This document shows, piece after piece, positions 1-40,361 of a stretch of 40,361 bases of DNA; the first letter of the stretch is position 1; each line of letters begins with the position of its first letter. The position numbers and the translations under genes were made by a program. The notes below the pieces were generated by a model that ran no database searches, had not been told where the DNA came from, and saw only the letters and a program-made list of their open reading frames with translations. The stretch is from Tissierellia bacterium (GTDB lineage: Bacteria; Bacillota; Clostridia; Tissierellales; Tepidimicrobiaceae). The stretch is from positions 1-40,361 of the forward strand of contig JAAYFV010000019.1 of the NCBI GenBank assembly GCA_012728075.1. Reading direction: 5' to 3'.

Positions 1-1049
1 CTAGCTGCCATTGGTACTGCTGATACTCCTGCTGAACCTATTAGTGGGTTTACTTTCCCTCCTGTGGCTTTACACATAATTTTCCCAAATATTACTCCAG
101 TTGCTGTTCCTATGGAGAAGGCTATTAGTCCTAATACTATTATTTTTATTGTATCAGGGGATAGAAAGGTTTCTGCATTGGCTGTGGCTCCTACTGTTAT
201 CCCTAAGAATATGGTTACTATGTTCATAAGTTCATTTTGGGCTGTTTTACTTAATCTTTCTACTACTCCTGCTTCTCTCATGAGATTCCCTAGCATTAGC
301 ATACCTATTAACGGTCCTGCTGAGGGTAATAATAGGGTTACTATTACTGTGATCATTATGGGGAATATTATTTTTTCCTTTTTAGATACGGGACGTAGCT
401 GTTCCATTACTATTTTTCTTTCTTCTTCTGTGGTTAAGGCTTTCATTATTGGTGGCTGTATTATTGGTACTAGTGCCATATAGGAGTAGGCTGCTACAGC
501 TATGGGCCCTAATAGCTCTGGTGCTAGTTTACTGGTTAGGTATAGGGCTGTAGGTCCATCTGCTCCACCTATGATTCCAATGCTTGCTGCTTGGGGTCCT
601 GTGAATCCTAAGGCTATTGCTCCTATAAAGGTAAAGAATATTCCAAATTGGGCTGCTGCTCCAAGTAATATACTTCTAGGGTTGGCTATTAATGGTCCAA
701 AGTCTGTCATAGCTCCTACCCCTAAAAATATCAATGGTGGATATATCCCTAGCTTTACCCCTTGGTATAGGTAGTGTAGTAGTCCGCCTAATTGTTTTGT
801 TTCTTGTACTAGTTTCCCTGTTTCTGGGTCTTTTACTATTTCTACTACTGGTTCTGCCATGAGCCCTGCTAAGGGAAGGTTTGCTAGTAGCATTCCAAAG
901 GCTATGGGGACTAGTAAAAGGGGTTCAAATTCCTTTTTAATTGCTAAATATAGGAGAATAAAGGATACTAAGATCATTATGACCTGTCCAATTGTTATGG
1001 AGGCAAATCCTGTGCTCTCCCAAAAACCCTTTAATATGTCTATGACCAT
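1..1049 (-). CDS. mmdB: Na+-translocating methylmalonyl-CoA decarboxylase, beta subunit (partial, C-terminus beyond window)
   Basis: This is the integral-membrane subunit of a sodium-pumping decarboxylase. It decarboxylates carboxybiotin and couples this to Na+ export. I translated about 349 codons from the complement with no stop; the gene runs off the left edge. The ATG at 1049 follows a GGAAGG ribosome site. The protein is very hydrophobic and carries the family hallmark GGADGPT near residues 161-167, whose Asp belongs to the Na+/proton-coupling region in OadB/GcdB/MmdB. It is the last visible gene of the mutase-decarboxylase operon, 23 bases after the biotin carrier. OadB and GcdB are close homologues; the methylmalonyl-CoA assignment comes from the neighbouring mutase and epimerase genes. 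Confidence 0.93.
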
Positions 1050-1072
1050 TTGTTTTACCTTCCTTTCGTAAT

Positions 1073-1465
1073 CTATTCTATTACTACTAATTTATCCCCA
1101 GTGTTTACTGATGCACCTTTTGTAGTGCCAATGCTTGTGACTTTCCCATCTATTGGAGCTAGGATTTCATTTTCCATTTTCATGGCTTCTAGTATTAGTA
1201 GTACATCTCCTGCTTTTACTTCATCTCCTTCTTTTACATTTATGCTTAGTATAGTTCCTGGCATTGGTGCTTCGACGACTTCTGCTCCTTCTGTTACTAC
1301 TACTTCTTTTTCCTCTGGTTGTGTTTTTGCTTTTGATGCTGGTTTTGGTTGAGTTGCTGGTTTTGCTTGTGTTGTTGATGGATTCTGTACAGTTTTGCCT
1401 TCTGTTATTTCTTCTACTTCTACTTCATACTTGTTTCCATTTACATTGATTAAAAATTTTCTCAT
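1073..1465 (-). CDS. mmdC: Biotin carboxyl carrier (gamma) subunit of methylmalonyl-CoA decarboxylase
   Basis: This 130-residue protein carries the carboxyl group from the carboxyltransferase (MmdA) to the membrane subunit (MmdB) on a swinging biotin. A short beta-rich N-terminus (residues 1-22) is followed by a flexible Pro/Ala/Gln/Lys linker (about 27-58) and a biotinyl domain. The biotinylation motif EAMKMEN places the modified lysine at K96, about 35 residues from the end as is usual. The ATG follows AGGAGG. It lies between mmdD and mmdB in the order typical of these pumps. Biotin carriers of glutaconyl-CoA or oxaloacetate decarboxylase look the same, so the substrate is assigned from context. 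Confidence 0.95.
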
Positions 1466-1494
1466 GATTTTACCTCCTAGAAAATAGTGTGTTA

Positions 1495-1857
1495 TTATAA
1501 TTTATTTGAGATTTCTTCTATTCTTCCCATTTCTGCCCATATAGGGGAAGGTGGGGAGATTCTTTTTATGCTCTTTATGTTTATATCTGGAATTGTTACT
1601 CCCATACTAGCTGCTATTGCTGCTGCTATGACGGCTACTAGTTCTTCGTCTTCTATGTTTTGTTCTTTTTCTACTGGTTCTGATACTTTTACACTTTCAG
1701 TTGAATCTTTTGCTTCTTTAGATTCTTTTTTATGGTTGTTTGTTGTTACTCTTAATATATCTATTAAGTAAGATATGCCTATTAATACTAGAAATACTAC
1801 TGCCATGCTAAATATGGTTATTATTAAACTTTGACCTATAGTTATTTTTTCTCCCAA
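1495..1857 (-). CDS. mmdD: Methylmalonyl-CoA decarboxylase delta subunit (OadG-like membrane anchor)
   Basis: This small membrane protein holds the cytoplasmic carboxyltransferase to the membrane beta subunit. It has one transmembrane helix (residues about 8-33), then a charged Lys/Glu linker (about 43-70) and a conserved tail that includes an Ala/Ile-rich segment (about 74-85) and WAEMGR (107-112). That tail resembles the separate epsilon subunit (MmdE) of Veillonella, which is itself known to resemble the MmdD C-terminus. No separate mmdE is seen. I chose a TTG start at 1857 because AAGGAG lies 7 bases upstream; the in-frame GTG at 1866 overlaps that ribosome site. It starts 14 bases after mmdA ends. 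Confidence 0.88.
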   Translation of the reverse strand: MGEKITIGQSLIITIFSMAVVFLVLIGISYLIDILRVTTNNHKKESKEAKDSTESVKVSEPVEKEQNIEDEELVAVIAAAIAASMGVTIPDINIKSIKRISPPSPIWAEMGRIEEISNKL

Positions 1858-1871
1858 ATTTATCACTCCTT

Positions 1872-3416
1872 TTATACTGGTAGATTGCCGTGTTTTTTGG
1901 AAGGATTGGTCTCTCGTTTGCTTTCTAACATGTTAAAAGCGGATATTAGTCTTGGTCTTGTTGTGCTTGGTACTATAACATCGTCTATATACCCTCTTTC
2001 TGCTGCTATATATGGATTGGCTACGGTGTTTCTGTATTCTTCTATTTTTTGCTGTCTTGTTTCTATTGGATTTTCTGATTCTTTTATGTCGTGTTTAAAT
2101 ATTATATTTGCTGCTCCTTCTGGTCCCATTACGGCTATTTCTGCGTTAGGCCATGCAAATACTTGATCAGCTCCTAGTTCTTTGTTGCACATGGCTATAT
2201 ATGCTCCACCATAGGCTTTTCTTATGATTAGGGTTACTTTAGGTACTGTGGCTTCGCTGTAGGCATAGAGCATTTTTGCTCCGTGACGTATTATTCCTCC
2301 ATATTCTTGGTCTGTTCCTGGTAAAAATCCTGGTACGTCTACTAGGTTTAGTAGAGGAATGTTAAAGGCGTCACATGTTCTTATGAATCTTGCTGCTTTG
2401 TCTGAGGCGTTTATGTCTAAACATCCTGCTAGTATTCTTGGTTGATTTGCTACTACTCCTACGGTTTTCCCATTTAGTCTTATGTATCCTGTTATTATGT
2501 TTTGTGCATAGTGTTGTTGTATTTCAAAAAGTTCTCCATTGTCGGCTAATAGTTGTATTATTTCTTTCATGTCATAGGGTTTGTTTGGATTTGTTGGGAC
2601 TATTTCGTTTAGTTTTTCTTCTACTCTATTTATGTCGTCAGAGGTTTCATATACTGGTGGTACCTCTAGATTGTTTGATGGTAAATAGCTAAGTAATGTT
2701 TTTATCCTTTTTATAGCTTCTTCTTCTGTTTTATCCATAAAATGAGCTACCCCTGATATGGTGTTATGAGTTTTTGCTCCTCCTAGCTCTTCTTGGGTTA
2801 CATCTTCTCCTGTTACGGTTTTTATTACTTGTGGCCCTGTTATGAACATTTGGCTTGTGTTTTCTACCATAAATATGAAGTCTGTTAAGGCTGGAGAGTA
2901 TACTGCTCCTCCTGCACAGGGTCCCATTATGGCTGTTATTTGAGGGATTACTCCTGAGGAGATAGTGTTTCTATAGAATATGTTTCCATAGCCTGATAGA
3001 GCGTCTACTCCTTCTTGGATTCGTGCTCCTCCAGAGTCGTTTATTCCTACTATTGGCGCTCCCATCTTTAATGCCATATCTTGTACTTTACATATCTTTG
3101 CTGCATGCATCTCTCCTAGGGAACCTCCTAGTACTGTAAAGTCTTGGGCATATACAAATATTAGTCTTCCGTCTACCGTTCCATAGCCTGTTACTACTCC
3201 ATCTCCTGGGGCTTCGGTCTTTTCCATTCCAAAGTTGGTACATCTATGTTTTACAAAGGCATCTATTTCTATGAAACTTCCTTCATCTAGTAATAGTTCT
3301 ATCCTTTCCCTTGCTGTTAATTTTCCTTTAGAATGTTGTTTTTCAATTCGTTTTTCTCCACCACCAAGTTTTATTTTCTCTTTGGTTTCTAGGAGTTTTT
3401 CTATTTTTTCCTTCAT
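1872..3416 (-). CDS. mmdA: Methylmalonyl-CoA decarboxylase alpha subunit (carboxyltransferase)
   Basis: This 514-residue protein moves the carboxyl group of (S)-methylmalonyl-CoA to biotin on MmdC, releasing propionyl-CoA. It has the two crotonase-fold halves of the propionyl-CoA carboxylase beta / MmdA family. In the first half it has GGSLGEMHA and [12 protein letters not shown]; in the second, VDVPGFLPG and the Gly/Ala-rich acyl-CoA pocket [12 protein letters not shown]. The length matches the family. The true start is the ATG at 3416: AGGAGG just upstream lies inside the codons of a possible longer reading from 3431. It sits between the epimerase and the other pump subunits, which favours the sodium-pump decarboxylase over an ATP-dependent carboxylase; no biotin carboxylase gene is visible. 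Confidence 0.95.
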
Positions 3417-3437
3417 TTTCTTCCTCCTCATATATGT

Positions 3438-3839
3438 TTATTGTTTTTCACAAAGCTCTACTAAAACTCCATACGTATCTTTTGGATGTGCAAAAGCAAT
3501 TTTAGCTCCTCCTGCACCATATCGAGGTTTTTCATCTATCATTCTTATGCCTTTTTCTTTCATCTTTTCTATGGCTTCTTCTATGTTTTCAACTTTATAT
3601 GCTATATGTTGTACTCCTTCTCCTCTTTTTTCTATATGTTTCCCTATAGGTCCATCTGCTTCTGTTGATTCTAATAATTCAATTTCTGTATCTCCTATGG
3701 GTAAAAAAGCAGTTTTGACTTTTTGTTCTTCTATTACCTCAGTTTTAACACATTTGATGCCTAAAACCTCTTCATAAAACTTTATGGCTTTATTTAAGTC
3801 CTTTACAGCTATGCCTATATGGTCTACTTTGATTACCAT
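3438..3839 (-). CDS. mce: Methylmalonyl-CoA epimerase
   Basis: This 133-residue enzyme interconverts (R)- and (S)-methylmalonyl-CoA, linking the mutase (R form) to the decarboxylase (S form). It has two vicinal-oxygen-chelate (glyoxalase-fold) repeats. The expected metal ligands H7 (DHIGIAV), H78 (GVQHIAY) and E128 (VLVELCE) are present. The start ATG follows GGAGGGG. It is 14 bases after meaB and 21 bases before mmdA, so it is probably translated from the same mRNA. Glyoxalase I is the main look-alike, but the surrounding mutase operon makes epimerase the strong choice. Confidence 0.95.
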   Translation of the reverse strand: MVIKVDHIGIAVKDLNKAIKFYEEVLGIKCVKTEVIEEQKVKTAFLPIGDTEIELLESTEADGPIGKHIEKRGEGVQHIAYKVENIEEAIEKMKEKGIRMIDEKPRYGAGGAKIAFAHPKDTYGVLVELCEKQ

Positions 3840-3853
3840 AAAACCCCTCCAAT

Positions 3854-4789
3854 CTATTGTTTAATTAACTTTAACATCTCATCCTTAGCAGAATAAGGGT
3901 CCAATCTTTTATCTAATACTTCCATTGATAATTTCTCTAAAATGTTTTCCCTTATTGCCTTCTGCATTATTAAACTCATCAATTCTTCTTCTACAAGTTT
4001 TAATATTTCAAATTTGGTGTTATTTTTTCTTCTATCAATTATTTTTCCTGTTGTTTCTAAATATCTTTTGTGAGCTAAAATATTATCCAATAGTTCATCT
4101 ATGTTTTGATTTTTGCTAGCTGATACCTTTATCACTGGAGGCCTATAATCTTCTTTTTGATTTAAGTCTAAATTCATCTCTATTTCTAATTTGGTCTTAT
4201 CTGCTCCATCTATATCAGCTTTATTTATAGCAAATATATCTGCTATTTCCATTATTCCTGCTTTTATAGCTTGTATATCATCACCTAAATTGGGTACCAT
4301 AACCATAAGTACCGTATCTGCAGTTTTTACAATATCTACTTCTGATTGCCCCACTCCTACGGTTTCTATAAATATATAATCTGCTCCCCATAGATCCAAT
4401 ACTTTACATGCCCCCCTTGTAGCTTTGGACATTCCACCTAAGGAACCTCTAGTTCCCATACTTCTAATGAATACATCTTTGTCCACAGCTAAATCGTTCA
4501 TACGAATTCTATCTCCTAATATTGCTCCTCCTGTGAAAGGGCTAGTAGGATCTATAGCTATAATGCCAACTTTTTTATTCATATTCCTTAATTTCTTAGC
4601 CAATCGATCTGTCAAGGTGGATTTCCCACTGCCAGGAGGCCCAGTAATCCCTATTACATAAGCATTGCCAGTGTATTTATATAGTTTTTTGATTATGTCT
4701 ATAGCTTCTTTTTGATTATTTTCCAACATGGTGATGAGTCGAGCACAAGCTCTTTTATCTCCCTTTAGAAGTCTCTCATCTATATTCAA
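3854..4789 (-). CDS. meaB: MeaB-type GTPase, methylmalonyl-CoA mutase chaperone
   Basis: This 311-residue P-loop GTPase of the MeaB/ArgK (G3E) group gates cobalamin loading and protects methylmalonyl-CoA mutase from inactivation. Walker A GPPGSGKST is at residues 50-58. DPTSPFTGGAILGDRIRM (the switch-containing segment), FIETVGVGQSE (Walker B/switch II area) and NKAD (base recognition) are all present. The start is a TTG preceded by AGGTGGTG; no ATG lies close. It sits directly after the B12-binding mutase subunit and before the epimerase. Older annotations call this family an arginine/ornithine transport kinase (ArgK), which the context does not support. Confidence 0.94.
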   Translation of the reverse strand: MNIDERLLKGDKRACARLITMLENNQKEAIDIIKKLYKYTGNAYVIGITGPPGSGKSTLTDRLAKKLRNMNKKVGIIAIDPTSPFTGGAILGDRIRMNDLAVDKDVFIRSMGTRGSLGGMSKATRGACKVLDLWGADYIFIETVGVGQSEVDIVKTADTVLMVMVPNLGDDIQAIKAGIMEIADIFAINKADIDGADKTKLEIEMNLDLNQKEDYRPPVIKVSASKNQNIDELLDNILAHKRYLETTGKIIDRRKNNTKFEILKLVEEELMSLIMQKAIRENILEKLSMEVLDKRLDPYSAKDEMLKLIKQ

Positions 4790-4805
4790 TTAATCACCAC
4801 CTACG

Positions 4806-5201
4806 TTATCTTTTTAAATTGTTTTTAATATATTCTACTACCTCACTAGTAGGAGTTCCTGGGGTAAATATTGCTTCTACACCTGATTCCTTTAGGAAAG
4901 GTATATCTTCTTCAGGGATAACTCCTCCACCAATAATTAGTATATCATCTACTCCCTCTTCTTTTAATAAATTTACTACCTTAGGAAAAAGGTGGTTATG
5001 TGCTCCTGATAATATACTCATAGCTACCACATCTACGTCTTCTTGTATAGCTGCTTGTACTATTTGCTCAGGAGTTTGTCTTAAACCTGTATATATCACT
5101 TCCATACCTGCATCCCTTAATGACCTTGCAATGACCTTTGCTCCTCTATCATGACCATCTAAGCCAGGTTTTGCCACTAAAACTCTTATTGGTCTTTCCA
5201 T
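4806..5201 (-). CDS. mcmA2: Methylmalonyl-CoA mutase, B12-binding small subunit
   Basis: This 131-residue Rossmann-like domain holds adenosylcobalamin in the base-off/His-on form. The diagnostic D-x-H-x-x-G is present as DGHDRG with D15, H17 (lower axial ligand of cobalt) and G20. Further conserved parts are SILSGAH and [11 protein letters not shown]. The length fits a stand-alone cobalamin domain, as in clostridial and archaeal mutases where it is separate from the catalytic subunit. The ATG follows GGGAGG. An unusually long 146-base spacer separates it from the large subunit and holds a hairpin-forming element, listed separately. Confidence 0.95.
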
Positions 5202-5240
5202 ATTTTTTTACCTCCCTTTTTTATCAATACACATTTTTAG

Positions 5241-5330
5241 GGTCTAGCTCTAAATTGTTTCTAGGGGCCATAGACCGTTCCTACAGTTGTGTGTGATTCT
5301 CATAATTATGGTACATAAAGAACCGTCCTA
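5241..5330 (-). repeat. Structured, degenerate GGACGGTTC-type palindromic element in the mutase operon
   Basis: The mcmA1-mcmA2 spacer holds AGGACGGTTCT (minus strand, 5329-5319) and, about 35 bases later, GGAACGGTC (5282-5274), which together form an imperfect inverted pair. Directly after lies a second hairpin: GGTCTA (5276-5271) pairs with TAGACC (5246-5241), and inside it CTAGA (5264-5260) pairs with TTTAG (5254-5250). From memory, GGACGGTTC-like palindromes recur in Clostridia and are linked with REP/RAYT-type elements; I cannot check this here, and I see no second copy in the window. It could be a mobile-element remnant or an intra-operonic RNA structure that tunes the subunit ratio. 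Confidence 0.45.
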
Positions 5331-5347
5331 TTATCCTAAATCCATTA

Positions 5348-7027
5348 TTAAAGTATTACAGATTGTTCATATTCACCAAATACTTCTCTTAATACTCCAC
5401 AAATCTCTCCTAAAGTTGCATATGTTTTTACAGAATCCAATATATAAGGCATTAGATTTACATCAGTCTTTGCAGCATCCTCTAATGCTTTTAGACTTTC
5501 TTTTACTTGATTATTGTCCCTTTCATTCCTCAAGGTTTCTAACTTTTGTCTCTGTAATCTCTCTACCTCTGGATCTACCCTTAATATATCTTCATGGTGA
5601 TCTTCATCTATTTGGAATTTATTAACCCCTACTACTATTCGCTCTTGGGATTCTATCTCCATTTGATAGCGATATGCTGAGTCTTGAATTTCTTTTTGAA
5701 TATATCCTTTTTCTATGGCTTTTGGAGCACCACCTAATTCATCTATTTTTTCAATGTATTTCATAGCTTCTTTTTCAATTCTATCAGTTAAGTTTTCTAT
5801 ATAGTAAGAGCCTGCTAATGGATCTATGGTTTCAGCTACTCCAGATTCATGGGCAATTATCTGCTGAGTTCTTAGAGCAATCCTTACTGCTTCTTCAGTA
5901 GGTAGCGCCAATGCTTCGTCTTTTGAATTGGTGTGCAAAGATTGAGTTCCACCAAGAACTGCTGCTAAAGCTTGAATAGTTACCCTGATTATATTATTAT
6001 CTGGTTGTTGTGCTGTTAAGGTTGAACCAGCTGTTTGAGTATGGAATTTTAACATCATGGATTTTTCCTTCTTGGCATTAAATCTCTCTTTCATAATCCT
6101 AGCCCATAATCTTCTAGCTGCTCTATATTTTGCTACTTCCTCTAATAAATCATTGTGTGCATTGAAGAAAAAAGATAATCTAGGTGCAAAATCATCTACA
6201 TCTAATCCCGCATCTATGGCGGCTTCTACATAAGCAATTCCATCTGCTAGTGTAAAGGCTACTTCTTGAATAGCTGTAGCTCCTGCTTCTCTTATATGAT
6301 ATCCACTAATACTTATGGTATTCCACTTTGGTACTTCTTTGGAACAATATTCAAATATATTGGTAATGAGTCTCATAGATGGTTCTGGAGGAAATATGTA
6401 AGTTCCTCTTGCTATATATTCTTTTAATATATCATTTTGTATGGTTCCCCTTAACTTTTCCTTAGGCACTCCTTGCTTTTCCGCTACAGCAATATACATT
6501 GCTAATAAAACACTTGCTGGTGCATTGATGGTCATGGAAGTACTTACTTTATCCAATGGAATGCCGTCAAATAATATTTCCATATCCTTTAAAGAGTCTA
6601 TAGCAACTCCTACTTTACCTACTTCTCCTTCTGATAAACTATGATCTGAATCATATCCTATTTGAGTAGGTAAATCAAATGCAACACTTAGACCTGTTTG
6701 CCCTTGTTCTAATAGATATTTATATCTCTTATTGGATTCTTCTGCAGTGGCAAAACCTGCATATTGTCGCATAGTCCAAAGCCTACCTCGATACATAGTA
6801 GGTTGAACTCCTCTGGTGTATGGATATTCCCCTGGAAACCCTAGTTTTTCTTCATAATCAAAATCTTTTATATCTTCTGGTGTATATAGCCTATCTACTT
6901 CTAAATTGGATCCTGTTGTGAATTTCTCTTTCCTCTCAGGAAATCTACTAATAGCTTTTTGTACCTTTTCTTCTGTCCATTTCTCTTTAGCCTTTTTAAT
7001 CTCCCCTATCTTGTTTTCATCAAACAT
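5348..7027 (-). CDS. mcmA1: Methylmalonyl-CoA mutase, large catalytic subunit
   Basis: This 559-residue enzyme rearranges succinyl-CoA and (R)-methylmalonyl-CoA using adenosylcobalamin held by the separate small subunit. It covers the substrate TIM barrel only; the B12 domain is absent, as expected for the split form. The residues that matter fall at the same numbers as in the Propionibacterium enzyme: Y89 (MRQYAGFAT), Q197 (GTIQND), R207 and H244 (SGYHIREAG). Tyr and Arg at positions 89 and 207 argue for methylmalonyl-CoA mutase and against isobutyryl-CoA mutase, which has Phe and Gln there. The ATG follows GGAGGG. It is the first gene of the operon, behind a sigma-A-like promoter. Confidence 0.96.
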
Positions 7028-7086
7028 CTTTTCGCCCTCCTTGTATTGGAAAAGTTAACCACCTTAAATATATCCATTCACTATAT

Positions 7087-7116
7087 ATTATAGTAATAAT
7101 TACATAGATTTTGCAA
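7087..7116 (-). promoter_or_regulatory. Sigma-A-type promoter of the mutase/decarboxylase operon
   Basis: On the minus strand TTGCAA (7116-7111) is followed after 18 bases by a perfect TATAAT (7092-7087), about 60 bases before the mcmA1 start. The -35 match is modest (4/6) and the -10 is exact. The -35 hexamer is itself one of the TTGCAA repeats described in the next entry, so a protein bound there would block polymerase. Confidence 0.65.
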
Positions 7117-7161
7117 CATTAATTTCAATATATTTTGAAAATGCAATAAATATTGCAAAAT
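7108..7161. promoter_or_regulatory. Candidate operator: phased TTGCAA inverted repeats over the mutase promoter
   Basis: ATTTTGCAA (7108-7116) and its exact reverse complement TTGCAAAAT (7153-7161) flank the -35 region. The two palindromic TTGCAA cores are 42 bp apart centre to centre, four helical turns. The upstream copy is also part of a 16-base palindrome, TGCAATAAATATTGCA (7142-7157). This looks like a multi-site repressor operator. The regulator is unknown; the motif does not match the Rex, CodY or CcpA consensus that I know. Confidence 0.45.
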
Positions 7162-7181
7162 TTGTTCTATTGCCACAATAT

Positions 7182-7213
7182 AAAAAAGGCAGCTAATATA
7201 ATTTTTAGCTACC
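7182..7213 (-). terminator. Rho-independent terminator after ftsH
   Basis: On the minus strand GGTAGCT (7213-7207) pairs with AGCTGCC (7194-7188) with one G-T pair, a 12-base A/T loop and a following six-T run (7187-7182). It begins 7 bases after the ftsH stop and separates the sporulation block from the mutase operon. Confidence 0.85.
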
Positions 7214-7220
7214 TTGTTTT

Positions 7221-9041
7221 TTATGCACTTGCTGCCAAGAATATTTCTTCAAATTCTTTGCCATCTAGAGTTTCTTTTTCTAAAAGAGCCTCTGCCACTT
7301 TATGAAGAACATTCATATTATCTTTTAATATCTGTTCTGCTTTACTATATGCTCTATCTATTAATGTTCTCATCTCTTCATCTATGGCTGCAGCTACTTT
7401 CTCACTATAGTTTCTAGTCCTTCCAAAATCCCTACCTACAAATACTTCTTCTTCGTCTGTACCATATGTCATAGGTCCAAGTTTTTCACTCATACCATAA
7501 TGGGTGACCATTCGTCTTGCTAATTTAGTAGCTCTTTCAATATCGTTTTGGGCTCCTGTACTTATATCTCCTAGTACTAAAGCTTCTGCAGCTCTTCCTC
7601 CTAATAATTGAACCAATTCGTCTTCCATTTGTTTTTTCGTCATATAATATCTATCTTCCTCAGGCAAATAAGCAGTAAATCCCCCTGCCATACCTCTAGG
7701 GATTATGGTTATCATGTGAACAGGATCTGTATTTGGTAAAAGTCTTGCAGTAATTGCATGACCTGCTTCATGATAGGCGGTAAGCCTTCTTTCTTTTTCG
7801 CTAATTACCTTGGATTTCTTTTCTGGACCTGCTACAACCTTTATTGAAGCTTCATCTATAATTTCCATAGGAATTTTCTTTAAATTTTTCCTAGCTGCTA
7901 ACAATGCTGCTTCATTAGTTAAGTTCTCTAAATCTGCTGGCGTAAATCCAGGAGTTCTCTTTGCCACTACCTTTAAATCTACATCATCATCTAAAGGCTT
8001 GTTTCTAGTATGAACCTTAAGGATTTCTTCTCTAGCTTTTATATCAGGTAATCCTACATAGATCTGTCTATCAAATCTACCTGGCCTTAAAATTGCTGGA
8101 TCTAATATATCAGGCCTATTAGTAGCTGCCATTACGATTATACCTTCATTGGTACCAAAACCATCCATTTCAACCAAAAGTTGATTTAAAGTCTGCTCTC
8201 TTTCATCATGGCCTCCACCTAGCCCTGCACCTCTTCTCCTTCCTACTGCATCGATTTCGTCTATAAATATTATACAAGGTGCATTCTTTTTTGCCTCTTC
8301 AAACAAATCTCTAACTCTACTAGCTCCAACTCCTACAAACATTTCTACAAAATCAGAACCAGATATACTAAAAAATGGAACTCCAGCTTCTCCAGCTACA
8401 GCTTTACTTAAATACGTCTTTCCTGTTCCTGGAGGCCCTACTAATAGTACACCTTTAGGAATTCTAGCTCCTATTTCTAAATATTTTTTTGGACTCTTTA
8501 AAAAGTCTACTATTTCCTCTAATTCCTCTTTTTCTTCTTCTAAACCTGCTACATCATCAAAAGTAACCAGATTGCCCTCTTCCTCTTTATGCATCTTAGC
8601 TTTACTCTTTCCAAAAGACATAACCCGATTACACCCACCTTGGGATTGTTGCATAAGGACAAACCAAAATACAACAAACATCAATATTACAAATATTGTA
8701 GGTAATGCGGTAATAAACCATGGTTCAGTTGGCTCAGGTTCTGCACTATAACTTTTTATCTGACCAGATTCTACTTTATCCCTCAAATAATTTTCATAAA
8801 AATTATTTTTCATATGTTCGGGAATCATAAAAGTATATTGAGTACCGTCAACTAGCTTTCCTTTTAATGTATCACCTACAGTTATAATACTTTCTATATT
8901 ATTATTTTCCAAATTGGTCAAAAACTCAGTTACATCCATTGCTTTAGCTTGCTCTACATCTTTGCCAAACATAGTTACTACAAATATTATTATGATGAAT
9001 AAAAGCAAGTAAAGACTTGTGCCTCTAAAAAATCTTCTCAA
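7221..9041 (-). CDS. ftsH: ATP-dependent zinc metalloprotease FtsH
   Basis: This 606-residue membrane AAA+ protease degrades damaged or regulatory membrane and soluble proteins. TM helices lie at about residues 9-25 and 108-130, flanking a small extracytoplasmic domain. Walker A GPPGTGKT is at 202-209, Walker B FIDEID at 259-264, the second region of homology ([18 protein letters not shown]) at 308-325, and the zinc site HEAGH at 424-428. The start is TTG at 9041 with AAGGGAGG 7 bases upstream; no better start is in frame. It is the last gene of the spoIIE-yabS-yabT-tilS-hpt-ftsH run, the same order as in Bacillus, but it also has its own promoter. Confidence 0.97.
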
Positions 9042-9083
9042 TCCAAGTCCTCCCTTCTATCTAAATTCAAATCATATTCTAAG

Positions 9084-9112
9084 ATTATAGCATATTTCCA
9101 ATTAAAGTACAA
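9084..9112 (-). promoter_or_regulatory. Sigma-A promoter of ftsH
   Basis: On the minus strand TTGTAC (9112-9107), a 17-base spacer and a perfect TATAAT (9089-9084) preceded by TGC (extended -10) lie about 43 bases before the TTG start of ftsH. It would allow ftsH to be expressed apart from tilS-hpt. Confidence 0.75.
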
Positions 9113-9132
9113 TATTATATGTTTTTTAACTC

Positions 9133-9672
9133 TTAATTATATACTTCTTCTTTTAATGCAGCAACAAAAGGCAGGTTTCTATATTGTTCTGCATAATCAA
9201 GGCCGTATCCCACCACAAATTCATCGGGGATTATAAACCCTCTATAATCTACAGGCACTTGGGCTTTTCTCCTATCAGGTTTATCTAAAAGGGTACAAAT
9301 CTTTACGGACTTTGCACCTCTTTTATTCAAATTATCTGTTAGATATGATAAGGTAAGGCCAGTGTCAATTATATCCTCTACAATCAAAATATCTTTATCT
9401 TCTATACTACAATCTAAATCCTTTATTATTCGAACAATGCCTGTTGATGTAGAAGATTTTCCATAACTAGATACCGCCATAAAATCCATTAATATAGGTA
9501 TTTCTATACTTTTAGCTAAATCTGCCATAAATATTACTGCTCCTTTTAATATACCCACCAACATTAAATTTTTACCCCTATAATCCTCGGTTATTTGTTT
9601 TCCTAATTCTTTAACCCTTGCTTCTATTTCTTCTTCAGTCACCAGTACATTCTTTATAATATCTTCCATCAT
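9133..9672 (-). CDS. hpt: Hypoxanthine phosphoribosyltransferase
   Basis: This 179-residue enzyme salvages hypoxanthine (and often guanine) with PRPP to make IMP/GMP. The PRPP loop VEDIIDTGLT lies at residues 98-107; the early LVGILKGAVIFMADL segment and the late YRGFIIPDEFVVGYGLDY purine-binding region fit the family. Its start ATG overlaps the tilS stop in an ATGA arrangement, so the two are translationally coupled. In Bacillus, HprT binds the neighbouring TilS and FtsH products; the same gene order here suggests, but does not prove, the same complex. Confidence 0.96.
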   Translation of the reverse strand: MMEDIIKNVLVTEEEIEARVKELGKQITEDYRGKNLMLVGILKGAVIFMADLAKSIEIPILMDFMAVSSYGKSSTSTGIVRIIKDLDCSIEDKDILIVEDIIDTGLTLSYLTDNLNKRGAKSVKICTLLDKPDRRKAQVPVDYRGFIIPDEFVVGYGLDYAEQYRNLPFVAALKEEVYN

Positions 9673-11072
9673 AGTTGAGCCCCCTTAAATTTATTATTTA
9701 AGCTTACTACCAATACTCTTTGAGTATTTGGAGTTATCTTATATGATTCACTAGTTCTATATCCAACTATCCATAGAATATTTTCATCGTCAGTTAATAT
9801 AGGTATTTTATCCCTTTTATCTTTTGGAATTTTTTCATCAATAAAATAGTCCTTAATCTTTTTACTTCCTTTCATACCATAGGGTACAAAACGATCACCA
9901 GTTCTTCTGTTTCTTATATACAAATCCCCCTTTATCTTATCATAATCAAAGTATTTGATAAACCTTTCATTTTTGTCCATATATATATCAGTAACAGGAA
10001 GCACCTTTACATTAAAAGTTAGATCTATCTCTTCTATATATGTTGTTCCCTCAACATCTAGTCTGTATAAAAAATCCTTTTTTTTAGTTTTATAGTTTTT
10101 TTCAATAATAAACTCATTATAGCTTGTCTTAGCTATAATATTGTTAATTAAATCAATACTCTTCCCTGTCCTCCTTTCTAAAAAAAGCTTTAATGTATCA
10201 GATATATGCTTCTCTGTAACTCCTTGTAGATTACCATCTATATCTAAAATACAATTTCTTATTATTCTATTTTGAATACTTCTATGTTCCTTGACAAATT
10301 GATCTCCATCTAAAATTATACTATCTTTTGACTTTTTTTTCACCATCCTATTATAGCTTTTTTGAGCATATTCCTCTAAAAAGTCGCTATCAACTGATGA
10401 AATCCTCGAAGTTCTCCATAATGTATCTACTATATTTGGATTAAAATTTTCCTCTATATATGGAATCAACTCCAATCTAATTTTATTTCTATTGTATATA
10501 GTCTCAAGATTAGTCCTATCTAATCTAGTTTTAATATTTCGCTCTTGTAAATATTTTTCAATATCACGTCTTTCCACACCTAGTATAGGCCTTATTATAT
10601 CTCCACTCACATAATCCATACCTTTTAATCCATCTATTCCTGTTCCTCTAAAAAATCTCATTAATAGAGTTTCTGCTTGATCGTTTTTATTATGAGCTAC
10701 TGCAATTTTTCCCCCTCCAATCTCATCTAATATTTCACGAAAAAAATCATATCTTAGCTTTCTTCCAGCTTCCTCTGATGAAAGACCTGTTTTCTTTGCA
10801 TATTCATCCATATTAACGGTTTTAGAATAACAAGGTAATCCTAGGTCTTTAGATAATTCTTCTACAAATATTTGATCCTCTAAAGCATCCCTACCCCTTA
10901 CTCCATGGTTTAAATGGGCTATATATATATTAAAATCTATAATCTCTCTTATATCCAATAAAATATATAAAAGTGCCATAGAATCTGGCCCCCCTGAAAG
11001 TCCTAATACTATATTGTCCCCTTTTTGAATTAATCTGTATTCTTTTATAACTTTTAATACCTTGTTCTCCAT
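9669..11072 (-). CDS. tilS: tRNA(Ile)-lysidine synthetase
   Basis: This 467-residue N-type ATP pyrophosphatase modifies C34 of the CAU-anticodon tRNA-Ile to lysidine so that it reads AUA, a common codon in this AT-rich genome. The PP-loop SGGPDS is at residues 26-31, with HLNHGVRG and HNKNDQAETLLMRFFRG following, and a C-terminal tRNA-recognition part including GDRFVPYGMKGSKKIKDYF. I use the ATG at 11072, which AAGGTG precedes; a GTG nine bases earlier would add only three residues. It overlaps hpt by four bases. Confidence 0.96.
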   Translation of the reverse strand: MENKVLKVIKEYRLIQKGDNIVLGLSGGPDSMALLYILLDIREIIDFNIYIAHLNHGVRGRDALEDQIFVEELSKDLGLPCYSKTVNMDEYAKKTGLSSEEAGRKLRYDFFREILDEIGGGKIAVAHNKNDQAETLLMRFFRGTGIDGLKGMDYVSGDIIRPILGVERRDIEKYLQERNIKTRLDRTNLETIYNRNKIRLELIPYIEENFNPNIVDTLWRTSRISSVDSDFLEEYAQKSYNRMVKKKSKDSIILDGDQFVKEHRSIQNRIIRNCILDIDGNLQGVTEKHISDTLKLFLERRTGKSIDLINNIIAKTSYNEFIIEKNYKTKKKDFLYRLDVEGTTYIEEIDLTFNVKVLPVTDIYMDKNERFIKYFDYDKIKGDLYIRNRRTGDRFVPYGMKGSKKIKDYFIDEKIPKDKRDKIPILTDDENILWIVGYRTSESYKITPNTQRVLVVSLNNKFKGAQL

Positions 11073-11146
11073 ATTTATCACCTTTCTCTGCTTTAAAATA
11101 TCCTTTATACTATTTCTATATAATAGAAATTTTCCCTTTAAAAATT

Positions 11147-12004
11147 CTATATTAACAAGAAATATCTTACACTCATAATTATAACAAAAACAAAACTGAC
11201 TATACTAGCAATTAGTACATAGTCAATTTTGTTAAGACTATTATTTGTTTTATTGTAGCTAATCCTATTAGATAAAACTTTCTCATACTGGCTAAAGGTT
11301 TTGTACTTCCCATCTAAGGCATTACATAAAAATTGTACTTGGTCTTTTCTTAAAGGAAAGGTTTGAATTTTAGCCTTAATTTGTTCTAAGCTATATACTA
11401 GTGGATTATACTCTGTGTTACCTATCAAACTTATCATAATCATAGTTATACTAAATATTACTTCCATTTGGTGATTATAGTCAAAACCTACATTCCATGA
11501 ATTTATATTATATATAGGTGTATACTCTTTTGTAGGCATTTCCTTCTCTATTAAACCACCAAAATCTATAAAATATATTCGTCCTTTACTATCTAATATT
11601 ATATTTTCTAATTTAATATCAGTATATTTATACCCTAATATATCTATTCTTTTAAACATATTTACAAGAATTAGTCCTATTTTAAATATATTTCTAGATT
11701 CTAAAGCGCTGCCCATCAGTTTTTTTAGATTAATTCCAAAGATATATTCCATTACTATGTAATGGAATATATCTTTGTTGTATTCCCAATCATCTAATTC
11801 ATAAACTATAGGCACAAATTCTAAATCTTTCAATGCTATCATAGCATTATACTCGTTGGTAATAGATAGTGTATTTTTAGATATCTTCATGGCCTTTACA
11901 TTACCTTCTATATCCCTTACCATATATACTTTACCAAAATTTCCTACTCCTATTAATCCAATAAGCTTGTATTCATTTCCTTTCCATTTACCCTTTATTT
12001 TCAT
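11147..12004 (-). CDS. yabT: YabT-like Hanks-type protein kinase with C-terminal membrane anchor
   Basis: This 285-residue protein has a eukaryotic-type kinase fold followed by one TM helix near the end (about 264-284), so the kinase faces the cytoplasm. Seen: glycine loop GVGNFG (19-24), the ATP lysine in AMK (K40), a catalytic loop YTDIKLEN (127-134) with Asp129 and Asn134 but Tyr in place of the usual His of HRD, and DFG at 147-149. Its place after spoIIE-yabS and before tilS matches Bacillus yabT, a sporulation kinase that acts on RecA. Activity here is likely because the catalytic residues are kept. The ATG follows AGGTG; yabS ends 8 bases upstream. Confidence 0.88.
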   Translation of the reverse strand: MKIKGKWKGNEYKLIGLIGVGNFGKVYMVRDIEGNVKAMKISKNTLSITNEYNAMIALKDLEFVPIVYELDDWEYNKDIFHYIVMEYIFGINLKKLMGSALESRNIFKIGLILVNMFKRIDILGYKYTDIKLENIILDSKGRIYFIDFGGLIEKEMPTKEYTPIYNINSWNVGFDYNHQMEVIFSITMIMISLIGNTEYNPLVYSLEQIKAKIQTFPLRKDQVQFLCNALDGKYKTFSQYEKVLSNRISYNKTNNSLNKIDYVLIASIVSFVFVIIMSVRYFLLI

Positions 12005-12012
12005 ATAATCAC

Positions 12013-12705
12013 CTAAACTATATGATCATAGGATATATTCTCATATTCTTCATCAGCAAATATGTCTATTGCTCCTTCAATAGCGGGACCTGTAGGTGTA
12101 ATTCCCCCTATCTCTATAATATCTAGACTACGCTTTAATTCATCTAAGTCTTGAGTAAATTCACATAATAATTCATAGTACCCTTCTTTACCTGGGAATA
12201 TTGAAACAGCTATTTTATTTTTCCCTTTTCTTTCTTCTAAAAATAAGAGTAATTCCAATATGCTCTTTTTAGCAATATCAATTTTATGTTTCATACTACC
12301 ACTAGCATCTAATAGGATTAAACACTTTAAATCTACTTCATCTCCAATTCTATCTATTAGTTTTACAAATTTATATCTTTCTGTAGGACTAACCTCATTT
12401 ATATCCATATCTATTATCTCCTTTAATTCTTGGCTTACCATCTGTTCTATAGTACTATATATGGAGTTTATGGTAACTCTACTTAAGGTCTCTGAAAGAT
12501 GATTTAAATGGGTTAGTTCACATACTCCTCCACCTTTTTCTGCTATATCTTCTAATTCCATGATTGCCAACTGGTCTTTATCATTGTCAATAATCCCTAT
12601 GGTATTAACTCTAATACCTTCTTTTAATGCTAATTCTGCCATATCCCTAGGGTCCACCCCCCTATTGGATTGACCATCTGAAATTAAGATAATTTGCTTT
12701 AACAT
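12013..12705 (-). CDS. yabS: YabS-like von Willebrand factor A domain protein
   Basis: This 230-residue protein begins with what looks like the C-terminal half of a vWA domain (ISDGQSN at 8-14, then GIRVNTIGI), followed by a linker and the N-terminal half of another with an intact MIDAS motif DASGS (133-137). The family is conserved between spoIIE and yabT in spore formers; its role is not known to me, but vWA domains usually bind proteins through a metal ion. I use the ATG at 12705, 8 bases after TAGGAG, rather than a GTG nine bases upstream. No signal peptide or TM segment is seen. Confidence 0.85.
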   Translation of the reverse strand: MLKQIILISDGQSNRGVDPRDMAELALKEGIRVNTIGIIDNDKDQLAIMELEDIAEKGGGVCELTHLNHLSETLSRVTINSIYSTIEQMVSQELKEIIDMDINEVSPTERYKFVKLIDRIGDEVDLKCLILLDASGSMKHKIDIAKKSILELLLFLEERKGKNKIAVSIFPGKEGYYELLCEFTQDLDELKRSLDIIEIGGITPTGPAIEGAIDIFADEEYENISYDHIV

Positions 12706-12779
12706 AAATATCACTCCTATAGTTTTTCTGGATTATTGACAAATATACTTATTATATACAATATATTTTATATTTAGGA

Positions 12780-15125
12780 CTATCGATTCTTCCATACTTT
12801 TGTGACCAATACAGTCATATCGTCTTTTATCTGATGCTTGCTTACCTTTTCTGCTACTTCTAATATACTATCAGCAATAGTCTTAGGATTGACACTGTCA
12901 ATATTTCTAATTACATCTTTCATCCACTGTTCCCCATCTCTAATTTGTTCATTAGATTCCAATACTCCATCGGACATCATTATTATAATATCTCCATCCT
13001 CTATATATTCTTCATATATATTAAAATCTACATTCTTCAATATGCCCACAGGCAAGGATTGGGAATTGATTATTTTTATCTCATCTTTTCTCTTTATGAA
13101 AGTTGCTGGTGCACCAGTTTTGATGATTTGAAGTTTCCCTGAATACAAGTCTAGTAATGATATATCTAAAGTGGTAAATATTTCATCATTAGATTTAAGC
13201 TTAAGGATTGAATTGATGGTTTTTAAGGTTATCTCTTTGTCAAATTTCGCTTCTAAAAAACTTTCTAATAGTTTAATGGCTATACTACTTTCATTATTTG
13301 CCCTTTTACCAACTCCCATTCCATCACTTATAGCTATAAAATAATTGTTATCCCCTTCTCCAAAGGTATAATTATCTCCTGAAATATCATTGTAACTATT
13401 GGCCTTAACTGCTATTTCAGTAAAGGCACTATAACGATTACTCCTTACAAATTTAAAACTTTGCTTCCCCCTTTTTGTCCCTTCTAATGTAAAATCTTCT
13501 TTTAAAGGTATACCTATTGTGTTTGAAACTATTTTCTTTATATTTTCCTTACTATTATTTGCTTTGTATGTCTTATCTACATCTATATATATCTCTATTC
13601 TGTTTTCTTCTAATTCTACCACTACTACATTTTTTACATCTATCTTTTCATTTTTCAAATTTGCATATATTATCTCTTCCATATCCTCTTTAAATATAGG
13701 ATCCATGTATATATCCTTGCTAATATCCCCTATAATATTAGCTACTTCTTCTAGTTGTTCAGATACTAAAAGCCTATTTTCTAAAAGTTTCTTCTCCCAC
13801 ATGGAATGGACTGCAAATATATCAAATTTGGTTTTAATAACTTCTATTATTTTATCTTTATTTATACAATAATCCTTCATTAATACAGGTAGGTGTTCTT
13901 CAGTTATACACTTATTTTCTTCTATCAAGCTTATGATATCATACATAAGATTATAGGTGGTATAAAAACCCTCTTCCCAACAAAACTTTCTCATTCCACA
14001 ATTAGCACACAAAGAGTTGGCTATATCATCAATTAGTTCATATACATCAGTTATATCATAGATTTGCTCGTATTCTACTGAATTTCTAAAGGTAGCAGAT
14101 AGTTCACTAAATACCCTAGATATTTCATTTAATCTATTCATAGTTATTTCATCTTTTCTTTGAGAGTAGCTTTTCTGTTTCATACGTCCTAGAACTATTT
14201 CCATATAATCTGAAAGATAATAATTTAATGTTTTATATAATATCCCAAACAATACTATAGCTAAACCTAGTTCCAATGGTTTAATAAAACTGATTCCATA
14301 TCCATTGATATAAAAACTTATAATTCCATTGCCTAATAGAAAACCTAATGTAGAACCTATTTTCCCTAAATCCTTAAAAAGCCCAGCCAGCATCCCTGCC
14401 AATCCATATATAGATAGTATAAAAGGCATCTCTGGCTGAGATATATAGGATATTAATCCTAAACTTATACCAGCAATTCCTCCTACAAAAGCGCCTTCTG
14501 AAAAACCTAAATATAATATTATAAATACACTTAATACAGTTTTTATAGACAATCCAGCTATAGAAATATTTTGAATCCCTGCAATCACTAAAGATAGAGT
14601 AATAATACCACATATGAGACTTTCACTAGTGGGACTTTTCCCTATAGATTCCAGCGAAAGACTATAACAAAATATATAGGTAAGAGCAAAAACTACTATT
14701 CCTTCAAATATAACTATAAATAAATCATAGATAAATATCTCTCTAAATATGAATAATGCTACCATTTTTACCAATAGAAATAATATGCTAGCTACTATAG
14801 AAGATTTTATCATAGATAAACTCCTTAGTTTGTTGGATTGATTAAAAAGGAAGAAGATTATAATGATAGCCAAAAAATAATCCCCACCTTTTAATCCATG
14901 GAAAGTAAATATGCCTAATATTGTAGAAGCAAGTATAAAAATATTCAATTTCCCAAGAATGATATAGGCTGTTATGAAGGCTATTCCAAAAGGAGTTAGC
15001 TTGTCCAGGATATTAGCTCTTCCAATAAAAAAAGCCAATATCATGTATAGTATTTGCTTACTATCAAAATAAAACAGATTGTTAAGCTTTTTTTGTTTTG
15101 ATAAAGCAAATTCTGATTTTAACAT
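12780..15125 (-). CDS. spoIIE: Stage II sporulation protein E (SpoIIE), membrane PP2C phosphatase
   Basis: This 781-residue protein dephosphorylates the anti-anti-sigma factor SpoIIAA to switch on sigma-F in the forespore and also interacts with the division machinery. The first ~330 residues contain about ten hydrophobic segments; a central regulatory region with a Cys cluster (NSLCANCGMRKFCWEEG) follows; the C-terminal PP2C domain has metal ligands in SDGMG (D601), MSDG (D719) and KDDM (D768/D769). Bacillus SpoIIE is 827 residues. The ATG follows a G-rich ribosome site. Its own upstream region has a candidate Spo0A-dependent promoter. Confidence 0.96.
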   Translation of the reverse strand: MLKSEFALSKQKKLNNLFYFDSKQILYMILAFFIGRANILDKLTPFGIAFITAYIILGKLNIFILASTILGIFTFHGLKGGDYFLAIIIIFFLFNQSNKLRSLSMIKSSIVASILFLLVKMVALFIFREIFIYDLFIVIFEGIVVFALTYIFCYSLSLESIGKSPTSESLICGIITLSLVIAGIQNISIAGLSIKTVLSVFIILYLGFSEGAFVGGIAGISLGLISYISQPEMPFILSIYGLAGMLAGLFKDLGKIGSTLGFLLGNGIISFYINGYGISFIKPLELGLAIVLFGILYKTLNYYLSDYMEIVLGRMKQKSYSQRKDEITMNRLNEISRVFSELSATFRNSVEYEQIYDITDVYELIDDIANSLCANCGMRKFCWEEGFYTTYNLMYDIISLIEENKCITEEHLPVLMKDYCINKDKIIEVIKTKFDIFAVHSMWEKKLLENRLLVSEQLEEVANIIGDISKDIYMDPIFKEDMEEIIYANLKNEKIDVKNVVVVELEENRIEIYIDVDKTYKANNSKENIKKIVSNTIGIPLKEDFTLEGTKRGKQSFKFVRSNRYSAFTEIAVKANSYNDISGDNYTFGEGDNNYFIAISDGMGVGKRANNESSIAIKLLESFLEAKFDKEITLKTINSILKLKSNDEIFTTLDISLLDLYSGKLQIIKTGAPATFIKRKDEIKIINSQSLPVGILKNVDFNIYEEYIEDGDIIIMMSDGVLESNEQIRDGEQWMKDVIRNIDSVNPKTIADSILEVAEKVSKHQIKDDMTVLVTKVWKNR

Positions 15126-15157
15126 TTCAATTCCCCCCTATTCCCTGTTTTATAAAT

Positions 15158-15223
15158 ATACTAACAAATTATTTAAAAATATTTTGTCAATACTCCTTGT
15201 AGGAAATGGAGAATTTTTTGACA
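15158..15223 (-). promoter_or_regulatory. Candidate Spo0A-activated spoIIE promoter with 21-base spacer
   Basis: On the minus strand TTGACA (15190-15185) is followed after 21 bases by TAGTAT (15163-15158), 33 bases before the spoIIE ATG. Bacillus spoIIE also uses sigma-A hexamers about 21 bases apart and needs Spo0A-P. A Spo0A-box-like TGTCAAAAAA (15223-15214) lies upstream, and the -35 itself is within a TTGACAAAA that resembles a reversed box. The -10 match is weak (4/6), and the boxes lack the G/C of the canonical TGTCGAA. Confidence 0.5.
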
Positions 15224-15423
15224 CAAAGCCTTCCTTTCCACGATTATTTGTTAATCTAAAGAAAGAAGTTCTATAGCCTTTATCATGATAAGTATCTATA
15301 TTACAAAGCTATAATAAAATATATACATATGATGTACTATTTTGTTTTAAGACTTCTAAAGAGCAAATATGGTCCCTATGAAATTAATATTAAGTTTAGT
15401 TAAAGTTAAAGTAATATAAAACA

Positions 15424-15450
15424 TTAAAAAAACCGGATTACTCCGGTTTT
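15424..15450 (-). terminator. Terminator after yabR
   Basis: On the minus strand AAAACCGGA pairs with TCCGGTTTT around a GTAA loop, a 9-bp stem, and the transcript continues into a T-run (plus-strand A-run from about 15424). It lies about 60 bases after the yabR stop and ends the rqcP-to-yabR group. Confidence 0.88.
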
Positions 15451-15511
15451 ATAAGTCCATTTTAAATTACATTTTATAACGTTCTCCTCAATAAACAATA
15501 CATAGGTTTGT

Positions 15512-15919
15512 TTAAAAACCACCTGTCCCTCTAGATTTATGTCCACGTCTACCTTCTCGCATCTTTAACTGATCTTGCTTTTCATTGCTGTCCTTTAAAA
15601 ATTGAGAAAGCTTATCCTCAAAAGACATGTGCTTTTGTTTCTCATCAACTTTATCCCAATCAATTTCAATAGGATTTGTAGTTTTAGGTTGAGCTTGTCT
15701 AATGGAAAGGCTAATCTTGCCATCCTTAGATATTGATAAGATTTTCACTTTCACTTTTTGATCTTTTTTCAAGTAGTCGGTTACCTTTTCTACATAGTCA
15801 TCAGATATTTCTGAAATGTGGACTAATCCACTATTCCCGCCTGGTAATTGAACAAATGCACCAAAATTTGTAATACCTGTGACCGTGCCCTCAACTACTT
15901 TTCCAACAGTTATGGGCAT
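15512..15919 (-). CDS. yabR: YabR-like S1 RNA-binding domain protein
   Basis: This 135-residue protein has one S1/OB-fold domain (residues about 5-72, with GKVVEGTVTGITNFGAFVQLPG and GLVHISEISDDYVEKV) and a charged C-terminal tail ending in an Arg/Gly-rich stretch. S1 domains bind single-stranded RNA, often on the ribosome. Family members next to divIC are called YabR or general stress protein 13-like; the exact job is not established to my knowledge. The ATG has GGAGGA about 12 bases upstream, rather far. It is the last gene before a terminator. Confidence 0.88.
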   Translation of the reverse strand: MPITVGKVVEGTVTGITNFGAFVQLPGGNSGLVHISEISDDYVEKVTDYLKKDQKVKVKILSISKDGKISLSIRQAQPKTTNPIEIDWDKVDEKQKHMSFEDKLSQFLKDSNEKQDQLKMREGRRGHKSRGTGGF

Positions 15920-15992
15920 AAATAAACAATTCCTCCTTATAATTATATTCTCTTTCTAGTATATATGAGAATTCTTCTATTGTCAATAAATA

Positions 15993-16319
15993 CTACTTTG
16001 TTCTAAAATTCATAAATCGCTTTTTATCTCTATTCCTATCTATATATATTATCTCCCTAGGTTTAACCATTCGTAAATCTTCCCTGGCTACTTTTTCTAT
16101 AAATTCAATACTATCCTTATCCTGAATCTCATAATTTAACTGTTGAATTTCCTTTTCTAACTGAGCTATCTCTTTTTCCTCTTTTTCTTTTTTATCAGTT
16201 AGGTTCTTAATCATTATACCTTGACTTATAAAAGTTTTCCCTATCATAAATACTAAAAATAAAATTATTAAATGCCTTAGTTTAAATCTTTTCCTTTTCT
16301 TTTTATTTTTATTCGCCAT
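15993..16319 (-). CDS. divIC: Septum formation initiator DivIC/FtsL family
   Basis: This 108-residue bitopic membrane protein of the divisome forms a coiled coil with FtsL and binds FtsQ/DivIB. A highly basic N-terminus (residues 3-16) is followed by a TM helix (about 17-33), a Glu/Lys-rich leucine-zipper-like coil (about 36-65) and a short conserved region (EKVAREDLRMVKPREIIYI). Length and gene order (yabQ-divIC-yabR) match Bacillus. The ATG follows GGTGGTGG. Septum placement also matters for sporulation, which fits the neighbours. Confidence 0.93.
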   Translation of the reverse strand: MANKNKKKRKRFKLRHLIILFLVFMIGKTFISQGIMIKNLTDKKEKEEKEIAQLEKEIQQLNYEIQDKDSIEFIEKVAREDLRMVKPREIIYIDRNRDKKRFMNFRTK

Positions 16320-16366
16320 AAAACCACCACCTAATATTCCTATTCTACATTCGTTTTAAAACTCCT

Positions 16367-16843
16367 TCATTTTTTATTAGAAATAATAGCTTTTTGTTTT
16401 TTTATTTGATTGTAACTTTCCTTGGGGATTTTCTTCAAATTTTGTAATCCCTTTAATATTGGTGATAATCTCTTTTTAATGGGCTTAAAAAGGAGCATAA
16501 TCCCTTGAAAAATTTTATTTATAAGTAAGCCTATTCCATCAAACAATCTCTTTAATAGGGGATAAAATAATTTACTCAATAAATTCAAATACATAAATCC
16601 CCCCATAAAGAATCCTAAAAACACATAGCCCCTTATCTCTCCCCAATTGCTTTTATGTAAAATATAAAAAAATATCAACGAAATACCTATCCAAAACAAA
16701 AAATCCTCTATTTGAGTAACTATATATTTAGGCTTAAAGTAGTGTCTACTTATCCTATATAGTTCATAAAAAAACCCAGCAATTAGACCTCCATATATAG
16801 AAGTTAAAAATATATAAAATTGCATCTTTATAGTAATATCCAT
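16367..16843 (-). CDS. yabQ: Spore cortex biosynthesis protein YabQ
   Basis: This 158-residue membrane protein is needed for spore cortex formation in Bacillus, where it sits in the outer forespore membrane. It starts with a conserved helix (MQFYIFLTSIYGGLIAGFFYELYR), a short loop, then two more hydrophobic segments (about 50-65 and 70-92) and a basic tail (Lys-rich from about 115). It lies 14 bases after yabP, so both are probably made from one mRNA. The ATG follows AGGAG. Confidence 0.9.
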   Translation of the reverse strand: MDITIKMQFYIFLTSIYGGLIAGFFYELYRISRHYFKPKYIVTQIEDFLFWIGISLIFFYILHKSNWGEIRGYVFLGFFMGGFMYLNLLSKLFYPLLKRLFDGIGLLINKIFQGIMLLFKPIKKRLSPILKGLQNLKKIPKESYNQIKKQKAIISNKK

Positions 16844-16857
16844 ATTACACTCCTATA

Positions 16858-17139
16858 CTATTTAAATATTTTACCAATTAAATTTCCCTTCTGGGATGAA
16901 TCCTTATCGTTGTAAAAAATTCCATTTATGATTCCATCTATTTTTACATTTCCATCGTCTAGATTTAATTTTCCTACATTAAGTCCTTCTCCTTTAATAG
17001 TCATTCCTCCTTTTACTGTCATAAGTATAATTATATTTTCATTAAAACTCTCAACCTGTTCCACCCCTGTAATGGTCACTTTGTTTCTATTCTCTACAAT
17101 TACATTCTGATTCATAAAATCCCTTCTCTCATCTGCCAA
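16858..17139 (-). CDS. yabP: Sporulation protein YabP
   Basis: This small protein (about 93 residues) of the YabP/YqfC family is involved in spore cortex or coat assembly in the mother cell. The core is NKVTITGVEQVESFNENIIIL followed by glycine-rich beta strands (GEGLNVGKLNLDDGNVKIDGII), expected to form a beta-rich fold. The start is uncertain: the TTG at 17139 is 9 bases from a strong GGAGGG, while an ATG at 17115 has GAAGGG 5 bases before it; I prefer the former. A terminator separates it from rqcP, so yabP-yabQ may have their own sporulation promoter, which I could not identify. Confidence 0.85.
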   Translation of the reverse strand: MADERRDFMNQNVIVENRNKVTITGVEQVESFNENIIILMTVKGGMTIKGEGLNVGKLNLDDGNVKIDGIINGIFYNDKDSSQKGNLIGKIFK

Positions 17140-17177
17140 TTTCAATCCCTCCTTCCCATTTACTAATATTTATGAAT

Positions 17178-17207
17178 AAAAAAAGGCTTTTATTACAAAA
17201 GCCTTTT
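17178..17207 (-). terminator. Terminator between rqcP and yabP
   Basis: An 11-bp perfect stem AAAAGGCTTTT/AAAAGCCTTTT (17207-17197 with 17191-17181, minus strand) with a 5-base loop runs into seven T (17184-17178). It begins directly at the rqcP stop codon and would insulate or attenuate expression of yabP. Confidence 0.88.
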
Positions 17208-17449
17208 CATTCTATAACCCTATATAATTCCGCTGCATTGTCTTTTTTTACATTATCTTGGATTTTTAATACTTCTACCTTTATAGTTCTTGTGCCAAAA
17301 TCCACTTGCAATATATCTCCAACTTTAACCTCATCTCCAGGCTTTGCCTGTTTCTCATTAATATATACTCTACCTTGTTCACAAGCTTCTTTGGCTACAG
17401 GTCTTCTTTTGATAATTCTAGAGTTTTTTAAAAATTTATCTATTCTCAA
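17207..17449 (-). CDS. rqcP: RqcP (YabO/Hsp15-like) S4-domain ribosome quality control factor
   Basis: This 80-residue S4 RNA-binding protein works with RqcH on stalled 50S subunits to support poly-alanine tailing in bacterial ribosome quality control. The S4 fold is clear: MRIDKFLKNSRIIKRRPVAKEACEQGRVYIN (start Met included), then AKPGDEVKVGDILQVDFG. The start is TTG with GGAGGGG about 6 bases upstream. It sits between the HU gene and yabP, as in many Clostridia. Pth, which releases peptides from tRNA and takes part in stalled-ribosome rescue, is encoded in the same block. Confidence 0.92.
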   Translation of the reverse strand: MRIDKFLKNSRIIKRRPVAKEACEQGRVYINEKQAKPGDEVKVGDILQVDFGTRTIKVEVLKIQDNVKKDNAAELYRVIE

Positions 17450-17475
17450 GCAATCCCCTCCTAGATAGCATATTT

Positions 17476-17507
17476 AAAAAAAATCAGGTCAAAGACCTGA
17501 TTTTTTT
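17476..17507 (-). terminator. Terminator overlapping the end of the HU gene
   Basis: AAAATCAGGTC pairs with GACCTGATTTT around a three-base loop, with A- and T-runs on both sides so that it could work in both directions. On the minus strand it starts inside the hup stop codon and ends about 27 bases before the rqcP start. Confidence 0.88.
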
Positions 17508-17784
17508 ATTTATTTACAGCTTCTTTCAATGATTTACCTGCTTTAAATACAGGCGCTTTTGATGCTGGTATTTGTATAACTTCTTCTGGGTTCCTTGGGT
17601 TTCTACCTTCCCTGGCTTTTCTATGTCTTACCTCAAAAGTTCCAAACCCTACTAACTGTACCTTTTCTCCACTAGCTAATGTCTCTTGTACCACTTCCAT
17701 AAATGCGTTTAATGCACTTTCTGCATCCTTCTTTGTCAAATTGCTTTTTTCTGCCATACTAGAAACTAATTCAGCTTTATTCAT
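17506..17784 (-). CDS. hup: HU family DNA-binding protein
   Basis: This 92-residue histone-like protein bends and compacts DNA as a dimer. The N-terminal helices (MNKAELVSSMAEKSNLTKKDAESAL) and the DNA-binding arm GFGTFEVRHRKAREGRNPRNPEE followed by PVFKAGKSLKEAV are textbook HU. I use the ATG at 17784, 8 bases after GGAGG; a TTG six bases upstream is possible. It stands alone between mazG and rqcP with a terminator after it and, unusually, a sigma-H-like promoter before it. Confidence 0.96.
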   Translation of the reverse strand: MNKAELVSSMAEKSNLTKKDAESALNAFMEVVQETLASGEKVQLVGFGTFEVRHRKAREGRNPRNPEEVIQIPASKAPVFKAGKSLKEAVNK

Positions 17785-17830
17785 TATCAATTCCTCCTCT
17801 TTTCATAATGTATTAATTCTTATTTAGCTT

Positions 17831-17857
17831 ATTCTATATTCATTTGTAAAATCCTTC
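17831..17857 (-). promoter_or_regulatory. Candidate sigma-H promoter of the HU gene
   Basis: On the minus strand GAAGGATTT (17857-17849), 13 bases, then AGAAT (17835-17831) match the sigma-H consensus (RnAGGAWWW ... HGAAT). The spacing and most bases equal those of the spoVG promoter in this window. It lies about 47 bases before the hup ATG. A sigma-A promoter might also exist here; I saw no strong one. Confidence 0.55.
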
Positions 17858-17877
17858 TTATTATGCTACAAATCCTA

Positions 17878-19353
17878 TCATTTATCAAATCTATGTAGCT
17901 TTGCTTCATCCCATAATTTATCCATTTCTTCTAATGTCATATCTTCAAGTTTCTTCCCCATGTTTATACTTTTAGCTTCCATGATTGAAAATCTGTCAAT
18001 AAACTTGTTTGTACTCCTATTTAATGCTACTTCGGGATTAATATTCAAAAACCTACATACATTAACTATAGCAAATAGTAAATCTCCCAGTTCATCTTCT
18101 ACTTTATCCACATCACCACCTTCAATACAATTGATGGATTCAATCACTTCGTAATACTCTTCCTTCACCTTATCTAATGCACCATCTATGTTTTCCCAAT
18201 CAAATCCAATATCTCTAGCCCTTTTCTGTACTTTATAGCTTCTCATTAAGGAAGGAAGTTTTGGAATATCCATTAGAGTATCAGTGTAAGTATTGATATT
18301 CCTATCTTTAAACTTCAGTTTATTCCAATTATATACTACTTCATCAGATTTTTCTACTTTTTTTTCATCAAAAACATGGGGATGACGATAAATCATCTTT
18401 TCATTAAGTTCGGTAGTAATATCAAACAAGTTAAATTCCCCTTCTTCCATAGCTATTTGACTATGAAACACTATTTGAAAAAGTAAATCTCCTAATTCCT
18501 CTACTAAATCATCCATATTGTCTCTATCAATGGCATCTACTACTTCATAAGCTTCTTCAATCACACATTCTCTAATGGACTTATGGGTCTGTTCCCTATC
18601 CCAGGGGCAACCTTCCTCGCTTCTTAATAATTCTACTGTACTAATAATATCGGTAATACTATATATTTTTTTAGTTATTTTATCCACTTTGGGTATATAT
18701 ATACTCGTAAAAGGCCCAATATTATCTATCCTATCTAGCTCATATATACAAATATAACAAACTTCCTCTTCTCCTTCTATTCCTGCACTATTAATAAGAT
18801 ATACTTTATATTCATCTCCATATACCTGGGATAGCACTAACTTAATATTAGAGGCGACTCTAGTATTATATACCTGAGTTACAATACAATCAAGATTAAT
18901 ATCTATATCTTTAAATTTAAAATGGCTGCCGTCTACAATTTTTAACCCATCTATAGGGTCCCTTCTCACAAGTTCCAAAATAGGTTCTACAAAGCTTATT
19001 CCTGACAAAAGCTCTACTTCTAACCTCTCATCTTTTCTTTCCAATAGGATTTCAACTGTCTTTTCGGCTACCATAGGATGCCCAGGAACTAGATAGTTTA
19101 TAGTACCGTATTTATCAGCCTTCTGGATTAAATCTTCTACAATACGCTCATATACTCCCAAAAAATCCTCTTCTTGCTCATATACATAATCATAGGATTC
19201 ATAGGGGATGTTGTTATCCTTAAAATATTTTACTGTAGGATGTTTTTCCGTTCTTAGATAGTTCTTATCACCACTTCTAATCCTTTCCACAACTCCTATA
19301 GTTAAATCCTCTATACTTCCTGGTCCTAAGCCTAATACATATATTTTCCCCAT
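17878..19353 (-). CDS. mazG: YabN-type fusion: tetrapyrrole-methylase-like domain + MazG nucleotide pyrophosphohydrolase
   Basis: This 491-residue protein joins an SAM-dependent methyltransferase-like domain (LGLGPGSIEDL near the start, VPGHPMVAEKTVEILL around residue 90, to about 215) to two MazG modules. The first has CPWDREQTHKSIRECVIEEAYEVVDAI and VEELGDLLFQIVFHS, the second has KVKEEYYEVIESI and VEDELGDLLFAIVNVCRF; their Glu/Asp residues bind Mg2+. MazG hydrolyses NTPs/dNTPs to monophosphates, a housecleaning role. The methylase half has no known substrate. I use the ATG at 19353 (8 bases from AAAGGAG) over a GTG six bases upstream. Confidence 0.93.
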   Translation of the reverse strand: MGKIYVLGLGPGSIEDLTIGVVERIRSGDKNYLRTEKHPTVKYFKDNNIPYESYDYVYEQEEDFLGVYERIVEDLIQKADKYGTINYLVPGHPMVAEKTVEILLERKDERLEVELLSGISFVEPILELVRRDPIDGLKIVDGSHFKFKDIDINLDCIVTQVYNTRVASNIKLVLSQVYGDEYKVYLINSAGIEGEEEVCYICIYELDRIDNIGPFTSIYIPKVDKITKKIYSITDIISTVELLRSEEGCPWDREQTHKSIRECVIEEAYEVVDAIDRDNMDDLVEELGDLLFQIVFHSQIAMEEGEFNLFDITTELNEKMIYRHPHVFDEKKVEKSDEVVYNWNKLKFKDRNINTYTDTLMDIPKLPSLMRSYKVQKRARDIGFDWENIDGALDKVKEEYYEVIESINCIEGGDVDKVEDELGDLLFAIVNVCRFLNINPEVALNRSTNKFIDRFSIMEAKSINMGKKLEDMTLEEMDKLWDEAKLHRFDK

Positions 19354-19378
19354 ATCCACTACTCCTTTGTGTTTTGGT

Positions 19379-20989
19379 CTATCTTTTTAATAATTTAAAT
19401 CTAACCAACTTATTGGCTATCTTATCTCCATTGGGTAGTAATTTAAAATCCTCGTAGGTTAGTAAGCCTATAGTTAAAAGTAATATAAAATAAACTACTG
19501 CGGCAATTATTATAGCAACTATAGTAGATAGTCTACTACCAATTATAGTTGTAAAACCCATATGAACTAACCTGGCTACCAAAGCCATTATGCCTGAGGC
19601 AAAAAACGGTTTTATAAAAATATCTACTACATCTAATTTTAATCTAGTATACTTGCCAACAGCCATTAAGTCAAGTAATGAAGCTATAAAATAAGCAATT
19701 ACAGTAGATATAGCAGCTCCTTTTACATTAATATTTGGTATCCCCGTCAAAACATAAGTTAAAAATACCTTAATAGCTGCTCCTATAGCTAGGTTTATTA
19801 CTGGAACCATTGGTTTACCAAGCCCCTGTAATATAGCCGTCAAAGATTGAACAAATGTTAAAAATATAACCCCAAAGGAGAGGATAGAAAGTATCCTTCC
19901 TGTACTTGCAATTTCCTCTGGACTAAGCTTAAAATACAACAATCCTATAATAGGTTCTGCTAATATGAATAACCCAAAAGCAGCAGGTAATCCTATGAGA
20001 AGTGTAATCCTCATACCTGAAGAGGTAATATTCCTTATATCCCTATAATCTTTCTTGGTATTCGCCATTGAAATAGCAGGTACCAAAGATATGGAAAGAG
20101 CAGTTGAAAATATTAAGGGCAAATTTATCAAAGTTTGAGCATGACCTGTTAACTGGCCAAATAATGAATTAGCTTCCTCTTTGGTAAAGCCAATGGTTTC
20201 TAAACGTTTAAACACTAATAAAGTATCTATAGAGTTCATTATAGGTACAATGGCTGCTCCAATGGTTATGGGAATTGCTATAGCAAGTAAATCTTTTATT
20301 ATTTTACTTGCACTTTCTTCATTTTCAGGACTATTCCTTAGCTCTTCCCCTATTTCTCCCCTTTTAGAAAAATATATAATAGTCATAGTAAAAGCCCCAG
20401 CAATAGCACCTATAGAACCACCAAAAGACGCTCCTCCTGCTGCTATAGGTAAACCCATGTCAAGTAGATAATAAGTCAATAACAAGCCTGCTGCTACCCT
20501 AAAAATCTGTTCGGCAATTTGAGATAAAGCTGTAGGGGTCATAGTCTGTCTCCCTTGAAAATAACCTCTAAATGCTGACATTATTGGCACAAAAAATAAT
20601 GCAGGGACCAAAGCTATTAAAGCATAGTATGCATCTTCATTTCCCCAGCTTCTGACTACAGCCTTTGCATTTGCAAATACGAATAAAGAAGTAAGTAAGC
20701 CAGCTATTAACATCCCTAAAAAAGCTACTTTAAATACCTTATGAGCCCCTCTATGATCCCCTAAAGCACGTTTTTCAGAAACTAACTTAGCTATAGCTAC
20801 TGGAAAACCAGCTGTAGATATAGTAAGCAATAGTACGTATAAGGGATAAGCTGTTTGATAGTATCCTATTCCTTCACTTCCCAATATATTGTTAAGGGGT
20901 ATTCTATAAAAAGCCCCAAGTATTTTCACAATGGCTCCTGCTATACTCAAAATAGCTGCTCCCTTTAAAAAATTATCTTTGCTCATCAT
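19379..20989 (-). CDS. SpoVB/YabM-like polysaccharide flippase (MOP superfamily)
   Basis: This 536-residue membrane protein has about 14 hydrophobic segments and family motifs such as GAIVKILGAFYRIPLNNILGSEGIGYYQTAYPLY near the N-terminus and FRGYFQGRQTM after TM4. Relatives (SpoVB, YabM, MurJ-like) flip lipid-linked precursors across the membrane; SpoVB itself is needed for spore cortex. Its place between spoVT and mazG equals Bacillus yabM. Either of two adjacent ATGs (20989 or 20986) could start it. Whether it flips lipid II for cortex or another lipid-linked sugar cannot be told from sequence. Confidence 0.9.
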   Translation of the reverse strand: MMSKDNFLKGAAILSIAGAIVKILGAFYRIPLNNILGSEGIGYYQTAYPLYVLLLTISTAGFPVAIAKLVSEKRALGDHRGAHKVFKVAFLGMLIAGLLTSLFVFANAKAVVRSWGNEDAYYALIALVPALFFVPIMSAFRGYFQGRQTMTPTALSQIAEQIFRVAAGLLLTYYLLDMGLPIAAGGASFGGSIGAIAGAFTMTIIYFSKRGEIGEELRNSPENEESASKIIKDLLAIAIPITIGAAIVPIMNSIDTLLVFKRLETIGFTKEEANSLFGQLTGHAQTLINLPLIFSTALSISLVPAISMANTKKDYRDIRNITSSGMRITLLIGLPAAFGLFILAEPIIGLLYFKLSPEEIASTGRILSILSFGVIFLTFVQSLTAILQGLGKPMVPVINLAIGAAIKVFLTYVLTGIPNINVKGAAISTVIAYFIASLLDLMAVGKYTRLKLDVVDIFIKPFFASGIMALVARLVHMGFTTIIGSRLSTIVAIIIAAVVYFILLLTIGLLTYEDFKLLPNGDKIANKLVRFKLLKR

Positions 20990-21023
20990 CTATTCCCCCT
21001 ATTATTTAGATTAAGCTAAACTC

Positions 21024-21042
21024 ATTATACCAAAAATGTATG
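21024..21042 (-). promoter_or_regulatory. Promoter region of the spoVB-like gene
   Basis: On the minus strand a perfect extended -10, TGGTATAAT (TATAAT at 21029-21024), lies 35 bases before the ATG, with no good -35. Just upstream CATACATT (21042-21035) fits the sigma-E -10 consensus CATACAnT; a matching -35 is not clear. Either vegetative or mother-cell expression is possible. Confidence 0.4.
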
Positions 21043-21082
21043 GCTTATAATATTATATTATATAACACCAAAAATTAATATA

Positions 21083-21102
21083 GCCTACCACAATTGGTAG
21101 GC
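21083..21102 (-). terminator. Hairpin terminator after spoVT
   Basis: GCCTACCA pairs with TGGTAGGC around a CAAT loop (8 bp) just after the spoVT stop. The following minus-strand bases are T-rich but broken by A, so termination may be partial. Confidence 0.65.
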
Positions 21103-21108
21103 ATACTT

Positions 21109-21660
21109 TTAACTTTCCATCTGTTTAGCTAAAAAGGCAGCACCAGTTTCTGCCAGCTTTATCTCTATATCCCCTACAGTAGCACCTTCATCCTTGGTTA
21201 CCAGTATCACAGTACCTATGGGATCTCCTTGCATGATTATAGGTGCTATTACTTGGGCTGTATATTCATCATCGCTAGTATCTTCATAAAATATTTTCAT
21301 AGGTTTCATATTTTCCCCAGTAAAATAAGTTTTTCTAGATTCCATTATTTTTTCCAATTCTGGACTTATCCTCTTTTGAAGATATTCTTTCTTAGAACCA
21401 CCAGCAATAGCTATTATAGTATCTCTATCAGATATAATGGATGTATAATTTGTAGCTTCATATAAAGACTCACAATACTCATTAGCAAATTCAGTTAATT
21501 CTCCAATTGGAGAATATTTTTTAAGTATTACTTCTCCCTCTCTATCGGTAAATATCTCCAATGGATCGCCTTCTCTAATTCTCAAGGTTCTTCTTATTTC
21601 TTTAGGTATAACTACTCTGCCTAAATCATCAATACGTCTAACTATTCCAGTTGCCTTCAT
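21109..21660 (-). CDS. spoVT: Stage V sporulation protein T (SpoVT), AbrB-family regulator
   Basis: This 183-residue transcription factor has an N-terminal AbrB swapped-hairpin DNA-binding domain (residues 1-50: MKATGIVRRIDDLGRVVIPKE, RTLRIREGDPLEIF) and a C-terminal GAF-like domain. In Bacillus it works in the forespore with sigma-G and adjusts late forespore genes. Start: the ATG at 21660 after GAGGAGG; a longer reading would place the ribosome site inside the gene. Bacillus SpoVT is 178 residues. I could not identify a convincing sigma-G promoter upstream. Confidence 0.95.
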   Translation of the reverse strand: MKATGIVRRIDDLGRVVIPKEIRRTLRIREGDPLEIFTDREGEVILKKYSPIGELTEFANEYCESLYEATNYTSIISDRDTIIAIAGGSKKEYLQKRISPELEKIMESRKTYFTGENMKPMKIFYEDTSDDEYTAQVIAPIIMQGDPIGTVILVTKDEGATVGDIEIKLAETGAAFLAKQMES

Positions 21661-21774
21661 TGTTTCCCTCCTCAAGAAATTTTGTTGTATATTTATTATT
21701 TTACTAATAGGAATTATTTATACATAAATGGTAGATTTAAGTTAAAGTTTTTCCATTAATATTCCATTAATAAT

Positions 21775-21806
21775 AAAAAACTTTGTAGTCAGCTACAAAG
21801 TTTTTT
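21775..21806 (-). terminator. Strong terminator after the foldase gene
   Basis: AAAAAACTTTGTAG pairs with CTACAAAGTTTTTT around a four-base loop, extending to about 18 bp with flanking A/T pairs. On the minus strand it follows the peptidyl-prolyl isomerase stop by 9 bases and ends in a T-run. Being symmetrical it could act on both strands. Confidence 0.92.
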
Positions 21807-21815
21807 ATTATTAGT

Positions 21816-22781
21816 TTATTCCTTTTTATTTAAATCCATATATATTTTTATTTTAGCTTTATTTTTTAAATTAGATAACTCCTCCATATATTTCTCATTC
21901 TTTAATCTTATTATCACATCTTCTTTTAATTCTTCATAGGTATCTATTTTATCTTCTAATAATATGATGTGATAGCCTAATTCTGATTCCACTAAATCGC
22001 TTATTTCTCCTATATTTAGTTGGAAAATTACATTTTCAATTTCCTTATAACTTTCTAGCATTTCACCTCTAGTAAAATAATTTCCATCTTCTATTGCTCC
22101 ACCTTTTACTGCAGAATCTTCATCCATAGATTCAGTGGCAGCTAAACTATAGAAATCTTCGCCTTTTTTAAGTTTTTCTAACACTTTTTTTCCTTCTTCT
22201 TCTGTGGGAACTAATATATGACTAGCTTTAACCTTTATTAAAGAATCTTTGTTCTTTTCAAAATAATCTTTTAATTCTTTCTCTGATAGCTCTATTTTAT
22301 CAAAATAATATTCTGCATATTTTTCAAACAAAAGAATCCTTTCCAGTTGTTGCCTAAAAAACTCTTCTGTAAAACCATTGTTCTCTAAATATGCTTTATA
22401 CTCCTCTTCTCCACCTAATTCATCGATATATCGAGTTTTAATAGCCCTATCTATTTCTTCATCAGTTAAGGTTATATTTAACCTATCTAGCTCTTGTCTT
22501 ATAAGTTTATCTTCTATTAAAATATCTAATGTTTCTTCTCTCAATACGTCCTCAAATACTTTATTGTTCCCCATCTCTTTAAACAGTATATCTTCGCCAA
22601 ACTGTTTTTGTTTTATCTTTTTTGCCATTTCAAATTCCCTATCAAATTCCTCCTGGGTGATTACATCCCCATTAACCTTAGCTACAATTTCCCCTTGCTT
22701 TTTCCCACATCCTGAAAAAGCTAAAGACATTATGCTTATAATCAGCACAACTATTAAATACTTTTTTCTAAACTTAAACAA
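21816..22781 (-). CDS. PrsA/SurA-like peptidyl-prolyl isomerase lipoprotein
   Basis: This 321-residue secreted foldase starts with a lipoprotein signal: basic residues, a hydrophobic core (8-20) and a lipobox FSGC ending at C25, so it is anchored outside the membrane. A SurA-N/chaperone-type helical region (about 35-185) precedes a parvulin (PpiC) domain (about 188-285: KASHILVPTEEEGKKVL, ELGYHIILLED). It would help secreted or wall proteins fold. The start is TTG with AAAGGATG upstream. It lies directly after mfd, a placement common in Clostridia. Confidence 0.9.
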   Translation of the reverse strand: MFKFRKKYLIVVLIISIMSLAFSGCGKKQGEIVAKVNGDVITQEEFDREFEMAKKIKQKQFGEDILFKEMGNNKVFEDVLREETLDILIEDKLIRQELDRLNITLTDEEIDRAIKTRYIDELGGEEEYKAYLENNGFTEEFFRQQLERILLFEKYAEYYFDKIELSEKELKDYFEKNKDSLIKVKASHILVPTEEEGKKVLEKLKKGEDFYSLAATESMDEDSAVKGGAIEDGNYFTRGEMLESYKEIENVIFQLNIGEISDLVESELGYHIILLEDKIDTYEELKEDVIIRLKNEKYMEELSNLKNKAKIKIYMDLNKKE

Positions 22782-22817
22782 TTATAACATCCTTTCTAAT
22801 AAGTATACCTAAATATA

Positions 22818-25800
22818 TTATACCTTATCTCTATTATTAAGAAAACCACTAATTTTTTCAATTAATCCTTTTAATTCAACTAATATATCCTTTCTAAATC
22901 TATATCTAAAGGAAGGGTTATTAGACAAATCAAAGGTAATTCTTCGTCCATATTGTTCTGATAGATAATGGATTAAATCTGGAGATATATAGTCCATAGA
23001 TTTGAACTCCAATACCAATATATTTCCAATCTGATATATATTATCAATATGATAAATACTTGCACGGTTTTTTATATAGGAGATATCTAATAGATTTTCA
23101 ACTTCTACTGGCATATCTCCAAATCTATCTATTAATTCATCTACTAGATCCCTATAATCCTCTAAGTTTTCAATAACAGCAATCTTTTTATATATTTCTA
23201 TCTTCTGTTCTTCATCTTCTATATAGTCTTTAGGAATATAGCCATCTATATCTAAATCAATAGTGGTATCCACTAACTCTTCAAAGCTTTCACCTTTTAA
23301 TCTTTTTATGGTTTCATTTAAAAACTTCACATATAGATCATAGCCTATAGCCTCAATATGGCCATGTTGTTCTACACCTAAAAGATTTCCTGCTCCCCTT
23401 ATTTCCAAATCCCTCATAGCTATTTTAAAACCTGAACCAAACTCAGTAAAATCTCTTATAGCCCTAAGCCTTTTTTCTGCTACTTCTGTTAAAACCTTGT
23501 CTTTCTCATAAGTCAAATAAGCATAGGATACTCTGTTGGTCCTACCTACCCTACCTCTTAGTTGATACAATTGAGATAATCCCATTTTATCTGCATTATA
23601 TATTATTATGGTATTTACATTAGGTATATCTAACCCAGTCTCGATAATAGTGGTGCTTACCAAAACATTGTACTCCATAGATATGAAATCCATCATTATC
23701 TTTTCTAGATGCCTTTCGCTCATCTGCCCATGCCCCACCGCTATACTAGCTTCTGGAACCAAATCCCTTAGTTTAGCAGCCATCCTATCTATGGTGTCAA
23801 CCCTATTGTACACGAAATATACCTGGCCACCTCTTTCTATTTCCTTCAATATAGCTTCTCGTATCATCTGTTCATTAAACTCTACTACATAGGTTTGTAT
23901 AGGATATCTCTCCTCAGGAGGTTCCTCTATAATACTCATATCTCTAATGCCTATAAGGGACATGTGGAGGGTCCTAGGTATAGGTGTAGCGGTAAGAGTT
24001 AATACATCTACATTTTCTTTTAGCTTTTTCAACCTCTCTTTATGTTTAACTCCAAATCTCTGTTCTTCATCTATTATAAGTAAACCAAGATCTTTAAATA
24101 TTATGTCTTTAGACAATAATCTATGAGTACCTACTACTATATCCACGGTACCCTTTCTCAATCCATCTACGGTATTTTTCTGATCTGAAACTGTTCTGAA
24201 TCTACTCAACATGGCTATATTTATGGGAAAGGAGTCAAACCTTTCAATCATGGTGTTGTAATGTTGCTGGGCTAATATGGTAGTAGGCACCAAAAAAGCT
24301 ACTTGTTTACCATCCATTACAGCTTTAAAGGCCGCCCTTAAAGCTACTTCTGTCTTCCCATATCCCACATCTCCACACAATAATCTGTCCATGGGTCTTG
24401 TGCTTTCCATATCCTTTTTTATCTCTTCTATACTTCTAATCTGCCCTTCCGTTTCCTCATAGGGGAATAAATCTTCAAATTCTCTCTGCCATGGAGTATC
24501 TTTTGAAAAGGCATATCCTTGTTGGCTTTCCCTTATAGCATATAGCTCTAATAGATCCTTGGCCATATCCTCTACAGCTTTTTTTGCTCTTTGTTTAGTT
24601 CGAGCCCACTCAGAGCTACTAAGCTTATTGATTTTAGGCTTAGCAGAATCAGCCCCTACATATTTTTGAATCAAATTCATCTGATCTATAGGTACATATA
24701 ATTTATCATTTCCCCTATAATTTATGGTTAAGTAATCTTTTTTAACCCCTTGTATATTTAATTGTTCAATCCCTTCATATTGACCAATGCCATGATTCTC
24801 ATGAACAACATAATCCCCAATATTTAAATCAGAAAAACTGATGGTACTTTCTTTAGCCTTCTTTTTTGCTCCTTTAGCTCTTTCCTTATAGGTACCATAT
24901 ATTTCCCCTTCAGATATAATTGCAAATTTAATATCCGAATATTCAAATCCCCTTGTTATACTCCCTGTTGTTATAAACACCTGACTTGTCTTGATTTCCC
25001 TATTATTGTCATCTACATAACTACATTCTAAACCAAGATCCATTAAGTGATCATGTAATATTTTACCTCTTTGTTCCGTACCAGCTAAAATTATAACTTT
25101 ATATCCCCTGTATTTATAATGTTCTAGTTCCTCTTTTAAAATTTCCATATTATTATGAAAAGATTGCATGGATTTAGAAGAAAATCTCAATATGGATTTA
25201 GGTTTAAATATGGGATCTTGTTTAAGTAAAGCGGTATTAATTATACATATTTTACTATTAATGTCTTTTACTATATCCATATAATCATAAATTATCTTTT
25301 CATGTTTAGATAATGCCTCACCTGCTTCAAAAGCATGGGAATACTTAAGCAAAAACTCTTCTCTAATGTTATTATATCTTTCCTCTATCCTCCTAGGTTC
25401 GTCTATAAATACTAAAGCATCATCTTCAATATAGTTTAAAATATTTGATAAGTGTTCCCCTGGTATATAAGGTGTAATCATATCCATATTGGATATATTA
25501 ATCTTTTCAAATATCTCCTCTACATATCCATTAAATTTATCTTCTATAACAGTCTTAACTTTTGAGCCTTTTCCTAGCCTTTTGGTACCTCTCTGTATAT
25601 CTTCTTTCATATTAGAAATTATATTATCCCTATACTTATCTATGATAAATACCTCTTTGGCAGGAGTTATAAAAATAGAATCTACTACCTCTAATGATCT
25701 TTGAGTACCTAAGTCAAAGGATCTAATAGAATCTATTTCATCATCAAACAATTCTATTCTATAAGGGGTATCATAATTGGGAGAATAAATATCTATTATC

Positions 25801-26336
25801 CCTCCTCTAATGCTAAATTGTCCCACTCCTTCTACCATAGCCTCCCTCTCATATCCAGAGGATACAAGCTTTTCTACTAGTCGTTCTAATTCTATTTGCT
25901 CACCTTGTTTAATGCTTATCATATATTGTTTGAATATACTTGGTTCCATAATTTTAGTTAACATACTCTCTATAGAAGCTATCACTATAATTGGCTCTTT
26001 TAATATTAATCTAGATAAAATTTTTAATCTTTGATTATTAACCTCTGAACTAATGGCATCTACCTTATAAAAAAGTAATTCCCTAGTAGGAAAAAGTTCT
26101 ACTATTTTTTCATCAAAATTTTTTATATCTTCATATATTCTTTTAGATTTTCTATCATCATAAGTTATGATAAAAATTTGTTTCCCCATATGTTGATTTA
26201 AAGCATAGACCATATGCCCTAAATTTTCATCTATTATACCATGGGTAGATATAGGGCTCTTTTTATCTTCAATATCCTCTATAAGCTTACCATAAGAGAC
26301 TAAATTTTTTAGCGGGTCTATTAACATATTTTGCAT
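22818..26336 (-). CDS. mfd: Transcription-repair coupling factor Mfd
   Basis: This 1172-residue SF2 translocase removes RNA polymerase stalled at DNA lesions and recruits UvrA. The N-terminal UvrB-like region is at about 1-330, the RNA-polymerase interaction (CarD-like) domain at about 502-570 (LNIGDYVVHENHGIGQYEG), Walker A GDVGYGKT at 655-662, DEEQ at 756-759, and later motifs TATPIPRTLHMS and QLRGRVGR. A C-terminal TRCF domain completes it. The length matches the family. The start ATG has AAGGAG 8 bases upstream. It lies 37 bases after pth; the fin (yabK) gene found between them in Bacillus is absent. Confidence 0.97.
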   Translation of the reverse strand: MQNMLIDPLKNLVSYGKLIEDIEDKKSPISTHGIIDENLGHMVYALNQHMGKQIFIITYDDRKSKRIYEDIKNFDEKIVELFPTRELLFYKVDAISSEVNNQRLKILSRLILKEPIIVIASIESMLTKIMEPSIFKQYMISIKQGEQIELERLVEKLVSSGYEREAMVEGVGQFSIRGGIIDIYSPNYDTPYRIELFDDEIDSIRSFDLGTQRSLEVVDSIFITPAKEVFIIDKYRDNIISNMKEDIQRGTKRLGKGSKVKTVIEDKFNGYVEEIFEKINISNMDMITPYIPGEHLSNILNYIEDDALVFIDEPRRIEERYNNIREEFLLKYSHAFEAGEALSKHEKIIYDYMDIVKDINSKICIINTALLKQDPIFKPKSILRFSSKSMQSFHNNMEILKEELEHYKYRGYKVIILAGTEQRGKILHDHLMDLGLECSYVDDNNREIKTSQVFITTGSITRGFEYSDIKFAIISEGEIYGTYKERAKGAKKKAKESTISFSDLNIGDYVVHENHGIGQYEGIEQLNIQGVKKDYLTINYRGNDKLYVPIDQMNLIQKYVGADSAKPKINKLSSSEWARTKQRAKKAVEDMAKDLLELYAIRESQQGYAFSKDTPWQREFEDLFPYEETEGQIRSIEEIKKDMESTRPMDRLLCGDVGYGKTEVALRAAFKAVMDGKQVAFLVPTTILAQQHYNTMIERFDSFPINIAMLSRFRTVSDQKNTVDGLRKGTVDIVVGTHRLLSKDIIFKDLGLLIIDEEQRFGVKHKERLKKLKENVDVLTLTATPIPRTLHMSLIGIRDMSIIEEPPEERYPIQTYVVEFNEQMIREAILKEIERGGQVYFVYNRVDTIDRMAAKLRDLVPEASIAVGHGQMSERHLEKIMMDFISMEYNVLVSTTIIETGLDIPNVNTIIIYNADKMGLSQLYQLRGRVGRTNRVSYAYLTYEKDKVLTEVAEKRLRAIRDFTEFGSGFKIAMRDLEIRGAGNLLGVEQHGHIEAIGYDLYVKFLNETIKRLKGESFEELVDTTIDLDIDGYIPKDYIEDEEQKIEIYKKIAVIENLEDYRDLVDELIDRFGDMPVEVENLLDISYIKNRASIYHIDNIYQIGNILVLEFKSMDYISPDLIHYLSEQYGRRITFDLSNNPSFRYRFRKDILVELKGLIEKISGFLNNRDKV

Positions 26337-26363
26337 TTAACCAGCTCCTTAAACATGTACAGC

Positions 26364-26386
26364 AGCCCAGGAACTATTCCTGGGCT
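26364..26386 (-). promoter_or_regulatory. Perfect hairpin with the pth stop codon as its loop
   Basis: AGCCCAGGAA and TTCCTGGGCT (26364-26373 and 26377-26386) form a 10-bp perfect stem. The three-base loop on the minus strand is exactly the TAG stop codon of pth. No T-run follows (the next bases are GCTGTACATG), so it is probably not a simple terminator. A role in mRNA stability, ribosome pausing or coupling to mfd is possible. Confidence 0.55.
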
Positions 26387-26955
26387 TCCTTCTTTTTTGT
26401 GTTGAATTGATTCATTCCTTCATCTATACCATAGGTTATAATGGTCTCTACTGCCATTGCTGCATTTAATACAGCCTCTTCAATACGTGGTTTCTCATCT
26501 TTGGAAAATTTACTTAATACAAAATCTGCTAGATCTTGTCCTTCTTTTCTTTTTCCTATACCAATCTTTATCCTTGGGAAATCCTGACTGCCTAATTGAT
26601 ATATTATAGATTTTAAACCATTATGCCCTCCATCACTACCTTTTTTTCTAATACGTATAGTACCAAATTCAATATCCACATCATCTACTATTACTAGTAT
26701 ATTCTCCAAGGGCATCTTATAGTAATTATATACATCTAATACTGCCATGCCACTATTATTCATATAGGTTTGTGGTTTTAGGAGTATAACCCTTTTCCCT
26801 CCTATAATACCTTCTCCATATATAGATTTGAATTTTATTTTATTTAAATTGATATTGTTTCTATTAGCTAATAACTCCACAGTATCAAACCCAACATTAT
26901 GTCTTGTACCTGAATAGTTTCTACCTGGATTTCCTAATCCTACTACTGCAAACAA
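26374..26955 (-). CDS. pth: Peptidyl-tRNA hydrolase
   Basis: This 193-residue enzyme frees tRNA from peptidyl-tRNA dropped by ribosomes. The signature VVGLGNPGRNYSGTRHNVGFDTV contains N9 and the catalytic H19 region (His20 in E. coli); KPQTYMNNSG, VDDVDIEFG and GGHNGLKSI follow, all family hallmarks. In Bacillus the gene is also called spoVC because mutants block sporulation. It follows prs by 18 bases. Its stop codon is the loop of a strong hairpin. Confidence 0.96.
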   Translation of the reverse strand: MFAVVGLGNPGRNYSGTRHNVGFDTVELLANRNNINLNKIKFKSIYGEGIIGGKRVILLKPQTYMNNSGMAVLDVYNYYKMPLENILVIVDDVDIEFGTIRIRKKGSDGGHNGLKSIIYQLGSQDFPRIKIGIGKRKEGQDLADFVLSKFSKDEKPRIEEAVLNAAMAVETIITYGIDEGMNQFNTKKKEAQE

Positions 26956-26973
26956 TTTATCACCTTCTAGCTT

Positions 26974-27921
26974 CTAATCAAAAAGTATACTTACAGATTC
27001 ATTCTCATGAATCCTTCTTATGGCTTCGGCAAATATTGGTGCAACACTTACTATTTCTATTTTGTCTATTTTCTTATCCTTTTCTAAAGGTATGGTATCT
27101 GTTATAACAAACTTTTCTATTACAGATTCCTCTATCCTCTCTACAGCTGGTCCAGATAAGACTGGATGCGTAGCACAAGCGTATACAGTTTTAGCCCCAA
27201 AATTCTTTAAAACCTGAGCTGCTTTAGTAATAGTCCCTGCAGTATCTATTATGTCATCCACTATTACCACATTTTTACCTTCAATATCCCCTATTACATT
27301 CATCACTTCTGAAACGTTTGCTTTAGGCCTTCTCTTTTCAATAATAGCTATAGGTAAATCTAAAAGGTTGGCAAAATTCCTTGCCCTAGTTACCCCACCT
27401 AAGTCTGGTGATACTATAACCGTTTCCCCATCAACAATTCCCTTAAAATATTCTGACAAAATAGGAACTCCTGACAAATGGTCTACGGGTAAATTAAAAT
27501 ACCCTTGAATTTGCCCTGCATGTAGATCCATACTTACAACTCTATCTATTCCTGCTACTGTCAACAAATCTGCAACTAATTTAGCTGTTATAGGTTCACG
27601 GGCTTTAGTCTTCCTATCCTGCCTTGCATAGCCATAATATGGAATTACTGCATTTATTCTACCAGCAGATGCCCTTTTAAAAGCATCTATCAATATTAAA
27701 AGTTCCATTAAATTGTTATTTACTGGTGTGCAAGTAGGTTGAATTATAAATACATCTGCGCCTCTAACAGTTTCATCTATATTTACAAATATCTCTCCAT
27801 CGCTAAATCTTCCAACTTCACAACAGCCACAGGGTACTCCAAGCTCCTTGCATATTTCCTTTGCCAATTCCTTATTGGCATTACCTGAAAATACTTTTAT
27901 ATCGCCTCTACGTAGCTTCAT
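26974..27921 (-). CDS. prs: Ribose-phosphate pyrophosphokinase (PRPP synthetase)
   Basis: This 315-residue enzyme makes PRPP from ribose-5-phosphate and ATP for purine, pyrimidine, His and Trp synthesis; Hpt in this window also uses PRPP. Key segments: [13 protein letters not shown] near the start, the flexible-loop motif [35 protein letters not shown], and the PRPP loop [14 protein letters not shown]. The length is typical. The ATG follows AGGAGGAG. It is 19 bases after glmU, the standard Firmicute pair. Confidence 0.97.
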
Positions 27922-27940
27922 TCCATACTCCTCCTATAGT

Positions 27941-29326
27941 TTATTTGTCCCTTTTATAGCCTTTTTTCTCTACCCAACCTTCTTTATTAACCTGTCTAGC
28001 TCTAGCAATAGAAAGGCAACCTTCGGATACATCCTCAGTAATAGTCGAGCCAGCAGCTACATAACCCCATTGTTTTACAAGTACCGGGGCAACTAAATTA
28101 GCATTACTCCCAATAAAAGCATTATCCTCAACGATAGATCTAAATTTAGTTTGACCATCATAATTTACAAATACCACACCACAGCCAATATTAACATCTC
28201 TTCCCACATCTGCATCTCCTATATAGGCTAGATGTCCTGCTTTAGAATTATCCCCAATTGTAGAATTTTTAACTTCTACAAAATTACCTATCTTTATATT
28301 TTTACCTAGATGGCTATTAGGTCTAAGATGGGCATAAGGCCCTATACGACATTCATCATCTACACTACTCTCAGTTATAGTAGATGAATATATTTCCACC
28401 TTGTTTCCTATCCTGCTGTCCTCAATTCTACAATTTTCACCAATAATACATTCTTCTCCTATAACAGTATTTCCCGCAAGTATTGCCCCTGGATATATTA
28501 TACTATCTCTTCCTATAATAACACCATCTTCTATATAGGTATTTTCTGGGTTGATAAGGGTAACCCCTTCCATCATATGTTTTTTATTTATCCTTTTTCT
28601 CATAATCTTTTCACAATAAGCTAACTGTGCCCTAGAGTTAACACCATATATTTCCGTCTCTTCCTCTATGGTATAAGCTCCTACACTATAACCTTCTTCC
28701 TTAAGTATTCTAATTACATCAGTTACATAGTATTCTCCTTGAGCATTGTTCTTATCTATTTTCCCAATGGCATACTTAAGTAATTTCCCATTGAAACAAT
28801 ATATTCCTGAATTGATTTCATTGATTTTTAATTCCTCATAAGTAGCATCCTTATGTTCTACTATTTCCTGTATATGTCCTTTTTCATCTCTAACAATCCT
28901 GCCATATCCAGTAGGGTCTTCTAAATTGGCTGTTAGAACTGTACCATCATATTTGTTTTCTTTATGGTATTCCATTAAATTTTGGATAGTATTGGCTCTT
29001 ATTAAGGGAGTATCCCCATATAATATTACTACATTACTGTCATCTTGTATATAATCTATTGCCTGCATTACTGCATAACCTGTACCATAGGGATATTCTT
29101 CCCCTATTGGTTGAGTTATAAATACTATATCTGAATCCTTAAACTCCTCTCTAACTTCATCTCCTCCATGACCTACTATTACATAGCTTTCATCTATATG
29201 GGCATTTTTACTTGCCTCTATTACATACTTCAATATGGGTCTCCCACATATATTATGTAATACTTTAGGCCTATTGGATTTCATCCTAGTCCCTTCTCCT
29301 GCTGCTAGTATTATAGATATGTCCAT
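27941..29326 (-). CDS. glmU: Bifunctional GlmU: glucosamine-1-P acetyltransferase / GlcNAc-1-P uridyltransferase
   Basis: This 461-residue enzyme makes UDP-GlcNAc, the first committed sugar of peptidoglycan. The N-terminal nucleotidyltransferase has LAAGEGTRMKS and PKVLH (residues 7-25), then YGDTPLI; the C-terminal left-handed beta-helix consists of hexapeptide repeats, ending with the acetyltransferase region (RPNSHLGKNIKIGNFVEVK, GHLAYIGDADVG). MurC, encoded nearby on the other strand, works further down the same pathway. The ATG follows GAGGTG; a good sigma-A promoter lies just upstream. Confidence 0.97.
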   Translation of the reverse strand: MDISIILAAGEGTRMKSNRPKVLHNICGRPILKYVIEASKNAHIDESYVIVGHGGDEVREEFKDSDIVFITQPIGEEYPYGTGYAVMQAIDYIQDDSNVVILYGDTPLIRANTIQNLMEYHKENKYDGTVLTANLEDPTGYGRIVRDEKGHIQEIVEHKDATYEELKINEINSGIYCFNGKLLKYAIGKIDKNNAQGEYYVTDVIRILKEEGYSVGAYTIEEETEIYGVNSRAQLAYCEKIMRKRINKKHMMEGVTLINPENTYIEDGVIIGRDSIIYPGAILAGNTVIGEECIIGENCRIEDSRIGNKVEIYSSTITESSVDDECRIGPYAHLRPNSHLGKNIKIGNFVEVKNSTIGDNSKAGHLAYIGDADVGRDVNIGCGVVFVNYDGQTKFRSIVEDNAFIGSNANLVAPVLVKQWGYVAAGSTITEDVSEGCLSIARARQVNKEGWVEKKGYKRDK

Positions 29327-29363
29327 ATTAACACCTCGTTTTATATTAATCTATCCAAATAAT

Positions 29364-29392
29364 ATTTTAACCTATTTAGTATATATGTCCAA
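29364..29392 (-). promoter_or_regulatory. Sigma-A promoter of glmU
   Basis: On the minus strand TTGGAC (29392-29387), exactly 17 bases, then TAAAAT (29369-29364) lie about 38 bases before the glmU ATG. With the spoVG terminator upstream it makes glmU-prs-pth-mfd independent of sporulation control. Confidence 0.72.
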
Positions 29393-29441
29393 TAATAATT
29401 TGATATTTTTTAATTTACCTTTCAAAATAAGGTATTTAAGT

Positions 29442-29463
29442 AAAAAAGGACCCCTAGGTCCTT
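29442..29463 (-). terminator. Terminator after spoVG
   Basis: AAGGACC pairs with GGTCCTT around a four-base loop, followed on the minus strand by a T-run. It begins a few bases after the spoVG stop. Confidence 0.9.
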
Positions 29464-29465
29464 AA

Positions 29466-29729
29466 TTACTCAGATGTTAGTACTTTTTCGTACTCCTCTA
29501 AAATTGCATCTTGAATCTTTTTTCTAGTTTCAGCATTAATTGGGTGAGCTATGTCTCTAAATTCTCCATCGGGCATTTTTCTACTAGGCATAGCTATAAA
29601 AAGACCATTTTGTCCTTCAATTATCTTTATGTCATGGACAACAAACTCATCATCAAAGGTTACGGATACAATAGCTTTCATTTTACTTTCTTCAGTAACC
29701 TTTCTTACCCTTACGTCAGTTACCTTCAC
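29466..29729 (-). CDS. spoVG: Septation/sporulation regulator SpoVG
   Basis: This 87-residue RNA/DNA-binding regulator affects asymmetric septation and many other genes. The conserved body ([49 protein letters not shown]) matches Bacillus SpoVG almost throughout. I start it at the GTG at 29729, which gives the usual MxVTDVR beginning; GTGs at 29741 and 29744 are too close to GGAAGGTGG. A clear sigma-H promoter precedes it, the classic arrangement for spoVG, and a terminator follows. Confidence 0.95.
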
Positions 29730-29791
29730 AGATTTTTTCACCACCTTCCCAAGAAGTCCAGCTGAAAATAATATTATTGAATATTCACTAT

Positions 29792-29818
29792 ATTCTCTAT
29801 CATTTTAGAAAATCCTTC
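29792..29818 (-). promoter_or_regulatory. Sigma-H promoter of spoVG
   Basis: On the minus strand GAAGGATTT (29818-29810), 13 bases, then AGAAT (29796-29792; AGAGAAT in full) match the sigma-H consensus RnAGGAWWW ... RnnGAAT. It is about 63 bases before the spoVG start. Bacillus spoVG is the classic sigma-H gene, with the same -35 core AGGATTT and similar spacing. Confidence 0.85.
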
Positions 29819-29942
29819 TTATTTTTTAAAAATTCTTTAGTTTTTATTTAAAATTATTGCTTTTTCCCGTTTTTATAATTATTTTGCCTTAGAATAAATC
29901 ATAAATCTATGTAAAAGTTGCCTTTTTATTATTATAGTAATA

Positions 29943-29951
29943 TGATATAAT
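29943..29951 (+). promoter_or_regulatory. Extended -10 promoter of murC
   Basis: TGATATAAT (29943-29951) is a perfect extended -10 (TGnTATAAT). No good -35 lies 16-18 bases upstream. It gives a leader of about 95 bases before murC, whose AGGAGGT ribosome site is at 30042-30048. Confidence 0.6.
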
Positions 29952-30054
29952 CAAGCAGTGACAAAAAAATTAAAATAGAATAAAATAATATTAATATTCA
30001 ACTTGGTAATAATAAAAAAGAAAAGTTTAATTTGACTATATAGGAGGTAAGTTT

Positions 30055-31455
30055 ATGTTTACATTTTCCATAAATGACCACAAGTACAAGCACATCCATT
30101 TTATAGGTATTGGTGGAATAAGTATGAGTGGTTTAGCAGAAATTTTGTTAACTGAAGGATATGAAATTTCTGGATCTGATGCAAACAATAGCTATATAAT
30201 AGAGAGATTAAAGAAACTAGGGGCCAATATACATATAGGCCATAACAAAGACAATATAGTAGGTGCAGATTTAATTGTATATACTGATGCTATATCCAAA
30301 GATAATGAAGAACTAATAGAAGCTTTAAACAATGGTATCCCCACTGTAGATAGGGCTACATTTTTAGGCGCTTTAATGAAAAATTATACCAATTCCATTG
30401 CAGTATCAGGTACCCATGGTAAGACTACAACAACTAGTATGATAGCTACCATATTAAATCGATCTACCTTAGACCCAACCATATTGCTTGGAGGACAATT
30501 AAATGAAATAGGAGGAAATGTAAAACTTGGAACCAGGGACTATATATTAACAGAAGCCTGTGAATATAAGGGTAATATTTTAAAATACTATCCTACTATG
30601 GCAATTATATTAAATATGGAAGAAGATCATCTAGATTATTTTAAGAATATAGATCATATTGTAGACACTTTTGTAAGCTATGGCAAAAATATTCAACCTC
30701 AGGGTTATATGATTATAAATGCAGATGACTCAAATGCTCAAAAGGTCATAAATAATACAAATGCTAATGTTATCACCTTTGCTGTAGATAAAAAAGCCCA
30801 TTATACAGCAGAAAATATCTCCTTCACCCCGGAAGGCTATCCAAAGTTTATGTTAAATATAAAAGGAGAATCCCTATATCCTGTACAGTTGAACGTAATG
30901 GGAAAACACAATGTGTATAATGCTTTAGCAAGTATCGCCTCAAGCCATGTATTAGGTGTTCCTATAGAAATCATATTGGAAGCTATACAAAGCTATAAAG
31001 GAGTTCAAAGAAGATTAGAATTAAAGGGAGTAAAAAATGGGGTTAAAATAATCGACGATTACGCTCATCATCCAACGGAGATCAGAGCTTCATTAGATGC
31101 TTTAAAAAACTCTACCAATGGACATATTTGGTGTGTTTTTCAACCTCATACCTATACTAGAACTAAATTATTGTTAAATGATTTTACTGAGTCCTTTTCA
31201 CAAGCGGATAAGGTAATAATACCCGATATATATGCCGCAAGAGAAAAGGATACAGGACTAATCCATTCTACTGATTTGGTAAATGCATTAGTTAAAAAGG
31301 GGATAGATGCTAAGTACATATCTTCCTTTGAAGAAATAGAAAGCTATTTACTAGATAGAGTACAAAATGGTGATATCATAGTCACCATGGGTGCTGGGAA
31401 TGTATATACTATTGGAGAATCTTTGTTGAAAAGTAATGAGAAAGAGGCTATTTAA
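30055..31455 (+). CDS. murC: UDP-N-acetylmuramate--L-alanine ligase
   Basis: This 466-residue ATP-dependent ligase adds the first amino acid of the peptidoglycan stem peptide. Rossmann-like N-terminus HFIGIGGISMSGLAEIL (15-31), ATP loop SGTHGKTTT (118-126), the EACEYKGNILKYYP catalytic region, and DDYAHHPTEIRASL in the C-terminal domain are all present. The length is typical. A perfect AGGAGGT precedes the ATG by 6 bases. It is the only plus-strand gene in a long minus-strand stretch and ends in a terminator shared with the convergent LCP gene. Confidence 0.97.
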   Translation: MFTFSINDHKYKHIHFIGIGGISMSGLAEILLTEGYEISGSDANNSYIIERLKKLGANIHIGHNKDNIVGADLIVYTDAISKDNEELIEALNNGIPTVDRATFLGALMKNYTNSIAVSGTHGKTTTTSMIATILNRSTLDPTILLGGQLNEIGGNVKLGTRDYILTEACEYKGNILKYYPTMAIILNMEEDHLDYFKNIDHIVDTFVSYGKNIQPQGYMIINADDSNAQKVINNTNANVITFAVDKKAHYTAENISFTPEGYPKFMLNIKGESLYPVQLNVMGKHNVYNALASIASSHVLGVPIEIILEAIQSYKGVQRRLELKGVKNGVKIIDDYAHHPTEIRASLDALKNSTNGHIWCVFQPHTYTRTKLLLNDFTESFSQADKVIIPDIYAAREKDTGLIHSTDLVNALVKKGIDAKYISSFEEIESYLLDRVQNGDIIVTMGAGNVYTIGESLLKSNEKEAI

Positions 31456-31480
31456 CCCCCTAATCTATTGGGGGTTTTTT
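31454..31480 (+). terminator. Terminator of murC, overlapping the end of the convergent LCP gene
   Basis: AACCCCC pairs with GGGGGTT around a nine-base loop and runs into six T. The left arm starts at the murC stop codon; the right arm encodes the last codons of the minus-strand LCP gene, whose stop lies in the loop. Confidence 0.9.
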
Positions 31481-32436
31481 ACATTATATATGTCTTCTAA
31501 TAGCTCCTTAGTCTTAAATGGATCACATATAAAATAGGAAAGTAGTTTCCCATCAAAAGATTTAAATTCCCCTGTTCCAGGCAATGTAACTATAGTAATA
31601 TCTTCAGATTTAATCCCTATTGCCTTAGCAGCATAAGATAATGCATCTGATAATTTTATATCCGTTTCTACATATTCAAATCCCTTTTTAACCACAATTG
31701 GTAAACGATAGGATAAAGCTTTTCTTACAAAAGATTGAATAAACTGCTGTTGAGCTTTTATCCTACCTAAGTCTCCATCAATGTATCCTTCCTTACTATT
31801 GTTTCCTTTTCTATACCTTAAAAAATCTAAAGCTTTTTCCCCATTTAAAATTTGTTTACCTTCTTCTATGTATATATTTAAAGGAGGAACCGCTGTAGGA
31901 TCTGTATACCTCATAGTAAAAGGTACTACCACCTCTACCCCTCCAATAGCATCTACCATATGTTTCACTCCTTCATAATCTACTATTATATAATGATGTA
32001 TAGGAACTCCTTCTAATATATAAGATAAAGCCTTATTAACGCCTTTTATACCATGTTCACCATATATGGCATATATTTTTCTCTGTTCAGCTCCATCAAA
32101 ACCTTTCCTATGAATATAGGTATCCCTAGGTACAGATATTCCATTTACAGTTTTATTATCTAAATCTATAGAAGCAAATATTATAACATCCGTTCTTATA
32201 TCCTCCATTCCCAATATCATCAAATTGATTCTATTACTTTTTTCTATTGCTTCCTTAAGGGAAGTAAATTCCTCCTTTCTATCATCTGATTTGTCCTCTT
32301 TTGTAACTATTGGTTTTTGATATTGTCCTCCAATTATATGGGGGTCATTAAATTTTGTAAAAGAATAGGATCCCAAATATATGGCAATAAAAAAAAGTAT
32401 AGAGGACACGATAAATGCACTCCAAAATCGTTTCAT
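31465..32436 (-). CDS. LytR-CpsA-Psr (LCP) family cell-wall glycopolymer ligase
   Basis: This 323-residue membrane-anchored protein of the LCP family transfers lipid-linked polymers (teichoic acid or capsule) onto peptidoglycan. An N-terminal TM helix (about 6-27) leads to an extracytoplasmic domain with the family motifs LMILGMEDIRTDVIIFASID (a D-x-R-x-D core), GISVPRDTYIH, VDAIGGVEVVVP and RYRKGNNS...DLGRIKAQQQFI. These Arg/Asp residues bind the pyrophosphate lipid. I use the ATG at 32436, 8 bases after AAAGGTGG. The polymer it attaches is unknown. Confidence 0.9.
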   Translation of the reverse strand: MKRFWSAFIVSSILFFIAIYLGSYSFTKFNDPHIIGGQYQKPIVTKEDKSDDRKEEFTSLKEAIEKSNRINLMILGMEDIRTDVIIFASIDLDNKTVNGISVPRDTYIHRKGFDGAEQRKIYAIYGEHGIKGVNKALSYILEGVPIHHYIIVDYEGVKHMVDAIGGVEVVVPFTMRYTDPTAVPPLNIYIEEGKQILNGEKALDFLRYRKGNNSKEGYIDGDLGRIKAQQQFIQSFVRKALSYRLPIVVKKGFEYVETDIKLSDALSYAAKAIGIKSEDITIVTLPGTGEFKSFDGKLLSYFICDPFKTKELLEDIYNVKNPQ

Positions 32437-32500
32437 CAAATAACCACCTTTCGCAACATTATTTTTTATATATTGTGTCCAATATACTCTTTTATATAGC

Positions 32501-32530
32501 AGAAATTCCCTAGGAAACTAGGGAATTTCT
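32501..32530 (-). terminator. 13-bp perfect hairpin after hbd
   Basis: AGAAATTCCCTAG and CTAGGGAATTTCT form a perfect 13-bp stem with a GAAA loop (plus strand), directly after the hbd stop codon. No T-run follows on either strand, so it may be a weak terminator or an mRNA 3'-end stabiliser rather than a full intrinsic terminator. Confidence 0.6.
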
Positions 32531-32531
32531 A

Positions 32532-33386
32532 TTATTTACTATAATCGTAGAATCCTTTTTTAGTTTTTCTACCCAAATATCCTCCTCTAACCATCTTTCT
32601 TAAAAGAGGATGAGCTCTATATTTTGAATCCTTAAATTCGTCATATAATACATCCATAATTGCTAAGCAAACATCTAATCCTATCAAATCTGCCAAGGCT
32701 AAGGGCCCCATGGGGTGGTTTGCACCTAGTTTCATAGCTTGGTCAATATCTTCTACAGTAGCAACTCCATCTCCAAGTATACTTATAGCTTCATTTATCA
32801 TGGGGATAAGTATTCTATTTACCACAAAACCAGGAGACTCTTCTACCTCTACTGGAGTTTTACCTAAATCCTTTGACAAATTCACTATGGCATCCTTAGT
32901 CTCCTCAGAGGTACCAAGGCCTTTTATTACCTCAACTAACTTCATTACTGGTACTGGATTGAAAAAATGCATACCTATAACCTTGTCAGGCCTATTGGTA
33001 ACCTTTGCTATCTCGGTAATGGATAAAGAGGAAGTATTGGTAGCTAGTATTGCATCTTCTTTCACCAATTCATCTAGCTTTTTAAACGTCTCTTTTTTCA
33101 AATCCATATCCTCAGCTATCGCCTCAACGATTAAATCACAATCCTTTAAATCTTTGTACTCCGTTGTTATGTCTACTTTACCTAATATGGATTCTTTATC
33201 TTCTTGGGTTATCTTTTCTTTTTTAACTAGCCTATCTAAGTTTTTGTCTACAATCTTTAAGCTTCCTCTTGGCTCAGAGGGATCTACATTCCTAACCCAC
33301 ATTATCACATCATAATCCTTTTGGGCAAATATCTGAACTATACCTGAAGCCATAGTTCCCCTACCCAATATACCAATTTTTTTCAC
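32532..33386 (-). CDS. hbd: 3-hydroxybutyryl-CoA dehydrogenase
   Basis: This 284-residue NAD(P)-dependent enzyme interconverts acetoacetyl-CoA and 3-hydroxybutyryl-CoA. The nucleotide loop is GRGTMASG (8-15), and the catalytic His is H140 in [33 protein letters not shown] and [16 protein letters not shown] follow, as in clostridial Hbd. The start is GTG after GGAGGTG. It is 17 bases after crt, so both are co-transcribed. Thiolase, butyryl-CoA dehydrogenase and Etf genes are not nearby, so the complete butyrate or amino-acid pathway must be encoded elsewhere. Confidence 0.95.
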
Positions 33387-33403
33387 ATGAACACCTCCAA
33401 ATA

Positions 33404-34183
33404 TTATTTTAATTTATAATTTGGTTTACGTTTCTCTAAAAAAGCTTCCATACCTTCCCTTTGATCTTCTGTAGCAAAACATAATCCAAACAAATCCTTT
33501 TCAATGGCCATTCCCGCTTCCATATTAGTCTCCATTCCTTCATTTATAGCTGTCTTTGCAAACCTTACTGCAATTTGTCCATTAAAACCAATCCTTTCAG
33601 CCATATCTATTGCTTCTTCTATTAAATCTTCTGCTGGAACAACCCTATTTACCAGTCCGATTTCATAGGCCTTTTCAGCATCTATCATATCTGATGTAAA
33701 TATCAATTCTTTAGCTCTTCCTATGCCTACAATTCGAGCTAGCCTTTGGGTCCCTGCAAAGCCTGGTATTATACCTAGTCCTACTTCTGGTTGTCCAAAT
33801 TTAGCTTTATCAGAGGCTATTCTAATATCACAACACATGGATAATTCACAGCCCCCTCCTAGGGCAAATCCATTTACCGCAGCTATTACAGGTTTCTCCA
33901 TCAGCTCTATCTTTCTAAAGAGCTTGTGGCCTTTATCTGCAAACCTTCTAGCTTCAAGTATATCCATATCCTTCATTTCCCCAATATCAGCTCCAGCTAC
34001 AAAGGCTCGTCCTTTTCCTGTTATAATAAGTATATGTATATCTTTATCTTCTATTATTCTATCTACAGCCCTATCTAATTCCTCTAAAACCTGTGAATTT
34101 AATGCATTTAAAGCATCTGGTCTATTTATGTATAGTATGCCTATGTTTCCCTTTCTATCAAATAGTAAATACTCAAATTTCAT
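33404..34183 (-). CDS. crt: Enoyl-CoA hydratase / crotonase
   Basis: This 259-residue enzyme hydrates crotonyl-CoA to 3-hydroxybutyryl-CoA. The crotonase fold shows the oxyanion-hole segments [10 protein letters not shown] (61-70) and [11 protein letters not shown] (106-116), and both catalytic acids E113 and E133 ([17 protein letters not shown]) with the 20-residue gap typical of active hydratases. The ATG follows GGGAGGG. It is the first gene of the crt-hbd pair behind a sigma-A promoter with a Rex-like box. Confidence 0.95.
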
Positions 34184-34228
34184 CTTTCACCCTCCCTTAT
34201 TTTTCAATATTTAGATTATCTTAACCAT

Positions 34229-34257
34229 ATATTATCAAAATTTTCATAACAATACAA
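34229..34257 (-). promoter_or_regulatory. Sigma-A promoter of crt-hbd
   Basis: On the minus strand TTGTAT (34257-34252), 17 bases, then TAATAT (34234-34229) lie about 46 bases before the crt ATG. The Rex-like box is 7 bases upstream of the -35. Confidence 0.6.
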
Positions 34258-34264
34258 TAAGAGG

Positions 34265-34282
34265 TTGTTATTTTATTAACGA
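34265..34282. promoter_or_regulatory. Candidate Rex (NADH/NAD+ sensor) operator upstream of crt-hbd
   Basis: TTGTTATTTTATTAACGA matches the clostridial Rex consensus TTGTTAA-N4-TTAACAA at 12 of 14 fixed positions. It lies just upstream of the crt -35. Rex is known to repress crt/hbd-type genes in Clostridium at low NADH. No rex gene is in this window. Confidence 0.55.
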
Positions 34283-34325
34283 TTTTTGTTTCCATCTTAA
34301 AATATTAAAAAGCCTCCAAAAACTA

Positions 34326-34364
34326 AGATTCTACTGAAAAGCCTTAGCATATTCAGTAGAATCT
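34326..34364 (-). terminator. Terminator after pgi
   Basis: AGATTCTACTGAA pairs perfectly over 13 bp with TTCAGTAGAATCT around a 13-base loop, then CTTAGTTTTT follows on the minus strand. It begins about 10 bases after the pgi stop. The T-run is a few bases away from the stem. Confidence 0.75.
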
Positions 34365-34374
34365 ATTCTATAGT

Positions 34375-35682
34375 TTAATATCCAGGTTTACCTAATAATC
34401 TAAACATATTCTTCTTATACTCTTCTACTCCTGGTTGATCAAAGGGATTAACCCCCAAGATATAACCACTTATGGCACAAGATTTTTCAAAGAAATATAT
34501 AAGCTTTCCAAAGTAGTATTCATTCATCTCAGGTAAACTAATGACTAAATTAGGTACTCCCCCTTTTGTGTGAGCCATCAAAGTACCTTCAAAAGCCTTT
34601 TTATTTACAAAATCTATGCTCTTTCCCGATTGAAAATTTAGACCATCAAGATTATCTTTTTCTTTTTTTATCTTTATATCCCTTCCTGGATCTTCTACAT
34701 GTATGGTAGTTTCAAATATATTCCTCCTGCCATCTTGAATTAACTGACCTAAAGAATGGAGATCTGTGGTAAAATTAGCTGATGATGGATATATACCTTT
34801 CCCATCTTTGCCCTCTGATTCTCCATATAATTGCTTCCACCATTCCATTAGATAGTATAGATTAGGTTCATAGTTTACAAGTATCTCTATATATTTACCT
34901 TTGTTATACAATATATTTCTTGCTGCTGCATATTGATAACATATATTGTTCCTTAAACTATTTGAGGAATACTCCTCTCTACCATCCAATGCCCCCTTCA
35001 TGATTTCTTCTATATCTATTCCTGATACAGCTATAGGAAGTAATCCTACTGCTGTAAATATAGAGTATCTACCTCCTACATCATCTGGTATAACAAAGGT
35101 ATCATATCCTTCCTTTTCAGCTAATTCCTTCAAGGCACCCTTGGATCTATCTGTGGTTACATATATCCTTTTCTTTGATTCCTCTTTCCCATATTTATCT
35201 TCCATATAGGATTTAAATAATCTAAAGATTAAAGCAGGTTCAGTAGTAGTTCCAGATTTGGATATAACATTTACGCTTATATCTTTTCCTTCTATTACAT
35301 CAAATAAATCCAATATATAATTACTGCTTATATTATTACCTACAAAATATATTTCTGGACCAGTTCTTTTGTCCTTTGATATATAGTTATAAAAATTATG
35401 ATTTAAAGCTTGTATACAAGCTCTTGCCCCTAAATAAGAACCTCCTATGCCTATAACTATAAACACTTGAGAATCATCTCTAATCTTTTTAGATGTTTCT
35501 TGAATTCGTATAAATTCCTCTTTATCATAATCCTTAGGTAAATCAACCCATCCAGTATATTCCTTGCCAGGACCCTTCTTTTCATGTAATAGATTATGTG
35601 AAGCAATTATAAAAGGCTCCAAATAATCCATTTCATGTTCCTTAATAAAACTGTTAGAATAATCAAATCTAATATTATCCAT
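34375..35682 (-). CDS. pgi: Glucose-6-phosphate isomerase
   Basis: This 435-residue enzyme interconverts glucose-6-P and fructose-6-P. Segments seen: [13 protein letters not shown] near the N-terminus, [13 protein letters not shown] for phosphate binding, the signature [17 protein letters not shown], and [20 protein letters not shown], with an active-site lysine region toward the end. The length fits the short bacterial form. I use the ATG at 35682, 7 bases after GGGAGGG; a longer reading would enclose the ribosome site. It appears to be a single-gene unit with its own promoter and terminator. Confidence 0.96.
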
Positions 35683-35719
35683 AATATTACCCTCCCACAA
35701 TATTTATAATTCAAATATT

Positions 35720-35728
35720 ATTATAACA
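35720..35728 (-). promoter_or_regulatory. Extended -10 promoter of pgi
   Basis: On the minus strand TGTTATAAT (35728-35720) is a perfect extended -10, 38 bases before the pgi ATG. The -35 region is poor, as is common with extended -10 promoters. Confidence 0.5.
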
Positions 35729-35750
35729 TTAAATAATCCTTATATACTAA

Positions 35751-35777
35751 AGCACTTCGGATTATTCCCGAAGTGCT
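35751..35777 (-). terminator. Terminator after the PAS-PP2C gene
   Basis: AGCACTTCGG pairs with CCGAAGTGCT (10 bp) around a seven-base loop, starting 4 bases after the stop codon. Only a short TTT follows. Confidence 0.75.
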
Positions 35778-35781
35778 AATA

Positions 35782-36897
35782 TTAACCAAGGACCTCCATA
35801 AGAACCATAGCATAGTCATCCTCTTGTTCTCCCCATTTGTATTTTTCCACTTCCCTGATTATTCTATCTAATAACTGAGTTTCTCCCATTTTTATAACAT
35901 CTATTACCCTCTCTACTCCAAACTCATCTCCATCTATGTTTTTTACCTCTGTTATACCATCAGTGTAGAATAAAATCTTATCTCCTTTATTTAATAAAAT
36001 ATCATTTTCATCATAATATATTTCATTTAGTATTAAAGATATGGGAAACCCCTTTGTCTTAAGCAATGTAACTTGATCGGTATTAAATCTGATAGGAATG
36101 CAATTGTGACCTGCATTAGAATATTTTAATTGTTTATTCTTGATATTATATATTCCATAAAATATAGTAAAATATTTGTCTGCACCTAGATTTAAAGCTA
36201 CAAACCTTTTGTGTAGTTCTGTTAAAGTAGCTGATGGACTCAAAATATCATCTTTTATAGATCTCATGGTTTGCCTTACGAACATGGTCATCATAGATGC
36301 GGTAACTCCATGACCAACCACATCACATATATATATTCCTATGTTTTCATCATCTATAAAATATATATCAAACATATCTCCACTTAACATTTCACATGGT
36401 TTATAGAGATGATCTATCTTTAAGGTGCTATATATACCTTTTTTAGGCAATATCTTTCGCTGGAGTCTTTTAGCAAATAATAAATCCTTACTCATTTTCT
36501 TGTTTTTTTCTATAAGCTCTAACTCCAATTTCCTTTCCCTAGTTACATCTCTAAATACCTCTACAGCAGCTATAGCATCTCCATTACCATCTAATATTGG
36601 AGAACTTTTAACCGAAAAATATCTTCCATTAATAATCTCTTCTTTTTGAATAGTCTCCTTAGTTTCCATACTCCTTCTAGAAATGCAAAATCCACAGGGT
36701 TCATCTTTGCCATAGGCTTTATAACATTTCATCCCTATTATATCTTCCCCCAAAGATTCTTTCATAGCTTTATTTGCATATAATATATTTCCATCATAAT
36801 CAACTACCCTAACCCAATCTGCCATACTTTCCAATACATGATAATTTAACAAAGTATATTCATTTATCTTTGCTTCTAAATATTCTCTTCCTATCAT
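35782..36897 (-). CDS. PAS-domain PP2C-type (SpoIIE/RsbU-like) serine phosphatase
   Basis: This 371-residue cytoplasmic protein has an N-terminal PAS sensor (about 15-120), a short coiled coil (about 121-150) and a SpoIIE/RsbU-type PP2C domain. Metal ligands: D174 (SGDMFD), D192 (CDVVGHG), D313 (YTDG) and D360/D361 (EDDYAM). Such proteins usually dephosphorylate anti-anti-sigma factors in response to a signal. The PAS carries C58 and C68-G-F-C71, a Cys cluster that may bind a metal or respond to redox. No antisigma partner gene is adjacent. The ATG follows AGGTG. Confidence 0.88.
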   Translation of the reverse strand: MIGREYLEAKINEYTLLNYHVLESMADWVRVVDYDGNILYANKAMKESLGEDIIGMKCYKAYGKDEPCGFCISRRSMETKETIQKEEIINGRYFSVKSSPILDGNGDAIAAVEVFRDVTRERKLELELIEKNKKMSKDLLFAKRLQRKILPKKGIYSTLKIDHLYKPCEMLSGDMFDIYFIDDENIGIYICDVVGHGVTASMMTMFVRQTMRSIKDDILSPSATLTELHKRFVALNLGADKYFTIFYGIYNIKNKQLKYSNAGHNCIPIRFNTDQVTLLKTKGFPISLILNEIYYDENDILLNKGDKILFYTDGITEVKNIDGDEFGVERVIDVIKMGETQLLDRIIREVEKYKWGEQEDDYAMVLMEVLG

Positions 36898-36933
36898 AAA
36901 ATCACCTGATAATAATATTAGATACTCGACTTA

Positions 36934-36962
36934 ATAATACCATACTAATTTTTAAAACACAA
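36934..36962 (-). promoter_or_regulatory. Promoter of the PAS-phosphatase gene
   Basis: On the minus strand TTGTGT (36962-36957), 17 bases, then TATTAT (36939-36934) preceded by TGG (extended -10) lie 37 bases before the ATG. Confidence 0.6.
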
Positions 36963-37174
36963 AGTTTTTATTATTGACATAATATACATATGTTCTGCTT
37001 TTTTTACCATAATCCTGCCTTTATCTGATGTTTTCTCATGGTTTTTTTTAGCTTTTAATTTTATAAAATATATTTTTTATTATTAAAAATTTCTATACCA
37101 TTGGAGTTTTCTATAGATTTTTTGAAAAAACATAGATAAATATAGGCTATTAGCTTCAAAACTACCTTTTAATA

Positions 37175-37203
37175 TTAACATTAATCTAAATATGTAGTAT
37201 TAT
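37175..37203 (+). promoter_or_regulatory. Sigma-A promoter of the MCP-like gene
   Basis: TTAACA (37175-37180), exactly 17 bases, then TATTAT (37198-37203), each 5/6 to consensus, lie 37 bases before the GTG start. I searched for the sigma-D (flagellar) pattern TAAA-N15-GCCGATAA expected for chemotaxis genes and did not find it. Confidence 0.68.
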
Positions 37204-37239
37204 ATATATGTTATATTAATTTGGTAAAGGGGGATTATT

Positions 37240-38532
37240 GTGTCTAAAAATAATACTAAAAAGAAAGGGTTTAATAAAATTAAATCTAAATTCCTAATCA
37301 TAACTTTCATAATAGTTTTTTTAAGTATCATTATATCTAACTTTATATTCAAAACTATAGAAATAGATTTAAAATTAAGCCCACAATTTGCTATATTGGT
37401 TTCAGCTATTGTCAATACAGTAATAATTGGTGTGATTTTATATATAGTATTTAATACGCTAGTTGTTAAATCCTTAAATAAATTACATATGGATATAGAT
37501 AGAATAGCCAAAGGAGATTATTCTAAAATCAAGGAGATAAAAGAGGCTAAAAACTTAACAAATATTAATGATTCCTTAAATGCTATAGTAAAAAATAGTA
37601 TAAAGATGTCTGAAGGAATCAAACAGCATTCAGACGTTTTAGCCAACAATACTAGAAATTTATCTCAAGTTATAGAAGATACTACTACCTCTGTTGAGAA
37701 TATTGCTATAAGCGTCAATGAGATAGCTAAAGGCTCTGAGGATACTTCTAAAAATATAACAGAATTAAGTGAAGCCATATCCAATCTAAATGATCTATCT
37801 CAAGATACAGAAAACTATGCAGAACAAGCTACAGAACTATCCCTATATATGGCAAAATCTGCTGATCAAGGAACTAAAGATGTGGACAAAATTATCCATA
37901 TGGTAAATCAAATAGAAAACTATACAAAAGATACTTCTGGTATAATAGAGGAATTAAATAGTCAAATAAAGAATATAGACAATATAGTACTTATAATTAA
38001 TGAAATTGCAGAACAGACTAATTTGTTGGCTCTAAATGCTGCTATTGAAGCTGCAAGAGCTGGGGATGCAGGTAGGGGATTTGCAGTAGTTGCTGAGGAA
38101 ATTAGAAAACTTGCCGATGCTACCCATACCTACTCACAGGAAATATCATCTATCACATCAAATGTTACCAATAGTAGTAATAAAGCCGTTTCTAGTATAG
38201 ATGAAGTAAGTAAAGTGGTCCATGAAAGTGTAAGCATGGCTACTTCAACAAAGCAATCCTTTGATGATCTATTAATGTATATAGATCAAATCAATGTATC
38301 TATAATAGAAATTACAGACGCTGCAAAGGATGTACGAAACAATAGTGAATATATTTTAGAGAGGGCATCTGAAATATCTGCCATATCAGAAGAAACAACA
38401 GCAGCTTCTGAAACTAGTGCTGCTGCTGTAGAAAATAACTTAGCTTCTATGGAAGAAATAACTGCTTCTATAGAAGATCTATCTCATATAGCAGTTGAAC
38501 TTAAAAAGATAGTTGAGAATATGAATATCTAG
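37240..38532 (+). CDS. Methyl-accepting chemotaxis-like protein without a sensory domain
   Basis: This 430-residue protein has two TM helices (about 18-38 and 50-74) joined by only about 11 residues, so it lacks the usual outside ligand-binding domain. A HAMP-like region (about 75-115) leads to a long coiled-coil signalling domain whose tip is the highly conserved [20 protein letters not shown]...[17 protein letters not shown] (254-293), the CheA/CheW contact. The start is GTG, 7 bases after AAAGGGGG. It may sense membrane state or work with another protein. No che or flagellar gene is nearby. Its TAG stop overlaps that of the convergent pduO-type gene. Confidence 0.93.
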
Positions 38533-39059
38533 TCTTCATACTTTACAGCTATTTCTTCTTCTTCCAAATATCTTGCTAAAGCATATATTAAATCAGATAG
38601 TCGATTTATATACTTGATTACTAAGGGGTCCACTAGGGAGTGGCCCTCTAAGGTAATTATTCTCCTCTCTGCCCTTCTACATACAGTCCTACAAACATGA
38701 AGATATCCAGAACTTTTCCCTGAACCAGGTATTATAAAGCCCGTTGGTTCTTTAAGCCTAGCCATATATTTATCAATATTGTCTTCTAAATATTTGATAT
38801 CCCTTTCTTTTATTCTATATTTTACTTTAGTCTGATCCTCTGTAGCCAAATTGCTAGCTACTGTAAAAAGCTTATTTTGAACTTCTTGAATAATATTATA
38901 TATCTCTTCATCACCTATATAATTTTTAGCCAATCCTAAAAAAGATACCAATTCATCAATAGTACCATAACTTTCCACTCTTATATCATCCTTAGAAACC
39001 CTTTTGTTATCAAATAAGCTAGTAGTACCCTTGTCCCCAGTTTTTGTATATATTCTCAT
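38529..39059 (-). CDS. pduO: PduO-type ATP:cob(I)alamin adenosyltransferase
   Basis: This 176-residue enzyme makes adenosylcobalamin, the cofactor of the mutase encoded at the other end of the window. Family motifs: [13 protein letters not shown] (4-16), [13 protein letters not shown] (30-42), [10 protein letters not shown] (124-133) and [15 protein letters not shown] (150-164). I start it at the ATG at 39059, preceded by AGAGGTGG; a GTG nine bases upstream overlaps the ribosome site. It follows the rRNA methyltransferase gene by about 60 bases. Its last bases overlap the convergent MCP gene by four. Confidence 0.95.
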
Positions 39060-39118
39060 ATAATCCACCTCTTTTATTATAGTTATTAGAAATATACCCT
39101 AATATATCCTTTTATCTA

Positions 39119-40255
39119 CTATTTTTTAGGAGGTTTAGGTCCATAGTACTGATAATAGTCTACTTTAATCCTTCCATTATATAATTTTCTCCTTCTACTA
39201 GCTGGTTTACCATATAATTTCTCAAAATCCTCATTAGAAGTTAATACATATATGGAGAAGGTATCTAGGTTCCTAAACTTATTTCCTATGTCTATGTATA
39301 GTTTTTCTACCTCCTTTTTTTCCCCAATCCTTTCTCCATAAGGAGGATTAGTTATAATAACTCCATATTCTTCCTCTATTTTTAAATCCCTCACATCCTG
39401 TCTAATAAAATTTATATCTTCTTCTAATCCTATAACTTCAGCATTCTTCTTAGCTGTCTTTATGGCCTTTTCATCTATATCGGAAGCTATTATATTCAAT
39501 CTTTCATCTAATAACATTAGATCCCAAGCTTCTCTTCTTGCATCCTGCCAATACCTTTTATCCACCCTAGGCCATCCTTCTGATGCAAAATTTCTATTAA
39601 GCCCTGGAGCAATATTTTTGCCTATCATAGCCGCCTCAATAGGAATAGTACCTGAACCACAAAAAGGATCTATTAAAAGTCTATTCTTATTCCAATAACT
39701 CAATTGAACCAATGCAGCAGCTAAAGTTTCCTTTAACGGTGCTTCTACACTATCAACCCTATATCCCCTTTTGTGTAGCCCATCTCCTGATGTATCTATA
39801 GTAAGAGTTGCCACATCTTTTAAAAGGGATACTTCAATGGTAAATCTAGCCCCAGTTTCTTCAAACCAGTCCCTAGGGTATTTAGTCTTCAACTTTTCTA
39901 CTACAGCCTTTTTAACTATAGCTTGACAATCAGATATGCTAAACAATTGAGAGTTTACGGATTTCCCTTCTACAATAAATTCCCCATCTTCTGTAATCCA
40001 TTCATCCCAAGGGAGAGCCTTAGTCCTTTCAAATAGTTCATCAAAGGTAGTTGCCTTAAATTCCCCCATTTTCAATAATACCCTATCAGCAGATCTTAAC
40101 CATAGATTAACCCTTGGAATATCCTTTTCTGTAGCTTTAAAAGTTATCTTTCCATTTTCTACTTTTAAATCTTCGTAACCTAAGCTCAACAATTCTCTTT
40201 TTACCACAGCTTCCAATCCAAAGGTAGAAGTTGCTATTAACTCTATCTCTTCCAT
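39119..40255 (-). CDS. THUMP-domain class I RNA methyltransferase (RlmL/YpsC-like)
   Basis: This 378-residue protein methylates guanine N2 in 23S rRNA in its relatives (RlmL, position 2445 in E. coli). A ferredoxin-like/THUMP N-terminus (about 1-155, ELIATSTFGLEAVVKREL) is followed by the methyltransferase with the SAM loop DPFCGSGT (196-203) and catalytic NPPYGER (303-309). The start is uncertain: the ATG at 40255 gives the family's usual beginning but has its AAGGA 12 bases away; the ATG at 40267 is right next to AAAGGA. The exact target base is inferred from family. Confidence 0.92.
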   Translation of the reverse strand: MEEIELIATSTFGLEAVVKRELLSLGYEDLKVENGKITFKATEKDIPRVNLWLRSADRVLLKMGEFKATTFDELFERTKALPWDEWITEDGEFIVEGKSVNSQLFSISDCQAIVKKAVVEKLKTKYPRDWFEETGARFTIEVSLLKDVATLTIDTSGDGLHKRGYRVDSVEAPLKETLAAALVQLSYWNKNRLLIDPFCGSGTIPIEAAMIGKNIAPGLNRNFASEGWPRVDKRYWQDARREAWDLMLLDERLNIIASDIDEKAIKTAKKNAEVIGLEEDINFIRQDVRDLKIEEEYGVIITNPPYGERIGEKKEVEKLYIDIGNKFRNLDTFSIYVLTSNEDFEKLYGKPASRRRKLYNGRIKVDYYQYYGPKPPKK

Positions 40256-40361
40256 TTTAACTATCATTCCTTTCTATATTTAATAAATCCTAAAGCTTAT
40301 CAATTATATAAATATCTATCAGTACCCACAGTACTCAATCTATTCATCAAACTATATTATA

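Follow-up and report, generated by a model that had tools for sequence, protein, structure and literature searches.

The promoter region of a methylmalonyl-CoA mutase operon in a Tissierellia bacterium carries inverted repeats that contain TTGCAA, which raises the question of what kind of regulator might read them and which other genes it might control. We examined this question starting from a stretch of 40,361 nucleotides (the window; GCA_012728075.1, JAAYFV010000019.1, positions 1-40,361), which is part of contig C77 in a genome of 2.38 Mb and 229 contigs.

Two 16-bp palindromes lie at the predicted promoter of the mutase operon

The operon is encoded on the minus strand and begins with mcmA1 (5348-7027), the large part of methylmalonyl-CoA mutase (PF01642; TIGR00641, 877.7 bits, cut-off 303.8), followed by mcmA2 (4806-5201), the B12-binding part of the mutase (TIGR00640, 181.6 bits, cut-off 57.45), the gene for the MeaB GTPase (3854-4789; TIGR00750, 358.2 bits, cut-off 240.75) and that for methylmalonyl-CoA epimerase (3438-3839; TIGR03081, 169.2 bits, cut-off 114.95). 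Further downstream are genes for a methylmalonyl-CoA decarboxylase of the Na+-pump type: an mmdA-like carboxyltransferase (1872-3431; PF01039), named with reserve because its match to TIGR01117 is full-length yet below the cut-off (932.8 vs. 998.8 bits); a gamma-type subunit (1495-1866; PF04277, 62.8 bits, cut-off 27); and two subunits named by eye from sequence and position, a biotin carrier (1073-1465) and a membrane beta-type subunit (3-1049) that continues beyond the window and has a counterpart of 393 amino acids in genome G001. A Na+-pumping methylmalonyl-CoA decarboxylase is described in PMC8473912, and the glutamate routes given in the accessible part of that article are different ones.

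The upstream neighbor is ftsH (7221-9041, minus strand, named by eye), which we place outside the regulon; several relatives have no ftsH match upstream of mcmA1, and a terminator-like stem-loop behind ftsH (7186-7215, minus strand) divides the ftsH and mcm transcription units. Between ftsH and mcmA1 sits a predicted minus-strand promoter, with a -35 TTGCAA at 7111-7116 and, 18 nt from it, a -10 TATAAT at 7087-7092; of the 37 mcmA1 promoters that have a site as defined below, 17 show the same 18-nt spacing. No Rfam family reached its gathering score within 6900-7300.

The original prediction described exact inverted repeats, one overlapping the -35 and the other within a 16-base palindrome. 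Indeed, we found ATTTTGCAA at 7108-7116 and TTGCAAAAT at 7153-7161, with TTGCAA cores that start 42 bp apart; the TTGCAA read from 7116 to 7111 is the predicted -35, and TGCAATAAATATTGCA at 7142-7157 is self-complementary at 14 of 16 positions, with the central AA as the exception. Comparison with relatives nevertheless altered the unit: what is conserved is an imperfect palindrome of 16 bp, TGmAA-N6-TTkCA, rather than ATTTTGCAA, and the ATT/AAT flanks that had been counted into the repeats vary across relatives. The relatives' sites define two copies on the minus strand, a promoter-proximal candidate operator, TGAAATTAATGTTGCA (7112-7127), whose last five bases, TTGCA, lie inside the -35, and a distal candidate operator, TGCAATATTTATTGCA (7142-7157), whose centre is 30 bp upstream. 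The distance of 42 bp, although correctly measured, is that between the outermost half-sites of two adjoining sites; the conserved spacing of centres at mcmA1 is 29-31 bp, that is, three helical turns and not the four that had been proposed.

The exact repeat pair occurs once in the 2.38-Mb genome (first-order Markov expectation ~0.012) and in none of 2000 dinucleotide shuffles of 7028-7220, and a phased pair of strong sites was likewise absent from all 2000 shuffles of this region. The parts are less unusual: TTTTGCAA alone is unremarkable (2 in the window vs. 2.8 expected), and a palindrome within two mismatches of TGCAATANNTATTGCA arises in 25 of 100 window shuffles, the real one having 0 mismatches.

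The sites are conserved before mcmA1

The original prediction depended on conservation of the repeats upstream of mcmA1 orthologues, and such conservation is what we found. We detected mcmA1 in 52 of 61 genomes (our own and 60 relatives) and, placing start codons by homology matches, compared the upstream regions of 50 of the 57 rows, leaving out G058, G046, G032 and two fragments each of G012 and G057. At least one strict TGmAA-N6-TTkCA lies within 230 nt in 32 of the 50 regions, and 37 of the 50 contain a site with a matrix score of at least 12; the remaining 13 lack such a site, and thus mcm is not a regulon member everywhere. In our genome and related genera the element reads TTGCAAyATWWATTTCA-N13 to N15-TGAAATWWATrTTGCAA or close to it, with centres 29-31 bp apart. 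It occurs both with and without ftsH as the upstream gene; five of 14 plus-oriented loci (L005, L007, L008, L011 and L014) keep it without an upstream ftsH match. When the matrix was used to scan 80 named mcmA1 loci, 18 had a site scoring at least 13 that no more than 1 of 100 shuffles equalled; the remaining loci include many from distant phyla. Among the 18 are Natronincola peptidivorans (L111) and Alkaliphilus serpentinus (L118), each with a second site 30 bp away.

Three further features of these loci were noted. In nine genomes (G041, G025, G029, G042, G026, G056, G024, G043 and G044) a conserved TAATAGTCTATA stretch follows the proximal TTGCA before mcmA1, spaced unlike our own family, and is possibly another promoter arrangement. 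The mcmA1 leaders of L033, L042 and L044 (G043, G055 and G027) contain words such as TGTAAACGCTTTCA that resemble the cre consensus, which suggests added catabolite control in that family. Single in-frame stop codons are reported in some genomes, in the mcmA1 and rpiR matches of G016 and in rpiR of G301 and others.

A kor operon is a second predicted target

The original prediction had pointed to other genes of the pathway, in this genome and in relatives, as places where the same repeats might recur, and a similar pair indeed precedes korDABC. A pair pattern with a gap of 12-16 matched in 31 of 249 genomes of the order and led, besides mcmA1, to a ferredoxin-korA operon. With the gap widened to 11-41, the 61 genomes yielded 58 pair places, of which 35 precede kor, 20 precede mcmA1 and 3 lie elsewhere, so that 55 of 58 stand before one or the other. 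Thus the scope originally given, the mutase/Na+-decarboxylase operon, is well supported and incomplete: kor appears to be a target as well, as does, in some genomes, the regulator gene rpiR described below.

We found korA in 52 of the 61 genomes. KorA scores above the cut-off of NF006412, the alpha subunit of 2-oxoacid:acceptor oxidoreductases (606.5 vs. 411 bits), and the proteins stay below the cut-offs of the 2-oxoglutarate-specific OorDABC models (NF007206, alpha, 483.2 vs. 579; NF007207, beta, 341.8 vs. 364). From the pathway, the substrate of KorDABC is probably 2-oxoglutarate. Since 2-oxoglutarate:ferredoxin oxidoreductase produces succinyl-CoA, the substrate of the mutase, one type of operator would precede two consecutive parts of a route from 2-oxoglutarate to propionyl-CoA. 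We infer that the direction is fermentative, from glutamate and other amino acids that form 2-oxoglutarate to propionate. Preceding korD in many relatives, frequently as its immediate neighbor, is a gene for a 465-amino acid oxaloacetate decarboxylase alpha-like protein (L214:7333-8730 and its counterparts, named by eye), through which the pathway could be connected to pyruvate/oxaloacetate.

Because 66 kor and 51 mcm sites served to train the scoring matrix, high scores at kor and mcm are circular; the independent tests are the kor promoters missed by the pair searches, the kor promoters of a class-wide sample, and the rpiR promoters. We assembled 52 kor promoters, from 47 of the 52 relatives with korA (all except G010, G028, G030, G041 and G046) and from G195, G196, G201, G219 and G451. 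All 52 (51 in the order, and G451) have a site scoring at least 12, including all 15 that no pair search had picked, a count made without shuffles. Among 31 class-sample kor promoters, 30 of them outside the order, 27 have a site scoring at least 10 and 19 one scoring at least 12. At kor, the site includes the TTGCA of the -35, and a -10 resembling TA..AT follows 18 nt on in 46 of the 52 promoters; 47 of 52 have a TG at the extended position, and the -35 matches are poor.

To judge the background, we relied on the class sample of 391 genomes, since the reversed-pattern control, which with the pair patterns matched nothing in any genome, is too lenient: its Markov expectation is 11-15 times below that of the real pattern. 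The 372 genomes outside our order held 18 background pair places (~0.05 per genome), all of them in open frames of at least 122 codons from many families, with two groups consisting of near-identical sequences. The sole exception outside the order was G451, from a different family, which has exactly two pairs, one before mcmA1 (30 bp) and one before korDABC-rpiR (41 bp).

Searches for single sites were set aside. A looser one in our own genome gave 53 matches against 21 for the reversed control and was too noisy for use, and a regulon search with single TGAAAYWWWWVTTGCA in 20 genomes of the family gave 96 matches, of which 55 were kor/mcm and 41 were others; 16 of the 22 others that we read lie in open frames. 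Two suggestive places, which we do not claim as targets, came to light. In L291 (G018:C176:11644-11659), from a genome without korA and mcmA1, a kor-type site, TGAAATAAAACTTGCA, lies 35 bp before a gene resembling a TAXI-type solute receptor, and in L293, L294 and L296 (G016, G006 and G019) a kor-type site lies between a MerR-like gene and a Cys-rich open reading frame of 50 amino acids, which is annotated in L293 and L296 and readable in the sequence of L294.

Paired sites are spaced by whole helical turns

Two sites scoring at least 8 are present in 46 of the 52 kor promoters, at distances of 29 (1), 30 (4), 31 (1), 32 (5), 40 (26), 41 (8) and 42 bp (1). Thus, 11 pairs are spaced 29-32 bp, 35 are spaced 40-42 bp, and none falls at 33-39 bp. 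The 25 mcm pairs are spaced 29 (3), 30 (16), 31 (5) or 109 bp (1). In the class-sample kor promoters with a site of at least 10, the second-best element, often of weak score, lies 39-41 or 51-52 bp away in 20 of 27. These counts come from related genomes and, through shared descent, are not independent of one another. Distances that jump by about one whole turn with nothing in between nevertheless argue that two bound proteins must share one face of the DNA. Binding of a regulator to two sites in helical phase before the mutase/Na+-decarboxylase operon is a well-supported prediction.

An RpiR-family gene accompanies the sites

The original prediction knew of no regulator with this motif in the pathway, and we now propose an RpiR-family candidate. 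In our genome the kor operon, on contig C51, is korDABC-rpiR; its fifth gene (C51:31585-32475), directly after korC, encodes a protein of ~290 amino acids with an HTH_6 domain (PF01418, 58.5 bits, cut-off 28.3) and a SIS domain (PF01380, 79.3 bits, cut-off 25). This protein falls short of the HexR model (NF008451, 83 vs. 296 bits) and of AlsR, MurR, SapR and other named RpiR equivalogs (best 70.6 bits, NCBIfam cut-offs 355 to 920).

Homologues of rpiR above 230 bits are present in 58 of the 61 genomes, and in 49 of the 52 relatives that have korA, rpiR follows it on the same strand within ~3 kb. The exceptions are G017, in which the operon is split within korC, and G030 and G046, in which korA and rpiR are on different contigs, partly near contig ends, and probably parted by assembly breaks rather than truly separate. 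In G017 (L225, L263), korDAB and the first part of korC are at ~0.34 Mb, and the remainder of korC, together with rpiR, is at ~1.59 Mb on that contig, by rearrangement or assembly error. Within the class sample, 36 genomes have korA (E to 1e-120) and 232 have rpiR (E to 1e-50); the two are adjacent in at least 31 of the 36, and G327 had no rpiR among the matches listed. Since rpiR is much more widespread than korA, it must have other roles. Likewise, it must act otherwise in six relatives (G002, G014, G018, G034, G047 and G059) that have rpiR but no korA (by whole-genome search), mcmA1 or site pair. In one of these, G002 (L264), sequence similar to that of the kor promoter (AAATCTTGCATGATTG...TTTTGTTATTCTAATC) still stands before rpiR.

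We examined the regions upstream of 29 of the 232 rpiR homologues, most of them among the best matches. In family f58, where rpiR is apart from kor, 10 of 17 rpiR promoters contain a site (13.6 to 21.6 bits) that 0-1 of 200 shuffles matched, a fraction that describes a non-random sample. This test is independent, as the matrix was trained solely on kor and mcm sites. No site scoring at least 10 was found in the other 7 f58 promoters or in any of the 12 rpiR promoters from outside f58. At the threshold used, korA was found in only two of the 17 f58 genomes (G552 and G450), on another contig. In 8 of the 10 f58 promoters with a site, the last letter of a TAAAAT is shared with the beginning of the site, and a TTGATA or TTGAAA stands 17 nt further up, likewise in 8 of 10; in this arrangement the site would cover the transcription start. 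We read seven rpiR neighborhoods, six from f58 and one from f44, and the gene that follows rpiR in G365 and G450 encodes an NADP-specific glutamate dehydrogenase (720 and 706 bits against a cut-off of 536), which likewise acts in 2-oxoglutarate metabolism. We regard the f58 rpiR promoters as the best evidence, at the level of sequence, joining rpiR to the motif. Upstream of rpiR in two f44 loci (L372 and L391, from G273 and G306) we noted TTTGCAAG-N14-CTTGCAAA, a dyad of greater length whose half-sites are similar and which brings to mind the 28-bp version of the RccR site.

The SIS domain of the candidate regulator is unusual. The loop that usually marks phosphosugar binding in RpiR proteins, S-x-S-G-x-T, indicates the usual class of ligand and not the family. 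Our regulator departs from this loop, with ISYPRYSKRT in its place, and P191, R192, Y193 and S194 are the same in all 18 orthologues aligned; 3sho, the best match in the PDB, likewise deviates from the usual loop. The unusual loop leaves room for a non-sugar ligand.

A predicted autoregulated repressor and its alternatives

We consider it likely, on the whole, that an autoregulated repressor of the RpiR family, acting on phased operators, controls the fermentation of glutamate/2-oxoglutarate to propionyl-CoA. In this model, 7112-7127 and 7142-7157 would form a double operator for the helix-turn-helix and SIS protein, which would bind the two palindromes from the same side of the helix, most likely cooperatively, three turns apart at mcm and four at kor. 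The site lies on the -35 (at kor and at our own mcm) or on the predicted start (at f58 rpiR), so that bound RpiR would mask the promoter and block initiation by RNA polymerase. RpiR would govern jointly its own korDABC-rpiR operon and the mcm operon, and hence a route from 2-oxoglutarate through succinyl-CoA and methylmalonyl-CoA to propionyl-CoA with Na+ export, and a metabolite bound to the SIS domain would release it. The original prediction had suggested a cooperative or looping repressor; the two phased sites agree with this and the overlap with the -35 favors repression, while long-range looping is unnecessary, as it is enough for two proteins to bind next to each other on the same side of the helix.

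The first alternative keeps the same RpiR protein and sites but makes it an activator that, bound near -39 and at least one turn upstream, would recruit RNA polymerase with its ligand. ClaR and GlaR of Lactococcus, both of the RpiR family, are described as activators in the accessible portions of the literature, as are several Gram-positive RpiR proteins; moreover, the distance from site to -10 at kor is rigid (the 18 nt noted above), as might be needed for activation, and the -35 matches are poor. On the other hand, the f58 rpiR site lies at the predicted start, and the distance from the mcm site to the best -10 varies by family (13, 15, 19, 20 or 23 nt), in some cases ambiguously, where a conserved TATAATAGTCTATA offers two candidates. 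These shifts are partly of half a turn, as is more compatible with occlusion than with contact. A protein at these places would stand in the way of RNA polymerase, and an activator could hardly accommodate an mcm site that in some other families is about half a turn nearer to the best -10; the autoregulated repressor is therefore favored, and we consider activation rather unlikely.

About equally improbable, in our judgment, is that a regulator encoded elsewhere, such as a global redox or carbon regulator, binds the sites and that rpiR is beside kor by coincidence. Dyads of the 5-N6-5 format, which the sites share, are also recognized by CRP/FNR-like and Rex-like proteins, and many genomes have an rpiR with no site seen before it. 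Against such a regulator stand the adjacency of kor and rpiR across the class sample, the sites immediately in front of rpiR in genomes that have kor at another place or in which it was not detected, and the resemblance to RpiR-family sites in the accessible parts of published reports.

The remaining explanations fare much worse. PrpR/RamB-type regulators (ScfR family) read TTTGCAAA in actinobacterial propionate metabolism, and TTTTGCAA looks similar in a propionate-related pathway; the inner half-site, however, is TGAAA/TTTCA and the flanks vary, which makes a regulator of this type very improbable. A transcribed hairpin or riboswitch in place of a DNA operator is less credible still: the two inverted mcm sites could pair, but they lie upstream of the predicted -10, the kor sites are co-oriented in 32 of 34 loci (exceptions L187 and L188) and so form no single hairpin, and the Rfam search of 6900-7300 was negative. 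Chance or AT-rich composition, despite the commonness of TTTTGCAA and of near-palindromes in shuffles, has hardly any probability left given the absence of the phased strong pair from 2000 shuffles and the conservation of such pairs in front of these two operons across many families.

Returning to the autoregulated repressor, we note a more far-reaching possibility, which we put forward tentatively and hold to be less probable than not: that a branch of RpiR proteins across the clostridial class, with its 16-bp site pairs held 3, 4 or 5 helical turns apart, has left sugar control, its PRYS loop sensing a non-sugar metabolite of glutamate, 2-oxoglutarate or acyl-CoA metabolism and switching the fermentation of amino acids to propionate, coupled with Na+ export. 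RpiR proteins are viewed as sugar-phosphate sensors, and a member devoted to 2-oxoacids, if real, would widen that view. The predictions assign two operons of a single energy-conserving route to one regulator, and give a widely distributed regulator, on which the literature searched yielded no study, a candidate site, a candidate regulon and a phased double-operator design. They also raise the question of which signal amino-acid-fermenting Clostridia perceive on directing 2-oxoglutarate to propionate.

Comparison with known RpiR-family systems

The candidate regulator belongs by its domains to a known family, and we did not find its target pathway described: in the literature, mostly open-access text, we found no RpiR-family regulon for the methylmalonyl-CoA, 2-oxoglutarate or propionate pathway, so that a prior prediction is possible. 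PrpR/RamB regulators are alike in their propionate-related role and TTTGCAAA-like word, and differ in that the unit and the inner half-sites do not match. HexR and RccR, both RpiR-family proteins of Pseudomonas, share the HTH and SIS domains and the control of central carbon metabolism; in contrast, their sites are TGTAGT/ACTACA or TTGT-N7-8-ACAA and their ligand is KDPG. The SIS loop of HexR is unlike that of our regulator. RccR of Pseudomonas has two copies of its pseudo-palindrome at aceE, according to the accessible part of PMC5489143. ClaR and GlaR are, like our candidate, RpiR proteins of low-GC Gram-positive bacteria, and differ, in the parts of their descriptions available, as activators of sugar genes.

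Two further RpiR-family systems are NanR and IolR. In the accessible text of PMC4509764, the pneumococcal NanR site is quoted as TCTGAAASTACTTTCARA, with half-sites four bases apart, and for Clostridium perfringens NanR, whose gene is the last in its operon, a conserved GAAAAATATTTTC is suggested as the site. NanR is thus similar, as far as that text goes, in that the regulator gene ends its own operon and the half-sites are GAAAA and TGAAA, and different in serving sialic acid genes. Caulobacter IolR reads GGAA-N6-TTCC, with two copies in the iolC promoter (PMC2597717, accessible part). IolR regulates inositol catabolism and its half-site is GGAA rather than TGmAA, yet it has the same N6 between half-sites. 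In sequence, TGmAA-N6-TTkCA resembles both GGAA-N6-TTCC and TCTGAAASTACTTTCARA.
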